Below, piece by piece: positions 1 to 64,000 of a DNA stretch of 64,000 nucleotides. Positions within the stretch are counted from its first letter, which is position 1, and each line of letters begins with the position of its first letter. This DNA is from Rahnella laticis (lineage in GTDB: Bacteria; Pseudomonadota; Gammaproteobacteria; Enterobacterales; Enterobacteriaceae). The translations under genes and the position numbers were made by a program. The notes under the pieces are model-generated. The model worked only from the letters and a program-made list of their open reading frames with translations. It was not told the origin of the DNA and made no database searches. The stretch lies in contig NZ_JADOBI010000011.1 in the NCBI RefSeq assembly GCF_015644585.1, positions 1 through 64,000 of the forward strand, read 5' to 3'.

Positions 1-100
1 CCACCGAGGTGGCTGATATCGTCTTGTGAGTGCCCACACAGATTGTCTGATAAATTGTTAAAGAGCAGTGAGTTACGCGCTTTCGCTTGCTAACTCGAGG
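1..100 (-). other. rRNA operon leader (5' end, runs off the left edge)
   Basis: On the minus strand this is the transcribed leader upstream of a 16S rRNA gene that lies beyond the left edge. It holds the typical enterobacterial leader sequence, including boxA (TGCTCTTTAACA, complement of 56-67), followed by a conserved stretch ending in GTGGGCACTC. boxA loads NusB/S10 for rRNA antitermination. E. coli also has an rRNA operon (rrnH) next to gmhB, so the position is conserved. No mature rRNA sequence is inside the window. Confidence 0.85.
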
Positions 101-106
101 TGGCGT

Positions 107-134
107 ATATTACGCTTTCCTCATTCAGTGTCAA
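107..134 (-). promoter_or_regulatory. rRNA operon promoter P2
   Basis: On the minus strand a perfect -35 TTGACA (complement of 129-134) is followed after 16 bp by TAATAT (complement of 107-112). It sits directly upstream of the boxA leader, where rrn P2 promoters lie. The 16-bp spacer is typical of rRNA promoters. Confidence 0.85.
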
Positions 135-226
135 CCGTTTATTTTATCCGGCTGCCGCTGTTTTTAATCTTTCCGACCCGGTCACTTCGTGATGTTGTTC
201 ACGTTGTTCCCTGTCGATGGAGCGGC

Positions 227-285
227 ATTATAGGGAGTTGAATTTTAATGGCAAGCGAATAAATACAGTTTTATTTCGTTTGCCG
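227..285 (-). promoter_or_regulatory. rRNA operon promoter P1 with A/T-rich UP element
   Basis: On the minus strand -35 TTGCCA (complement of 249-254), a 16-bp spacer and a consensus -10 TATAAT (complement of 227-232) are followed by a GC-rich discriminator. The region upstream of -35 (about 255-285) is A/T-rich, as expected of an UP element bound by the RNA polymerase alpha C-terminal domain. It lies about 120 bp upstream of P2, the usual rrn P1-P2 spacing. Growth-rate and ppGpp control are expected from the family. Confidence 0.85.
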
Positions 286-304
286 TTTTTTTATCCAAAG
301 AACC

Positions 305-871
305 TTATTTCTGCCCTTTTGCTATAAAGGAAGGCAAAGCAGCAAGGCTTTCCAATACGGCATCTGCTGCAGTTTCACTTTCTGGAGTTACCGGCTTGCC
401 TGTGCGAACTAAAATCTTAGTCCCCACGCCTGCAGCTGCCGCTGCCTGCATATCTTCCAGCTTATCGCCCACCATATAAGAAGAAGCCATATCAATATTG
501 AGCTCCTCTTTAGCCGTCATAAACATACCTGGCAGAGGCTTACGGCAATCGCAAACCTGAGTAAACTCTTTAACGGTACCTTCGGGATGATGCGGGCAGA
601 AGTAGATGCCGTCGAGATCGACACCTCTGTCGGCAAGCGACCAGTCCATCCACTCCGTCAGCGTCATAAACTGATCTTCGGTAAACTTGCCGCGCGCGAT
701 ACCGGACTGATTGGTCACTAATACCAATAAGAAGCCCATCTCTTTGAGTTTTAGGCAGGCATCAATAACGCCATCGATAAACTGGAAATCATCGATTTCA
801 TGTACATAGCCGTGGTCGACATTCAAAGTGCCATCACGGTCAAGAAAGATTGCTGAAACTGGTTGTGCCAC
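305..871 (-). CDS. gmhB: D-glycero-beta-D-manno-heptose-1,7-bisphosphate 7-phosphatase
   Basis: Cytosolic HAD-superfamily phosphatase that removes the C7 phosphate from heptose bisphosphate during synthesis of ADP-heptose for the LPS inner core. The 188-aa protein has the HAD nucleophile motif D11-R-D13-G-T, motif II VTNQS (52-56), a zinc loop with C92, H94, C107 and C109, and the acidic G-D136-K motif. The start codon is GTG at 871, preceded by AGGAG, and the E. coli gene also starts with GTG. It is divergent from metN and points toward the rRNA operon, as in E. coli. Identification is very secure. Confidence 0.97.
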
Positions 872-944
872 GAATTTGCTCCTGATGGCGGGTTAACGGC
901 GTCAGTATCGCATGTTTTCACTGCTCGTGAGAACGCTAACCTGG

Positions 945-975
945 TTGACTTAGACGTCTAGACGCCTTAGCATCC
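945..975 (+). promoter_or_regulatory. metNIQ promoter with tandem MetJ operator (met boxes)
   Basis: TTGACT (945-950) and TAGCAT (968-973) form a sigma70 promoter with a 17-bp spacer. The spacer is almost exactly filled by two adjacent 8-bp met boxes, AGACGTCT (952-959, perfect) and AGACGCCT (960-967, one mismatch). A degenerate third unit may follow at 968-975. MetJ with S-adenosylmethionine binds arrays of such boxes, so repression by direct promoter occlusion is the expected mechanism. Confidence 0.85.
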
Positions 976-1051
976 ACGACATGCTTCGGGAAAGTGCTCC
1001 CGCAGAGTTAATTTCACCACGTCACGGCAAAAAGACAGAATAAAAAATAAT

Positions 1052-2083
1052 ATGATTAAACTTTCAAACATCACCAAGGTTTTCCAGCAGGGCTCGCGCC
1101 AGATAGTCGCGCTCTCTGACGTGAGTCTTCACGTCCCTGCCGGGCAAATTTATGGCGTAATCGGCTCATCTGGCGCGGGGAAAAGTACATTAATCCGCTG
1201 CGTCAATTTGCTGGAACGTCCGACCAAAGGCCAGGTACTGGTTGATGGTCAGGATCTGATGTCCTTCTCCGAGAAAGCGCTGACCCGCGCACGTCGCCAG
1301 ATTGGTATGATTTTTCAGCACTTTAATTTGCTGTCGTCACGTACTGTCTTTGGCAATGTGGCACTACCGCTGGAGCTGGATAACCTCTCTTCTGCTGAAA
1401 TCAAAAAACGTGTTTCAGAGTTGCTGAGTCTTGTAGGCCTGGAAGATAAACATGATGCTTATCCGGCCAATCTTTCCGGTGGTCAAAAACAACGCGTGGC
1501 GATTGCACGCGCTCTGGCCAGCAATCCTAAAGTCTTACTGTGCGATGAAGCGACCAGTGCTCTTGACCCGGCGACAACCCGCGCAATTCTTGAATTGCTG
1601 AAAGATATCAACCGTCGCCTTGGATTAACTATTTTGTTGATCACCCACGAGATGGATGTCGTTAAGCGCATTTGCGATCAGGTTGCGGTGATCAGCGATG
1701 GCAAATTAATCGAGCAGGATAAAGTGAGTGAGATGTTCTCACACCCTAAAACCCCGCTGGCGCAGCAGTTTATTCAGTCTACTCTGCACCTGGATGTCCC
1801 GGAAGATTACGCCGTACGTCTGGTTCCTGAACCTGAAGCCGGTCGGGTACCTTTATTACGCCTGGAATTCACCGGTCAGTCCGTTGATGCGCCGCTGCTT
1901 TCAGAGGCCGTGCGCCGTTTCGACGTAAACAACAATATTATCAGTGCTCAGATGGATTATGCCGGCGGCGTGAAGTTCGGGATTATGCTGACAGAAATGC
2001 ACGGTGCAGAAGAAAGCACTCAGGCAGCCATTCAGTTCCTGCATGAAAATCAGGTAAAAGTAGAGGTACTCGGTTATGTCTGA
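1052..2083 (+). CDS. metN: methionine ABC transporter, ATP-binding subunit
   Basis: ATPase of the MetNIQ importer for L- and D-methionine at the inner membrane. The 343-aa protein equals E. coli MetN in length. Walker [10 protein letters not shown] lies at 38-46, the ABC signature LSGGQ at 141-145, Walker B VLLCDE at 161-166 and the H-loop histidine at 199. The C-terminal part (about 265-343) is the NIL/ACT-like domain through which methionine transinhibits the ATPase in E. coli. It is first in metNIQ, overlaps metI by 8 bp and lies behind tandem met boxes, so MetJ repression is likely. Confidence 0.98.
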
Positions 2084-2729
2084 GCCAATGATGTGGTTAA
2101 TGGGTAGGGGGATTTGGGAAACTGTCATCATGACACTGACCTCTGGCTTCTTCGGTTTCGTTTTGGGTCTGCCTTTTGGCGTGCTGCTTTACGTCACCCG
2201 TCCGGGCCAGATTGCTGAAAACAAAAACGTCTATCGCGTGATGTCTGCGCTGGTTAACATTTTCCGTTCTATACCTTTTATTATCCTGCTGGTCTGGATG
2301 ATCCCGTTCACACGTCTGATCGTCGGGACTTCTATCGGTTTGCAGGCAGCAATTGTCCCCCTGACCGTTGGCGCGGCGCCATTTATCGCACGTATGGTGG
2401 AGAATGCGTTGCTGGAAATCCCAAGCGGTCTGGTTGAAGCCTCGCGCGCCATGGGCGCCACACCGATGCAAATCATTCGTAAAATCTTGTTGCCGGAAGC
2501 CTTGCCGGGTCTGGTCAACGCAGCCACTATCACGCTGATCACTCTGGTGGGTTATTCCGCTATGGGCGGTGCTGTCGGTGCCGGTGGATTAGGGCAAATC
2601 GGTTATCAGTACGGTTACATTGGTTATGACGCAACTGTAATGAATACGGTATTAGTCCTGTTAGTCGTTTTGGTGTATTTAATTCAGTTTTGCGGCGACC
2701 GCATCGTAAAAGCAGTCACGCACAAATAA
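2076..2729 (+). CDS. metI: methionine ABC transporter, permease subunit
   Basis: Inner-membrane permease of the MetNIQ methionine importer. The 217-aa protein has five hydrophobic segments. The cytoplasmic EAA coupling loop ([10 protein letters not shown], 121-130, continuing to about 145) docks onto the MetN dimer. Its start lies inside the 3' end of metN (8-bp overlap), indicating translational coupling. metQ follows 63 bp downstream on the same strand. Length and sequence match E. coli MetI throughout. Confidence 0.98.
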
Positions 2730-2792
2730 TGAAACAACTGCTGTAATAGCTAACCCTGCGAATAATTTTTATCCGCTTATTGAGGAAAGGAC

Positions 2793-3608
2793 ATGTCTAA
2801 TAAATTTAAATCCATTGCAGTTGTCGGCGCACTTCTGGGAGCGCTGGCTTTAGTTGGTTGCGGGCCGAAAGAACAGGATCCTAACCATATTAAAGTGGGT
2901 GTGATTGTCGGTTCTGAACAGCAGGTTGCTGAAGTTGCACAGAAAGTCGCTAAAGAAAAATACGGTCTTGACGTAGAGCTGGTGACTTTCAACGACTACG
3001 TTCTGCCAAACGAAGCGCTGAGCAAAGGCGATATCGATGTTAACGCCTTCCAGCATAAACCATACCTTGATCAGCAGATTAAAGATCGTGGGTATAAACT
3101 GGTTCCGGTCGGCAACACTTTCGTCTACCCAATCGCCGGTTACTCTAAAAAAATCAAATCTATCGATGAGCTGAAAGATGGCGATCAGGTTGCATTGCCA
3201 AACGACCCGACTAACCTGGGCCGTTCGTTATTGCTGCTGCAAAAACAAGGTTTGATCAAACTGAAAGACGGTGTTGGCTTGCTGCCGACTGTTCTGGATG
3301 TCACTGAGAACCCTAAAAACCTGAAGCTGGTTGAGCTGGAAGCACCACAACTGCCACGTTCACTGGATGATGCAAAAATCGCACTGGCTGTAATCAACAC
3401 AACTTACGCCAGCCAGATCAACCTGACGCCAGAAAAAGACGGCATCTTCGTTGAAGATAAAGAATCTCCATACGTTAACCTGATCGTTGCGCGTGAAGAC
3501 AATAAAGACGCTGAAAACGTGAAGAAATTCGTTCAGGCTTATCAGTCTGATGAAGTTAACGCGGCTGCCAACAAGATCTTCAACGGCGGCGCGGTGAAAG
3601 GCTGGTAA
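2793..3608 (+). CDS. metQ: methionine-binding lipoprotein
   Basis: Substrate-binding component of MetNIQ. The 271-aa precursor has a lipoprotein signal peptide with lipobox L-V-G-C and acylation at C23. The mature part is an NlpA-family (type-2) binding protein. The start is preceded by GAGGAAAGG. It is the last gene of the operon and is followed by a rho-independent terminator at 3681-3705. Confidence 0.97.
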   Translation: MSNKFKSIAVVGALLGALALVGCGPKEQDPNHIKVGVIVGSEQQVAEVAQKVAKEKYGLDVELVTFNDYVLPNEALSKGDIDVNAFQHKPYLDQQIKDRGYKLVPVGNTFVYPIAGYSKKIKSIDELKDGDQVALPNDPTNLGRSLLLLQKQGLIKLKDGVGLLPTVLDVTENPKNLKLVELEAPQLPRSLDDAKIALAVINTTYASQINLTPEKDGIFVEDKESPYVNLIVAREDNKDAENVKKFVQAYQSDEVNAAANKIFNGGAVKGW

Positions 3609-3680
3609 TTCGCGAATGTCAGGAACTCAGTATTTATCCTGATAATTACTCTCGCAAATATTCCTTTCACAAATAAATTC

Positions 3681-3707
3681 AAGGCGGGCTTATGCCCGCC
3701 TTGTTAT
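3681..3707 (+). terminator. rho-independent terminator of metNIQ
   Basis: Stem AAGGCGGGC / GCCCGCCTT with loop TTAT, followed by TGTTATTT. It sits 72 bp after metQ and before rcsF. Confidence 0.8.
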
Positions 3708-3778
3708 TTCCTCAATACCTTGGTTCAATAACGCCACATTCTTTCCTGTAAACATATTAAAAAAGCAGAGGACATACC

Positions 3779-4186
3779 ATGCGTGCTTTACCTCTCTGTT
3801 TGTCGGCACTTTTGCTGGCGGGTTGTTCCCTGACTCAACACACACAGCCAACAACCACTGCACCTGTTGTTAAAGAAGAGCCAAAACCTGTCAAACCAAA
3901 ACCGGCTCCGGTTCGCCCTGCCCCCGTCAAACTGTATAAAGATGCTGAAGCTCTGGTCGGAACACCTTTCCGCGACCTGGGTGAAGTTTCTGGCGAGTCC
4001 TGCCAGAGCGATCAAAACGATACGCCACCAAGCCTTGCGGCTGCGCGTAAAAGAATGCTTACCCGCGCCTCTTATATGAAAGCAAATGCGGTGCTGCTGC
4101 ATCAGTGCGAGATCGTCGGCGGCGTCCCCGGATGCTACCAGCAGGCAATTTGTCAGGGTTCGGCCCTGAATGTCACCTTTAAATGA
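3779..4186 (+). CDS. rcsF: Rcs phosphorelay outer-membrane sensor lipoprotein
   Basis: Outer-membrane lipoprotein that senses envelope stress and relieves IgaA inhibition of the RcsC/RcsD/RcsB phosphorelay. The 135-aa precursor has a lipobox ending at C16, a proline- and lysine-rich linker (about 33-50) that in E. coli threads through BamA-bound porins, and a C-terminal domain with C75, C110, C119 and C125. Those four cysteines form two non-consecutive disulfides in E. coli RcsF. The stop codon overlaps the trmO start (ATGA), so the two are translationally coupled. bamA, encoded in the same window, is its assembly partner. Confidence 0.95.
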   Translation: MRALPLCLSALLLAGCSLTQHTQPTTTAPVVKEEPKPVKPKPAPVRPAPVKLYKDAEALVGTPFRDLGEVSGESCQSDQNDTPPSLAAARKRMLTRASYMKANAVLLHQCEIVGGVPGCYQQAICQGSALNVTFK

Positions 4187-4890
4187 CCTCATTTTCTTTT
4201 GAGCAAATAGGGACCATTCATTCTCCTTACAAAGAGAAGTTTGCTGTTCCGCGCCAGCCGAGGTTAGTTCAGGATGGTGACGGCGAATTACATCTTCATG
4301 CGCCTTATAACCAGCCCGAGGCCGTACGCGGGCTGGAAGATTTCAGCCATTTATGGGTGATGTTCATCTTTCATCAGACAATGGACGGGGGATGGCGCCC
4401 GACTGTGCGTCCGCCGCGCCTTGGTGGCAATATCCGTACCGGCGTGTTTGCCACACGTTCAACCTTTCGCCCCAATCCGCTGGGCATGTCGCTGGTTGAA
4501 CTGAAAGGCATTCGCTGTCAGGGGCAGAGTGTGATTCTGCAACTCGGCAGTCTCGACCTCGTCGATGGCACCCCCGTTGTTGATATCAAACCTTATCTGC
4601 CGTTTGCAGAAAGCCATCCTGAAGCCCGTGCAGGTTTTGCCCAACATGCGCCGCAAGCTGATATGCCCGTGGAATTTCTCCCTCAGGCAGAATCTCAACT
4701 GGCAAAAAATGCAGAAAAATATCCGCATCTGCGCCGCTTTATTACACAGGTATTAGGGCAGGATCCGCGTCCTGCTTACCGCAAAGGTGAATCTGCTGAG
4801 CGGGATTACGCCGTTCGCCTGCTGGAATTTAATGTCCGCTGGCGGGTTGTGGGTTCCCTGAATCAGGTATTGTCCCTCGACGAAGACTAA
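4183..4890 (+). CDS. trmO: tRNA (N6-threonylcarbamoyladenosine37-N6)-methyltransferase
   Basis: SAM-dependent enzyme that methylates t6A37 to m6t6A in tRNA-Thr reading ACY codons. The 235-aa protein has the TsaA/YaeB (UPF0066) beta-barrel fold. Family-typical segments are F-E-Q-I-G-T-I-H-S-P-Y near the N-terminus and F-A-T-R-S-T-F-R-P-N-P around residues 89-99. It starts in the ATGA overlap with rcsF and is followed 118 bp later by proS. The window holds a second t6A37-modifying enzyme, tcdA. Also known as tsaA or yaeB. Confidence 0.95.
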   Translation: MTSFSFEQIGTIHSPYKEKFAVPRQPRLVQDGDGELHLHAPYNQPEAVRGLEDFSHLWVMFIFHQTMDGGWRPTVRPPRLGGNIRTGVFATRSTFRPNPLGMSLVELKGIRCQGQSVILQLGSLDLVDGTPVVDIKPYLPFAESHPEARAGFAQHAPQADMPVEFLPQAESQLAKNAEKYPHLRRFITQVLGQDPRPAYRKGESAERDYAVRLLEFNVRWRVVGSLNQVLSLDED

Positions 4891-5008
4891 ATTTCCTCTG
4901 CGTCTCTTTTGGCAACACCAACTCGCTGGTAAACTAAGCCACTTTTCACGTTTTGGCTGCCACTGGCAGCCCGATTGCAATTTGCAGTGCTAACGGAACC
5001 AACACATC

Positions 5009-6727
5009 ATGCGTACTACTCAATATCTGCTCTCTACACTGAAAGAGACGCCAGCCGACGCAGAAGTCATCAGCCACCAGCTGATGCTTCGCGCTGGTAT
5101 GATTCGCAAACTGGCCTCCGGCCTGTACACCTGGCTGCCGACAGGCTTACGTGTTCTCAAAAAAGTTGAAAACATCGTACGCGAAGAAATGAACAACGCG
5201 AACGCCATTGAAGTGTCTATGCCGGTAGTTCAGCCCGCAGATTTGTGGCAGGAGAGCGGACGTTGGGAACAATACGGCCCGGAACTACTGCGTTTCGTTG
5301 ACCGTGGCGATCGTCCGTTCGTACTGGGTCCAACCCACGAAGAAGTCATTACGGATCTGATCCGCAACGAAGTCAGCTCTTACAAGCAACTGCCGCTGAA
5401 TTTCTTCCAGATCCAGACCAAATTCCGTGATGAAGTTCGCCCGCGTTTTGGTGTGATGCGTTCTCGTGAATTCCTGATGAAAGATGCCTACTCGTTCCAC
5501 ACGACGCAGGAATCCCTTCAGGAAACTTACGACGCGATGTATGCGGCTTACAGCCAAATCTTCAACCGCATGGGTCTGGATTTCCGTGCTGTGCTGGCTG
5601 ATACCGGTTCTATCGGTGGCAGCGCGTCCCATGAATTCCAGGTACTGGCACAAAGTGGCGAAGATGACGTGGTGTTCTCTGACTCTTCAGATTTCGCTGC
5701 CAATATCGAATTCGCAGAAGCGCTGGCTCCGGCTGCACCGCGTGCCGCCGCTACGCAGGAAATGCGTGTGGTGGAAACACCCGATGCGAAAACCATCGCT
5801 GAACTGACAGAACAGTTCCAGGTTCCGGTTGAGAAAACCGTGAAAACCCTGATGGTACACGCGACGGCTGAAAGTGGTCATAAACTGGTTGCTCTGCTGG
5901 TTCGTGGTGATCATGAACTGAACGAAATCAAAGCTGAAAAACTGCCGCAAGTTGCTGCTCCGCTGACTTTCGCAACTGAAGCTGAAATCCGTGAAATCGT
6001 TGCAGCAGGTCCGGGTTCACTCGGCCCGGTTAATCTGCCAATGCCAGTTGTTGCTGACCGCACCGTTGCCGCGATGAGCGATTTCAGCGCTGGCGCAAAC
6101 ATCGACGGTAAGCATTACTTTGGCATTAACTGGGATCGCGATGTTGCGCTGCCAGAAGTGGCAGATATCCGTAACGTAGTTGCCGGCGATCCAAGCCCGG
6201 ACGGTCAGGGTTCTCTGGTCATCAAACGCGGTATCGAAGTTGGCCACATCTTCCAGCTGGGTACTAAATACTCAGAAGCAATGAATGCGACAGTTCAGGG
6301 TGAAGATGGCCGTAATCAGGTCATGACCATGGGCTGCTACGGCATTGGGGTGACCCGCGTGGTCGCTGCGGCTATCGAACAGAACCACGATGACCGTGGA
6401 ATTATCTGGCCGGATGCTATTGCCCCGTTCCAGGTTGCGATTCTGCCAATGAACATGCACAAATCTTTCCGCGTGAAAGATGCGGCGGAAGCGTTGTACA
6501 AAGAACTGCGTTCACACGGTATCGATGTGATCCTCGACGATCGTAAAGAGCGTCCGGGCGTCATGTTTGCAGACATGGAACTGATCGGTGTTCCACACCA
6601 CGTGGTGATTGGCGATCGTAATCTGGACGCCGAAGAGCTGGAATATAAAAACCGCCGCAGCGGTGAAAAACAAATGATCAAGCAAGGCGATATTGTTGAA
6701 TATCTGCTGAGCCAGATCCCGCGTTAA
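5009..6727 (+). CDS. proS: prolyl-tRNA synthetase (bacterial type, with editing domain)
   Basis: Class II aminoacyl-tRNA synthetase that charges tRNA-Pro. The 572-aa length equals E. coli ProRS. The catalytic core has motif 2 around [10 protein letters not shown] (near 140-150) and motif 3 near G-C-Y-G-I-G-V-T-R (about 445-453). The inserted INS domain (roughly 225-405) hydrolyses misacylated Ala-tRNA-Pro, and the C-terminal part is the anticodon-binding domain. It is convergent with nlpE and separated from it by a strong terminator. Confidence 0.98.
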
Positions 6728-6751
6728 TATTTTAGCGACAAACGTTCGCCC

Positions 6752-6786
6752 ATAAAAATGCCCGCATCGCGCGGGCATTTTTGTTT
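6752..6786. terminator. bidirectional terminator between proS and nlpE
   Basis: AAAAATGCCCGC and GCGGGCATTTTT form a GC-rich stem flanked by A- and T-runs on both sides, in the gap between the convergent proS and nlpE genes. It can act in both directions. Confidence 0.85.
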
Positions 6787-6811
6787 GTGTAATCCGATAA
6801 AAGCTTAAAAC

Positions 6812-7489
6812 CTAAGGGCAAACCTTATTGGCATCAAAGCTGATATTCTTATCCGCAACAACCGCCCGTTGCATCTGCCCCTCTTTCATTGACGGTTCTG
6901 TCATAAAATGACCGTCCATCGAGATGAAGACCAGCTGGTTCGGCGCTTTACGCGCAGCAAGATAACCGGCTTCCAGCGTTTTATTGGCGGACATCGGGAA
7001 AATATTTCCCGTTGCGCAATCTTTAAAAGAGGCCGCATCGGCGCTGTATTGCATCATGCCGGTCAGTGCCATTGGCGTTTTAGGCAGGCTCTGCTGCACA
7101 GGTTTCAGCGTGTAGTTGAACGAAGAAACGATCGGCTCACCGCTGTGATCAAGCATTTCCAGATTTTCATCTTTTGGATGGAAATAGCGCTTCTCGCCAC
7201 GGCTGTCAGTCAGCACCAGTTTATCTGCCGTACGCGCCCAACGGCCGTAGCTGGCGAAGCTCTGATCGCCCTCTTTGCTGCCCTGATACACTTCCTGCAA
7301 GATGTAAGTGCCGTCCTGTTGCAGGAACAATGAGGTTTTTAAGCCGCTGCAATCTGCGCAAGGCAAAACACCGCTGTAACTTTGCTGCATCGCCTGAAGC
7401 GGTTTTTCATGATTGAAGGCAGCGGTGTGGCAGCCGAACAGTGACAGCGCCCCGAGCGCCAGCACTGCCGTGATAATGATTTTTTTCAC
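6812..7489 (-). CDS. nlpE: outer-membrane lipoprotein, Cpx-pathway activator and surface sensor
   Basis: Lipoprotein (also CutF) that activates the CpxA sensor kinase when mislocalised or on surface contact, and that reports lipoprotein-trafficking and disulfide stress. I place the start at the GTG at 7489, preceded by GGGGAGAAA. This gives 225 aa beginning MKKIIITAVLALGALSLFGC with acylation at C20. The upstream in-frame extension has no signal-peptide logic. C44-A-D-C47 forms the N-terminal CxxC motif, and two more cysteines lie in the C-terminal half, as in E. coli NlpE. The E. coli neighbour yaeF is absent. Confidence 0.93.
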   Translation of the reverse strand: MKKIIITAVLALGALSLFGCHTAAFNHEKPLQAMQQSYSGVLPCADCSGLKTSLFLQQDGTYILQEVYQGSKEGDQSFASYGRWARTADKLVLTDSRGEKRYFHPKDENLEMLDHSGEPIVSSFNYTLKPVQQSLPKTPMALTGMMQYSADAASFKDCATGNIFPMSANKTLEAGYLAARKAPNQLVFISMDGHFMTEPSMKEGQMQRAVVADKNISFDANKVCP

Positions 7490-7547
7490 AGTTTCTCCCC
7501 TACTGCTTTTTCCTTGTGCTGCGATAAAGATTGTCCTGCAACACGAT

Positions 7548-7964
7548 TTAAGGCTGACGAATTTTGCCTCGTAATGCTTTTGTGGCACCTTTGCGCACCT
7601 TACTTTCTACGCGACGAATTTTGGACCCTTTGGTCGGCTTCGTCGCCCGGCGAGGTTTTTCTACCACCATCGCCTGCGAAATCAATGTACTCAGCCGGGC
7701 TACAGCGGCTTCGCGGTTCTGCTCCTGACTCCGGTATTCCTGGGCTTTAATAATTACCCACCCGTCGGCAGTAATAGAGTGGTGATTGAATGCCAGTAAC
7801 CGCTCTTTGTAATATTCTGGCAAACTTGACGCTTTAATATCAAAGCGTAAATGGATCGCCGTTGATGTTTTATTGACGTTCTGACCACCATTTCCCTGCG
7901 CGCGGATCGCCGTTAATTCGATTTCGCTGTCAGGGATTTCCAGTTTTCCGGAAAGGATTAGCAC
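7548..7964 (-). CDS. arfB: alternative ribosome-rescue factor B (peptidyl-tRNA hydrolase)
   Basis: Rescues ribosomes stalled on non-stop mRNA by hydrolysing peptidyl-tRNA without a stop codon. The 138-aa protein has the release-factor GGQ motif at 26-28. Its strongly basic C-terminal tail (about 105-138, rich in K and R) enters the empty mRNA channel in E. coli ArfB (YaeJ). The start is GTG at 7964, only 5 bp after the yaeQ stop, so the two are probably co-transcribed. Confidence 0.96.
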
Positions 7965-7969
7965 GCTGA

Positions 7970-8530
7970 TTACCTTCCGTCATTTCCGGCAAACTCTTTC
8001 CATTCAGAAAAATGAATTTCCAAATTACTCTGAGCATCGGAAAGCCAAATAGTTCCATCCTGTAAAGTTGCCTGTAAATCCATGGTTCGGCTGCCAAAAG
8101 CGGTCAGCTGATTCAGAAGCTCGTCTTCTAAATATCGAATGCGAAGGTTGTTAAAACCTCTGACTTTTCCTTCGATTTGCGACCACCAGACTTTTGCCGC
8201 TCTCTCACCATAAGCGTAAAGTACGACTTCGCGCGATTGGTTACAGGCCTTTTTCAGACGCTTCTCATCCGGCAATCCTAATTCAACCCATAATTCGATG
8301 CCGTTATGATCGTTTTTACGCCAGATTTCAGGTTCATCTTCCGCACTTAATCCGCGGGTAAAAGTCAGGCGTTCATCTGCATGATAAATCCATGCCAGCA
8401 GACGCAGCATCATTCGTTGTTCTGTTTCTGAGGGATGCTGGGCCAAAGTCAGGTTGGCGTCATGAAAGAAATTACGATCCATATCAGCAATATTGATTGC
8501 TGCTTTATAAATTGTTGCTTTTAGCGCCAT
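7970..8530 (-). CDS. yaeQ: YaeQ family protein
   Basis: A 186-aa soluble protein of the YaeQ family (Pfam PF07152), whose structure resembles PD-(D/E)xK nucleases. The E. coli gene was found through effects on RfaH-dependent hemolysin expression, but no biochemical activity is established. It matches the family over its full length, starting [20 protein letters not shown]. It is upstream of arfB in a likely two-gene unit and divergent from yaeP. Function is unknown. Confidence 0.93.
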
Positions 8531-8649
8531 GGGAAACCTCTTGATATCAGACGCACAGTGTACTTGAAAGCGTCCTGCCTAAACCAGTTTTCCCCCGATG
8601 GACCTTCTGAATAAAGGCTGTACGCAAACGATTTACCTTTACAGGCCTG

Positions 8650-8679
8650 CTAATAACTCACACTCTCCTGTGCTATAGT
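8650..8679 (+). promoter_or_regulatory. candidate promoter of yaeP-rof (extended -10)
   Basis: TGCTATAGT (8671-8679) is an extended -10 (TGn plus TATAGT), about 65 bp upstream of the yaeP start. No convincing -35 is seen, as is common for extended -10 promoters. The call rests on the hexamer and its position only. Confidence 0.55.
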
Positions 8680-8745
8680 CGTTAAATACTGAGAGTTTAT
8701 CTTTCTGCGCTTTCCTCAGGGGGATACGCTTTTTAGGGAGAACTT

Positions 8746-8946
8746 ATGCAACAATACTGTGAGTTGGTACGCCGTAAATATTCTGAGATCGCCAGCGGCG
8801 ATCTCGGATATGTGCCCGATGCGTTGGGTTGTGTATTGAAAGCATTGGACGAAGTGGCAGCGAATGCTGAGCTTCCGTCTTCCGTTAGGGACCAGGCGGC
8901 CTACGCCGCCGCTAACTTATTGGTGAGCGATTATGTCGATGAATGA
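8746..8946 (+). CDS. yaeP: YaeP family small protein
   Basis: A 66-aa protein of the UPF0253/YaeP family, function unknown. The start at 8746 follows TTTAGGGAGAAC, a good ribosome-binding site. The 3' end overlaps the start of rof by 14 bp in another frame, which predicts translational coupling. The yaeP-rof pair is conserved in enterobacteria. Confidence 0.92.
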
Positions 8947-9193
8947 TGAGTACCAACCCATCAATTGTGATGACTACGATAATCTCGAGCTCGCCTGCCA
9001 GCATCACCTGGTTTTGACGCTGAAGCTGCGTAGCGGAGAAGTCGTTGAGGCAAAAGCCAAAGATTTGTTAATGCGTAAGAAAGTGGAGTATCTGGTGGTC
9101 GAGGCCAGCGGAGAACAACGCGATCTGCGGCTTGACCATATTGAAAGCTTTAGCCATCCGGAAATTGGCACGGTGGTCGTGAGCGCAGAATAA
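8933..9193 (+). CDS. rof: Rho-binding antiterminator (inhibitor of transcription termination factor Rho)
   Basis: Small Sm-like-fold protein (YaeO) that binds Rho and blocks its RNA loading, reducing Rho-dependent termination. Two in-frame ATGs lie close together (8933 and 8939). Comparison with the 84-residue form in E. coli suggests M-N-D-E-Y at 8939 may be the real start. The core [13 protein letters not shown] and the C-terminal S-F-S-H-P-E-I-G-T are family-typical. It is translated from inside the end of yaeP. Confidence 0.93.
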
Positions 9194-9217
9194 GCGAAAA
9201 CCTCCGTCACTATGACT

Positions 9218-9249
9218 AACGGGCAATCTCAGGGTTGCCCGTTTGCATT
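9218..9249. terminator. hairpin between rof and the cytochrome c gene
   Basis: ACGGGCAA / TTGCCCGT (9219-9242) forms an 8-bp stem, followed on the plus strand by a weak T-rich tail (TTGCATTT). It lies between convergent genes and probably terminates rof. The poor T-tract lowers confidence. Confidence 0.55.
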
Positions 9250-9268
9250 TCTGCAACCGACCCATTTC

Positions 9269-9601
9269 CTATTTAAGCGGCGTCAGACTGGCATAGTAGG
9301 CTGCCAGATCACTGATATCCTGCTCAGACAGTGATGACGTAAATGCCTGCATGACACCCGCCTGCCCGCCGCTGCGTTCTCCTTTCTGATAAGCACGCAG
9401 CGCCAGTGCCAGGTAGTCTTCATTTTGCCCGGCCAGATTAGGGTAAATAGCATTAACCGCTTTTCCTTTTGCGCCGTGGCATGCCGCACAGCTTGCCGCT
9501 TTAGACTGACCATCAGCACTGCTTCCCTGAGCCAGAACCGGTGAACTCAGCAATATCAGCGGCAATACCCCTGCCATTGCCCGCAACAAAACTCTCAGCA
9601 T
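9269..9601 (-). CDS. small periplasmic c-type cytochrome (cytochrome c553/c4-like)
   Basis: A 110-aa precursor with a Sec signal peptide (hydrophobic 9-20, likely cleavage after S-P-V-L-A at 24). It has one haem-attachment motif C38-A-A-C41-H42 and a probable distal methionine ligand at M84 in G-V-M-Q-A-F, so it is a monohaem class I cytochrome c. It should carry electrons in the periplasm; its partners cannot be read from the sequence. It lies 31 bp downstream of tilS on the same strand. E. coli K-12 has no such gene at this position. Maturation would need a Ccm system encoded elsewhere. Confidence 0.88.
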
Positions 9602-9632
9602 TACAACTCCCCAAAATTAACTGCTTTCTATT

Positions 9633-10979
9633 TTATTGGGCAACGGACCATAACAGCCGCCATTGCTCTTCGTTATTTTCAGCCAGTGCCTGACGGGTGA
9701 TAAACCAGCCAGGCGCAGCAATAAGCTGTTCATTGTAATAAACCAGCGGAATGCGATCCCGTTGCCAGGGCGGCACGCCTAACTCAGACCACAACTTTTT
9801 CGCCTGACGGGCACGATCGCGCCCAACCTTTTCAATCATCCCGGAAGCATGGAAGCGAACGGTGATCGTTTCCCCCGCGCGCGGCTGACGGATGACACAG
9901 TTTTCATCACCCGCATCACGAATTGCAGAAACTGATAAAACACCCAGAGCGTCAGGCAACAGAAGTTTGTCAGCAGGATCCCAGCTGATGATCTGATCTT
10001 TGAGGGATGAATATTGGGGCAACAGATACAGACGCTGGCGAAAACGTCGCACAACAAGACTCCCAAGCTGAAGCTGCGCCTGTGCATCTTCACGGCTTAA
10101 CGCCACTTCGTCCCAAACTCTCTGGAGCTGTTCGCGGGAAGGCATTTTTGCTCCCCGTCCAGCCAGCCAGCGGCGCAGCAGCGCGAAACGTCTTGCCGCC
10201 GAGAAACTCTCCATGCCCTCAACGGATAAACTCCCCTGTTCATCTGTTAATGCAGTCAGGGACTCACTGAGCAGTTCATCCAGCAGAGATTCCTGTTCCG
10301 CGCACAACGAAGCGCTGCGGGCGGTGGATTGCGCAAAGTGTGGCCAGCGCGCATAGAGCGGAGGGAGAATATCGAGTCGCAAAAAATTACGATCGAAACG
10401 GGCATCACGATTGCTGTCATCCTCGATCCACGTCAGCTGGTGTTGATCTGCGTATTCCTCAAGCTGATCCCGGCTGAGATCGAGCAACGGCCGCATCAGC
10501 CGATAGCCCAGCTCCATGCTGTCCGCGCTCATCGCCGACAAACCCGCAGGGCCACTGCCGCGTTTGAGCGCCAGCAAAAACGTTTCACACTGATCGTTAA
10601 GATGTTGCGCTGTCAGTAAGACTTCCCCTTCTTCCAGCTGTGTTGAAAATGCCTGATAACGCGCAGCTCTTGCTGCCGCTTCAATCCCGCCATCACGGGC
10701 ATTTACCTGAACCTTGATGACCGACAGCCCGATATTCCACAGCTGACAAAAATCATGGCAATGCTTCGCCCAGTCATCCGCAAACTGGCTTAATCCGTGA
10801 TGCACATGTAATGCCCGCAGCCGTAAGTCCGGGATCTGGTTGTCCCGCAACTGTGCAAGACCAGCCAGCAAAACGGTTGAATCCAGACCGCCGCTAAATG
10901 CCACGCAAAGTTTTCGCGCAGAGCCAATTTTGGTGCGCAGATGTTCAGTCAGAAACAGTGCTGACGGATGACGATTCAT
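9633..10979 (-). CDS. tilS: tRNA(Ile)-lysidine synthase
   Basis: Essential enzyme that converts C34 of tRNA-Ile(CAU) to lysidine using ATP and lysine, so that it reads AUA. The 448-aa protein has the PP-loop S29-G-G-L-D-S34 followed by the N-type ATP pyrophosphatase domain, a middle TilS substrate-binding domain and the C-terminal TilS_C domain (about 370-440). It lies 4 bp after yaeR on the same strand. Length is slightly above E. coli TilS. Confidence 0.96.
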   Translation of the reverse strand: MNRHPSALFLTEHLRTKIGSARKLCVAFSGGLDSTVLLAGLAQLRDNQIPDLRLRALHVHHGLSQFADDWAKHCHDFCQLWNIGLSVIKVQVNARDGGIEAAARAARYQAFSTQLEEGEVLLTAQHLNDQCETFLLALKRGSGPAGLSAMSADSMELGYRLMRPLLDLSRDQLEEYADQHQLTWIEDDSNRDARFDRNFLRLDILPPLYARWPHFAQSTARSASLCAEQESLLDELLSESLTALTDEQGSLSVEGMESFSAARRFALLRRWLAGRGAKMPSREQLQRVWDEVALSREDAQAQLQLGSLVVRRFRQRLYLLPQYSSLKDQIISWDPADKLLLPDALGVLSVSAIRDAGDENCVIRQPRAGETITVRFHASGMIEKVGRDRARQAKKLWSELGVPPWQRDRIPLVYYNEQLIAAPGWFITRQALAENNEEQWRLLWSVAQ

Positions 10980-10983
10980 GAGA

Positions 10984-11376
10984 TTACCGGGATTCGTAAA
11001 GCTCTAACGGCAGGCCGTCGGGATCGGTGAAAAAAGTAAACTGTTTGCCGGTATAAGGATCTGTTCTCACCGGTTCGCAAGAGACACCGGCTGCGTTCAG
11101 CACACTGACGGACTGCCCGATATCTTCAACGCTGAACGCCAGATGGCGCAAACCGCAGGATTCAGGCCGGCTTGGACGGGCAGGTGGATTCGGGAAGCTG
11201 AACAACTCAATCGTATACTGGCCGTTCAGTGCCAGATCGGCTTTCCAGGAATCACGTTCCTCGCGGTAAAACTCGCCAAGTAAGGTAAACCCAAGAATAT
11301 CGCAATAGAAATGTTTACTGGCCTGATAATCAGAACCAATGACCGCGATGTGATGAACCTGACGAAGATTAAGCAT
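10984..11376 (-). CDS. yaeR: VOC (glyoxalase/dioxygenase) family metalloprotein
   Basis: A 130-aa vicinal-oxygen-chelate fold protein. Metal-ligand-like positions are H8/H9 (V-H-H-I-A-V), E58 (Y-T-I-E-L-F), H77 (L-R-H-L-A-F) and E126 (L-E-L-Y-E). It resembles glyoxalase I, and E. coli YaeR has been called GloA2, but the physiological substrate is not established. It lies 4 bp upstream of tilS and downstream of ldcC, as in E. coli. Confidence 0.92.
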   Translation of the reverse strand: MLNLRQVHHIAVIGSDYQASKHFYCDILGFTLLGEFYREERDSWKADLALNGQYTIELFSFPNPPARPSRPESCGLRHLAFSVEDIGQSVSVLNAAGVSCEPVRTDPYTGKQFTFFTDPDGLPLELYESR

Positions 11377-11431
11377 GATGATTTCCTGTTAATTCCTGCT
11401 GTGCACGTTACTCAGGGTGTTTGCAGACGTC

Positions 11432-11458
11432 AATAAAAAGCCCTCACGAAGAGGGCGG
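11432..11458 (-). terminator. rho-independent terminator of ldcC
   Basis: On the minus strand CCGCCCTC-TTCGT-GAGGGC forms a stem followed by TTTTTATT, directly after the ldcC stop codon. It separates ldcC from yaeR-tilS. Confidence 0.85.
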
Positions 11459-11462
11459 TTTG

Positions 11463-13610
11463 TTAACCCGCTTCCGGGAGTTTTAAAACTTTTACCAGAT
11501 AGCGTCCGTCTTCTGTGAGACGGGTTCCATGAATATCCGTTTCAAATCCCGGATAACGCTCACCGATAGAACACAGCATGATCAGAAAATCGAGAACGGC
11601 CCGGCTCTCTTGCGTAATCATCTCACCGGGCATCACCACGGGCACGCCCGGTGGATACGGCAGAATCATATTAGCGGACACTTTGCCAATCAGTTCGTCA
11701 ATGTCGCACTCATCGATATACCCGCGCACCTGATGCTGGAACATTTCATATGGCGTCATTTTCATTTCCGGCAATACATCAAAAGCCTCGATCATCAGAC
11801 GCGGAAGATCATGGCGGACAATCAGTTTGTGGATCCCCTGAGCCAGATCCTGAATGCGCATATTACGGTAGAAATCCGGATCTTCCGCATAGAGGTCCGG
11901 AAGCATATTTTTGACCCGAAGATTAAGATCATAGCTGCGTTTGAAATCTGTCAGCCCGCGCATCAGGCTCATGGATTTGGTTTTATCAATACCAATACTG
12001 AACAGGAAAAGCAGATTGTACGGACCCGTTTTTTCCACCACTACGCCGCGCTCATCAAGGAATTTCGCCACCAGCGCCGCCGGGATCCCCTCTTCTTCAA
12101 GTTTGCCCATTTCATTCATACCGGGCGTCAGGATCGTCACTTTGATCGGATCCAGATACATATGATCGGTATCCGCATCAGCAAACCCATGCCAGTTCTG
12201 ATCAGGATTCAGCGGCCAGCACTCTGCTTCATCAATATGCTCAGGTTGCCAGATATCGAAGAACCAGCCGTCAGTTTCTTCACGCAGCCGTTGTATCTCT
12301 TTACGGAAATGCAGCGCACGTTCCACAGAACGGTTGATGAGCCGCCGTCCGGGATTTCCGCGCAACATAGCCGCCGCAGTTTCTGCCGACGCCACAATGC
12401 CGTAGTTCGGCGATGTGGTGGTGTGCATCATGTAGGCTTCATTAAAGGTGCTTTCGTTGTAGTCGCCTTTAATGTGGATCATGGAAGCCTGTGAGAAAGC
12501 CGCCAGCAATTTATGCGTCGACTGCGTTTCATAAATCACTTTGCCGGGAACCCGCTCGCCGCTCATTCCACTTTTGCCATCATAAATCGGATGGAAATTG
12601 GTGTAAGGCACCCACGCGGAATCAAAGTGAATCGACGGTACATCCAGCGTGCTTTTGATGTAGTCCGTGTTGTAAAGCAGCCCGTCGTAGGTGGAATTAG
12701 TGATCACAGCATGCACGGGCCAGGTGGCATTTTCGGTCTGCGCGATCTTCTCTTCGATGCTTTCACGTGTGAATTCCCATTGCGGGATTCCGCCCAGAAT
12801 ACCGTAGGCATTGCGGTTCGGACGCAAGTACACCGGCACGATGTTGGTCATCATCATCAGATGCGCCAGAGATTTGTGGCAGTTTCGGTCAATCAGCACG
12901 GTGCTGCCCGCAGGCGCGGCGTACATCCCGACAATTTTGTTTGCCGTGGATGTGCCATTGGTAACGATATAGCTTTGCTCCGCCCCAAATGTTCGCGCGA
13001 TGTATTCCTCCGCCTCTAAATGCGGGCCGGTATGGTCGAGCAGAGAACCGAGTTCCGTTACCGAAATCGACACATCCGCTTTCAGGGTCTTAGCCCCGAA
13101 GAAGTCATAAAAAAGCGTCCCGACCGGGCTTTTCAGAAAGGCCGTACCGGCCATATGTCCGGGCGTACAGAAGGTATATTTCCCTTCTTCCACATAGGTA
13201 AATAACGCTTTGGTCAGCGGCGGCGTGATGGTATCGATATATTCATCGGTGTACTGACGGATACGCTTGGCAATATCATCGGCAGCAGCCAGAGCATACT
13301 CGAAGAAATACAAGACCATGCGCATCTCATTAACATCAACGTCCAGCGTGGAGTGCGTATTGATGAACGCGTAAAGCGGCAGGTATTCATTCAGTTCATT
13401 GATTTCCGTACACAGCTCTTCACTGTGCTGGTCCCAGTCGAAAATCGCCCCGCAGATACGGGCATTATTTTCGATGAGTTTCAGTAAGTCGGCACGATCG
13501 CGCGGATAAATAATCTGGAATCCGAGAAGCGTCAGCGCGCTATCCAGTTCACGGATTGGCTCATCTTTATAGTAGGCCCCTTCCGGGCGCATGATAGCGA
13601 TAATATTCAT
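11463..13610 (-). CDS. ldcC: constitutive lysine decarboxylase
   Basis: PLP-dependent cytosolic decarboxylase that makes cadaverine from lysine. The 715-aa protein has the N-terminal wing domain, the PLP core with Schiff-base lysine K367 in S-T-H-K, and the C-terminal Orn/Lys/Arg decarboxylase domain. LdcC and the acid-induced CadA are close paralogs. I assign LdcC from position (between yaeR and accA, as in E. coli) and from the absence of cadB or cadC nearby. It has its own terminator at 11432-11458. Confidence 0.93.
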   Translation of the reverse strand: MNIIAIMRPEGAYYKDEPIRELDSALTLLGFQIIYPRDRADLLKLIENNARICGAIFDWDQHSEELCTEINELNEYLPLYAFINTHSTLDVDVNEMRMVLYFFEYALAAADDIAKRIRQYTDEYIDTITPPLTKALFTYVEEGKYTFCTPGHMAGTAFLKSPVGTLFYDFFGAKTLKADVSISVTELGSLLDHTGPHLEAEEYIARTFGAEQSYIVTNGTSTANKIVGMYAAPAGSTVLIDRNCHKSLAHLMMMTNIVPVYLRPNRNAYGILGGIPQWEFTRESIEEKIAQTENATWPVHAVITNSTYDGLLYNTDYIKSTLDVPSIHFDSAWVPYTNFHPIYDGKSGMSGERVPGKVIYETQSTHKLLAAFSQASMIHIKGDYNESTFNEAYMMHTTTSPNYGIVASAETAAAMLRGNPGRRLINRSVERALHFRKEIQRLREETDGWFFDIWQPEHIDEAECWPLNPDQNWHGFADADTDHMYLDPIKVTILTPGMNEMGKLEEEGIPAALVAKFLDERGVVVEKTGPYNLLFLFSIGIDKTKSMSLMRGLTDFKRSYDLNLRVKNMLPDLYAEDPDFYRNMRIQDLAQGIHKLIVRHDLPRLMIEAFDVLPEMKMTPYEMFQHQVRGYIDECDIDELIGKVSANMILPYPPGVPVVMPGEMITQESRAVLDFLIMLCSIGERYPGFETDIHGTRLTEDGRYLVKVLKLPEAG

Positions 13611-13751
13611 CTGACAAATCCTTCTGTTGTATATCTCTCAGGTATTTATAGAAACACGGTTAACGGACGCTGTGTACCCTTTACCACCGGGTTTCGACCA
13701 AAAAGAGGGAATTTAAGAATGCAGGAAAATCTGAGAGGAAAAAACGGGTAA

Positions 13752-13785
13752 TAAAAAAGGCTATGCCGGAGCATAGCCTTTCGCA
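13752..13785 (-). terminator. rho-independent terminator of accA
   Basis: On the minus strand AAAGGCTATGC-TCCG-GCATAGCCTTT is followed by TTTATT, 15 bp after the accA stop. It marks the end of the long lpx-dnaE-accA transcription unit before ldcC. Confidence 0.85.
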
Positions 13786-13799
13786 ATACATTGCTGATA

Positions 13800-14759
13800 T
13801 CAGCAGTAACCGTAAGTCATCAGACGCTGATAACGACGGTTGCGCAGTTCTTCAGTGCTCAGAACATCCAGATCGCTCAGGTCAGCTTCCAGTTGTGCAC
13901 GCAGAGAAGCGGCCATCGCCTCAACGTTACGATGCGCGCCACCCAGAGGTTCCGGGATCACGGAGTCGATCAGTTTCAGCTCTTTCAGACGCGGGGCAAC
14001 AATCCCCATCGCTTCCGCAGCCAGAGGCGCTTTATCTGCGCTTTTCCACAGAATCGACGCACAGCCTTCCGGTGAAATTACCGAGTAGGTGCTATATTGC
14101 AGCATGTTAACTTTGTCACCCACACCGATTGCCAGAGCACCACCGGAACCCCCCTCACCAATAACGGTGCAGATAACCGGGACGTTCAGGCGCGACATTT
14201 CGCGCAGGTTGCGGGCGATCGCTTCAGACTGGCCACGTTCTTCCGCACCCACACCAGGGTATGCACCCGGGGTGTCGATGAAGGTGATAATTGGCAGTTT
14301 GAAACGTTCGGCCATTTCCATCAGGCGTAACGCTTTGCGATACCCTTCAGGTGCAGGCATACCGAAGTTACGACGAATTTTCTCTTTGGTTTCACGGCCT
14401 TTCTGATGACCAATGATCATCACAGCACGTTCGCCCAGACGAGCAATACCACCAACGATAGCTTTATCGTCCGCGAATGCACGGTCACCCGCCAGTTCAT
14501 CAAAATCGGTAAAGATATGTTTGATGTAATCCAGGGTATAAGGGCGACGAGGATGGCGCGCCAGTTGGGCAATCTGCCAGGCGCCCAGATCAGAGAAAAT
14601 CTTACGGGTCAGTTCAACGCTTTTCTCGCGCAAGCGTGCAACTTCTTCGTCCAGATTAATATCTAATTTTTCGTCTTGACGGCTGACTGCAGTCAGCGAG
14701 TCAATTTTCGCTTCCAGTTCCGCAATCGGCTGTTCAAAATCAAGAAAATTCAGACTCAT
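13800..14759 (-). CDS. accA: acetyl-CoA carboxylase, carboxyltransferase subunit alpha
   Basis: With AccD it forms the alpha2beta2 carboxyltransferase that transfers CO2 from carboxybiotin to acetyl-CoA, the first step of fatty acid synthesis. The 319-aa length equals E. coli AccA. The crotonase-like core contains the glycine-rich segment [10 protein letters not shown] (about 202-211). It lies 12 bp downstream of dnaE on the same strand, the conserved dnaE-accA pairing. Confidence 0.98.
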
Positions 14760-14771
14760 AGCATTCCTATT

Positions 14772-17700
14772 TTAGTCAAATTCCAGTTCCACCTGCTCAC
14801 TACCGACCAGGCCTCGCAAATCCAGCAACAGTTTGTCCGTTGGCGTAACACGCCATGACGCCCCGAATCGCAGCCGGGCTCTTGCATTTTCTCGTTGGTA
14901 ATACAGATGCACTGGTATCGTCCCCGATCGGTGAGGTTCCAACGATTGGCGGAGACGGTTCAAAAGCTGGTCATCAATTTGCCTGTCAGTCAGCGAGATA
15001 GCAAGACCGCGAGCATATTTTTCCCGTGCTTCACTGATGTCCATTACATCGCGGGCCATCATTTTAAGCCCGCCACTGAAGTCATCAAAGCTGACCTGTC
15101 CTGTGGCGATAAGGATACGGTCTTTTTCCAATAAATGCTGGAATTTTTCCAACGCTTCGGTGAACAACATCACTTCGAGACGACCGGAACGATCGTCAAG
15201 CGTACAGATCCCAATGCGGTTACCGCGTTTGGTGACCATGACGCGAGCAGCGAGAACCAACCCCACTGCGACGGTCATTTTGCCCCGATCCGTCGGGTGC
15301 ATATCTTTCAAACGCTGGCCGCCGCCATAACGTTCAATCTCTTTCAGATACTGCGTGATCGGATGCCCGGTCAGATACAAGCCGAGCGTTTCCCGCTCGC
15401 CGTCGAGCACCGTTTGTTCCGGCCACGGCATCACGTTTGAGTAAGATTTCTCAACCTGTTCAGGCGCTTCGGCCAGAACACCAAACATGTCCACCTGACC
15501 AATCGCTTCCGCCTTCGCGTGCTGATCGGCCGCTTTCAGCGCGTCACTAAGAGAACTCATCAGAGCGGCGCGATGCGGCCCAAGCCGGTCAAAAGCGCCG
15601 GACATAATCAGTTTTTCGAGAATGCGTTTGTTCAGCTTTTTAACGTCGGCACGCGCGCACAAATCAAACAACTCTTTGAAATAGCCGCCTTCATTACGCG
15701 CTTCAATAATCGCTTCAATCGGGCCTTCACCCACGCCTTTTATCGCGCCGATGCCGTAAACGATTTCACCTTCGTCGTTGACGTGGAAGTGATACAGACC
15801 GCTATTGATGTCCGGGGGCAGGATTTTCAGGCCCATACGCCAGCATTCATCCACCAGCCCGACAACTTTCTCGGTGTTATCCATATCCGCGGTCATTACC
15901 GCCGCCATGAATTCGGCCGGATAGTGCGCTTTCAGCCACAACGTCTGGTACGACACTAAAGCGTAGGCGGCTGAGTGAGATTTGTTAAAGCCGTAACCGG
16001 CAAATTTCTCTACCAGGTCAAAGATTTTAATGGCCAGTTCGCCGTCAACGCCGCGTGATTTAGCGCCATCTTCGAAGCCGCCGCGCTGTTTAGCCATTTC
16101 GACCGGGTTTTTCTTACCCATTGCACGACGTAACATGTCTGCGCCGCCCAGCGAATAACCCGCCAGAACCTGCGCAATCTGCATAACCTGTTCCTGGTAC
16201 AAAATGATGCCGTAGGTCGGCTCCAGTACCGGTTTCAGGGACTCATGCTGCCACTGGATATCGGGGTAAGAAATCTCTTCACGACCGTGTTTACGGTCGA
16301 TGAAGTTATCTACCATTCCCGACTGTAACGGCCCCGGGCGGAACAGCGCCACCAGTGCGATCATATCTTCGAAGCTGTCGGGTTTGAGGCGTTTGATCAA
16401 ATCTTTCATGCCACGGGATTCAAGCTGGAAAACCGCAGTGGTTTCCGAGCGTTGCAGCATGTCGAAACTTTTCTTGTCATCAAGCGGGATCGCAGCGATA
16501 TCCAGCGGTGCTTCACCCGCTTTTGCACGGCGCGCGTTGATCATTTCCAGCGCCCAGTCGATGATCGTCAGCGTACGCAGGCCCAGGAAGTCGAACTTCA
16601 CCAGCCCGGCATATTCCACGTCGTTTTTATCGAACTGTGTAACCGGATGATTACCTTCGGCGTCGCAATAGAGCGGCGCAAAGTCGGTAATTTTCGTCGG
16701 CGCTATAACCACACCACCGGCGTGCTTACCGGCATTTCGTGTAACGCCTTCCAGCTGACGCGCCATGTCGATAAGCGACTTAACTTCTTCATCCGCCTCA
16801 TAAATTTCAGGCAACTGAGGTTCAGCAGCAAACGCTTTTTCCAGCGTCATACCCGGATCCGGCGGAACTAATTTCGAAATGCGATCGACGAAACCGTAGG
16901 GATGACCCAGCACGCGGCCCACGTCACGGATAACTGCTTTCGCCGCCATCGTACCAAAAGTAATGATCTGTGAAACCGCTTCGCGACCGTACATTTCCGC
17001 GACGTGATCGATAACCCTGTCGCGTTTTTCCATGCAAAAGTCGACGTCAAAGTCGGGCATGGAAACACGTTCAGGGTTAAGGAAACGTTCGAACAGAAGA
17101 TCGAATTCAAGGGGATCCAGATCCGTGATTTTCAGCGCATAGGCCACCAGTGAACCCGCACCGGAACCACGTCCCGGCCCGACCGGCACGCTGTTATCTT
17201 TCGACCACTGGATGAACTCCATAACGATCAGAAAGTAGCCCGGGAAGCCCATCTGGTTGATAACTTTGAGTTCGATATCCAGACGTTCGTCATATTCAGG
17301 GCGACGTTGCGCGCGGACTTCAGGATCCGGGAATAAAAACTCCAGGCGCTCCTCCAGCCCGATTTTTGATTTTTCGACCAGAAAATCAGCCGTGGTCATT
17401 TCGCCCGTCGGGAACTGCGGCAGGAAATACTCGCCCAGACGGATCGTGACATTACAGCGCTTGGCGATTTCCACGCTGTTTTGCAGCGCTTCCGGGATAT
17501 CTTCGAACAGCTCACACATTTCATCTTCACTGCGCATGTACTGCTGCGCGGTGTAGTTTCGCGGGCGTTTCGGGTCATCAAGCGTAAAGCCATCGTGGAT
17601 TGCTACGCGGATCTCATGGGCATCAAAGTCCGTCGGAACCATAAAACGCACGTCGTTGGTGGCCACAACGGGCAAACCGCGCTCCGTCGCCAGCGCCACG

Positions 17701-18254
17701 GCGGCATGCAGGTAGTTTTCTTCCTCTGCGCGACCGGTGCGGATCAGTTCGAGATAATAACGATCGGGGAAATATTGCTGATAGAACTCCAGGCATTGCT
17801 CAACCTGCGGGCCATTTCCGCGGATCATGAACTTGCCGACATCGCCCATTTTTGCGCCGGAAAGCAGGATCAGCCCTTCATTCAGCTCTGCCAGCCACTC
17901 GCGGTCAACAATCGGGCCCGCCGCGCCATAGCCGCGCTGATAAGCACGGGAAATGAGCAGGGTCAGGTTCTGATAACCCTGATTGTTCATCGCCAGTACG
18001 GTCAGTTGCGCGAGTTCATCGCCGAGGATTTCACTTTGAACATTCAGGTCTGCGCCGATAATCGGCTTAACGCCTGCGCCGTGCGCCGCACCGTAAAATT
18101 TAACCAGCCCGCACAGGTTGGTGAAATCGGTGATAGCCAGAGCAGGCATGCCGAGTGACGCTGCGCATTTCACCAGCGGACCCACTTTCGCGAGGCCATC
18201 CACCATGGAATAGTCGCTATGTACGCGCAGATGAATAAAACGAGGTTCGGCCAT
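14772..18254 (-). CDS. dnaE: DNA polymerase III alpha subunit
   Basis: Catalytic subunit of the replicative polymerase. The 1160-aa length equals E. coli DnaE. It has an N-terminal PHP domain (1-270), the polymerase core with catalytic aspartates in P-D-F-D-V-D-F near 400, the tandem helix-hairpin-helix, the internal beta-clamp-binding motif G-Q-V-D-M-F-G near 920, and C-terminal OB and tau-binding regions. It lies 87 bp after rnhB and 12 bp before accA. No frameshift or inserted intein is seen. Confidence 0.98.
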
Positions 18255-18341
18255 ATCCAGAGTCCAGAAATATGTGAATTAAGAGTTTATGTGCCCCGCC
18301 ATTTTATAAATAAAAGTCAGGGGCAAAAACAAAGTGACGCG

Positions 18342-18938
18342 CTAGGCCAGCCCGAGTGCGCGTGTTACCGGCGCAAAACTGCGGCGGTGATGTACTGTCG
18401 CACCAAGCCGGGCGAGGCTTTCAAGATGCACCGGCGTCGGATAGCCTTTGTGCTTTGCAAAACCATATTCAGGGAACTGCAAATCCAGTTCAACCATTTC
18501 GCGATCGCGGGTCACTTTGGCAAGAATGGATGCCGCACTGATTTCAGCGACTTTACTGTCGCCTTTCACCACGGCCTGTGAGGCCATCGGCAGTTTCGGG
18601 CAGCGGTTGCCATCAATCAGCACCATATCCGGCGTCAGTGCCAGACCGGCGACGGCTCTTTGCATGGCCAGCATCGTGGCATGCAGGATGTTCAGTTCAT
18701 CAATTTCATGCGGCTCTGCCCGTCCGAGACTCCAGGCCAGCGCCTTTTCTTTGATTTCGATGTATAACGCTTCGCGACGTTTTTCGGTGAGCTTCTTTGA
18801 ATCCGCCAGCCCCATAATCGGGTTGGCAGGATCGAGGATCACCGCAGCCGTCACCACTGCGCCGACCAGCGGGCCGCGGCCAACTTCATCCACACCGGCA
18901 ATACACACGGCCTGCGGATAAACAAATAATTCACTCAT
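18342..18938 (-). CDS. rnhB: ribonuclease HII
   Basis: Cleaves RNA in RNA-DNA hybrids and initiates ribonucleotide excision repair at single misincorporated ribonucleotides. The 198-aa protein has the catalytic motif D17-E18-V-G-R-G near the N-terminus and further acidic residues near V-L-I-D-G-N. Its start overlaps the lpxB stop by 4 bp (ATGA), giving translational coupling in the lpxB-rnhB-dnaE order conserved in enterobacteria. Confidence 0.97.
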
Positions 18939-20083
18939 CGGTTTGCCAGCTCCATTACGGCCTGAGCGGCCTGCTCATCAGCATCACGGCGAATGCTTTC
19001 ATGCAAATCCAGGAAAATTTTACGCAATTCCTCGCTTTTTTCACCACCCGCCAGTAACGGCAGAAGTGCGGCAGAAAGCTTTTCCGGTACGCATTCGGTT
19101 TGCAGCAATTCGGTGACAATTTCCCGTCTTGCCAGCAAGTTTGGCAGGGATACATAAGGGGTTTTCACCAGACGCTCCGCCAGCCAGAACGTAAAAGGCT
19201 TCATGCGATAACCCACGACCATCGGGCATTTCGCCAGCATACACTCGAGCGCGGCAGTGCCAGACGCAAGAAGCGCAGCATCGCTGGCAATCATCGCTTC
19301 ACGCCCTTTGCCATCGAGCAAATGCGCAGGCAGATCAGGCGCAATCTCAGCCTTGATACGCTCGAATTGCTCGCGACGTCTGGCGTTAACCAACGGCACC
19401 ACGATGTGCAAATCAGGGTAAGTCTGTCGCAGCTGTAACGCTGTCTTCAGGAAATCTGCGCTGAGCATTTCTACTTCGGCATGTCGGCTTCCCGGCAATA
19501 ATGCCAGGCAATGGACATCATCAGGGATCCCAAGCGATGCACGAGCCGCCTGCTTGTCCGGATGCAAAGGCATGGCATCCGCCATCGTGTGACCGATAAA
19601 ACGGCATGGAACGTTAAATTTGTCGTAAAACGCTTTTTCGAAAGGCAGGAACGCCAGCACTAAGTCAGTTGCTTTCCCGATTTTGAAAACACGTTTTTGT
19701 CGCCAGGCCCATACGGAAGGGCTGACATAATGAATCGTGCGGATACCACGCTGTTTCAGGCGGCCTTCCAGTGTGATATTGAAGTCGGGAGCATCAATGC
19801 CCACGAAAACATCTGGCTGAAGTTCGCTGAAACGCCGGGTGAGGTCTTTGCGGATTTTCAACAGGCGTGGCAGCCGTTCTAAAACTTCCACCACGCCCAT
19901 CACAGCCAGCTCTTCCATTTCGTACCAGGCTTCACATCCTTCCGCCTGCATCAGCGGACCTGCGACCCCTACAAAACGGGCATCAGGATGATGTTTTTTC
20001 AGTGCTCGAATCAGCCCGGCGCCAAGAATGTCACCGGACGTTTCACCGGCCACCAGGCCAATTGTCAGAACAGGCTTTTGCAT
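18935..20083 (-). CDS. lpxB: lipid-A-disaccharide synthase
   Basis: Peripheral membrane glycosyltransferase (GT19) that joins UDP-2,3-diacylglucosamine and lipid X into the lipid A disaccharide. The 382-aa length is typical. The N-terminal [10 protein letters not shown] motif (13-22) and the donor-binding segment around L-A-S-G-T-A-A-L-E are present. It lies 18 bp downstream of lpxA and overlaps rnhB by 4 bp. Confidence 0.98.
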
Positions 20084-20101
20084 TGTTTTCCGTAGCGCAG
20101 A

Positions 20102-20890
20102 TCAGCGAATAATGCCGCGGGTAGAGCGGCTAAAGAAATCACTGAAAGGTTTAGCTTTCGGGAATTCAGCGGCGATAGCAGCGATTTCCGGTTGTGCTTC
20201 TTCCAGCGTTTTACCGCTACGGTACAGTAACTTGTAGGCATTACGGATTGCGTGCAGATCTGCTTTCTCAAAACCACGGCGCTTAAGACCTTCGATATTG
20301 ATACCGAAAGGTGTCGCATGGTTACCCTGCGCAATAACGAACGGAGGGACATCCTGGGCAACGCCAGAACACCCCCCTACCATCACATGCGCGCCGATGA
20401 TGCAGAACTGATGCACTGCGGTCATGCCGCCGATGATCGCAAAATCATCAACTTCAACGTGGCCGCCAAGTGTCGCGTTGTTCGCCAGAATACAGCGATT
20501 TCCAATGACACAATCGTGGGCGATATGTGCATTAACCATCAACAGGTTATCGCTGCCCACTTTTGTCAGACCACCGCCCTGAACGGTACCACGGTGAATG
20601 GTAACGCTCTCACGAATATTGTTGCGATCGCCGACCTCAACGCGTGTTGGTTCACCGGCATATTTCAGATCCTGGTTAATTTCACCAATGGAGACGAACT
20701 GGAAAATGCGGTTATCGCGACCAATTTTGGTCACGCCATTAAGAACTACGTGTGATTTAAGCTCAGTACCTTCTCCGATTTCTACCTGGGAACCCACGTA
20801 GCAGAAAGGACCGATATGCACTCCGGCACCGATAACGGCACCGTCTTCAACAATAGCGCTTGGATGAATAAAGGCGGTTTTGTCAATCAT
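20102..20890 (-). CDS. lpxA: UDP-N-acetylglucosamine O-acyltransferase
   Basis: First committed step of lipid A synthesis: transfers 3-hydroxyacyl from ACP to UDP-GlcNAc. The 262-aa protein is a left-handed beta-helix of hexapeptide repeats (for example [10 protein letters not shown]). The catalytic histidine lies in A-H-I-A-H-D near 125, and the C-terminal helical domain follows. It starts 3 bp after the fabZ stop and precedes lpxB by 18 bp. Confidence 0.98.
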
Positions 20891-20893
20891 GTA

Positions 20894-21349
20894 TTAAGAC
20901 TCCCGGCGACGGGCGCACATCATTGATGCCTCGCAAGCAATCTCACCATCTACTTTTGCGACACCTTTAAAACGAGCAACACCACGACGCTCTTTAATGA
21001 ATTCAACTTCCAGAACCATCTGGTCACCCGGAAGGACCGGACGTTTAAAGCGTGCATCATCGATTGCTGCGAAGTAATACAGTTCGCCTGGCTCCAGTTT
21101 ACCCACGCTTTTAAATGCCAGAATACCGGTGGCCTGAGCCATCGCTTCCAGAATCAATACGCCTGGGAAGATAGGTTTGCCCGGGAAATGGCCCTGGAAG
21201 AACGGTTCGTTAAAAGAAACGTTTTTCACAGCGCGCAAAAATTTGCCTTTCTCAAAATCCAGCACGCGATCAACCAGTAAGAACGGGTAACGGTGTGGCA
21301 ATAAATCCAGTATCTCTTCAATACGCAGAGTATGAGTGTCAGTAGTCAA
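20894..21349 (-). CDS. fabZ: (3R)-hydroxyacyl-ACP dehydratase
   Basis: Hot-dog-fold dehydratase of fatty acid elongation; it competes with LpxA for 3-hydroxymyristoyl-ACP, setting the phospholipid/LPS balance. The 151-aa protein has catalytic H54 (G-H-F-P-G) and E68 (L-E-A-M-A-Q). The start is TTG at 21349 ([10 protein letters not shown]), and E. coli fabZ also starts with TTG. It lies between lpxD and lpxA, with a structured 148-bp spacer upstream. Confidence 0.97.
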
Positions 21350-21391
21350 AATACTCTTCCTGTCTATAAAAAACTGATGGCATCAATAACA

Positions 21392-21431
21392 CGGCCTGCC
21401 AGACCCCAAAAAAAGGTCATCAGGCAGGCCG
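21392..21431 (-). other. intergenic hairpin between lpxD and fabZ
   Basis: CGGCCTGCC (21392-21400) and GGCAGGCCG (21423-21431) form a perfect 9-bp stem. An inner GACC/GGTC pairing encloses a 7-bp homopolymer that reads as T on the coding (minus) strand. The T-run is in the loop, not after the stem, so this is not a standard terminator. It could be an attenuator, an RNase processing site or an mRNA-stability element inside the lpxD-fabZ-lpxA message. Confidence 0.6.
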
Positions 21432-21497
21432 CAAATAGGAACGTATGTCGCAGGTTCACTCAACAAAGGGAACACAAAGCGTCACCGTAAATGGTAA

Positions 21498-22520
21498 TTA
21501 ATCTTTTTCGATTTTACGCTCGACAGCTTTCAAGCGCTTATTCATCTCATCAATATTCATTACCAACGCAGCCGTCTTACGCCAAACTTTATTCGGTTGT
21601 AACGGAATACCGGAGGAGTATACCCCAGGTTCAGTGATTGGTCGCATCACCATTCCCATTCCTGTTACGACAGCCTGATCACAAATCTCCATGTGACCGT
21701 TGATAACACTGGCTCCACCGATTTGGCAGTAGCGTCCAATTTTCAGACTACCGGCCATAATAACACCGCCAGCCACCGCCGTATTGTCTCCAATCACGAC
21801 GTTGTGTGCAATCTGGCATTGGTTATCAATGATAACGCCGTTGCTGATAATGGTGTCATCCAGCGCGCCGCGGTCAATCGTGGTGCACGCACCAATTTCA
21901 ACGCGATCGCCAATGATGACGGTGCCCAGCTGAGGAATTTTGATCCAGTTGCCGCGGTCGTTGGCATAACCAAAACCGTCAGCACCGATCACCGTGCCTG
22001 ACTGAATCAGGCACAGCTCGCCAATTTCTACGCGGTGATAAATAGAAACGTTGGCCCACAAACGTGTACCCGCGCCTATTTTTGCCTCTTTACCGATAAA
22101 GCAGCCTGCGCCGATGACAACATTGTCACCCAGCACAACGCCCGATTCGATGACTGCATTTGCGCCAACCGAGACATTCTTACCCAATGAAGCACTGTCT
22201 GATATCACCGCGCTCGCAGCAATATCCTGTGCCGGTGCTGGCGTGGTATCCAGCAACTGCGCCATACGCGCATACGTCAGGTAAGGGTTTTTAACCACTA
22301 ATGCCGCTGTAGGGCAAAATGGCAGATCCGCTTCCGTCAACACTACGGCACCTGCATGACAGGAGGCCAACTGTTCACGGTAGCGGCTGTTTGATAAAAA
22401 CGTGATTTGCTCAGAGTGTGCGGAATGCATTGAAGCAACGCCGGTGATGGCAATTTCGCCATCACCGTGCAATTGTGCATCCAACTGCTGTGCGAGATCA
22501 GCCAGTCGAATTGAAGACAT
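21498..22520 (-). CDS. lpxD: UDP-3-O-(3-hydroxymyristoyl)glucosamine N-acyltransferase
   Basis: Third step of lipid A synthesis, adding the second 3-hydroxyacyl chain to the glucosamine nitrogen. The 340-aa protein has an N-terminal uridine-binding domain, a long hexapeptide-repeat beta-helix (about 100-300) with the catalytic histidine in Q-I-A-H-N near 239, and a C-terminal helix for ACP. It starts 2 bp after the skp stop, so translation is probably coupled. Confidence 0.98.
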
Positions 22521-22522
22521 GT

Positions 22523-23020
22523 TTATTTAACCTGTTTCAGCACATCAGCAGTAATATCTTTGTCATTGCTTGCGTACGCAATTGCGTTTGCATCAATAAC
22601 AACATCATAACCTTCTTTGCTGGCAACAGATTTCACAGCGTCCTGAATACGGCTCAGGATTTTGTTACGTTCTTCGCCCTGGCGACGACGGTTATCTTGC
22701 TCGAACTGCTGCGCTTTAGCTGAGAAAGCTTCACGCTGAGCCATAACGTCTTTTTCGAGTTTAGCACGATCGCTGGCTTTCATGGTTGAGCCATCACGTT
22801 GCAGACGTTGCATTTTGGTTTGCAGATCACGTTCCTGAGATTGCAAATCAGTTGCACGACTTTTGAACTCGTTTTCCAGTTGTTTAGCCACAGCTTCGCG
22901 AGCTGGCATCTGTTGGAAAATGCTAGCGACGTTAACGATAGCAATTTTGTCAGCAGCCTGAACGCTAGCTGAAGAAGCCATAACTAAACCGAGGCCTGCG
23001 GCATATAACCACTTTTTCAC
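22523..23020 (-). CDS. skp: periplasmic chaperone Skp (OmpH)
   Basis: Trimeric periplasmic holdase that carries unfolded outer-membrane proteins to the BAM complex. The 165-aa precursor has a signal peptide (cleavage near A22). The mature part has a small beta core for trimerisation and long charged alpha-helical arms (about 45-130, rich in K, R, E and Q) forming the jellyfish tentacles. It is directly downstream of its functional partner bamA. Confidence 0.97.
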
Positions 23021-23091
23021 TATAAACTCCTTCCATCACCCGTTTGTGCCAGATGGCACAGTAAATTACACAAAACACCCGATATTAAAAC

Positions 23092-23118
23092 AATACACGG
23101 GCCGAAACCCGTGTATCA
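23092..23118 (-). terminator. attenuator-like hairpin between bamA and skp
   Basis: On the minus strand ATACACGGG-TTTCGG-CCCGTGTAT forms a 9-bp stem followed by TGTTTTAATAT, 56 bp after the bamA stop and upstream of skp. It looks like a partial terminator that could lower or separate skp transcription. Confidence 0.6.
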
Positions 23119-23173
23119 AATTCAGCATCAGGCCATTGCGATTCTGCTGAATAAACTCTTTGCAGACAAAACG

Positions 23174-25594
23174 TTACCAGGTTTTACCAATGTTAAACTG
23201 GAACTGTTCCGCTTTGTCGCCTTCGTATTTCTTAACTGGCTGTGCGTAAGAGAACACCAGCGGCCCCAGAGGAGACTGCCACTGCAAGGCCAGACCAGAA
23301 GACACACGAATGTTGCCAGGCTTACTGTAATCAGGCACACCCGCTGCAATAGTTTGCGGCGTGTTTTCCCAACCTGTATCCCAGACTGTACCGCTATCCA
23401 CGAACAGAGACGTACGCAATGAGTTAGCGTATTTCTCGCTAACAAACGGAGTTGGAACAATCAGTTCCGCACTCAGGATGGCCATTGCGTTGCCGCCCAC
23501 TGCATCGCTCGAGTTATCAATCGGGCAGGTGCTGTACGAGGTATTAGCCGTAGTACATTTGTAATAAGCTGCTTTCGGACCGATGGTGTTCGACTGGAAA
23601 CCACGAACACTGCTTGAGCCGCCGGCATAGAAGTTGTCATAGAACGGCACTTCTTTGCCGCCCAGACCATCCGCATAACCTGCGCGCGCACGTCCCATCA
23701 GTACCCAATCACGATCCTGATTCAGCGGCATATAGCTGGTTGAATCGAAGGTGATTTTATAATATTCGTTATCTGAACCCGGCACGGTCACTTTACCGTT
23801 CAGGCTGGCTTTGGTCCCTGACGTCGGGAAGTAACCACGGTCAAGGTTGTTATAACCCCAGCCCAGATTCACGAAGAAGTCATCAGCACTGAAATCAGCA
23901 TCTGAGTTATCGCTGGTCGTTACCGCAGGTTTCAGGCCCACAGAGTTCAGATAACGGAACATCGCGATCTGAGGTTCCATATTGGACAGATCGTTGTGTA
24001 CGTAATCCAGACCCAGACGCAATGAGTTGTTCTCATTGACAGGGAAACCAAGGTTGCCGCCAATACCGTAACTTCTGTTGGTATAGTCAGACAGGTCCGC
24101 ATTATCCGCTTTAAAGTCGTTATAGAAAATACGACCGCCCAGACTCACACCGTCAACGGTGAAGTACGGGTCTGTAATCGTGAATTCTGCGTACGTCTGG
24201 TAATCATTTTTCGTACCACTGATGCCTACGGAGTTACCCGTACCCAGCCAGTTGTCCTGTTGGACACCCACCTGGAAGCTGACACCACTTTCAGTACCGT
24301 AACCGACACCAAAGTTGAAAGTACCGGTGTTACGTTCTTTCACTTTGTAGACCACATCAACCTGGTCCGGTGAACCCGGAACGCGTTGTGTATCCACATC
24401 AACAGTTTCGAAGTAACCCAGACGGTTCAGACGCTCTTTGCCTTTATCGACCAGATCATTACCTAACCAGGCACCTTCCATCTGACGCATTTCACGGCGC
24501 AGAACGCTGTCTTTACTGGTGTCATTGCCTTCGAAACGGATATGACGCACATAGAAACGGTTACCCGCATCTACGTTGATATGCAGTTTTACTGTCTTGT
24601 CTGCATCGTTAATTTCAGGCTGAGTAGTCACACGTGGATAGGCATAGCCATAACGGCCCAACATCTGCTTGATGTCGTTTTCCATCTTGGTGACTTTAGC
24701 GCCATTGTACAGCTCGCCTTTATCAATTTTAGTCAGGCTCTGAACTTCTGCTGAGTGACCCGCCATGCTGCCGGTGACTTCAACACCAGAAAGTTTGTAC
24801 TGCTCACCTTCTGTGATGTTCAGCGTGATGTAGATGCCTTTTTTGTCCGGCGTCAGGCTGACCTGAGTCGAATCAATGTTGAAACGGGCATAACCGCGAT
24901 CCAGATAGAAACTACGCAGGGTTTCAAGGTCACCCGCCAGCTTTTGTTTCTGGTATTTACGGTCGCCGACCACGTTCCACCAAGGCACTTCATCGCGCAA
25001 CTGGAAGCGGGAAATCAGTTCATCAGTCGAGAAGGCATGGTTACCCACGATGTTGATCTGCTGAATCTTGGCAGAAACACCTTCGGTAAACACCAGTTTC
25101 AGGTCAACACGGTTACGCGGTAAAGGGGTCACAACCGCTTTTACCGACGCACTGTATTTACCGACGCTGTAATAGAAATCTTCCAGGCCTTTTTCAATAC
25201 TGCCGATGGTTGTACGGTCAAGCGCTTCGCCAACGCGGACGCCAGAGGCTTCCAGGTTTTGTTTCAGCATGTCATCTTTCACCGATTTATTACCGGAGAA
25301 AGTGATGCTGGCAATCGTTGGACGTTCCTTGACCTGCACAATCAGAGAATCACCATCGCGAAGGACACGAACGTCCTCAAAGTTGCCAGTGGCAAACAAT
25401 GCGCGAATGGTATTACTGATGTCATCGTCAGTAACGGTATCACCGACACGAACCGGCATATTGAGTAACGCCGCACCGACGGCAACTCGCTGCAGGCCTT
25501 CGAAATGAATATCTTTCACTACGAAACCGTCTGCACCGTATACGGTGGCGCTGCCAAACAGCAGCGACGCTATGAGCAACTTTTTGATCGCCAT
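23174..25594 (-). CDS. bamA: outer-membrane protein assembly factor BamA
   Basis: Essential Omp85 protein that folds and inserts beta-barrel proteins into the outer membrane. The 806-aa precursor has a signal peptide (cleavage about residue 20, V-Y-G/A-D-G), five POTRA domains (about 21-420) and a 16-strand barrel (about 425-806) with the lid-loop motif V-R-G-F and an aromatic C-terminus (G-K-T-W). It sits in the conserved rseP-bamA-skp-lpxD order, often sigmaE-controlled in enterobacteria. I did not find a clear sigmaE promoter. Confidence 0.98.
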
Positions 25595-25630
25595 CGTTGT
25601 TATGCGTTCTTCCTAACCTAATCTCCGGTC

Positions 25631-26986
25631 TTAAAGACGGGAGAAATCATTGAAAAGTGCAAGCCCCATCAACAACACCAGCAAAACTGAACCAATGCGG
25701 TAACTGAAGTCCTGAACTCGCTCGGAAACTGGCCCACCTTTAAGCTTTTCTATTGCAAGAAACAGCAGGTGGCCACCATCTAATACCGGTAACGGGAAGA
25801 GGTTGATGATCCCCAGATTGACACTGATGAGTGCCAAAAACGTGAGGTAAGACACCAAACCATACTCCGCTGACATTCCTGCGCCCTGTGCGATGGAGAT
25901 TGGACCACTCAGATTGTTCAGCTTCACATCCCCGGTAATTAACTTACCCAGCATGCTCACGGTGAGTTTCATCAGTTGCCAGGTTTTATCCCCGGCCTCA
26001 TAAAACGCCACAAACGGACCATACTGACGGATTGTTTTGTATTCATCAGGCAGCGGCACCACTTTCGGGACCACACCAGCAAAACCCTGTATTTTGCCTT
26101 TACCTGCAGACTTCGTATCCGGCGTCAGTGTTAAAGCGACGGGAGAACCTCCCCGCTCAACTTCCAGACTGATTGGCTTGCCCGGATTGTCACGCACCTG
26201 AATGACAAACGACTGCCAACTTTCCAGAATCTGACCATCGACTTTAACGATCCTGTCTCCGGCTTGCAAACCCGCCTTTTGCGCGGCTGAATCTGGCTGT
26301 ACTTCCTGCAAGACAGATTCTATCTGCGGACCTCGTGGAATCATACCCAGAGAGACCACCGGATCCTGCTTTTCAGGATCAAACTGCCATTGACGTAAAT
26401 TCAGTGTTTTCTCAACAACATTATTGGAGCCAAAAGGCGCTACTCCCACTGTCGTTTGATCATCACCAATCTCGCCAATCAACGCCATACGAACTGAATC
26501 CCAATCAGGCGTTTCGATACCGGCAACAGACTTTAGTTCCATTCCCGGAGAAATATTGGATTGCGCAGCGATTGAATTTGCAGTGACATTTGCAACAACC
26601 GGACGCACGGTCGGCACACCAATCACGAAGATCAGCCAGTATGCAAAAACCGCAAAGATGAAATTGGCAATCGGCCCGGCGCTGATGATAGCAGCACGCT
26701 GCCAGATTTTTTTGTTATTGAAGGATTGATGACGAAATTCAGGGGCTACGGCCTCGACGCGTTCGTCGAGCATTTTGACGTAGCCCCCGAGAGGAATAAT
26801 GGCCAGCACATACTCAGTTCCCTGACGGTCGGTGCGACGCCACAAAGCGCGACCGAAACCAACAGAGAAGCGTTCAACACGCACACCACAACGACGAGCA
26901 ACCCAGAAATGGCCGAACTCGTGCACGGTGATAAGCACCCCCAATGCAACGATAAAGGCGGCCAGGCTCCAGAGTATGTTCATCAT
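25631..26986 (-). CDS. rseP: RIP zinc metalloprotease RseP
   Basis: Inner-membrane site-2 protease that cleaves RseA after DegS, releasing sigmaE; it also degrades remnant signal peptides. The 451-aa protein has the zinc motif H22-E23-F-G-H26 in the first membrane segment, two periplasmic PDZ domains (about 115-310) and the L-D-G-G-H motif near 401 in the third segment. E. coli RseP is 450 aa. It lies directly upstream of bamA, linking envelope-stress sensing to outer-membrane assembly. Confidence 0.97.
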
Positions 26987-27027
26987 ATGTCCAACTATTC
27001 CTTAGAAAACTTCACCGTCTGCGACGG

Positions 27028-27876
27028 TTAATACACTAACAGCATCAGACAGGCGAATACAGGAACCGCAGCAGTCAGGCTGTCAATGCGATCCAATATT
27101 CCGCCATGACCCGGGATCATATGACCACTGTCTTTGATTCCGGCTTCACGCTTGAACATACTTTCCGTCAGGTCGCCCAGCACAGAGGCCAGCGCAGCAA
27201 CCACAGAACAAATCAATAACGTTGCGGGTTGCACGCTCAAAGGTGCATACCGGCCAAACAACCAGGCTATCAGGGCAGATGTCACCAGCCCACCGATAAA
27301 CCCTTCCCAGGTTTTCCCCGGAGAAACTTTTGGTGCCAGTTTATGCTTACCGAACAACTTGCCAAACAGGTAAGCGCCGGAATCTGCGCCCCAGACCAGC
27401 AGCATGACATATAACAGCCACCACGCGCCTGTGTGAGGATTCTCAGCATAACCGTACTGACGCAACGCAACCATGCCCCAGAAGAACGGCACAATCGTCA
27501 GTACGCCAAACAGCACACGTAATACGCGTGAATGACGCCAGAATGCAGCGGAAGCCGGATACGCAACAACCAGAACTAACGCCAGACACCACCACGCCAG
27601 CGCTGCCCACAGCGAGCCGCTAACCTGTGGTAAGTAAACACTCTGATGATAAGCCGGAATGCTCAACATCATCGCGGCTAACAGAAAACCACACAGTATC
27701 GCCAGCCAGATACGCTGACTACGGGTTGCAAGCCCGGCGAGCTGACCCCACTCCCACGCGGCCAGCATGCACACCACTAAGGTGACAATGGCGAAACCCA
27801 CCGGCGGCAGCAAAAAGAGTGCTGCAATAACAATCGGTATTAAAATCAAAGCTGTGATAATGCGATACTTCAGCAA
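27028..27876 (-). CDS. cdsA: phosphatidate cytidylyltransferase (CDP-diglyceride synthase)
   Basis: Integral inner-membrane enzyme that makes CDP-diacylglycerol from phosphatidic acid and CTP, the branch point of phospholipid synthesis. The 282-aa protein is strongly hydrophobic (about eight membrane segments). It carries the family signature S-V-L-G-D-L-T-E-S-M-F-K-R followed by K-D-S-G-H-M-I-P-G-H-G-G near the C-terminus. It lies 9 bp after uppS and 41 bp before rseP. Confidence 0.97.
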   Translation of the reverse strand: MLKYRIITALILIPIVIAALFLLPPVGFAIVTLVVCMLAAWEWGQLAGLATRSQRIWLAILCGFLLAAMMLSIPAYHQSVYLPQVSGSLWAALAWWCLALVLVVAYPASAAFWRHSRVLRVLFGVLTIVPFFWGMVALRQYGYAENPHTGAWWLLYVMLLVWGADSGAYLFGKLFGKHKLAPKVSPGKTWEGFIGGLVTSALIAWLFGRYAPLSVQPATLLICSVVAALASVLGDLTESMFKREAGIKDSGHMIPGHGGILDRIDSLTAAVPVFACLMLLVY

Positions 27877-27885
27877 ATGTTCTCC

Positions 27886-28644
27886 CTAGGACGCATCGGC
27901 GCCGATAGGTGTAGTCCCCCCGAAGCGGCGCTCTCGCTGTGCAAACGCGGTCAGCGCACCTTCAAAGGTGTTTTCATCAAAATCAGGCCAGAGGACATCG
28001 GTAAAGTAGAGCTCCGCATAGGCAATCTGCCACAGCAAAAAGTTACTGATCCGATGTTCCCCACCGGTTCTGATCACCAAATCGACGGGTGCTAGTTCGC
28101 TCATACAGACCGCTGAATTCAGCAACTCTTCTGTAATCTGCTCTGCCCGCAATGTACCGGCTTCAACCTGCCCGGCCAGCGTCTTCACGCCCTGAATAAT
28201 ATCCCACCGGCCACCGTAATTTGCAGCGATGTTCAGGGTCAGACCGTCGTTATTTTGAGTAAGTGTTTCTGAACGACGAATGCGTTCCTGCAGACGAGCA
28301 CTAAAACGACTGACATCGCCAATGATCCGCAACCTGACATTATGTTTATGCAGGCTTTTAACTTCGCTGTCTAACGCACGAACGAACAGCTCCATCAAGG
28401 CGGAAACTTCCTGAGCCGGACGATTCCAGTTTTCACTGCTAAAGGCATAAAGCGTGAGCGCATCAAGGTGATGACTGGCAGCAAAGCTTACCGCTTTACG
28501 CACTGACTTCACTCCCGCTTTATGACCGAATACCCTCATTTTACCCTGACGTTTTGCCCAGCGTCCGTTGCCGTCCATGATAATGGCAACATGGCGAGGT
28601 TGAGAGCAACACATATCAGACATCTGTTGATTTTCGAGGGACAT
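27886..28644 (-). CDS. uppS: undecaprenyl diphosphate synthase
   Basis: Cis-prenyltransferase that adds eight isopentenyl units to farnesyl diphosphate, giving the C55 carrier lipid for peptidoglycan and O-antigen. The 252-aa protein has the signature H-V-A-I-I-M-D24-G-N-G-R-W-A-K, with catalytic D24, and [11 protein letters not shown] near 200. It is first in the uppS-cdsA-rseP-bamA run. Also called ispU. Confidence 0.97.
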
Positions 28645-28767
28645 AACGCGTACTCATTTCCTTTTATCAGAACACAACGGCTTTCCAGCTGACATAAGCC
28701 TGATATGGCTCACGCTACAACGTTTAGCTGACGCTGCACCTTTTACCGAGGGTGCGGCAACACGCGC

Positions 28768-28802
28768 AAAAAAGCCGTGTCTCCCTTACAGGCACGGCTT
28801 AC
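28768..28802 (-). terminator. rho-independent terminator of dxr
   Basis: On the minus strand AAGCCGTGCCT and AGACACGGCTT form a long stem followed by TTTTGCGCG, about 130 bp after the dxr stop. The rest of the 285-bp dxr-uppS gap shows no gene; it should hold the uppS promoter, but no clear hexamers stand out. Confidence 0.8.
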
Positions 28803-28929
28803 ACTGACAGATCACCGATTCCACCTTTAACATTCAGGCTCAGAAAAGCCAAATCTACTGTCAGTGTGGCGCAGACTATACCATTTCAATGTGGCGCTAA
28901 CAAACTGCTGCATAAGCACTAAACCGGTC

Positions 28930-30126
28930 TTATCGCGCAAACTGAGGAAGTTTATCCTTTGCCGATGCACGCGCGCGAGCATCAATCTCCAACACTTCCT
29001 CAACAGACGTCGGTTCGGCGCTCACTAACTGCTCCATAACCAGGCGATTCAGTGAAGCAATGTCAGTAAAACGAATCTCGCCATTCAGAAAAGCCGCCAC
29101 TGAGATTTCATTCGCTGCATTCAGCGTGGTAGTGGCTGCCTGCCCGGTATTGCTGGCTTCGATAGCAATCTGAAGGCAAGGATAACGCGCGTAATCAGGA
29201 TCACTAAACGTCAGTGCGCCCATCTTACAAAAATCCAGTGCTTCAACATCAGTCGTCACACGGCGGGGATACGCCATGGCATGCGCAATAGGCGTTCGCA
29301 TATCCGGTGAGCCCAGCTGAGCCAGTACGCTGCCGTCACGGTAGCGAACCATAGAATGGATAACCGACTGCGGATGGATAATCACTTCCATTTCGGCGGC
29401 TGACGCATTAAAGAGCCAGCGCGCTTCAATATACTCCAGCCCTTTGTTCATCATCGTGGCAGAGTCAACAGAAATCTTGCGTCCCATTGACCAGTTCGGA
29501 TGAGCGCATGCCTGATCCGGTGTCACGCGGCTGAATTGATCTAAAGGTAATTCGCGGAATGGCCCGCCGGAACCGGTCAGTACAATGCGGGAAATCCCAT
29601 GTTCCTCAAGTGAAGCATAGCCCAGTTGTCTCTGAACGGATTCAGGCAAACTCTGGAAAATCGCATTGTGTTCGCTGTCGATAGGCAAGAGCTGAGACTG
29701 ACTCTGACGCACGGCATCCATGAAAATGCGGCCGCAGGTCACCAGGGATTCTTTATTTGCCAGAAGAACTTGTTTGCCCGCACGAACGGCAGACAACGTC
29801 GGTAACAGCCCCGCCGCGCCGACAATGGCGGACATCACCTGATCGACATCATCCAGTGCCGCCAGTTCGATGGCCGCATCCGGGCCAGACAGGACTTCGG
29901 TGTTGATTCCCTGTTCCGACAAGATTGTCCGCAGTTTGCGCGCAGAAGACTCATCCGCCATCGACGCATAGGCCGGACGAAACTCCAGACATTGCTGCGC
30001 CATAACGTCGACATTGCGGCCCGCAACCAGAGCCTTTACAGAGAACGCGTCAGGGTTAGACCGGACAACGGAAAGCGTGCTGGTGCCGACAGATCCTGTC
30101 GAACCAAGAATAGTCATTTGTTTCAT
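28930..30126 (-). CDS. dxr: 1-deoxy-D-xylulose 5-phosphate reductoisomerase
   Basis: Second step of the MEP isoprenoid pathway: NADPH-dependent rearrangement and reduction of DXP to MEP. The 398-aa length equals E. coli Dxr (IspC). The NADPH-binding [10 protein letters not shown] motif is at 8-17. The metal/substrate region D-S-E-H-N (about 150-154) and the catalytic loop around G-S-G-G-P-F and H-P-N-W-S-M-G (about 185-215) are present. It lies upstream of uppS, which uses the same isoprenoid precursors. Confidence 0.98.
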
Positions 30127-30234
30127 GAAAATGCCCGGGATAACGCTCGTAAATTCGGAAAGTGTACAGTCTGAAACCTCTTATCGGGCTTGTCCATGAG
30201 ATTGTGCAGACAGATAAAAGAATTGGAGGCCACT

Positions 30235-30268
30235 TAAAAACAAAGCGCCGCAATTGCGGCGCTTTGTG
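30235..30268 (-). terminator. rho-independent terminator of frr
   Basis: On the minus strand GCGCCGCAA-TTGCGGCGC, flanked by CAAA and TTTG, is followed by TTTTTAAG. This very stable stem with a T-run comes directly after frr. Confidence 0.85.
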
Positions 30269-30284
30269 AGAGACATAAGCCGGA

Positions 30285-30842
30285 TTAGAAATCCATCAGC
30301 TCAGTTTCTTTTTCAGCTAACGCAACGTCGATTTTCTTGATGAAAATGTCAGTCAGTTTCTGAATATCGTCCTGAGAACGGCGATCTTCATCTTCGCTGA
30401 TTTCTTTATCTTTCAGCAGTGCTTTGGTTTTGTCGTTAGCGTCGCGACGGACGTTACGCACAGAAACACGGCCCTGCTCTGCTTCGCCACGAACAACTTT
30501 GATCAGGTCTTTACGACGCTCTTCAGTCAGTGCTGGCAATGGAACGCGGATAGTTGCGCCCGCAGAAGATGGGTTCAGACCCAAATCAGATGTCATGATC
30601 GCTTTTTCCACAGCCGCGCTGATAGAGCGGTCGAATACGGAAATAGCCAAAGTACGGGAATCTTCAACCGTTACCTGAGCCAGCTGGCGCAGTGGTGTAG
30701 ATGAACCATAGTAATCGACCATGATGCCATCCAGGATGCCTGGAGAAGCACGACCGGTACGGATTTTGCTGATATGCGTTTTGAATGCTTCAACGCATTT
30801 ATCCATACGGATTTCAGCGTCTTTTTTGATTTCGTTAATCAC
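30285..30842 (-). CDS. frr: ribosome recycling factor
   Basis: Splits post-termination ribosomes together with EF-G. The 185-aa length equals E. coli RRF. The protein has the long three-helix bundle with R-T-G-R-A-S-P near 29-35 and the small hinge domain around 30-105. It is downstream of pyrH (108-bp gap) in the conserved rpsB-tsf-pyrH-frr order and has its own terminator. Confidence 0.98.
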
Positions 30843-30950
30843 GTTGTGAACCCTTGAAAGCTGGTTACCTGGCAGACCATAACATCAGTATAGTCCGTGA
30901 ATACTTATGCCAGCACAGGCTGGCTGAACGGTATGTTCAATTGTGAAGGA

Positions 30951-31682
30951 TCACTCCGCGTTAGAAATCAGCGTCCCTTCATTTTCACCCATCACCACAC
31001 GGCGCAATGCGCCCGGTTTGTTCATGTTGAAAACACGAATTGGCAGATTGTGATCGCGGGCCAGTGTAAACGCCGCCAGATCCATCACTTTCAATTCCTG
31101 TTCCAGCACTTCCTGATAGGTCAATTTTTCGTACAGTGTCGCTTCCGGATTTTTCACCGGGTCGGCGGAATATACACCGTCGACTTTGGTGGCTTTTAAT
31201 ACCACATCGGCTTCGATTTCGATACCACGCAGGCACGCTGCTGAGTCAGTGGTAAAGAAAGGATTGCCGGTACCGGCGGAGAAAATCACCACGCGGTTAT
31301 GACGCAACAGGCTGATCGCTTCAGCCCAGCTGTAATTATCACAAACACCGTTCAAAGGGATTGCGGACATCAAACGTGCGTTAACATAAGCACGGTGTAA
31401 CGCGTCACGCATCGCCAGACCATTCATGACAGTCGCCAGCATACCCATATGGTCGCCTACAACACGATTCATGCCAGCCTGCGCCAGACCCGCACCGCGG
31501 AACAAGTTACCGCCGCCGATCACAACGCCTACCTGAATGCCGAGTTCGACCAGCTCTTTCACTTCCTGAGCCATACGATCTAATACACTCGCGTCGATAC
31601 CAAAACCTTCACTGCCCTGCAGGGCTTCGCCACTGAGTTTGAGCAGGATACGCTGATAAACGGGTTTCGCATTGGTAGCCAT
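30951..31682 (-). CDS. pyrH: uridylate kinase
   Basis: Hexameric UMP kinase (amino-acid-kinase fold) that makes UDP for pyrimidine nucleotide synthesis; in E. coli it is GTP-activated and UTP-inhibited. I set the start at the ATG at 31682 ([20 protein letters not shown]), giving 243 aa, close to the 241-aa E. coli enzyme. An in-frame upstream extension (to 31763) reads into the promoter region and has no counterpart. G-G-G-N-L-F-R-G (nucleotide-binding loop) and the C-terminal V-V-M-G-E-N-E-G-T are present. Confidence 0.96.
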
Positions 31683-31786
31683 GGTGTCTGTCCTAGAAGC
31701 AATGTGTCTTAATGGATAGTCGGTCTTTACATCATAGCGCTGTCTGAATGACCACACGCACAATGTAATGGGAATTTGGGGCTGGA

Positions 31787-31827
31787 TAAAACGGAACCGC
31801 CCTTTCGCAGCGGTTCCATTTTAGGTG
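31787..31827 (-). terminator. rho-independent terminator of rpsB-tsf
   Basis: On the minus strand GGAACCGC and GCGGTTCC pair, with TGCGAAAGG between them, followed by GTTTTATCC. It sits 14 bp after the tsf stop and ends the operon before pyrH. Confidence 0.85.
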
Positions 31828-31840
31828 TACCAGATACTGA

Positions 31841-32692
31841 TTAAGACTGTTTAGTCATCGCTGCAACTTCAGCAGCAAAGTCAGTCTCAACTTTCACGAT
31901 ACCTTCGCCCACTTCGAAGCGGATGAAGTTAACAACGTCAGCGTTGTGCTCTTTCAGAACCTGGCCCACAGTTTTGCTTGGGTCGATTACGAAAGGCTGA
32001 CCAGTCAGAGAAACTTCGCCGGTGAATTTCTTCATGCGGCCTTCAACCATTTTCTCTGCGATTTCTTTAGGCTTACCAGACTGCATAGCGATGTCCAGCT
32101 GTACCTGGTACTCTTTTTCAACAACTTCAGCAGACACGTCTTCTGGTTTAACAAATTCAGGCTTGCTTGCAGCAACGTGCATAGCGATTTGTTTAACCAG
32201 ATCTTCGTCAGCGCCTTTAGCTGCGATCAGAACACCGATACGTGCGCCGTGCAGGTAGCTACCCAGCACTTCGCCTTCCAGGGAAGAAACGCGACGAATG
32301 TTGATGTTTTCACCGATTTTTGCGACCAGAGCAACACGCTCTTCTTCGAATTGTGCTTTCAGCACTTCAACGTCGGTGATTTTGCCTGCAACCGCAGCGT
32401 CCAATACTTTGTTAGCGAAAGCCTGGAAACCACCATCTTTAGCAACGAAGTCAGTCTGGCAGTTAACTTCCAGAATCACACCGTAGTTGCCTTCGATTTT
32501 GGTTTTGATCACGCCGTCAGCAGCTACGTTGCCTGCTTTTTTCGCCGCTTTGATCGCGCCAGATTTACGCATGTTTTCAATTGCCAGCTCGATGTCGCCG
32601 TTAGCTTCAATCAGAGCTTTCTTACAATCCATCATGCCAGCGCCAGTACGTTCGCGCAGTTCTTTTACCAGGGCAGCGGTAATATCAGCCAT
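31841..32692 (-). CDS. tsf: elongation factor Ts
   Basis: Guanine-nucleotide exchange factor for EF-Tu. I set the start at the ATG at 32692 ([20 protein letters not shown]), giving 283 aa, the same as E. coli. The longer in-frame reading to 32752 overlaps the leader and is not supported. It has the T-D-F-V-A-K-D motif (about 80-86) that inserts into EF-Tu near the Mg2+ site. It is co-transcribed with rpsB through a partial attenuator at 32767-32786. Confidence 0.97.
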
Positions 32693-32766
32693 TGTATTTT
32701 CCTCGATTATCTCAGTGCAAAAAGGCTTTTTGCGGTGAGATATTTCTCGCATTTAAGATAAGCAAA

Positions 32767-32786
32767 GGGGGCCAATAAAGGCCCCC
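32767..32786 (-). terminator. attenuator hairpin between rpsB and tsf
   Basis: On the minus strand GGGGGCC-TTTATT-GGCCCCC forms a perfect 7-bp stem followed by a short CTTTG tail. With almost no T-run it is unlikely to stop all transcription; it more likely sets the rpsB:tsf ratio or protects the mRNA. Confidence 0.65.
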
Positions 32787-32839
32787 TAACCAACATATTT
32801 CAATACCTGGTTAATAAGGGCTCTGCTGAGCTTGCCTTA

Positions 32840-33792
<953 letters not shown>

Positions 33793-33933
33793 CTTTTGTT
33801 CACCGGATGACTTCCCGGAAAATGATAGTTTGGCAGGTAATATCAGGGCTGATACCATAAGCCACAGCTAATTATTGACGACATCGGTGCAGAAATAAAG
33901 CACACCCGATGTACAGAACCTGCAGGATTACTC

Positions 33934-34725
33934 ATGGCAATTTCAATCAAAACCCCGGAAGATATCGAAAAAATGCGCGTCGCTGGCCGTCTGGCTGCGG
34001 AAGTGCTGGAAATCATTGAGCCTTACGTTAAACCGGGCGTCAGCACCGGCGAGCTCGACCGAGTTTGTTCCGATCACATCGTCAACAAACAACATGCCAT
34101 TTCTGCCTGCCTGGATTACCACGGCTTCCCGAAATCGGTCTGCATCTCCATCAACGAAGTGGTCTGCCACGGTATCCCGAGCGAAGACAAAATCCTTAAA
34201 GATGGCGACATCGTCAATATCGACGTTACCGTGATTAAAGACGGTTTCCACGGCGATACCTCTAAGATGTTCATCGCAGGCAAACCGACCATTCTTGGCG
34301 AACGTCTTTGCCGTATCACGCAGGAAAGCCTGTACATTGCCCTGCGCATGATCAAGCCGGGCATCCGCCTGCGCACGCTGGGTAAAGAAATCCAGAAATT
34401 CGTGGAGGCGGAGAAATTCTCCGTGGTGCGCGAATATTGCGGTCACGGTATCGGCGAAGGTTTCCACGAAGAACCTCAGGTTCTGCATTACGATGCGGAT
34501 GACGGTGGCGTTGTGTTACAGGCCGGTATGGCTTTCACCGTTGAACCGATGGTCAATGCCGGTGATTACCGTATCCGCACCATGAAAGACGGCTGGACAG
34601 TAAAAACTAAAGATCGCAGCTTGTCGGCTCAGTACGAGCATACTATTGTGGTGACAGATAACGGTTGTGAAATTATGACGCTGCGTAAGGATGACACCAT
34701 CCCGGCTATCCTGACGCACGACTAA
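33934..34725 (+). CDS. map: type I methionine aminopeptidase
   Basis: Removes the N-terminal methionine from nascent proteins. The 263-aa protein has the pita-bread fold with dimetal ligands in V-N-I-D-V-T (D97), D-T-S-K-M-F (D108), G-H-G-I-G (H171), the F-T-V-E-P-M glutamate (about 204) and the C-terminal Y-E-H-T-I-V glutamate (about 235). It is divergent from rpsB and followed by a strong terminator before glnD. The same arrangement occurs in E. coli. Confidence 0.98.
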   Translation: MAISIKTPEDIEKMRVAGRLAAEVLEIIEPYVKPGVSTGELDRVCSDHIVNKQHAISACLDYHGFPKSVCISINEVVCHGIPSEDKILKDGDIVNIDVTVIKDGFHGDTSKMFIAGKPTILGERLCRITQESLYIALRMIKPGIRLRTLGKEIQKFVEAEKFSVVREYCGHGIGEGFHEEPQVLHYDADDGGVVLQAGMAFTVEPMVNAGDYRIRTMKDGWTVKTKDRSLSAQYEHTIVVTDNGCEIMTLRKDDTIPAILTHD

Positions 34726-34765
34726 CAGTTCCCCGCTCGGCGCAGAGGGGTTAAATCTGTCAATC

Positions 34766-34790
34766 AAACCGGCGAAAGCCGGTTTTTTTA
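34766..34790 (+). terminator. rho-independent terminator of map
   Basis: AAACCGGC-GAAA-GCCGGTTT is a stable GNRA-loop hairpin followed by TTTTATCC, 40 bp after the map stop and 32 bp before glnD. Confidence 0.88.
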
Positions 34791-34821
34791 TCCTTAACGT
34801 GTAGGAATAGGCTGCGCATCT

Positions 34822-37512
34822 ATGATTGAAAACTTCTCTGCTGAAAAGAGCCTGCTGCCGCAAACAACGCAGGAACTCCCCCGCGCTTTCCCGCCACAGC
34901 CTGTTTCCCCTTCCGCCTATCCGGATGACGACTTAAACCGTCAGAGCCTCAAGCAACACATGGAACAGTTTCAGGTCTGGCTGGCAGAAGCTTTCAATGC
35001 CGGACAGCGCGCCGAAGAACTGGTCGATGCACGCACGCATTATATCGACCAGCTGCTGCAACGCCTGTGGACGTTTTATGGCTTTGACAATATTCCGGAA
35101 ACCGCAATGGTGGCCGTCGGTGGTTACGGGCGCGGCGAATTACACCCACTGTCGGATATTGACGTACTGGTACTCAGCCAGAAGCGCCTCAACGATGAGC
35201 AGGCGCAGCGCATTGGCGAGCTGATTACCCTGTTGTGGGATCTGAAGCTGGAAGTCGGTCACAGCGTGCGCACGCTGGAAGAATGTCTGCTGGAAGGGCT
35301 GGCTGATTTAACGGTCGCGACCAATCTGATCGAATCGCGCCTGATTTGCGGCGATGTCGCCCTGTTCCTCAATATGCAAAAACACATTTTCAGTGACGGT
35401 TTCTGGCCTTCGCCAAATTTCTTCCGCGCCAAAATTACCGAGCAAAATGAGCGTCACCAGCGCTATCACGGCACCAGCTACGGCCTGGAACCCGACATCA
35501 AAAGCAGCCCTGGCGGCCTGCGTGATATCCATACCATATTGTGGGTCGCCCGCCGCCACTTCGGGGCCACGTCGCTCGATGAAATGGTCGCCTTTGGCTT
35601 CCTGACGAAAGCGGAACGCAACGAACTTCTGGAATGCCAGAGTTTCCTGTGGCGCATCCGTTTTGCGCTGCATCTGGTGCTGCCGCGTTACGATAACCGC
35701 CTGCTTTTCGACAGACAGCAAAGTGTGGCGCAACTGCTGCAATATCAGGGCGAAGGCAATCAGCCCGTCGAACGCATGATGAAAGATTTTTACCGCATGA
35801 CCCGCCGGGTTGGCGAACTGAATCAGATGTTATTGCAGCTGTTTGATGAAGCGATTCTGGCCATCGGGCCAAATGAAAAACCCCGTCCTCTGGATGAGAA
35901 TTTCCAGTTGCGCGGTGATCTCATCGACCTGCGCGATGAATCACTGTTTGAGCATCGCCCGGAAACCATTATCAGCATGTTTCAGCTGATGGTTCGCCAT
36001 CGCGAAATCAAAGGCATTTACTCCACCACGGTACGTTTGCTGCGCCATGCGCGCCGTCATCTGAAAGAACCGTTGTGCATGATCCCGCAGGCGCGTGAAA
36101 CCTTTATGTCGATTCTGCGCCACCCCGGCGCCGTCTCGCGAGCGCTGGTCCCGATGCATCGCCACAGCGTTCTCTGGGCCTATATGCCGCAGTGGGGGCA
36201 AATCGTCGGACAGATGCAGTTTGACCTTTTCCACGCCTACACGGTTGATGAACACACCATTCGCGTTCTGCAAAAATTAGAAAGCTTCGCCCATGAAGAA
36301 ACGCGGCCAAAACATCCGTTGTGCGTGGAATTATATCCGCGCCTGCCGCAGCCTGAATTGCTGCTGATCGCTGCCCTTTTCCACGATATCGCCAAAGGAC
36401 GCGGCGGCGACCATTCCATTCTCGGCGCGCAGGACGTACTGGAGTTTGCCGAACTTCACGGCCTGAATTCGCGTGAAACACAGCTTGTCTCGTGGCTGGT
36501 GCGCTGCCATCTGCTGATGTCAGTCACCGCGCAACGCCGCGATATTCAGGATCCCAACGAAATCCAGCAATTCGCCGCCGAGATGCAGAGCGAGGTGCGT
36601 CTGCGTTATCTGGTCAGCCTGACGGTTGCCGATATCTGCGCGACCAACGAAACGTTGTGGAACAGCTGGAAACAGAGCCTGATACGTGAGCTGTATTTCG
36701 CCACCGAAAAACAGCTGCGCCGTGGCATGCAAAATACACCGGACCTGCGCGAGCGCGTGCGTCATCACCGCTTACAGGCGCTGGCGTTACTGCGTATGGA
36801 TAATATCGATGAGGAAGCGTTGCACCGCATCTGGAGCCGCTGCCGCGCCGATTACTTCCTTCGCCATTCACCGAATCAGCTCGCATGGCACGCCAGACAT
36901 CTACTTGAGCATGACTCCTCCAAACCGCTGGTGTTAGTCAGCCGTCAGGCCACGCGCGGCGGTACCGAGATATTCATCTGGAGCGCTGACCGCCCGTATC
37001 TGTTCGCCACGGTAGCCGGTGAGCTGGACAGACGTAATCTGAGCATCCACGACGCACAGATTTTCACTAACCGCGACGGCATGGCGATGGACACCTTTAT
37101 CGTGCTGGAACCGGACGGCAGCCCGCTGGCGCAGGACCGGCACGAAGCCATCCGTTATGCGCTGGAACAATCGATGACGCAAGCTTATCAGCCGCCGCGT
37201 GCGCGACGCCCGTCACCGAAACTACGCCATTTCAGCGTGCAGACCGAAGTCAGCTTCCTGCCGACACATACCGACCGCCGGACGTACATGGAACTCGTCG
37301 CGCTCGATCAGCCGGGTTTGCTGGCGCGCGTCGGGGAAGTCTTCTCAGACCTGGGGCTTTCGTTACATGGCGCGAGGATCTCGACCATCGGCGAGCGGGT
37401 AGAAGACTTATTTATTCTGGCAAACGGGGAACGCCGTGCGCTGGATAAACAAACTCGCAAGGAAATCACACGCCGATTAACCGAGGCACTCAACCCGGGC
37501 GATAAAATGTGA
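34822..37512 (+). CDS. glnD: bifunctional PII uridylyltransferase / uridylyl-removing enzyme
   Basis: Primary nitrogen sensor: uridylylates PII (GlnB/GlnK) when glutamine is low and removes UMP when it is high. The 896-aa protein has the nucleotidyltransferase motif G100-G-Y-G-R-G with D112 and D114 (S-D-I-D-V-L), the GlnD-specific helical domain, an HD domain (F-H-D-I-A-K-G near 520) for the UR activity, and two C-terminal ACT domains (about 710-790 and 818-890) that bind glutamine. It is followed 46 bp later by dapD without a terminator. Confidence 0.98.
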
Positions 37513-37558
37513 TACAAGTACCATTATCTTTTAAAACCAATTCAGGAAAGAGAACAGG

Positions 37559-38383
37559 ATGCAGCAACTACAAACCGTTATTGAACAAGCCTTCGAACGC
37601 CGTGCGGACATCACCCCGGCAAACGTTGACAGCGTAACGCGCGACGCCGTAAACCAGGTTATCAACAAAATCGACAGCGGCGAATTGCGCGTTGCCGAGA
37701 AGATTGATGGTGAATGGGTTACGCATCAGTGGCTGAAGAAAGCGGTGCTGCTGTCCTTCAGAATCAACGACAACCAGGTTATGGAAGGTGGCGAAAGCCG
37801 TTACTTCGACAAAGTCCCGATGAAATTCGCAGACTACGACGAAGCCCGTTTCCAGCGTGAAGGTTTCCGCGTGGTGCCACCGGCGGCAGTGCGTAAAGGC
37901 GCGTTCATCGCCCGTAACACGGTTCTGATGCCTTCTTACGTCAACATCGGCGCATACGTTGATGAAGGCACCATGGTTGATACCTGGGCGACTGTCGGTT
38001 CTTGCGCGCAGATTGGTAAAAACGTTCACCTGTCCGGCGGCGTCGGCATCGGTGGCGTTCTGGAGCCACTTCAGGCTAACCCGACCATCATCGAAGACAA
38101 CTGCTTCATCGGTGCGCGTTCAGAAATCGTTGAAGGCGTGATTGTTGAAGAAGGCTCTGTGATTTCCATGGGCGTTTACATCGGCCAGAGCACCAAAATT
38201 TACGACCGTGAAACCGGCGAAGTATTCTACGGCCGCGTACCTGCGGGTTCCGTCGTAGTTTCCGGCAACCTGCCTTCTAAAGACGGTAAATACAGCCTGT
38301 ACTGCGCCGTTATCGTGAAGAAAGTGGATGCGAAAACGCTGGGCAAAACAGGCCTGAATGAGTTGCTGCGCACCATCGAGTAA
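37559..38383 (+). CDS. dapD: tetrahydrodipicolinate N-succinyltransferase
   Basis: Succinyl-CoA-dependent acyltransferase of the lysine and meso-diaminopimelate pathway. The 274-aa length equals E. coli DapD. A helical N-terminal domain precedes a left-handed beta-helix of hexapeptide repeats (about 105-225, for example [10 protein letters not shown]), with a short C-terminal domain after it. It lies 46 bp after glnD and ends in its own terminator. Confidence 0.98.
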
Positions 38384-38388
38384 AATTA

Positions 38389-38437
38389 AAAAGCGGGTAA
38401 TTGTTTTGAAAACAAAAAGATTACCCGCTATTTTTTT
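38389..38437 (+). terminator. rho-independent terminator of dapD
   Basis: AAGCGGGTAAT and ATTACCCGCT form a 10-bp stem around an A/T-rich loop, followed by ATTTTTTTATC, 6 bp after the dapD stop. Confidence 0.88.
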
Positions 38438-38533
38438 ATCTTGCAGATGGCGAATTGTGTCATCAGTCAACGATTCGGACCGCTGTTCGGTTCATTATGA
38501 TCAACAGATATTCTCCTAAACGAAGGTGGCGCT

Positions 38534-38923
38534 ATGTATGACAATCTGAAAAGCCTGGGCATTAATAATCCCGACGATATTGATCGTTACAGCCTGCGTC
38601 AGGAGGCCAATAACGATATTCTGAAGATCTATTTCCGCAGAGACAAAGGCGAATTTTTTGCTAAAAGCGTGAAATTCAAATACCCGCGTCAGCGCAAAAC
38701 GATCGTTGCCGATAATGCGGGTCAGGGTTATAAAGAAATTCATGAAATCAGCCCGAACCTGCGTTATGTCATTGATGAGCTGGATCAAATCTGTCAGCGC
38801 GATCAGGTAGAAGTGGATCTGAAACGTAAAATTCTTGATGACCTTCGTCACCTTGAATCCGTTGTGGCAAATAAGATTACTGAGATTGAATCTGATCTGG
38901 AAAAACTGACTAGCGGCCGCTGA
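38534..38923 (+). CDS. yaeH: YaeH family protein (DUF3461/UPF0325)
   Basis: A 129-aa soluble, charged protein matching E. coli YaeH along its length (start [10 protein letters not shown]). The C-terminal half (about 75-125) is probably helical or coiled-coil. No function is known for the family. It is the last gene of the block matching the E. coli 5-minute region. The dapD-yaeH order is conserved. Confidence 0.92.
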
Positions 38924-38949
38924 TTAATCACCGCCCGAACTGTCATAAA

Positions 38950-38987
38950 GCAAAAAGGTCAGGTTTTTAAACCTGACCTTTTTTATT
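38950..38987. terminator. bidirectional terminator between yaeH and yqcA
   Basis: AAAAAGGTCAGGTTT and AAACCTGACCTTTTTT form a long perfect stem with A/T-runs on both sides, between convergent yaeH and yqcA. It lies at the junction of the two conserved synteny blocks. Confidence 0.88.
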
Positions 38988-39031
38988 GCCTTCCGCTGCG
39001 CTGCGCCGGACTGACTTTTTTCAGCAATAAC

Positions 39032-39481
39032 CTATTTCAGCAGCTGGCCCCATTTTTCGGCCCACGGAATTGCCACGGTTTCCGGCTCAGCCGTTTCCAT
39101 CGCATCGACTTCCAGCATTTCGCCAATCCGGGAAGCGCCCTGCTCTTGCAATAAATCATCCAGCTTATGACCGCCGCCACAGAAATGATCGTAACTGCTG
39201 TCGCCCAGCGCAATCATGCCGTAACGCAGCTCTGGCTGATAACCAACGGTATCACGGATCGCGGCATAAAGCGGCGCGATGCTGTCGGGCAAATCGCCCT
39301 GACCGGTCGTCGACGTCACCACCAGCACGAAATGATGGCGGTAATACTGCCAGGCTTCCAGCGTGCCTTCTTCAAACAGTTTGACGTCATGCCCCTGGCT
39401 TTTGAGCACGGTTTCCGCTTCTTCCGCTACCAGTAACGCATTGCCGTACACCGTCCCGACAAAAATTCCGACTTCAGCCAT
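39032..39481 (-). CDS. yqcA: flavodoxin YqcA
   Basis: Short-chain FMN flavodoxin (149 aa, as in E. coli). The FMN phosphate-binding loop is near the N-terminus (G-T-V-Y-G-N-A, about 9-15). The isoalloxazine-contacting loops are S-T-T-G-Q-G-D-L-P (about 57-65) and G-D-S-S-Y-D-H-F. I choose the ATG at 39481 because AGGAG lies 8 nt upstream; a GTG at 39490 would overlap that ribosome-binding site. It lies 29 bp after truC. Its redox partner is unknown. Confidence 0.94.
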
Positions 39482-39510
39482 GAGCTTCACTCCTGTGTGA
39501 TCTTAACGTC

Positions 39511-40290
39511 TTAAATTTGTGCACTATCCTGACCGCAAGCGGGGTCAAACTCAACCCTTTCAAGCCCGGGGACTTTCTCCTGCCAGCCGAACTGCGTCAC
39601 GACATTTTGCCAGCGGTGATCCCAGCGCGCCTGCAAGCTAAGCAACTCACCCGTCACCGGATGCGGCAGTTGCATATGACTGGCGTGGAGCATCAGACCG
39701 GAACAGCCAAAATGTTCGGTCATCCCGCGATTTTGTTTTAAATCGCCGTGCGCGCTGTCGCCGATGATCGGATGACGTAAATGCGACATATGACGGCGAA
39801 GCTGATGCTTACGACCGGTTTCCGGCCGGAGTTCCACCAGGCTGTACCGGGCCGTATCGTAACGCCCGACGGCGACCGGCATTTCTACCTGTGCGAGCGA
39901 ACGGTAATGGGTCACTGCGGGCTGCGGCGCTTTATCCGGATTCGTGAACTTATCGGCAATTTTATCCAGCTCTTCCGTCAGCGCGTAATCAAGCGTTCCG
40001 TCTTCAGTGAGATAACCGCGAACCACGGCGTGGTACACCTTGCTCATCTGCTGATTTTCAAACTGCTGAGACAACAGCCGCGCTACGTCGCTCGACAACG
40101 CCAGCAGCAAAACGCCCGACGTCGGTTTATCCAGACGATGGACGGTAAAAACATGCTGACCAATCTGATCGCGTAATGTTTGCATCACAAACACCGTTTC
40201 ATGTCGGTCCAGCCAACTGCGATGAACCAGCATACCCGCAGGTTTATTCACTGCGACCAGATGTTCGTCCTGATACAAAATTTCCAGCAT
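39511..40290 (-). CDS. truC: tRNA pseudouridine(65) synthase
   Basis: RluA-family pseudouridine synthase that modifies U65 of tRNA-Ile1 and tRNA-Asp. The 259-aa protein has the catalytic motif H51-R-L-D54-K-P-T-S-G with D54 as nucleophile, and R-K-H-Q-L-R-R-H-M near 165. Position in yqcC-truC-yqcA separates it from other RluA paralogs. One base separates it from the yqcC stop. Confidence 0.95.
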   Translation of the reverse strand: MLEILYQDEHLVAVNKPAGMLVHRSWLDRHETVFVMQTLRDQIGQHVFTVHRLDKPTSGVLLLALSSDVARLLSQQFENQQMSKVYHAVVRGYLTEDGTLDYALTEELDKIADKFTNPDKAPQPAVTHYRSLAQVEMPVAVGRYDTARYSLVELRPETGRKHQLRRHMSHLRHPIIGDSAHGDLKQNRGMTEHFGCSGLMLHASHMQLPHPVTGELLSLQARWDHRWQNVVTQFGWQEKVPGLERVEFDPACGQDSAQI

Positions 40291-40291
40291 G

Positions 40292-40606
40292 TCAGTCTTC
40301 TATATTGAGCAAGTCGTCGAGGCGTTGCAGCTGGTTCAGCAACAGAGCTGCTTCAGGCATCGCTTCTTCAAAATAGGGGGTAATAGCAAAACGGGTAGGC
40401 AGCGGGGCTTCAGCGGCCAGCAACGCGTACATGCGAGGGATCAAAACCCATTGCAACCACTGATCCGCGGACATGGTATCCACCGAAAACGGCTCTTTGC
40501 TTTCAAAAGCTTCCGGTTCCGGCGGCGTGGCATGCCACAGCTTGTCGTTGCGCATCGCCTGTTCGATATCTTCTAAAATCTCGCGGACCTGTTTTTCTGT
40601 ATTCAT
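40292..40606 (-). CDS. yqcC: YqcC family protein (DUF446)
   Basis: A 104-aa acidic, mostly helical soluble protein of the DUF446 family. It matches E. coli YqcC in length and position. Function is unknown. It is first in the yqcC-truC-yqcA unit. In E. coli the next genes are csrB and syd; here an MFS transporter gene lies in between. Confidence 0.92.
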   Translation of the reverse strand: MNTEKQVREILEDIEQAMRNDKLWHATPPEPEAFESKEPFSVDTMSADQWLQWVLIPRMYALLAAEAPLPTRFAITPYFEEAMPEAALLLNQLQRLDDLLNIED

Positions 40607-40793
40607 GGTTACTCTCTTCGTTCATGGCCCGGGCAGCTTCTGCCGGGGGCGCAAAGCATAACATTGAAGGCCGGATGCCCCAACCTTCTGCATCGTATCC
40701 AAATTATCAATCAATCTATAAGTTTTTCATGGTGGCGGTAAACGCCCGATACGGGCAAACTACCGCCACTTTTTTCTTCACAGATGTGTCAAC

Positions 40794-42032
40794 ATGTCCT
40801 CACAACATCCGCAAAAAGCACACGCTACGCCAGCCAAAGCCATGCTGGCTTCCGTCACGGGTTACGCCATGGACGGTTTCGATTTATTGATCCTCGGTTT
40901 CATGCTGCCCGCCATCGCCAGTGAATTCGGGTTAACGTCATCACAAAGTGGCTCGCTGGTCACCTGGACGCTGATTGGTGCCGTTCTCGGCGGCGTCATT
41001 TTCGGCCCGATAAGTGACCGCTTTGGCCGAATCCGCGTTCTGACGTTTACCATTCTGATGTTCTCCGTCTTCACCGGCCTGTGCGCTTTTGCACAAGGTT
41101 ACTGGGATTTACTCATTTACCGCACGCTGGCAGGCGTGGGTCTGGGCGGCGAATTTGGTATTGGTATGGCGTTAATTGCCGAAGCATGGCCGGTTGAAAA
41201 ACGTAACCGCGCTTCGGCGTATGTCGGCATGGGCTGGCAGCTGGGCGTATTACTGGCTGCCTTCCTGACGCCGATGTTGCTCGGTATTATCGGCTGGCGC
41301 GGGATGTTCCTGGTCGGCCTGCTACCGGCGCTGGCTTCTTTCCTGATCCGCCGCACCATGGGCGAACCGGAAGCCTTCGTCAAAAACACGGCCACTGATA
41401 ACAAGGGTTCGCTGTTGAGCCGCATCAGGTTACTGTTTCGTGACAAAGCCACCACCAAAGCCAGCCTCGGCATTCTGATCCTCTGCTCCGTGCAGAATTT
41501 TGGCTATTACGGGCTGATGATCTGGATGCCCAGTTACCTGTCGAAAAACTTCGGTTTCTCCCTCACAAAATCCGGCTTATGGACGGCGGTCACGGTCGTG
41601 GGGATGACGTTTGGGATCTGGCTGTTCGGCGTGTTGTCGGACCGTTTCCCGCGCTGGAAAATCTTCCTGTTCTATCAGATTGGCGCAGTCATCATGGTGG
41701 TGTGTTACGCACAACTTTCTGACCCAACGCTGATGCTGTTTGCCGGCGCGGTGATGGGCATGTTCGTGAACGGGATGATTGGCGGCTACGGCGGACTGAT
41801 TTCTGATTTGTATCCGGTACGCGTCAGGGCGACGGCGCAGAATTTGCTGTTCAATCTGGGGCGCGGTGTGGGCGGTTTTGGCCCGCTGGTGATCGGCCTG
41901 CTGGTTTCACAGGTTTCATTTACTGCCGCCATTAGCCTGCTGGCCGCCATTTACCTGCTGGATATCTTCGCCACGCTTTTCCTGCTGCCAAAAAAGCAAG
42001 GGCAGGATGACGTACTGGGTGCGATTGGCTGA
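40794..42032 (+). CDS. major facilitator superfamily transporter, metabolite:H+ symporter-like
   Basis: A 412-aa inner-membrane protein with about twelve hydrophobic segments. The first segment carries G-Y-A-M-D-G-F-D-L-L-I-L-G-F, resembling aromatic-acid and sialate H+ symporters. The MFS loop motif G-P-I-S-D-R-F-G-R follows helix 2 (about 63-71), with a second-half counterpart G-V-L-S-D-R-F-P-R. Substrate cannot be read from sequence, and no catabolic genes are adjacent. It lies between yqcC and csrB, an interval without such a gene in E. coli, on the opposite strand to both. Base composition looks like that of its neighbours by eye. Confidence 0.88.
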   Translation: MSSQHPQKAHATPAKAMLASVTGYAMDGFDLLILGFMLPAIASEFGLTSSQSGSLVTWTLIGAVLGGVIFGPISDRFGRIRVLTFTILMFSVFTGLCAFAQGYWDLLIYRTLAGVGLGGEFGIGMALIAEAWPVEKRNRASAYVGMGWQLGVLLAAFLTPMLLGIIGWRGMFLVGLLPALASFLIRRTMGEPEAFVKNTATDNKGSLLSRIRLLFRDKATTKASLGILILCSVQNFGYYGLMIWMPSYLSKNFGFSLTKSGLWTAVTVVGMTFGIWLFGVLSDRFPRWKIFLFYQIGAVIMVVCYAQLSDPTLMLFAGAVMGMFVNGMIGGYGGLISDLYPVRVRATAQNLLFNLGRGVGGFGPLVIGLLVSQVSFTAAISLLAAIYLLDIFATLFLLPKKQGQDDVLGAIG

Positions 42033-42106
42033 CGACAACGGATGCTCCTGTTCTGGCAGGAGCGACATATAACGCGTGGGTTTAAAGCGCGTGAATTTTT
42101 AGCGGA

Positions 42107-42146
42107 AAAACAAAAAGTTGGGGGCACTGTTTTCACAGTGCCCCCG
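42107..42146 (-). terminator. rho-independent terminator of csrB
   Basis: On the minus strand GGGGGCACTGT-GAAA-ACAGTGCCCCC is a perfect 11-bp stem followed by AACTTTTTGTTTTT. It defines the 3' end of CsrB near 42108. Confidence 0.93.
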
Positions 42147-42470
42147 GTTCGTTTTATAGCAATCCAGCTACATTAGTGCTCCCTGCTCAATCCTTGAAAA
42201 CTTTTCCTGCGGTTATCCTAACCGGCTGTCCTTCGCATCGTCCTACTTTCATCCTGACGGGCTATCCTAAGTCGTCCTGACTATAATCCCTTGGTCATCT
42301 GTGACCCGCTCAGCTTCCTTTGTGAGCTCTCTTCTCCGTCCTGGAGGTGTCCCTGGTTTCGTCCTGAAACATCCTGGCATAATCCGATGCCGTCCTGACT
42401 CTTCCTGAGCCGTCCCCTGCTTTATGAATCAGCCATCATCCTGATGTTCTGTTTCATGCTTCCTTTGTGC
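42108..42470 (-). ncRNA. csrB: CsrB regulatory RNA (antagonist of CsrA)
   Basis: About 360-nt small RNA that sequesters the translational regulator CsrA (RsmA). The minus strand carries 16 AGGA motifs plus several GGGA variants in 280 nt. Many sit in hairpin loops, for example CATC-AGGA-TGATG, GTTTC-AGGA-CGAAAC and CTCC-AGGA-CGGAG, the classic CsrA sites. It ends in a strong terminator. Position next to syd and on the same side as yqcC matches E. coli csrB (369 nt). The 5' end is inferred from the promoter, so it is accurate to a few bases only. No protein of interest is encoded here. Confidence 0.95.
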
Positions 42471-42476
42471 ACGACT

Positions 42477-42548
42477 AGAATCGTCGATTTCGACCTTTGG
42501 AGCAAGACAGCGTGTAAGCCAAAACCAGGGAATGTGAGCCGTCTTACA
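42477..42548 (-). promoter_or_regulatory. csrB promoter with promoter-proximal UvrY-like site
   Basis: On the minus strand TTGCTC (complement of 42500-42505), 17 bp, GATTCT (complement of 42477-42482) resembles the E. coli csrB promoter as I recall it. At 42533-42548 TGTGAG-CCGT-CTTACA is an inverted repeat related to the UvrY/GacA box but with a 4-bp instead of 6-bp centre. Confidence 0.7.
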
Positions 42549-42618
42549 GGTGATAAAAACATTATCCAACTGAAATAAAAGGATTTATTAAATAAACGGA
42601 GAGAGTAATTAAGTCAAA

Positions 42619-42659
42619 TTAGCGAGATCTCTTACAGCCTTTGTGAGAGATCTCTCACA
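42619..42659. promoter_or_regulatory. tandem UvrY (BarA/UvrY two-component) boxes upstream of csrB
   Basis: TGTGAGAGATCTCTCACA (42642-42659) is a perfect 18-bp palindrome of the UvrY/GacA type, about 170-190 bp upstream of the csrB start, the distance used in E. coli. A degenerate second copy, ttagcgagatctcttaca (42619-42636), has an intact right half and is centred 23 bp away. BarA/UvrY activation of csrB is therefore expected. The rest of the gap to syd (42,549-42,708) shows nothing else. Confidence 0.85.
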
Positions 42660-42708
42660 CGCTTGTGAGCCATTTGAGCTCTGCGGGAATGGGGTGTTCA
42701 GAACAACA

Positions 42709-43260
42709 TCAGGCGGGGTAAACAGCGGTCAGCATTGTAAGGAATTCTGGCAGCGAAGGCGAGAGTATCGTTCTTTTTTTGCTGCCGAACTGTTCCAGAA
42801 CAACATTTCCGGTCACATTGCACAAAGAAACCATATCCAGCTCGGAATCCGTGGTGGCCAGAAAAACCGTCGGCGTCAGTTTCAGGCGTTTTTGTGTCAC
42901 CAGATGGCCAATCAGATTCTCCTGCAAACGGGTAAAATCTTCCGGGCTCCAGACCTGAAGCAGCGTCATCGCATTGCCCTGCCAGCTGGCCGTCATATCA
43001 CCGGCAAACTGCGTAGTGTAAAACGCATGTGCTTCCGGTCGGAGCTGCAGCTCCATCGCACGTTCCACATTTTCCAGCGTGGCCGCCGGGCTGAAAACCT
43101 GAGTCAGCCAGTAAACAACGTCATCATCGGTTTTCACCACACAAGGGGAATCGACGCCAAACAGCGCTTCGCTGGAAGGCGACATACAGGTCTCCTTCTG
43201 CCAGACATCGACATAACGCTGAGTAAATTCACGCAATGCTACAGAAACTTCAGACTCCAT
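42709..43260 (-). CDS. syd: SecY-interacting protein Syd
   Basis: Peripheral cytoplasmic protein that binds SecY and can disrupt abnormal SecYEG complexes; its physiological role is unclear. I place the start at the ATG at 43260 ([20 protein letters not shown]), preceded by GATGAGAG, giving 183 aa against 181 in E. coli. The in-frame extension to 43341 reads into the queF region and is rejected. The conserved concave acidic surface cannot be judged without a structure. It is divergent from queF. Confidence 0.95.
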
Positions 43261-43339
43261 AATTCTCTCATCTTCAGGTAAGGCTGGGTTAAACTGGTGG
43301 CTATTCCCTATTGTACCTATCTCTAAGCAAGGTGACAGC

Positions 43340-44185
43340 ATGTCCTCTTATCAGGATAACCCCGCACTGGCGCAACTGACGCTGGGCAAAAGCACGGCCT
43401 ACGTCGATCACTACGACGCTTCTTTATTACAGGCGGTTCCGCGCAGCATGAACCGCGAACCGCTGGGCCTGTTCCCTGACAACCTGCCGTTCCAGGGCGC
43501 CGATATCTGGACGCTGTACGAGCTGTCGTGGCTCAACGCCAAAGGGTTACCCCAGGTGGCCGTCGGTGAAATCAGCCTGAGAGCCGACAGCCAGAATCTG
43601 ATCGAATCCAAAAGCTTTAAGCTCTACCTCAACAGCTTCAACCAGACCGTATTCCCGGACTGGCAGGCGGTACAGGAAACGTTAACGCGGGATTTAAGCG
43701 CCTGCGCTCAGGGCGACGTCACGGTCACCATCAGCCGTTTGTCCGACATCGAAGGCTCGCCGGTCGGGCACTTTGCAGGCACCTGCATTGACGACCAGGA
43801 TATTGAAATCGACAGCTATGAATTCAGCACGGACTACCTTGCTGACGCCGCCGGTGAAGAAATTGTCGAAGAATCGCTGGTCAGCCACCTGCTGAAATCT
43901 AACTGCCTGATCACTCATCAGCCAGACTGGGGTTCCGTACAAATCCAGTATCGCGGCCCGAAAATTGATCGCGAAGCGCTGCTGCGCTATCTGGTTTCAT
44001 TCCGCCATCACAATGAATTCCATGAACAATGCGTCGAACGCATCTTTAATGACATCCTGCGTTTTTGTCAGCCAGAAAAGCTGGCCGTCTACGCCCGCTA
44101 TACACGACGCGGCGGTCTGGATATCAATCCCTGGAGATCTAACTTCCCGTTTGAGCCTGCAACGGCGAGGCTTGTCAGACAATAA
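43340..44185 (+). CDS. queF: NADPH-dependent 7-cyano-7-deazaguanine reductase
   Basis: Reduces preQ0 to preQ1 in queuosine biosynthesis, the only enzymatic nitrile-to-amine reduction known. The 281-aa protein is the long, two-domain (YqcD/proteobacterial) type of T-fold enzyme. The QueF motif E89[11 protein letters not shown] lies in the first half and the nucleophile C189 in [12 protein letters not shown]. It is divergent from syd, as in E. coli. Confidence 0.97.
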
Positions 44186-44235
44186 TGCGGGGCATTGCTC
44201 AAGAACTGAGCTAACGCTCTGTCAGCATTGGTAAA

Positions 44236-44314
44236 AGCCTGATGACAAGGTTACTGTTAATTCAGAGAGAGGTTCCGGGCACTGCGTACCCGGCGTTCTC
44301 TCTGCTATCAGGCT
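44236..44314. other. nested inverted repeats between queF and ppnN
   Basis: AGCCTGAT (44236-44243) pairs with ATCAGGCT (44307-44314). Inside, CAGAGAGA/TCTCTCTG and CCGGG/CCCGG form a second, longer hairpin (about 44262-44304). The outer right arm is followed by AGTGTTTTTG, so part of this may terminate queF. The extended two-level structure is larger than a normal terminator and could also act in the ppnN 5' UTR. The rest of the 241-bp gap shows no gene. Confidence 0.6.
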
Positions 44315-44426
44315 AGTGTTTTTGTTCGTCTTCCGCGATGCGACGCAAAAAACGTGATCCGAAAAATCATGCGTAGCGGGACTCAGCAGAAACATTCACT
44401 GCACCATTTGGTGTCAAGGAGCAACT

Positions 44427-45791
44427 TTGATTACACATATCAGCCCGTTGGGCTCAATGGATTTGTTGTCGCAGTTGGAAGTCGACATGCTCAAGCGAAC
44501 CGCGAGCAGCGACTTATACCGTCTTTTCCGCAACTGTTCACTGGCCGTTCTCAACAGCGGCAGCCAGACTGACAGCAGTAAAGAACTCCTCGAACGTTTC
44601 GAAAGTTTTGATATCAACGTGCTGCGCAGAGAGCGTGGCGTGAAACTTGAACTGGTGAATCCACCGGAAGATGCCTTTGTCGATGGCCGGATTATCCGTT
44701 CATTGCAGGCTAACCTGTTCGCCGTCCTGCGCGACATCCTGTTCGTGAATGCCCAGATCTCCAGCAATTCGCGCTTTGAGAATTTCAACAGCGGGAATTC
44801 AGCCCATCTCACCAATATGGTGTTCTCGATTTTACGCAACGCCCGCGCGCTTCATCTGGATGAAGATCCAAACATGGTGGTGTGCTGGGGCGGTCATTCC
44901 ATTAATGAAAATGAATACCTGTATGCCCGCAACGTCGGCAGCCAGCTGGGTTTGCGTGAACTGAACATTTGTACCGGCTGTGGTCCGGGTGCGATGGAAG
45001 CACCGATGAAAGGTGCCGCCGTCGGCCACGCGCAGCAGCGTTATAAAGCCGGTCGTTTTATCGGGATGACCGAGCCTTCTATCATCGCGGCTGAGCCACC
45101 GAATCCGCTGGTCAACGAACTGATCATCATGCCGGATATCGAAAAACGGCTGGAAGCTTTCGTGCGTATCGCTCACGGGATCATTATCTTCCCGGGCGGC
45201 GTAGGCACAGCGGAAGAGCTGTTGTATCTGCTGGGTATTTTGATGGATCCGGAAAACAGCGATCAGGTTCTGCCACTGATCCTGACCGGGCCAAAAGAAA
45301 GCGCGGATTACTTCCTCGTTCTGGATGCTTTTATCAAAGACACGCTGGGTGAAGAAGCCGCTAAGTTCTACACCATCATCGTAGACGATCCGACCGAAGT
45401 CGCGCGCCAGATGAAACGCGCCATGCCGCTGGTGAAAGAAAACCGCCGAAACAGTGGGGATGCTTACAGCTTCAACTGGTCAATCCGTATTGCGCCGGAC
45501 CTGCAACATCCGTTTGAGCCAAATCACAAAAACATGGCGAACCTGAATCTGTATCCGAACCAGCCACCACAGGAACTGGCCGCCGCACTGCGTCGCGCCT
45601 TCTCCGGGATTGTGGCCGGTAACGTGAAAGAATTCGGTATTCACGCTATCGAAAAGCACGGGCGTTTCAAGCTGCACGGCGACCCGGCATTGATGAAAAA
45701 AATGGACAGTCTGTTGCAGGGCTTTGTCGCACAGCACCGCATGAAATTGCCGGGCAGCGCGTACATTCCTTGTTATGAAATCTGCGCCTGA
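44427..45791 (+). CDS. ppnN: pyrimidine/purine nucleotide 5'-monophosphate nucleosidase
   Basis: LOG-family nucleosidase (YgdH) that hydrolyses nucleotide monophosphates to base and ribose 5-phosphate; the E. coli enzyme is stimulated by (p)ppGpp. The 454-aa length equals E. coli PpnN. The Rossmann-like core has the LOG motifs G-G-H-S (about 154-157), [10 protein letters not shown] and P-G-G-V-G-T-A-E-E. The start is TTG at 44427 (MITHISPLG), preceded by AAGGAG, as in E. coli. xni follows directly; E. coli has sdaC-sdaB between them. Confidence 0.96.
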
Positions 45792-45871
45792 CACCGTTCA
45801 GGCTGCATTTCTGAAACAGTTCCCGGAGCGACGTAAGTCGCTCTGATTTTATGGATTTTGATGACCCGCTT

Positions 45872-46624
45872 ATGGCAATACACCTGCTGATTATTGATGC
45901 CCTCAACCTGATCCGCCGCATTCACGCGGTCCAGGGTTCTCCTTGTCTTCTCACCTGCCAAAATGCCGCCAGACAGCTCGTTCAGCACACACAGGCGACG
46001 CATGCCGTTGCGGTTTTCGATGAAGACGATCGCGCCGACAGCTGGCGTCATCAGTGTCTGCCGGATTACAAAGCCGGACGCTCCCCGATGCCGGACAACC
46101 TGTTTGCGGAGATGCCGGAACTGAAAGCGGGTTTTGCCGCGATGGGCATCACCTGCTGGCATTCCGCCGGAAATGAGGCGGACGATCTGGCTGCCACACT
46201 GGCGGCAAAAGTCTCTTCCGGCGGGCATCAGGTCACAATTGTGTCGACAGACAAAGGTTACTGCCAGTTGCTGGCGCCGAACGTGCAAATCCGCGATTAT
46301 TTCCAGAAACGCTGGCTGGACATGCCTTTCGTGCGCGAAACCTTTGGCGTTTTGCCTCAGCAACTTACCGATTACTGGGGTCTGGCGGGGATCAGCAGCA
46401 GTAAAATTCCGGGCGTGCCGGGAATTGGGCCGAAAACAGCGGTGACATTGCTGACGCAGACCGGCTCGCTGGACGAGCTTTACCACAATCTGGAAGGTGT
46501 TCCGGAGAAATGGCGCAAAAAGCTGGAAGAACACCGCGAGCTGGCTTATGTCTGTAAACGGGTTTCCACGCTGCAAACCGATCTCGCGCTGGATGGCAAT
46601 TTACAGCAACTGCGCTTACCCTGA
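45872..46624 (+). CDS. xni: flap endonuclease Xni (ExoIX)
   Basis: FEN-family 5' flap endonuclease related to the 5'-nuclease domain of DNA polymerase I. The 250-aa protein has the acidic residues of the nuclease core in L-I-I-D-A-L-N, A-V-F-D-E-D-D, E-A-D-D-L and S-T-D-K-G, plus the helix-3-turn-helix [10 protein letters not shown] choose M-A-I-H-L-L at 45872, matching E. coli. An upstream ATG at 45851 adds seven residues (MDFDDPL) and cannot be excluded. Confidence 0.93.
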
Positions 46625-46632
46625 ATTTTGCA

Positions 46633-46668
46633 TTAAAAAAGGCGCTCTCCGAAGAGAAGCGCCTCATT
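46633..46668 (-). terminator. terminator of rlmM (also serves xni)
   Basis: On the minus strand GAGGCGCTTCTC-TTCG-GAGAGCGCC is followed by TTTTTTAATGC. It lies between the convergent xni and rlmM genes, and the T-run is on the rlmM side. Confidence 0.82.
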
Positions 46669-46691
46669 AACAGACTGAATGATCGAAAGTA

Positions 46692-47798
46692 TCAGCGGTC
46701 GCGCTCGTCGCGACGCCCACCAATTGCCGACCAGAAACGGCGGATATGTACGGTCACTTCTTCGCGGTCATGATAAAGCTGCTTGGCGAAGATCTCCGCG
46801 TTCACGCCGTTTTCTTTCAGGCGCTCATCAATGCGTTCAAGAATGTTAGACACTTCCTCATAACGCTTCTTCATCGGCAACTTCAGGTTGAAAATCGCCT
46901 CGCGACACCAGCCGTTCACCAGCCAGTCACACATCAGCGCGGCTACTTTCGCCGGTTTTTCTACCATGTCGCAAACCAGCCAGTAGTTTTTGGTGCTGGT
47001 GGATTTGTAGCGGAAACCATCTTCACGTAAATGGATGACCTGGCCGGTTTCCATCAGGCTTGGTGCCATCGGGCCGTTATCAATCGCCGTCACCATCATG
47101 CTGCGCTGGGTCAGCTGATACGTCCAGCCGCCCGGGCACGCGCCCAGATCGACCGCATACATCCCGCTCGCCAGACGCTCATCCCACTCGTCGGCCGGAA
47201 TAAACACGTGAAACGCTTCTTCCAGTTTCAGCGTTGAACGGCTCGGCGCTTCGGACGGGAACTTCAGACGCGGAATACCCATGTAGAACGGGGAATTGTT
47301 ATTGCTGTAGGAATAGCCCACATAGCAGCAACCTGGCGCGATAAAGAACACGTGGACGACCGGGCGCAGGGCGTTTTCTTTCTTACCCAGCACGCGGCAC
47401 TCGCGCATCGCAGAACGCAGCGGAACAGTCAGCTTACGGCAGAACTTGGTCAGCTCTTTGCTTTCGTTGGTGTCAGGCACTTCAACGCGCAGTTCACCAC
47501 CGTTGGTAATGACGTTCTGCACCATACCGACGATCGGCGAAACGCGATCCTCCGGCGGTAAATCTTTCAGGAGTTCGCCGACGACAATCAGCTGACGGGC
47601 AAAAATCAGCTCGCGGAAAGGCAGATTTTTTGCAATACGGTCAGCGTCATCCGGCTGATAACATTCAAACAGCACATAACCGCTGTTTTCTTTTACGCGG
47701 GCAAAACCAAAGATTTCCATCTTCGCGGCTTTGTCGGTAATTTCTGCTGCGCATTCTTTTTCAAAACCCTGACGGCAGTAGAGAGCAACTTTATTCAT
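46692..47798 (-). CDS. rlmM: 23S rRNA (cytidine2498-2'-O)-methyltransferase
   Basis: SAM-dependent enzyme that 2'-O-methylates C2498 of 23S rRNA. The 368-aa protein has an N-terminal THUMP-like RNA-binding region and a C-terminal Rossmann methyltransferase domain with motif [13 protein letters not shown] (about 219-230) and the K-D-K-E-type catalytic lysine/aspartate positions around C-D-M-V and N-L-K-L-P-M-K. It overlaps ygdD by 8 bp. Confidence 0.96.
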
Positions 47799-48186
47799 GG
47801 CGTTCGGCCTTTTTCTTCAGGCGCAGTGCGCCGATCAACAACAAAATCCAACCGACCAGAAATAAGGTACCGCCAATCGGAGTTACAAAAACGAATAACC
47901 GGAGATGAGACAGCGCCAGGCAATAAAGGCTGCCGCTGAATAAAACGGTTCCCAGCGCTAGAAAGGCGCTGCTCCAGTAGAACCACACATTACGCTGGCG
48001 CTGCATCGCAACACCTAAAATCATCACCGCCAGCGTGTGAATACTTTGATACGTTAAGCCGGTATGGATCCATGCCATTTCCGCTTCGCCGAGCGACTGG
48101 CTCAGGACGTGTGCGCCGAATGCGCCAAAAGCGACATAAACAAAACCGCTGATCGCGGCAAAGATCAACATTGAACGACTGGTCAT
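47791..48186 (-). CDS. ygdD: DUF423 (UPF0382) inner-membrane protein YgdD
   Basis: A 131-aa small membrane protein with four predicted hydrophobic segments (about 5-25, 45-62, 70-88, 98-120). It matches E. coli YgdD; function is unknown. The gcvA-ygdD-rlmM order is conserved, with an 8-bp overlap onto rlmM, suggesting one transcript. Confidence 0.92.
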
Positions 48187-48277
48187 TATGCGTTACCTGT
48201 TATCGTTGTGCGCTGATAAAGCCGCGAATTATCAGCTTTGTCAGCCTGTTCAGGAAAACCTTCCCCAGACTCAGGCA

Positions 48278-49198
48278 TCACGCCTGATCGAAACGAAAAC
48301 GCAGTTTTTCCTGCTCGCTGGCTGCGCGGGCGAGGATCCACTGACGAAAGGCGGCTATTTTACCCAGTTCTGCCTGACTGTCATGACAAACCAGATAAAA
48401 AGCATTTTTACTGATTAAAACTTCACTGAACGGACACACGAGACGTCCGGCCTCAATTTCCGTCTGCGCCATCACATTATTCACCAGCGCAATTCCCTGC
48501 CCGTGAACCGCCGCCTGAACGACCATTGCACTGTGGCTGAAAATCGGCCCCTGCTGAACATTCACCTGCTGCAACCCAAGCTGTTTGGTATAGGCCAGCC
48601 AGTCACGGCGCGAGGCATCGTGCAATAACGTGTGATGACTCAAATCTGCCGGTTCTTTCAGCGGATTATCGCCCATCAGTAAAGACGGAGAACAAACCGG
48701 GAGTAAATATTCGGCATATAAACGTTCCGCCCGCAGACCCGGCCAGTTACCACGCCCGTGGAAAATCGCCACGTCCACGTCGTCGGACAATTTGTCCTCT
48801 TCGCGGTCCACAGCCTGGATACGCACATCGATGCCCGGATAAGCTGAGTTAAAGCCAGACAATCTCGGCACCAGCCATTGAATCGCAAAGCTTGGCGGCA
48901 AACTGACGGTCAGCGCGCCTTTCGCGCTCCGCGCCTGAAGTTTGCGCGTAGCCTCATTCAGGGCAGAGAATATCTCTTTGATATCCAGATAATAACTCTG
49001 CCCTTCTTCGGTCAGTAACAATGACCGGTTGCGCCGGCGAAACAGTTTTAGCCCTAAAAAGTCCTCAAGTGACTTAATCTGGTGGCTAACGGCGGCCTGT
49101 GTGACGAACAATTCCTCAGCCGCTTTAGTAAAACTAAGGTGGCGCGCTGCGGCATCAAACACCCGCAGAGAATTAAGAGGCGGTAAACGTTTTGACAT
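48278..49198 (-). CDS. gcvA: LysR-type regulator of the glycine cleavage system
   Basis: Activates gcvTHP with glycine, represses it with purines through GcvR, and activates the small RNA gcvB. The 306-aa protein has the N-terminal winged HTH (about 8-66, with S-F-T-K-A-A-E-E-L-F-V-T-Q-A-A-V-S-H) and a LysR effector domain (about 95-295). It is divergently paired with gcvB. A -10 TATAAT on the minus strand (complement of 49276-49281) fits its own promoter. Confidence 0.96.
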   Translation of the reverse strand: MSKRLPPLNSLRVFDAAARHLSFTKAAEELFVTQAAVSHQIKSLEDFLGLKLFRRRNRSLLLTEEGQSYYLDIKEIFSALNEATRKLQARSAKGALTVSLPPSFAIQWLVPRLSGFNSAYPGIDVRIQAVDREEDKLSDDVDVAIFHGRGNWPGLRAERLYAEYLLPVCSPSLLMGDNPLKEPADLSHHTLLHDASRRDWLAYTKQLGLQQVNVQQGPIFSHSAMVVQAAVHGQGIALVNNVMAQTEIEAGRLVCPFSEVLISKNAFYLVCHDSQAELGKIAAFRQWILARAASEQEKLRFRFDQA

Positions 49199-49290
49199 AG
49201 AATGGATACTTCTTATTCGCCGGTAAGCGGAGCGCCTGTCCGTGGGTTTTGATATTAGTTTTTTTAATCCGAGACATTATAATTTGTCCG

Positions 49291-49319
49291 TTGAGGATGT
49301 ACAGGCAAAAACCTATAGT
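49291..49319 (+). promoter_or_regulatory. gcvB promoter
   Basis: TTGAGG (49291-49296), 17 bp, TATAGT (49314-49319), with the GcvB 5' end 7 bp downstream. GcvA binding sites are expected in the shared 127-bp gcvA-gcvB region but were not delimited. Confidence 0.8.
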
Positions 49320-49325
49320 GGCGCC

Positions 49326-49521
49326 ACTTCCTGAGCCGGAACGAAAAGTAGATTGGTATGAGGATGCTGAAATACTTTTGGCTTGTGGTTGTGATGTTGT
49401 GTTTGCAATTGTCTGGCAATCCGGACACGTAGCTTGAATGCTACAAACTTTTCACTTCCTGTACATTACCCTGTCTGTCCAAAGTGATTTTTCAGCACCG
49501 CAATTTGCGGTGCTTTTTTTT
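49326..49521 (+). ncRNA. gcvB: GcvB small RNA
   Basis: Hfq-dependent small RNA of about 196 nt that represses many amino-acid and peptide transporter mRNAs. It starts with ACTTCCTGAGCCGGAACG, the conserved GcvB 5' end. It contains the G/U-rich seed region R1 (about 49380-49415, with GGTTGTGATGTTGTGTTTGC) and the conserved CACTTCCTGTACATTACCC block. It ends in the terminator GCACCGCAATTTGCGGTGC plus eight T. It lies divergent from gcvA, as in E. coli. An overlapping plus-strand reading frame (49249-49437) is not real. Confidence 0.96.
49492..49521 (+). terminator. rho-independent terminator of gcvB
   Basis: GCACCGCAA-TT-TGCGGTGC followed by eight consecutive T residues, as in GcvB of other enterobacteria. 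Confidence 0.93.
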
Positions 49522-49564
49522 GCCCAAATTTCACCGCAGGCCACGTTTTGTGCTGCGCATAATG

Positions 49565-49605
49565 TGACAAAACCGGCCACGTCGCAAGAGGGGCCGGTTT
49601 TGTCA
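49565..49605. terminator. long hairpin between gcvB and ygdI
   Basis: TGACAAAACCGGCC (49565-49578) and GGCCGGTTTTGTCA (49592-49605) are a perfect 14-bp inverted repeat with a 13-nt loop. It sits 43 bp after ygdI on the minus strand and 43 bp after gcvB on the plus strand. The A/T-runs are inside the stem, so it could terminate either strand. Confidence 0.7.
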
Positions 49606-49648
49606 TAAAGCATCTGAGTGAGCGCCCGTCAGGGGCTCACCGGAGGGA

Positions 49649-49873
49649 TCAGTTCCCTTCTGCCATTTCTTTGACTTCAGATTTATTGATCTGCTGCTTA
49701 TTGCCATACGCATCGGTATAACTGATCATACCGGTATCACTGTCGGTGCTTGGTTTGCCTTCAGCAACAATGGTCCGGCCATCGTTGGTGTGCATCACAT
49801 AATTGCTTGAACAGGCGGCAAGTGTTGTTGTCAGCAGTGCAGCTGAAATTACGGCGGCGATCTTCTTCATCAT
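49649..49873 (-). CDS. ygdI: YgdI/YgdR family small lipoprotein
   Basis: A 74-aa lipoprotein (DUF903). It has a signal peptide with lipobox L-A-A-C (acylation at C21). The mature part of about 53 residues is an Sm-like small beta domain (M-H-T-N-D-G-R-T-I). Serine at +2 suggests outer-membrane sorting. Function is unknown. Position between gcvA/gcvB and csdA favours ygdI over its paralog ygdR. Confidence 0.88.
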   Translation of the reverse strand: MMKKIAAVISAALLTTTLAACSSNYVMHTNDGRTIVAEGKPSTDSDTGMISYTDAYGNKQQINKSEVKEMAEGN

Positions 49874-50058
49874 AGACTCCTTGCAGATTAAAATGCTCTA
49901 AAACCCTGGGAAAACCCCAGGCTAATGCTTCTAGTCATCGTAATTCAGCATAACAAACCTCTGATAAATTTCCAGGTAACCATTCCTAAAATGAATAAGT
50001 GGCTTGTGTAACAGATAAATCTGTACTTTTTCATTCAGGCCGAAGGATCTGATTTCGT

Positions 50059-51264
50059 ATGAAAGACTTTAAACCTGCTGATTTTCGTCAACAATTTCCC
50101 GCGCTGTCACAAGGGCAATGCTATCTCGACAGCGCTGCGACGGCGCTCCGGCCTCAGGAGGTGATTGACGCAACCCTGAATTTTTATATGCAGGAAGGCG
50201 CGACGGTTCACCGCAGCCAGCACCGCGCAGCGCAAACGCTGACAGAAGAATATGAGCAGGCCAGAAAACGGGTTGCGCAGTGGATTAACGCGCCCCGCTC
50301 AGAAGATATTATCTGGACGCGCGGCACGACGGAGTCCGTCAATCTGGTTTCGCAAGGCTGGCTGCGCCCGCAATTACAACCGGGCGATGAGATAATTGTC
50401 AGCCAGGCGGAGCATCATGCAAACCTGATCCCGTGGCTGATTGTGGCGGAACAATGCCAGGCGCGCGTCGTCACGCTGCCCATTGATGAGCAGGGTTTGC
50501 CGGATATCTCCGCCCTTCCGGCCATTCTGAATTCCAAAAGCCGCCTGCTGGCATTGGGGCAGATGTCGAATGTCACAGGAGGCGCGCCGGATCTGGCCCG
50601 CGCTGTTGAACTAGCCCATGCCAACGGAACACCGGTCTTTATTGATGGCGCGCAGGGCGCGGTGCATTGCCCGGCAGACATGCAGGCTCTGGACATTGAT
50701 TTCTATGCTTTTTCCGGCCACAAACTCTACGGCCCGACCGGCATTGGCGTGCTCTATGGCAAAACGGCGCTGCTGGAAGATATGCAGCCGTGGCAAGGTG
50801 GCGGAAAAATGCTGACGCAGGCGTCGATGACCGGTTTTACGCCTCAGACCGTTCCGCATCGTTTTGAAGCAGGCACGCCGAATATTGCAGGCGTTATCGG
50901 CCTGTCAGCGGCGCTGAAGTGGCTGGAAACTGTCGATATGCCAGCAGCCGAAATTTATGCGCAGCACCTCGCGACGCTCGCAGAGCAACAGCTTGCAGAA
51001 CTTGCAGGTTTCCGCAGCTTCCGTTCGCAAAACTCATCGATTTTATCTTTTGATATCGCCGGTGTGCATCACAGCGATCTGGTGACACTGCTGGCTGAAC
51101 AGGGGATCGCACTTCGCGCAGGACAGCATTGCGCGCAGCCGTTAATCGAGGCGATGGGCATCAGCGGAACATTGCGTGCCTCATTTGCACCGTATAATAA
51201 CGAAAATGACGTATCGCGGCTGGTCGCGGCGGTTAAATACGCCCTGACGCTGTTAGCAGATTAA
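50059..51264 (+). CDS. csdA: cysteine desulfurase CsdA
   Basis: PLP-dependent cysteine desulfurase that passes persulfide sulfur to CsdE. The 401-aa length equals E. coli CsdA. The Schiff-base lysine is K222 in S-G-H-K-L-Y-G-P-T-G, and the catalytic cysteine lies in R-A-G-Q-H-C-A-Q-P near 358. It is followed 18 bp later by csdE; tcdA is just beyond on the other strand. This is the SufS-like CSD system. Confidence 0.97.
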   Translation: MKDFKPADFRQQFPALSQGQCYLDSAATALRPQEVIDATLNFYMQEGATVHRSQHRAAQTLTEEYEQARKRVAQWINAPRSEDIIWTRGTTESVNLVSQGWLRPQLQPGDEIIVSQAEHHANLIPWLIVAEQCQARVVTLPIDEQGLPDISALPAILNSKSRLLALGQMSNVTGGAPDLARAVELAHANGTPVFIDGAQGAVHCPADMQALDIDFYAFSGHKLYGPTGIGVLYGKTALLEDMQPWQGGGKMLTQASMTGFTPQTVPHRFEAGTPNIAGVIGLSAALKWLETVDMPAAEIYAQHLATLAEQQLAELAGFRSFRSQNSSILSFDIAGVHHSDLVTLLAEQGIALRAGQHCAQPLIEAMGISGTLRASFAPYNNENDVSRLVAAVKYALTLLAD

Positions 51265-51282
51265 TTTACACCGAGGAAAGCC

Positions 51283-51717
51283 ATGTTAGCCCCACACCCT
51301 TTCGGGCATGAAATCACTGAAACGTCCCTGACTGAAAAATTTGCTTCATTCCGTCAGTGGGAAGATCGCTACCGCCAGTTAATCCTGCTCGCGAAATCCC
51401 TGCCGCCGCTCGATGTTTCGCTCAAAACACCTGAAAATGAATTATCAGGCTGCGAAAACCGGGTCTGGCTGGGTGCCGAAAAGGCAGAAAACGGAATAAT
51501 GCATTTCTATGGCGACAGCGAAGGACGGATCGTGAAAGGGTTGCTGGCCGTATTACTGACGGCCGTTGAAGGCAAAACGCCAGCGGAAATCCTGAAGCGG
51601 GATCCGCTGGCGCTGTTTGACGTATTAGGTTTGCGCGAACAACTGAGCACTAGCCGTTCCAGCGGGCTGAATGCGCTGGCAGAAGGCGTAATCGCCCTCG
51701 CCCGTCAGGCCGCCTGA
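51283..51717 (+). CDS. csdE: sulfur acceptor protein CsdE
   Basis: SufE-family protein that accepts sulfur from CsdA. The 144-aa protein has the reactive cysteine C57 in L-S-G-C-E-N-R-V-W. It binds CsdA and TcdA (CsdL) in E. coli. Its 3' end overlaps the 3' end of tcdA by 13 bp, tail to tail. Confidence 0.96.
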
Positions 51718-52520
51718 GCCTGACGCTGAGCTTTCGCCATCATCTTTTTAAGGACATGGGAAACCGCGACAAAACCGAATGTGGCGGTAACCATGGTCGC
51801 AGCACCAAATCCGGAAGCACAATCCATACGTTTCGGCCCTTCCGCCGTCGCGCGTGACGTACATACCGATCCATCCGCCTGCGGATACATCAGCGGTTCG
51901 CTGGAAAATACACAATCAATGCCCAGCTTCCCTTTGCTATTTTTCATGACATTAAAATCATTTTTCAGACGTTCGCGCAGTTTCGCAGCCAGCGGATCCT
52001 GAATGGTTTTTGCCAGATCGACGACGGCAATTTGCGTCGGATCAATCTGCCCACCGGCACCGCCCGTGGTGACGACAGGGATTTTAAAACGGCGGCAGTA
52101 CGCCAGCAAAGCCGCTTTCGGACGCACGCTGTCGATAGCATCAATGACATAGCTGAAACCTCTGTCGAGCATTTCAGCGACATTATCGGGCGTAATGAAA
52201 TCGTCGATGCAGGTCACATTGCACTCCGGATTAATCGCCAGAATACGCTGCGCCATAATTTCCGTTTTGGCCTGCCCGACATTTTCCCGCAATGCATGAA
52301 CCTGCCGGTTGGTATTGGTGACGCACACATCATCCATATCAATCAGCGTAATAGCGCCAATGCCGGTTCTCGCCAGCGCTTCCGCCGCCCAGGAACCCAC
52401 CCCGCCAATACCAATCACACAGACGTGGGCCTGCGAGAAAAGCTCCAGCGCCTGCTGACCATAAAGGCGAGCAGTACCGCCAAAGCGTTGCTGATAAGCG
52501 TCGGAGTATGTTGCAGTCAT
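51705..52520 (-). CDS. tcdA: tRNA threonylcarbamoyladenosine dehydratase
   Basis: E1-like enzyme (CsdL/YgdL) that uses ATP to cyclise t6A37 into ct6A; CsdA-CsdE assist it. The 271-aa protein has the ATP-binding G-I-G-G-V-G-S-W (37-44), the D-M-D-D and R-Q-V segments typical of MoeB/ThiF/UBA proteins, and a hydrophobic C-terminal helix for membrane association. The window thus holds two enzymes acting on t6A37 (trmO and tcdA). Convergent overlap of 13 bp with csdE. Confidence 0.96.
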
Positions 52521-52549
52521 GAACGAAAAACCTCAGTGCGTCTGAAAAC

Positions 52550-53662
52550 TTAATTTGATTGTGAATAAGCGGTGAACAGCGGTTTGCCGTTCTGCGCTGA
52601 TTTTAACACCCAGACGCGCCCGTAGTGATTATAAAATCCTGCTGCATGCCCGGCATCCGTACCAATCCCCTGATACATATCGAAATGTTGTCCTTTAATC
52701 GCGCCACCAACGTCCAGCGCAACCATCAGACGCATATGATATTTACCGGTAAACTTACCTTTATCATTAAGTTCAGGCACTTCTGCCAGCAGCGTGGTGC
52801 CTGCCGGAATAAGCGAACGGTCAGAAGCCACCGAGGCTTTGGCAATCAGCGGAACACCGCTGGCGCCGCGAACCGGCGCAAAAGGTTCAGGTTTAAAGAA
52901 GACAAATGACGGGTTTTGTTCCAGCAACTCACGCACTTCAGCCGCAGAGTGAGTATCAGCCCACTGGCGGATGGCCTGCATCGACATATTTTCGCGCGCC
53001 ACTTCGCCACGGTCGATAAGCACCTTGCCAATGCTGCGGTAGGCGTGACCATTTTTGCCCGCATAACCAAAGAACATATAAGGACGCCCGTCGCCGTAAT
53101 CCACATAACCGCTGCCCTGCACTTCCATCATAAAGTTATCCATCAGGGAATTGGTCCAGGCGACGACGTAATTGTCGCTCAGCGCACCGGAGTAAATAGA
53201 GGCGCGATCCGGCAGGCGACCACGTTTTGGCGGCATACGGTAAAGCGGGTACTGGAATTCGCCCTGACGGGTATAGCGTGCCTGCACAACCGGCGTGTAA
53301 TAGCCGGTCAACTGCACGTTACCAAAGTTATCGGCACCTTCCATCTGATAGGCGCTGAGGCCGTACTGACTCAGGTTACGGGTGTCGGCTCCGGAGCGAA
53401 GCCATTGCTCCACGGCCTGAAACGTCGTGTTATTTCTGCCATATAAAGAGGAAGACGCGATTTGTACGGCGGCAACCTGATTTGAATAATCCAGCGCGTT
53501 GACCGGTTTCCCTGTGGCATTCGGCTCATTCACGTATTCCAGTGCGTTGTCCAGACGGCCATCTTTATACTGCTGGCCCCGGTCAGTCGGCCGCGAGGAA
53601 CAGCCCGCCAACACTGCAATCACCAGACCACTCAGCAGATACTTACTCCAACGTCCTTTCAT
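52550..53662 (-). CDS. mltA: membrane-bound lytic murein transglycosylase A
   Basis: Outer-membrane lipoprotein that cleaves peptidoglycan glycan strands to 1,6-anhydro products. The 370-aa precursor has lipobox L-A-G-C (acylation at C21). The MltA double-psi barrel domain is followed by the 3D domain near the C-terminus (V-A-L-D-V-G-G-A-I-K-G-Q-H-F-D), which carries the catalytic aspartate. It is next to the amidase gene amiC across the tRNA cluster. Confidence 0.96.
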   Translation of the reverse strand: MKGRWSKYLLSGLVIAVLAGCSSRPTDRGQQYKDGRLDNALEYVNEPNATGKPVNALDYSNQVAAVQIASSSLYGRNNTTFQAVEQWLRSGADTRNLSQYGLSAYQMEGADNFGNVQLTGYYTPVVQARYTRQGEFQYPLYRMPPKRGRLPDRASIYSGALSDNYVVAWTNSLMDNFMMEVQGSGYVDYGDGRPYMFFGYAGKNGHAYRSIGKVLIDRGEVARENMSMQAIRQWADTHSAAEVRELLEQNPSFVFFKPEPFAPVRGASGVPLIAKASVASDRSLIPAGTTLLAEVPELNDKGKFTGKYHMRLMVALDVGGAIKGQHFDMYQGIGTDAGHAAGFYNHYGRVWVLKSAQNGKPLFTAYSQSN

Positions 53663-53840
53663 TGTTGCCGCGCTCTCTTACTTTCAGGGAAATGACTGGC
53701 GAAACGATAACAAACGGGATATCAGAAAGGAATTGCCACAGTATAAAAAAGTGTACTGAGCCAAATTGCACCCCAAACGACGATTTTGTGGACAAAAACC
53801 CAGCAACTTGGTGCTTTATTTGAATAAATTCAAAAAAGGG

Positions 53841-53868
53841 TTGCACGAAATCTCATGGGGAGTATAGT
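53841..53868 (+). promoter_or_regulatory. promoter of the initiator tRNA cluster
   Basis: TTGCAC (53841-53846), 16 bp, TATAGT (53863-53868), then a C/T-rich discriminator, 14 bp before the first tRNA. The 16-bp spacer is typical of stable-RNA promoters. Confidence 0.8.
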
Positions 53869-53882
53869 TCGCCTCCATCGGA

Positions 53883-53959
<77 letters not shown>

Positions 53960-54022
53960 ATTCGATTTCGATGTATGAAATGCTCAGTTGAATTGTTCGA
54001 TGTAATAAAGCAGTATCACGGA

Positions 54023-54099
<77 letters not shown>

Positions 54100-54172
54100 A
54101 TTCGAGACTGATGCATAACGATGTTCAGTTCGGATTCTGTGATGATGTAAAGCAGTACCAAGTAGTGACGGA

Positions 54173-54249
<77 letters not shown>

Positions 54250-54280
54250 ACTACTTAAACAGTGAATTGAATTAAACAAC

Positions 54281-54305
54281 AAGCACCTTAACGGGTGTTT
54301 TTTTG
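54281..54305 (+). terminator. rho-independent terminator of the tRNA-fMet cluster
   Basis: AGCACC-TTAACG-GGTGTT stem (one G-U pair) followed by TTTTTG, 32 bp after the third tRNA. Confidence 0.8.
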
Positions 54306-54362
54306 TATCCAAATTTCGGGCACAGCCAGGAATGGCGTCATATTCTCACACCATTCCCCCGC

Positions 54363-55613
54363 TTATTTCGCCCTTGCCGCCCCGCCTTCTGAAAACCAAA
54401 CCTTGATGCCTGCCATGATTGATTCCGCGACCTGCTGCTGAAAATGGGCCGTCCTCAATTTTTTCTCTTCATTGATATTACTGATGAAAGCCGTCTCCAC
54501 CAGAATGGACGGAATGTCCGGCGCTTTCAGTACGGCAAAACCGGCCTGATCGACTTTGTTTTTGTGCAGATGATTAATCTTTCCCATGCGCGTCAGCACT
54601 TCTTTGCCAAATTTGAGGCTGTCACCGATGGTTGCCGTCTGAACCAGATCAAACATCGTATGGTCCAGATAACGATCGCCGCTTTTGCTGACGCCGCCAA
54701 TCAGGTCAGATTCATTCTGGGTTTGTGCCAGAAAACGCGCAGCAGAACTGGTGGCGCCTTTGGTCGATAAGGCAAAAACGGACGAGCCTTTTGCAGCCCG
54801 GTTTGTAAACGCATCGGCATGAATAGAAATAAACAGATCTGCCCGTAGTTTTCGCGCTTTCGCCACCCTGACTTTCAGCGGAATAAAGACATCTTCATTA
54901 CGGGTCATATGCGCTTTCATGTTAGGTTCACGCGTAATCAGTTTTTGCAGACGGCGCGCGATTTGCAAAACCACATCCTTTTCACGCGTTTTGTATTTAC
55001 CAATCGCACCCGGATCTTCACCACCGTGCCCCGGATCCAGCATAATGACCAGCGGCCTGCTTCGCCCGGCCTGACCGTCTTTGGCCGTTTCAGGCGGCAG
55101 CGTTCTCGCCACATCGCCGCGATTGTAATCTTCCAGTAATGCCAGCAGCGGATCATCTTCCGCACTCACGGCACCGTCTTCCGGATACAAATCGACGACC
55201 AGGCGGTTGTGGAATTCGGCGACCGGCTTGAGAGTAAACACATGTGGATTGATGGCACGCTTGAGCTCAAGCACCATGCGCACCGTTTTGGAATCAAACT
55301 GCCCCACCCGCGCCTGGCGGATATAAGGGTCACTTTGCTGGACCTTTTCTCCCAGCCCTTTCAGAACGCTGTTGAGGTGAACACCTTCAATATCGACGAC
55401 CACACGCGGCGGGTCACTCAGCAGAAATTGCTTATATTTTAGTGGCGTACTGGATTCGAGCGTAATGCGGGTGTACGTGGAAGAAGGCCAGATGCGTACT
55501 GCAATAACCTGTGAGCTGGCAGCAAACCCCACTTTGCTCACACTCAGCATCCAGGAAGCCGCTACAGTTTGAAGAAGTCGTCGTCGTCCGGGATTGTGGT
55601 TATCGTCAGTCAT
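54363..55613 (-). CDS. amiC: N-acetylmuramoyl-L-alanine amidase AmiC
   Basis: Periplasmic zinc amidase that splits septal peptidoglycan during cell separation; NlpD activates it in E. coli. The 416-aa precursor has a Tat signal (R10-R-R-L-L-Q). The AMIN domain (about 35-150) targets septal murein, and the Amidase_3 domain (about 185-410) has zinc/catalytic residues in L-D-P-G-H-G-G-E-D and S-I-H-A-D-A. Tat signal plus AMIN domain identify AmiC rather than AmiB. Confidence 0.96.
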
Positions 55614-55774
55614 GCAGTCTCAAAAGTATCTAAAAGTAAGAAATTGCTGATAAAAAACTCAGTTTATGGATTCTAACTAATCGTATCCTGCATGTCATTC
55701 CTAAACATTTATTCGATTAATCAATTTGTTGTAGGTTTGTAATGGGTGTTAAAACAAAAACAACGATTTCTTAC

Positions 55775-55829
55775 TTGCCACACGCCGACAAAAGAATAAA
55801 AATACAAAAATTACGAATAAAAATTCATA
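55775..55829 (+). promoter_or_regulatory. argA promoter with two ARG boxes (ArgR operator)
   Basis: Two 18-bp ARG boxes separated by exactly 3 bp: 55791-55808 (core GAATAAAAATAC) and 55812-55829 (core GAATAAAAATTC). This is the canonical ArgR hexamer operator geometry. TTGCCA (55775-55780) and TAAAAA (16-bp spacer) may form the promoter, which the boxes would overlap. The start codon follows 12 bp after the second box. Confidence 0.85.
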
Positions 55830-55841
55830 CGAGGTTTTGCC

Positions 55842-57167
55842 GTGAAGGAACGTAGTACAGAACTGGTTCAGGGATTTCGCCACACAGTTCCCTATATTAA
55901 TGCGCACCGTGGCAAAACGTTCGTGGTCATGCTCGGTGGGGAAGCCATAGAACATGAGAATTTTAGCAATATCGTCAATGATATCGGGCTGTTACACAGT
56001 TTAGGCATTCGTCTGGTGGTGGTTTATGGTGCACGCCCGCAGATTGATGAGAACCTTTCTGAGCACAATTACGAGCCGATTTATCACAAAAATATCCGCG
56101 TGACAGACGCCCGGGCCCTCGAACTGGTGAAGCAGGCAGCGGGTTTGTTGCAGCTTGATATCACCGCGCGGCTTTCCATGAGTCTGAATAATACGCCACT
56201 GCAGGGCGCGCATATCAACGTTGTCAGCGGGAACTTTATCATTGCTCAGCCGCTGGGCGTCGATGACGGTATTGATTACTGCCACAGTGGCCGCATCCGC
56301 CGTATCGATGAAGAAGCCATTCACCGCCAGCTCGACAGTAATGCGATTGTGCTGCTTGGCCCGGTCGCGGTTTCGGTCACAGGTGAAAGCTTCAATCTGA
56401 CGTCAGAAGAGGTCGCGACGCAACTGGCCATTAAGCTTAAAGCCGAGAAAATGATCGGCTTCTGTTCTTCTCAGGGCGTCATCAACGATGAAGGGAATAT
56501 TATCTCTGAGTTGTTCCCTAACGAAGCGCAGGAACGTATCGACCTGATGGAATCGGGTGGAGATTATCTTTCCGGCACCGTCAGGTTCCTGCGTGGTGCG
56601 GTGAAAGCCTGCCGCAGCGGCGTTCGTCGTAGCCATCTGATCAGTTATCAGGAAGATGGCGCACTGGTTCAGGAGCTGTTCTCACGTGACGGTATTGGTA
56701 CGCAAATCGTTATGGAAAGCGCCGAGCAGGTTCGCCGCGCCACCATTAACGATATCGGCGGTATTCTTGAGCTGATCCGCCCGCTGGAGCAACAAGGCAT
56801 TCTGGTTCGCCGCTCACGCGAGCAGCTCGAAATGGAAATTGATAAATTCACCATTATCGAGCGCGATAACCTGACCATTGCCTGCGCCGCGCTTTACCCG
56901 TTCCACGATGAAGGAATTGGCGAAATGGCCTGCGTGGCGGTTCATCCCGATTACCGCAGTTCTTCACGCGGTGAAATGCTGCTACAACGCGTCGCCAGCC
57001 AGGCCAAACAAATGGGTCTGAACCGGTTATTTGTTCTGACGACACGCAGTATTCACTGGTTCCAGGAACGTGGTTTCAAACCTGCGGAAGTTGACGTCCT
57101 GCCGATTCAGAAACAGGAAATGTACAACTACCAGCGCCGGTCTAAGATCCTGATTTCAGATCTCTGA
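55842..57167 (+). CDS. argA: N-acetylglutamate synthase
   Basis: First step of arginine biosynthesis, feedback-inhibited by arginine. The 441-aa protein has an N-terminal amino-acid-kinase domain that binds arginine (about 1-290; V-M-L-G-G-E-A) and a C-terminal GNAT acetyltransferase domain (about 295-430; [13 protein letters not shown]). The start is GTG at 55842, right behind two ARG boxes, so ArgR repression is expected. In E. coli its downstream neighbour is recD; here it is ptrA. Confidence 0.97.
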
Positions 57168-57193
57168 AAATCAGAACCCATAATTCTGAGCAT

Positions 57194-57223
57194 AAAAAAG
57201 GACGCTTTCGCGTCCTTTTGCTT
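57194..57223. terminator. bidirectional terminator between argA and ptrA
   Basis: AAAAAAGGACGC-TTTC-GCGTCCTTTT, symmetric with A/T-runs on both sides, fills the 75-bp gap between convergent argA and ptrA. In E. coli recB and recD lie in this interval. Confidence 0.85.
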
Positions 57224-57242
57224 TTACTGAAGTCTGGAAGTT

Positions 57243-60134
57243 CTATTTGCTGGTCTGCGATTTCAGAGCCTGCTGCAGGGTTGACGTATCCGGCCAGGTT
57301 TTGAAGCCTTCCGGCGCAGCATACTGCGGCGTTTTACTGTCGTTGCCGGAAACCTGAGACAGCATCGCCAGACCATCTTGCGCAATTACAGCCTGATGGA
57401 AATAGTCAGCCAGCTGAGTCTGCGTCAATCCGGCAATCACACGGATCACATTGGCCCGGGTATCAAACTGAGCATTTCCACGGCTGAAGTCATTGCCCAG
57501 ACGATCGGCTTCTTCATCCAGCGTTTGCGGACGTTGCTGCATCTCATTCACCAGCCCCTGCTTATATTGCAGGAATTCATCATCTTTCATTTCCCGCAAA
57601 CGCTTTTCAGCCTGCGGATAAAATGCCAGATAGCGCTGATAGAGATAGTCAGGTTGTTTGCTGTTACTTTGCAGCAGGAAGCCGATACCCCATTGTTTGC
57701 CCACCGGGATCGGGAAGGCAAATACCGCGTATCCCAGCTGTTCCTGCGTACGCAGTTGGCTGTAGAACCACGGCTGAATAATCTGCCCCAGCAGCGCACT
57801 GTAGCCCATACTCTGAACTTCGTCATAACCGCGTGGCACATACACCGCCGCCAGTGCAGAATCTGTACTGGTGCCGGTACGCTGGATATTGGCCTTCATC
57901 GGCTCAGAAACTTCAGCTTGCTTACCGCGCCACCATTCGGTTCCGTGCGCGCCCAGCTTTTGCATAATCTGCTGTGACATCGCCCTGACCTGATCGGCGG
58001 TCATATTACCCACCACCATCACTTCGACGGCGGCATGGTGAATCAGCTGTTCACGGTAATTATTCACGTCATCAAGCGTAATCTGCGCGACTAACTTTTC
58101 ACGCTCGGCGCGTTCGGTATACGGCACACGGGAAAGCAGCTGGATCGGCTGTAACGCCAGTTCGAAAGCTTTGCCTTTATCGGCTGAAGATAAGCGTTCC
58201 AGATACCAGGATTTCGCCTGATCCAGCTGTTCTTGTGTCGGCTTAAAGTTCGGATAGTTATCCACTAATGCCGCCAGCAAATCAGGCAGACATTCAGTAA
58301 AGCCGGTGGCGGTAAATTGCAGGCCATTATCCGGAGACGTCCCGAACGTAATGCCGCCGATGGACGCCTGATAGCTCAGCTGATCAAACGCGACGCCGGT
58401 CAGATAATCCGTCAGGCCGTACAACACCTGATTTTTTGCCGAACTCAGTGCCTCTTCATTACGGAAAGACACCGTGACATTGGCTTTCGGTTCATCGGCG
58501 AAGTACCGGCTCGGCATATAGAAGACACGCAGCCCTTTATCTTCCACCAGCAACTCAGGTTTGGTCGCCGTCGAGTCTTTCGTCACCAGCGCCAGAGAAT
58601 CGGGAATGTACGGGTTCAGCGCTGGCAGCGACAACGTGATGCCCTGCGCCAGCGTTTTCCATTGTTCAAAAGTTTGCGGCGGCACTTTATCAACTTCGTA
58701 AGGTGCATCCATAAAGTAAGCCATTTTGTTGTGCGGTTCATTCGGGCTGATGATCCAGTAGCGCGCATTTTGCGGCGTCATTTCATCCAGACGCGATGCG
58801 ATTGCTTTGGGATCGTACTGATCGGTCAGATACGGTGAATCGAGCACGTGTTCAACCGGAACACGTAGCATGGTATCCACCAGCCACTCTACATAATCCA
58901 TATCGCGGGTTAACGCGGGATACCGGAAATCAAGCGCCATAACATGAGCAATTTCGTCGAAATAAGACTTCTTAATGCCCTGTGTCCGCATTTCGTTGAG
59001 ATAACTGAAAATCGCGGCGATCACTGTGTCACGCTGGGCAAGACCTTTATCCGTCAGGGAAACAGAGATATTAAATACCCCCATATTCCGGTTAACCATC
59101 GGGTCTGCTCCGGCGCTGATCCCGTCTGCGTAACCTTGTTTCTGCAACCAGTCTGACAGCGTATTCGGGCTGCGGTTACCAATCAGATAGCTGATATAGG
59201 TATCTGTTTTACTGCGAAAATCTGCGCTGTTGTTGTCGATAGCAAATTCAATGCGCAATTCTTTGCGTGGCTGCGCGGGAACAAAATGGATAAATTCACC
59301 TTTTTGCTCTGCCGTCACCGTCGGTACGGTAATCGGCGGTACAACGGCATGATGGTTAGTGATCTTTCCGAAAGTATTGGCAGCCAGATCAGCCAGCTCC
59401 GGCAACGGTTTATTGCTGTAGATAACCCCGACCAGCAGATTGGCCGAATAATAGCGGTGATAGAACGCGGTGAGCTGATCGTGAAGTTTGCTACCCGGTT
59501 TATCTTTTAACGTATCGAGATTACCACCGGAATAACGGGCCGCCGGGTGTTCAGGGTTTAACGTTTCGGCCCGAACCTGAGCCATACGCATCCCGTCACG
59601 CGAACGCGCCATGGTCAGTTCGGCATTCACCGCATTACGCTCACGGTCACCGTTAGCCGGGTCCAGCAATGGCTCACCGATGGCGTCCGAAAGGCGATCT
59701 ACGGCTTCAGGCAGGGCATCATTTTCAACTTCCAGATAAAAGGCCGTGCGGTAAGACGCGGTGCTGCCATTATGGCTGCCGCCATGTTTTTTGAGGAATT
59801 CAGAGAGGCTTTCAGGCTGAGGATACTTTTTCGATCCCATCAGAAGCATGTGTTCTGTGTAATGGGCAAGGCCAAGCTGGGAATCAGGGTCTTCCAGCGA
59901 ACCCACGGGAATAGCCAGCGCAGCAAGTGACTTGGGCGCCTGAGGGTCAGAAACCAGCAATACCGTCATATCATTCTCAAGCTTGATCGCCTGATACCGA
60001 CGGGGGTCGTTCTGACTTTTATTAATAGCTTGTGCATAAGGCTGCCAGTTGGCGGCGCTTGCGACTCCAGGGGCCCAAAAGGTCAATAACAACAGTAACC
60101 CGGAAATTCGGGTAACCTGTTTCAACATTGCCAC
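57243..60134 (-). CDS. ptrA: protease III (pitrilysin)
   Basis: Periplasmic inverzincin metalloprotease of the insulin-degrading-enzyme family (M16A), which cleaves small peptides. The 963-aa length equals E. coli PtrA. It has a signal peptide (cleavage near A28), the inverted zinc motif H91-Y-T-E94-H95 and the downstream glutamate in R-E-R-N-A-V-N-A-E-L. The gene is intact. In E. coli it lies inside recC-ptrA-recB-recD; here none of the three rec genes is present, so ptrA stands alone and must have its own promoter. Confidence 0.97.
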   Translation of the reverse strand: MAMLKQVTRISGLLLLLTFWAPGVASAANWQPYAQAINKSQNDPRRYQAIKLENDMTVLLVSDPQAPKSLAALAIPVGSLEDPDSQLGLAHYTEHMLLMGSKKYPQPESLSEFLKKHGGSHNGSTASYRTAFYLEVENDALPEAVDRLSDAIGEPLLDPANGDRERNAVNAELTMARSRDGMRMAQVRAETLNPEHPAARYSGGNLDTLKDKPGSKLHDQLTAFYHRYYSANLLVGVIYSNKPLPELADLAANTFGKITNHHAVVPPITVPTVTAEQKGEFIHFVPAQPRKELRIEFAIDNNSADFRSKTDTYISYLIGNRSPNTLSDWLQKQGYADGISAGADPMVNRNMGVFNISVSLTDKGLAQRDTVIAAIFSYLNEMRTQGIKKSYFDEIAHVMALDFRYPALTRDMDYVEWLVDTMLRVPVEHVLDSPYLTDQYDPKAIASRLDEMTPQNARYWIISPNEPHNKMAYFMDAPYEVDKVPPQTFEQWKTLAQGITLSLPALNPYIPDSLALVTKDSTATKPELLVEDKGLRVFYMPSRYFADEPKANVTVSFRNEEALSSAKNQVLYGLTDYLTGVAFDQLSYQASIGGITFGTSPDNGLQFTATGFTECLPDLLAALVDNYPNFKPTQEQLDQAKSWYLERLSSADKGKAFELALQPIQLLSRVPYTERAEREKLVAQITLDDVNNYREQLIHHAAVEVMVVGNMTADQVRAMSQQIMQKLGAHGTEWWRGKQAEVSEPMKANIQRTGTSTDSALAAVYVPRGYDEVQSMGYSALLGQIIQPWFYSQLRTQEQLGYAVFAFPIPVGKQWGIGFLLQSNSKQPDYLYQRYLAFYPQAEKRLREMKDDEFLQYKQGLVNEMQQRPQTLDEEADRLGNDFSRGNAQFDTRANVIRVIAGLTQTQLADYFHQAVIAQDGLAMLSQVSGNDSKTPQYAAPEGFKTWPDTSTLQQALKSQTSK

Positions 60135-60431
60135 TCTCCCTCAATCGAGTAAATATGCCCGCGGGCACTAAAAATAAACAGTTCAACAACTGATGGATCT
60201 CAACCTGCTGTTTTCTGCTATCAGGTCTGTTCAGACCCCGCAGACGCAGGATAGTTGTCAAAAAAATCGAACCGGGATGAGCAGTCAGGAGCTCCGTCAC
60301 ATTTTGTTCCCGAACCGGGCGTTTCCTCCAGGGGAAAATCACCCTGTTAAACCACTCTAAGCTGTTAGCCCGTCATTGCAAGCGGCTTGAGGGTATTTTC
60401 CCGACTTATTCTGAAGCCGTTCTGCTGCCAT
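60135..60431. other. 297-bp gap between ptrA and ppdC where recC is expected
   Basis: No protein-coding gene is seen. Reading all minus-strand frames by eye I find no stretch resembling either end of RecC. The region has several small inverted repeats (for example GGTCTGTTCAGACC near 60223-60236) and a TTGACA on the minus strand near 60260, which could belong to a ptrA promoter. No insertion sequence or direct repeat that would explain a deletion is visible. Confidence 0.6.
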
Positions 60432-60788
60432 TTAGCCATTCTGTTTGCAGATCAGACGCTGCAAAATTGCCTGATATTTTGCAGGTGACCGGATAACAAT
60501 ATTGACCCGCTGGCATGATTGCCCGAAAGATATCCCCGACAGCTGATATTCCCAGCCTTTCATGACAGTTTCGTGGCTCTGGCCGGTTGCGGCGTAAGCT
60601 TCCAGCTGCGAATGTGCCTCTGACCACGCCTGTTGTACCTGCCACTGACGCATAAAACCATAGGTCAGTGACTGGTAATAATTCAGCAACCCTAAAACAG
60701 ACACCGACAGCAACAGTGCGGCTATCAATGCTTCCGGCAAGCTAAAACCCTGCTGTGAGATATCTTCTTTTCCGGATGCACTAACCAT
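60432..60788 (-). CDS. ppdC: prepilin-peptidase-dependent pseudopilin PpdC
   Basis: Minor type IV pilin-like protein, 118 aa. The class III leader has cleavage after G14 (S-Q-Q-G/F-S-L-P-E-A-L-I-A), with E+5 and a hydrophobic helix. It is last in ppdA-ppdB-ygdB-ppdC and overlaps ygdB by 8 bp. Such minor pilins prime assembly of type IV or competence pili; the E. coli homologs are part of the Sxy/CRP-S regulon. In E. coli recC comes next; here it does not. Confidence 0.85.
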   Translation of the reverse strand: MVSASGKEDISQQGFSLPEALIAALLLSVSVLGLLNYYQSLTYGFMRQWQVQQAWSEAHSQLEAYAATGQSHETVMKGWEYQLSGISFGQSCQRVNIVIRSPAKYQAILQRLICKQNG

Positions 60789-61269
60789 TACAAATCAGCT
60801 CATTATTTTCCGGGCAGAAATCCAGCCAGCCTTGTTTTAGCGGGATAAAAACCAGAGTGCCGTCAGCCTGCTTTTTGCCACTGGCTTGCTGAAATTGCAT
60901 GACAGGCTCACCGCCTTCGGCCATTTGCCCTGCACCGCGCAGCAGAAACACATCCGGACGCAGTGACGGGCGCACACAGACCCGACCTTTTCCTGAAATC
61001 AGTAAACCTGCGGCCACATCCTGGCATTGCCAGTCTGAACCGGTAGAAGCCTTCCAGCTTTGCTGAATTCCCCAGGCCAGAGCCGTTGAAGCATTTTCCC
61101 AGGCAATAACGAACCGGTGCTGGCTGGAAGTCAGCGCCAGCCCGGCCGAAAGTTGCTGCTGTAATGAGTTAAGGGCAATAAGCCCCAGCCCCATCATCAC
61201 CATAACACTCAATATAATGGCGCTGCCGCGCTGGCGTTCCGCACCGGTAAAATTCACAACAGCCTTCAC
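60781..61269 (-). CDS. ygdB: pseudopilin-like protein YgdB
   Basis: A 162-aa type IV pilin-like protein. The leader ends R-Q-R-G/S-A-I-I-L-S-V-M-V, so the usual E+5 is missing, as in GspK/PilX-type tip pseudopilins. A hydrophobic helix follows, then a globular domain with several cysteines. It overlaps ppdB by 4 bp (ATGA) and ppdC by 8 bp. Sequence divergence from E. coli is high, but position and leader fix the identity. Confidence 0.85.
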   Translation of the reverse strand: MKAVVNFTGAERQRGSAIILSVMVMMGLGLIALNSLQQQLSAGLALTSSQHRFVIAWENASTALAWGIQQSWKASTGSDWQCQDVAAGLLISGKGRVCVRPSLRPDVFLLRGAGQMAEGGEPVMQFQQASGKKQADGTLVFIPLKQGWLDFCPENNELICNG

Positions 61270-61853
61270 AAGTTATGCCCCGCAACCTGCGCCAGGACCT
61301 GCTGATGGATAAAAGGATTTCGGCTCCACCGGGCCTCGAGTTCCAAAGTAAACAAATGGCCGGCAGAACCACTGGTTTGTTCTGTGACGTTAAACCTTGT
61401 CACGCTGACTTCGGCAGGGTCGAGCAATTTTTCCCAGCCGGAACCGCTGCAACCGGAGGCTCCGCGCTGGATTTCAATGCCTCCCTGACGCAGACGATAG
61501 CCAAAATATTCAGATTCAGCGGTGCCGGGGTTTTCCCATTTTCCGTTGCGGTTCAGGTCGTAAATGGCAATGACGCAGGAGCCCGCCGCTTCTCCGTCAG
61601 CATTGCCGATAAGGACGGGCTTTCCCTCACAGATGCCATTACAAAAACCAGCCCGTCTGAGATCTTTCTCCATCGTAAATGCCGTCTGACGCAGAAGCTG
61701 ATCCAGCTGATAATGTCTGCCAAGGCTCTGGCTTCTCTGGCGCATCATTGGGTAAATTTGCGCGGCACTGAGCATCAGCATACTGCCCAATCCCATCGCC
61801 ATCATCACTTCCGGCAGCGTGAAACCGAGGCTGTTTCGCGGGATTACTGGCAT
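61266..61853 (-). CDS. ppdB: prepilin-peptidase-dependent pseudopilin PpdB
   Basis: Minor type IV pilin-like protein, 195 aa (PilW-like). The class III leader has cleavage after G10 (R-N-S-L-G/F-T-L-P-E-V-M-M-A), with E at +5. The membrane helix runs to about 35. It overlaps ppdA by 10 bp and ygdB by 4 bp, so the operon is tightly coupled. Confidence 0.86.
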   Translation of the reverse strand: MPVIPRNSLGFTLPEVMMAMGLGSMLMLSAAQIYPMMRQRSQSLGRHYQLDQLLRQTAFTMEKDLRRAGFCNGICEGKPVLIGNADGEAAGSCVIAIYDLNRNGKWENPGTAESEYFGYRLRQGGIEIQRGASGCSGSGWEKLLDPAEVSVTRFNVTEQTSGSAGHLFTLELEARWSRNPFIHQQVLAQVAGHNL

Positions 61854-62338
61854 GATGCGATCCCCAGTAAAGGCTGATTTTCACTGCATATCCGCAATCT
61901 TCCCCGCGCAGAAAGGACAATCCGCAGGCTGCCTGCCGCATTTTTCAGGGTGAGATGTCCCGGCACGGCCGAATTTCGCAATCCGTAAAAACCGGTCGCG
62001 TTGTCAGAAAAATCGAGCAGTTCAATTTCAGGATCATCAACCGTAAACACCTTACTACCAGCCACATTGCAATCCGCCGCACGCTGCCCGGTTCCCACGC
62101 AACCGCCCTTTCCGCTCATCACCCACAGTATCGCGGAACGGTTGTAATTGTTGGCTCCGGTCTGAATACCATAAAAATACAGACGCAGCCGCTGAGCGTG
62201 CTGTTCAAGCTTCAACGCCTGCTGATAACCGCGCCAGCTGTGCATTCCCCACAGCGCGCACATCGCTACGATAACAACCACGACCATCATTTCTATCAGC
62301 GACATTCCCTGTTCTCCTGTCCGTTGTATTGTTTTCAT
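61844..62338 (-). CDS. ppdA: prepilin-peptidase-dependent pseudopilin PpdA
   Basis: Minor type IV pilin-like protein (GspH/FimT type), 164 aa. The class III leader has cleavage after G11 (R-T-G-E-Q-G/M-S-L-I-E-M-M), with E at +5. It is first of the four-gene pseudopilin operon. A CRP-S-like site and candidate promoter lie about 65-120 bp upstream, which fits a competence-regulon gene. Confidence 0.87.
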   Translation of the reverse strand: MKTIQRTGEQGMSLIEMMVVVVIVAMCALWGMHSWRGYQQALKLEQHAQRLRLYFYGIQTGANNYNRSAILWVMSGKGGCVGTGQRAADCNVAGSKVFTVDDPEIELLDFSDNATGFYGLRNSAVPGHLTLKNAAGSLRIVLSARGRLRICSENQPLLGIASCQ

Positions 62339-62406
62339 GCGGTCAGGTTAGGCATTTAAATTTTACCCGCCACAGGCAAAACGCATTTTTCCGGCACGCC
62401 TCGGGA

Positions 62407-62458
62407 ACAATATGTGCAACGAAGCGTACACAGCAAAATCGTTGCGCGACGCCTCGCA
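62407..62458 (-). promoter_or_regulatory. candidate ppdA promoter with CRP-S (Sxy-dependent) site
   Basis: On the minus strand TGCGA-GGCGTC-GCGCA (complement of 62443-62458) matches the CRP-S core TGCGA-N6-TCGCA with one mismatch. Downstream, TTGCTG (complement of 62431-62436), 18 bp, TATTGT (complement of 62407-62412) is a plausible promoter. The site centre falls near -50, not the usual -41.5 or -61.5, so the promoter assignment is tentative. Confidence 0.5.
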
Positions 62459-62548
62459 GGAATGAAATGAAATTAGAAATCGGGGCAGAAATCGTCAGGA
62501 AAAGGTGTAAAACGTACGGCAGCAGGGAGAAAGGCGTTAACGGAAATG

Positions 62549-62574
62549 GCCGCCTGACCAGAGTGGCAGGCGGC
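62549..62574 (-). terminator. hairpin downstream of thyA
   Basis: GCCGCCTG (62549-62556) and CAGGCGGC (62567-62574) pair perfectly, with an inner CCA/TGG, 13 bp after the thyA stop. No T-run follows on the minus strand, so it may be a weak terminator or an mRNA-protecting hairpin. Confidence 0.6.
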
Positions 62575-62587
62575 AAACAGCGAAGGA

Positions 62588-63382
62588 TCAGACAGCGACG
62601 GGCGCTTTGATTGCCGGGTGCGGATCGTACCCTTCAATCTCAAAATCTTCGAAGTTGTAATCAAACAGGGAGGCAGGTTTGCGCTTGATAATCAGTTTAG
62701 GCAACGCGCGTGGCTCACGGCTCAGTTGCAAATGCGTCTGTTCCATGTGGTTGCTGTACAGGTGAGTATCGCCACCGGTCCAGACAAAATCGCCCACTTC
62801 AAGGTCGCATTGTTGCGCCATCATGTGAACCAGCAATGCATAGCTGGCGATATTGAATGGCAGGCCGAGGAAGATATCGCATGAGCGCTGATACAGCTGG
62901 CAGGACAATTTGCCGTCCGCCACATAGAACTGGAAGAAGGCGTGGCACGGCGCCAGCGCCATCTGATCCAGCTCACCCACGTTCCAGGCCGAAACAATGA
63001 TACGGCGGGAATTAGGGTCCTGTTTCAGTTGCTTAATCACATTCGACAACTGGTCAACTTGCGTGCCATCAGCCGCACCCCATGCACGCCACTGTTTGCC
63101 GTACACAGGGCCGAGGTCACCATTTTCATCTGCCCACTCGTCCCAGATGCTGACGTTGTTTTCACGCAGATAGGCGATATTAGTTTTGCCTTTCAGGAAC
63201 CACAGAAGTTCATGAATGATGGAGCGCAGATGGCATTTTTTCGTGGTGACCAGCGGGAAGCCTTCCTGCAAATTGAAACGCATCTGATGACCAAAAATCG
63301 ACAACGTGCCAGTACCGGTACGGTCGGCTTTAGGGGTGCCCTCATCGAGCACTTTCTGCATTAAATCCAGATACTGTTTCAT
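62588..63382 (-). CDS. thyA: thymidylate synthase
   Basis: Converts dUMP to dTMP with methylene-tetrahydrofolate. The 264-aa length equals E. coli ThyA. Nucleophile C146 lies in L-A-P-C-H-A-F-F-Q, and the dUMP-binding arginines are in R-T-G-T-G-T and D-P-N-S-R-R. It lies 6 bp after lgt on the same strand, the conserved lgt-thyA pair. Confidence 0.98.
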
Positions 63383-63388
63383 GTTACC

Positions 63389-64000
63389 TCACGACAATTG
63401 TTTCTGCGGACGGCGATATGCCCAGACCATCATAATCAGGCCAATGACCACCATCGGGATGGACAGAACCTGCCCCATACTGATGATCCCATCGAACAGG
63501 CCCAGCTGCGCATCCGGCTGGCGGAAATGTTCGACGATGATGCGGAATAAGCCGTAGCCAATCAGGAACAAGCCTGATACCGCGCCCATCGGGCGTGATT
63601 TGCGAATAAATACGTTCAGAATGATGAACAATACGATGCCTTCCAGCAGCAGTTCATACAACTGCGAAGGATGGCGCGGCAGTACACCGTACTGGTTAAG
63701 CAGCGGCTGCCATTTCGGGTCTGCGGCGGCAATTGCGATATCTTCCTGACGTGAGCCGGGGAACAGCATCGCCCAAGGCACATCGGTGGTCACACGACCC
63801 CAGAGTTCGCCATTGATGAAGTTGCCCAGACGTCCTGCACCCAGACCAAACGGGATCAGCGGAGCAATAAAATCGGAAACCTGGAAGAAATTACGCTTGG
63901 TACGGCGTGCGAAAATCAGCATCACGACGATCACACCAATCAGGCCACCGTGGAAGGACATACCGCCGTCCCACACTTTGAAGAGATACAGAGGGTTATC
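63389..64000 (-). CDS. lgt: prolipoprotein diacylglyceryl transferase (C-terminal 203 residues; N-terminus off the window)
   Basis: Inner-membrane enzyme that transfers diacylglycerol to the lipobox cysteine of prolipoproteins, the first lipoprotein-maturation step; it would act on MetQ, RcsF, NlpE, MltA and YgdI encoded here. The partial protein contains the Lgt signature [16 protein letters not shown] and several membrane segments. The 5' end lies beyond the right edge. It overlaps nothing and is followed by thyA after 6 bp. Confidence 0.96.

Follow-up and report, generated by a model that had tools for sequence, protein, structure and literature searches.

Gene order at the ptrA locus

The stretch of Rahnella laticis DNA analysed here, called the window below, is 64,000 nucleotides long. 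Its minus strand carries lgt-thyA-ppdA-ppdB-ygdB-ppdC, a spacer of 297 bp and ptrA; after 75 bp argA follows on the plus strand. The locus is made up of the following features:

60432..60788, minus strand: ppdC, left border of the native locus (ORF; E. coli gene order).
60135..60431, no strand: ppdC-ptrA spacer, 297 bp, the former native recC site, with no convincing RecC remnant.
60135..60258, minus strand: deletion scar, that is, the kept recC-ptrA intergenic region or ptrA leader (blastn to L228 from genus g37).
57243..60134, minus strand: ptrA (pitrilysin), intact and left behind (NF011681 1619.7 bits, cut-off 765; in the tree with g37).
57168..57242, no strand: ptrA-argA spacer, 75 bp, the former native recB-recD site, where relatives have recB-recD.
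57196..57219, plus strand: terminator-like hairpin between argA and ptrA, 10 pairs, weak when taken alone.
55842..57167, plus strand: argA, right border of the native locus (ORF; synteny).

Synteny aside, the name argA is our own presumption. The region has 7 terminator-like sites against 3.7 from shuffles, and a promoter scan of it returned one site, below the shuffle number. Elsewhere in the window, an ORF (54016-54312) whose translation contains an internal peptide repeat is probably not a protein gene; we take it to be of the kind that translated tandem tRNA genes give.

E. coli K-12 has recC between ppdC and ptrA, and recB after ptrA. The order recC-ptrA-recB was found in all 14 annotated same-family stretches outside Rahnella and genus g109 (L033-L035, L133-L137, L141, L226-L228, L235, L236), and by coordinates RecC adjoins PtrA in 13 genomes of other genera, g109 aside. 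Gene order is native in g37, g127 and g38, and all three g37 genomes fetched have the native-type recC-ptrA-recB. Among eight stretches from other families of the order, two (L037, L041) have ptrA between recC and recB, and in the other six no ptrA was seen in the vicinity of recC. Since the family stretches have recC-ptrA-recB, recC and recBD are missing here from the place where the family has them. The initial annotation had described recC as absent between ppdC and ptrA with 297 bp left, and the ORF ends at 60135-60431 bear this out. It was also right that neither flank of the intact ptrA retains recC or recBD, for which one simple deletion is insufficient.

Part of the left spacer can be traced to the native operon. 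Positions 60135-60258 align at the DNA level to the recC-ptrA intergenic region of a g37 genome (G049, L228), with 75% identity over 159 bp, 34 of them within ptrA (E 1.5e-23). The match is limited to ~52-58 bp around the ptrA start in the other two g37 genomes, and for the other 173 bp of the spacer the G049 region offered no convincing counterpart. As the 124 bp upstream of ptrA are homologous to intergenic DNA of G049, native recC was removed and the leader kept. Native RecC and RecB sequences from near relatives were also used to search the spacers, with composition correction switched off; the matches listed were all short and weak. The best of these (E 0.002, 28 residues, minus strand) enters the ptrA start; it lies in DNA that in g37, the sister genus, is located between genes and is thus not read as a RecC remnant. 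The initial annotation had seen neither a recognisable RecC fragment nor a transposon scar: the first half of that statement stands, as no convincing remnant was found, and the second is amended by the kept intergenic DNA. This scar and the order in sister genera also contradict its suggestion that ptrA had never been part of the rec operon in the ancestor.

The ptrA leader is shared by the eight Rahnella rows that are correctly oriented among the 14 spacers; the other six represent the wrong side (minus-strand loci), and the scar in the window rests on its own blastn. PpdC lies within the 1.5-kb ptrA flank in 14 of 14 Rahnella genomes and ArgA in 13. In the exception, G011 (L098:4390-5886), argA was not found after ptrA, and other DNA, perhaps an insertion element, lies past the spacer start. 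RecC is away from ptrA in all 14 genomes, so the gap at ptrA is no assembly accident.

By DnaE identity, g37 is the nearest genus to Rahnella (95-96%), with g109 at 87-88%. In the PtrA tree (21 rows) Rahnella joins g37 (96/97) and g109 is far off; a grouping of Rahnella with g109 was rejected (p 4.4e-6). This placement with g37 indicates that ptrA in Rahnella is the native one. As a separate observation, ptrA is in two pieces in genome G176 (L125, G176:C38:80313-83151), with a TGA in one of them, and the recC frame there is open.

A recCBD operon on another contig

The window's genome holds an intact recC-recB-recD operon on a different contig (C23:140838-150009). The single full recC-family match of this genome (C23:140838-144113) is followed on the same contig by RecB and RecD, and exactly one protein of each kind exceeds the general family cut-offs: RecC with TIGR01450 1102.3 (582.9), RecB with TIGR00609 1061.3 (696.05) and RecD with TIGR01447 571.3 (310.15). 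The stricter NCBI equivalog cut-offs are missed (NF008289 857.1/1470, NF008128 1062.7/1697, NF008127 584.6/671); these are probably models for the enterobacterial proteins. In the relatives sample, 27 of 29 genomes have a recC-family match, all 14 Rahnella included.

Like E. coli RecBCD, the Rahnella complex has the same three subunits with full-length profile matches, and its motifs are intact: GTGKT, DEFQD and DYK in RecB, which we take to be those of helicase and nuclease, and GTGKT and DEAS in RecD, presumably those of the helicase. Rahnella RecC matches chain C of the E. coli structure 1w36. By subunit cut-offs and motifs, the complex is a RecBCD (exodeoxyribonuclease V), with a putative Chi-regulated nuclease and helicase activity. 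It differs from the enteric enzymes in sequence: RecC of the window's genome shares 35-36% identity with the RecC of two family relatives, which share 60% with each other, other family RecCs are 38-43% identical to Rahnella RecC among the matches listed, and the E. coli records of the plasmid collection are at 37%. It also differs in layout. E. coli has ppdC-recC-ptrA-recB, whereas the Rahnella operon is at another locus and has no ptrA inside it, recC-recB and recB-recD each overlapping by 4 bp (ORFs of L027). Measured against the enterobacterial ptrA-linked type, Rahnella thus departs in gene order, in placement outside the enteric clade and in the stricter cut-offs.

The dN/dS of recC, recB and recD is 0.09-0.14 (G000 against two or three other Rahnella), and that of ptrA and argA is 0.01-0.04, rough values given a dS near or above 1. 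By the former range, the operon is kept under purifying selection. The GC content of recCBD is 59.5-62.4%, against 51-52% in the window and the G003 sample, and is intermediate between these host samples and Variovorax recC (73%).

At one end the operon borders on presumed MFS and LysR genes, and at its other end on a presumed gene for a NemA-like reductase or a CdiB-like protein. In g37 (L222, L223, L225), homologues of the more distal neighbours form a block that lacks recCBD. The immediate neighbours vary: G000 (L026:4323-15490) has a presumed CdiB/CdiA-like two-partner pair directly upstream of recC, G003 has a CdiB-like gene there, and in G001, G004 and G011 recC comes after the presumed NemA-like reductase, within ~0.9 kb. 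An unsystematic look recognised no mobile element at the insertion. No close copy of recCBD was found on plasmids (best 55%, plasmid collection) or in phages (best full-length 37%).

Origin of the operon and fate of the native genes

A RecC locus search for close relatives, which may omit the window's own record, returned 23 loci. Nine are Rahnella, with 87-97% RecC identity. The remaining 14 come from Variovorax, Ramlibacter and a Burkholderiales MAG, at 54-64%, and from Pseudomonas japonica, at 53%. Variovorax, at up to 64%, is the closest named RecC outside Rahnella among them. In a class sample of 369 genomes the best RecC after the own genome reached 58%. The family sample (295 genomes of 154 genera, taken evenly from a larger set) gave some RecC match in 280 genomes, and the 15 lacking one are all <=0.9 Mb in size. 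Among the matches listed, the Rahnella type occurs in only seven family genomes and two genera, with E=0 and one match each: four Rahnella (88-100%) and three g109 (69%).

The three g109 genomes (G121, G231, G304) also have ppdC-ptrA-argA without recC or recBD (L127-L129), and their recCBD is elsewhere (L130-L132), with a GC content of 64.6-66% against 56%. In L131 this operon adjoins what we presume to be a dbpA-like helicase gene. A large ORF also lies beside it (L131:14672-18982), which may resemble a type III effector of plant-associated bacteria. Since the neighbours differ between Rahnella and g109, the two operons are at different sites.

In a RecC tree of 76 rows built by a quick method, from which one row of the class sample and three incomplete rows of Burkholderiales were omitted, 26 native enteric rows group together (93) and Rahnella with g109 (100), the latter pair joined to Comamonadaceae (98). 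With a careful method and 39 rows, thinned by hand from the 76 with the longest branches removed, natives, Rahnella plus g109 and Burkholderiales each have 99-100 support. Forcing Rahnella and g109 to group with the native enterics was rejected (dlnL 317, p-AU 1.15e-68), the constrained group having been chosen after the first tree was seen. The RecB tree agrees in placing Rahnella and g109 beside Comamonadaceae. In the RecD tree the natives are again apart, and the order of P. japonica, Comamonadaceae and Rahnella plus g109 is less resolved. Judged by its subunit trees, the Rahnella recCBD is foreign. By RecC and by RecB, its sisters are Variovorax and Ramlibacter, but they belong to another order, and Variovorax recC has 73% GC against 60% in Rahnella. 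With 64% RecC identity at best, the direct donor probably lies outside the sampled set.

The native ortholog is absent, a homolog of another lineage is present and the sister group keeps the native copy, which is the pattern of xenologous displacement. We hold with high confidence that displacement of RecBCD best explains a bare ptrA together with a foreign recCBD, and it has apparently occurred in two lineages, Rahnella and g109. We propose that a compact recC-recB-recD operon of Burkholderiales-like (Comamonadaceae-related) origin entered a Rahnella ancestor at a different chromosomal position, and that this enzyme would have taken over end resection, repair and degradation of linear DNA. 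Native recC and native recB-recD would then have been deleted from the two flanks of ptrA, while ptrA and its leader stayed in place. This order, gain and then loss, is the likely one. To empty both flanks and spare ptrA, at least two events or one complex event would be needed; the two separate losses that the initial annotation had listed fit this scheme, to which a replacement operon can now be added. By homology the foreign RecBCD would do the same job as the native one, and it is presumably the working enzyme of Rahnella. Genus g109 presents the same replacement, with a related operon at another site.

A variant of displacement has a single import followed by transfer of recCBD between Rahnella and g109, instead of two imports. 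The g109 RecC is 69% identical to that of Rahnella, against up to 64% for Variovorax, and the two are sisters with 100/99 support. Yet sites and neighbours differ, each genus is on a long separate stem, and an unsampled donor group fits the same tree. As their RecBCD are sisters and the genera are not (DnaE, PtrA tree), transfer between them and two separate imports stand on the same footing; we consider the single import a real possibility, though a tentative one.

The sister relationship of the two RecBCD would also suit an ancient coexistence, in which the family ancestor had both types, Rahnella and g109 kept one and nearly all others the other. However, this would require losses throughout the other sampled genera, the seven foreign-type genomes have one RecC match each (a few other genomes have second weak matches), the foreign GC is still visible and the two operons are at different sites, so that we give it a very small chance. 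Still less probable is the relocation that the initial annotation had considered, with native recC, recB and recD moved as a unit and ptrA left behind. An operon of the right genes does lie elsewhere in the same genome, but all three of its proteins group apart from the native enterics, a RecC clade with the natives was rejected (p 1.15e-68, as above) and the operon GC is foreign; the unit found off the locus is not the native one. As for true loss, with ends handled by AddAB or RecFOR/RecJ, the empty native site is what it predicts, but the genome-wide search found a complete recCBD in the same genome, the very result that the initial annotation had named as speaking against it, and 13 other Rahnella genomes have RecC of the same type, so that true loss is refuted.

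A 2005 survey (PMC1193525) found, in its available text, little evidence of transfer among recombination genes and named AddAB among proteobacteria as a replacement by horizontal transfer. This is the same kind of event, but an exchange of RecBCD for RecBCD is absent from that text. Among the titles and abstracts listed from open-access papers, no report of such an exchange was found, and the words 'Rahnella' and 'horizontal' do not occur in the main text of PMC8022716.

Chi sites and significance of the exchange

A foreign RecBCD could answer to a different Chi. In Pseudomonas syringae Lz4W, whose genes are written recCBD, Chi is GCTGGCGC according to PMC5959072; P. japonica, of the same genus, has a RecC (53%) in the same broad clade as that of Rahnella. 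In eight aligned Rahnella RecC rows, 11 of 12 reported Chi-recognition residues are identical and T40 is replaced by N. The same source material reports this residue set as conserved in P. syringae, whose Chi differs; residue conservation is thus not diagnostic.

The E. coli Chi, GCTGGTGG, was counted in eight genomes: G003 and G012 have 982 sites each, ~3.1-3.2x the reversed-pattern control, and the other six have 3.1 to 4.1x, so whole-genome counts do not separate Rahnella from these six. Strand bias was counted in one genome per genus (Rahnella 517 kb, with the 64-kb window in addition; g37 398 kb; g109 177 kb), oriented by cumulative GC skew (G003, G193), local skew (G231) and synteny (window). 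Leading to lagging counts of GCTGGTGG are 72:48 in Rahnella (66:47 in 26 stretches of G003 and 6:1 in the window), 58:16 in g37 and 32:13 in g109. The bias is weaker in Rahnella than in g37 (p=0.012), one G003 batch having been added after the first result (52:38 vs 58:16, p=0.007). Against pooled one-mismatch octamers the bias has p=0.33 in Rahnella, p=0.00014 in g37 and p=0.086 in g109, and bootstrap ranges over stretches overlap (0.48-0.73, 0.64-0.89 and 0.56-0.85, respectively). A KOPS-like octamer taken as a check was polar in G003 (55:11) and g37 (64:6), less clear in g109 (14:6) and not polar in the window (2:3). For GCTGGCGC, 86:48 in G003 against 70:52 in g37 is a hint only.

These counts suggest that Chi polarity has decayed in Rahnella. 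Since g109, also displaced, keeps a bias (32:13), a change of Chi is no more than suggested, and g109 speaks against a simple rule. According to part of PMC8022716, no Chi was detected in Yersinia, so weak polarity is no proof of an exchange. It is tempting to speculate, as an idea that we consider rather unlikely, that Rahnella and g109 are natural RecBCD transplants re-tuned or being re-tuned to another Chi (e.g. a GCTGGCGC-like one, as in P. syringae), the repeated exchange having been favoured because phage anti-RecBCD proteins directed against the enteric enzyme would not act on the foreign one.

RecBCD belongs to the housekeeping functions: its three subunits are co-adapted, and the complex responds to the Chi sites of its genome. 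Our results indicate that such a core repair complex can be exchanged as a whole, apparently in two lineages, while ptrA of the old operon survived. They are also a warning that absence of recBCD from the ptrA locus does not mean a recombination-deficient cell. In two living genera, a Chi landscape shaped by one enzyme would now be served by another. This mismatch makes the rate at which Chi over-representation and polarity decay or shift testable, and Rahnella and g109 allow asking whether phage pressure acts on the identity of RecBCD.
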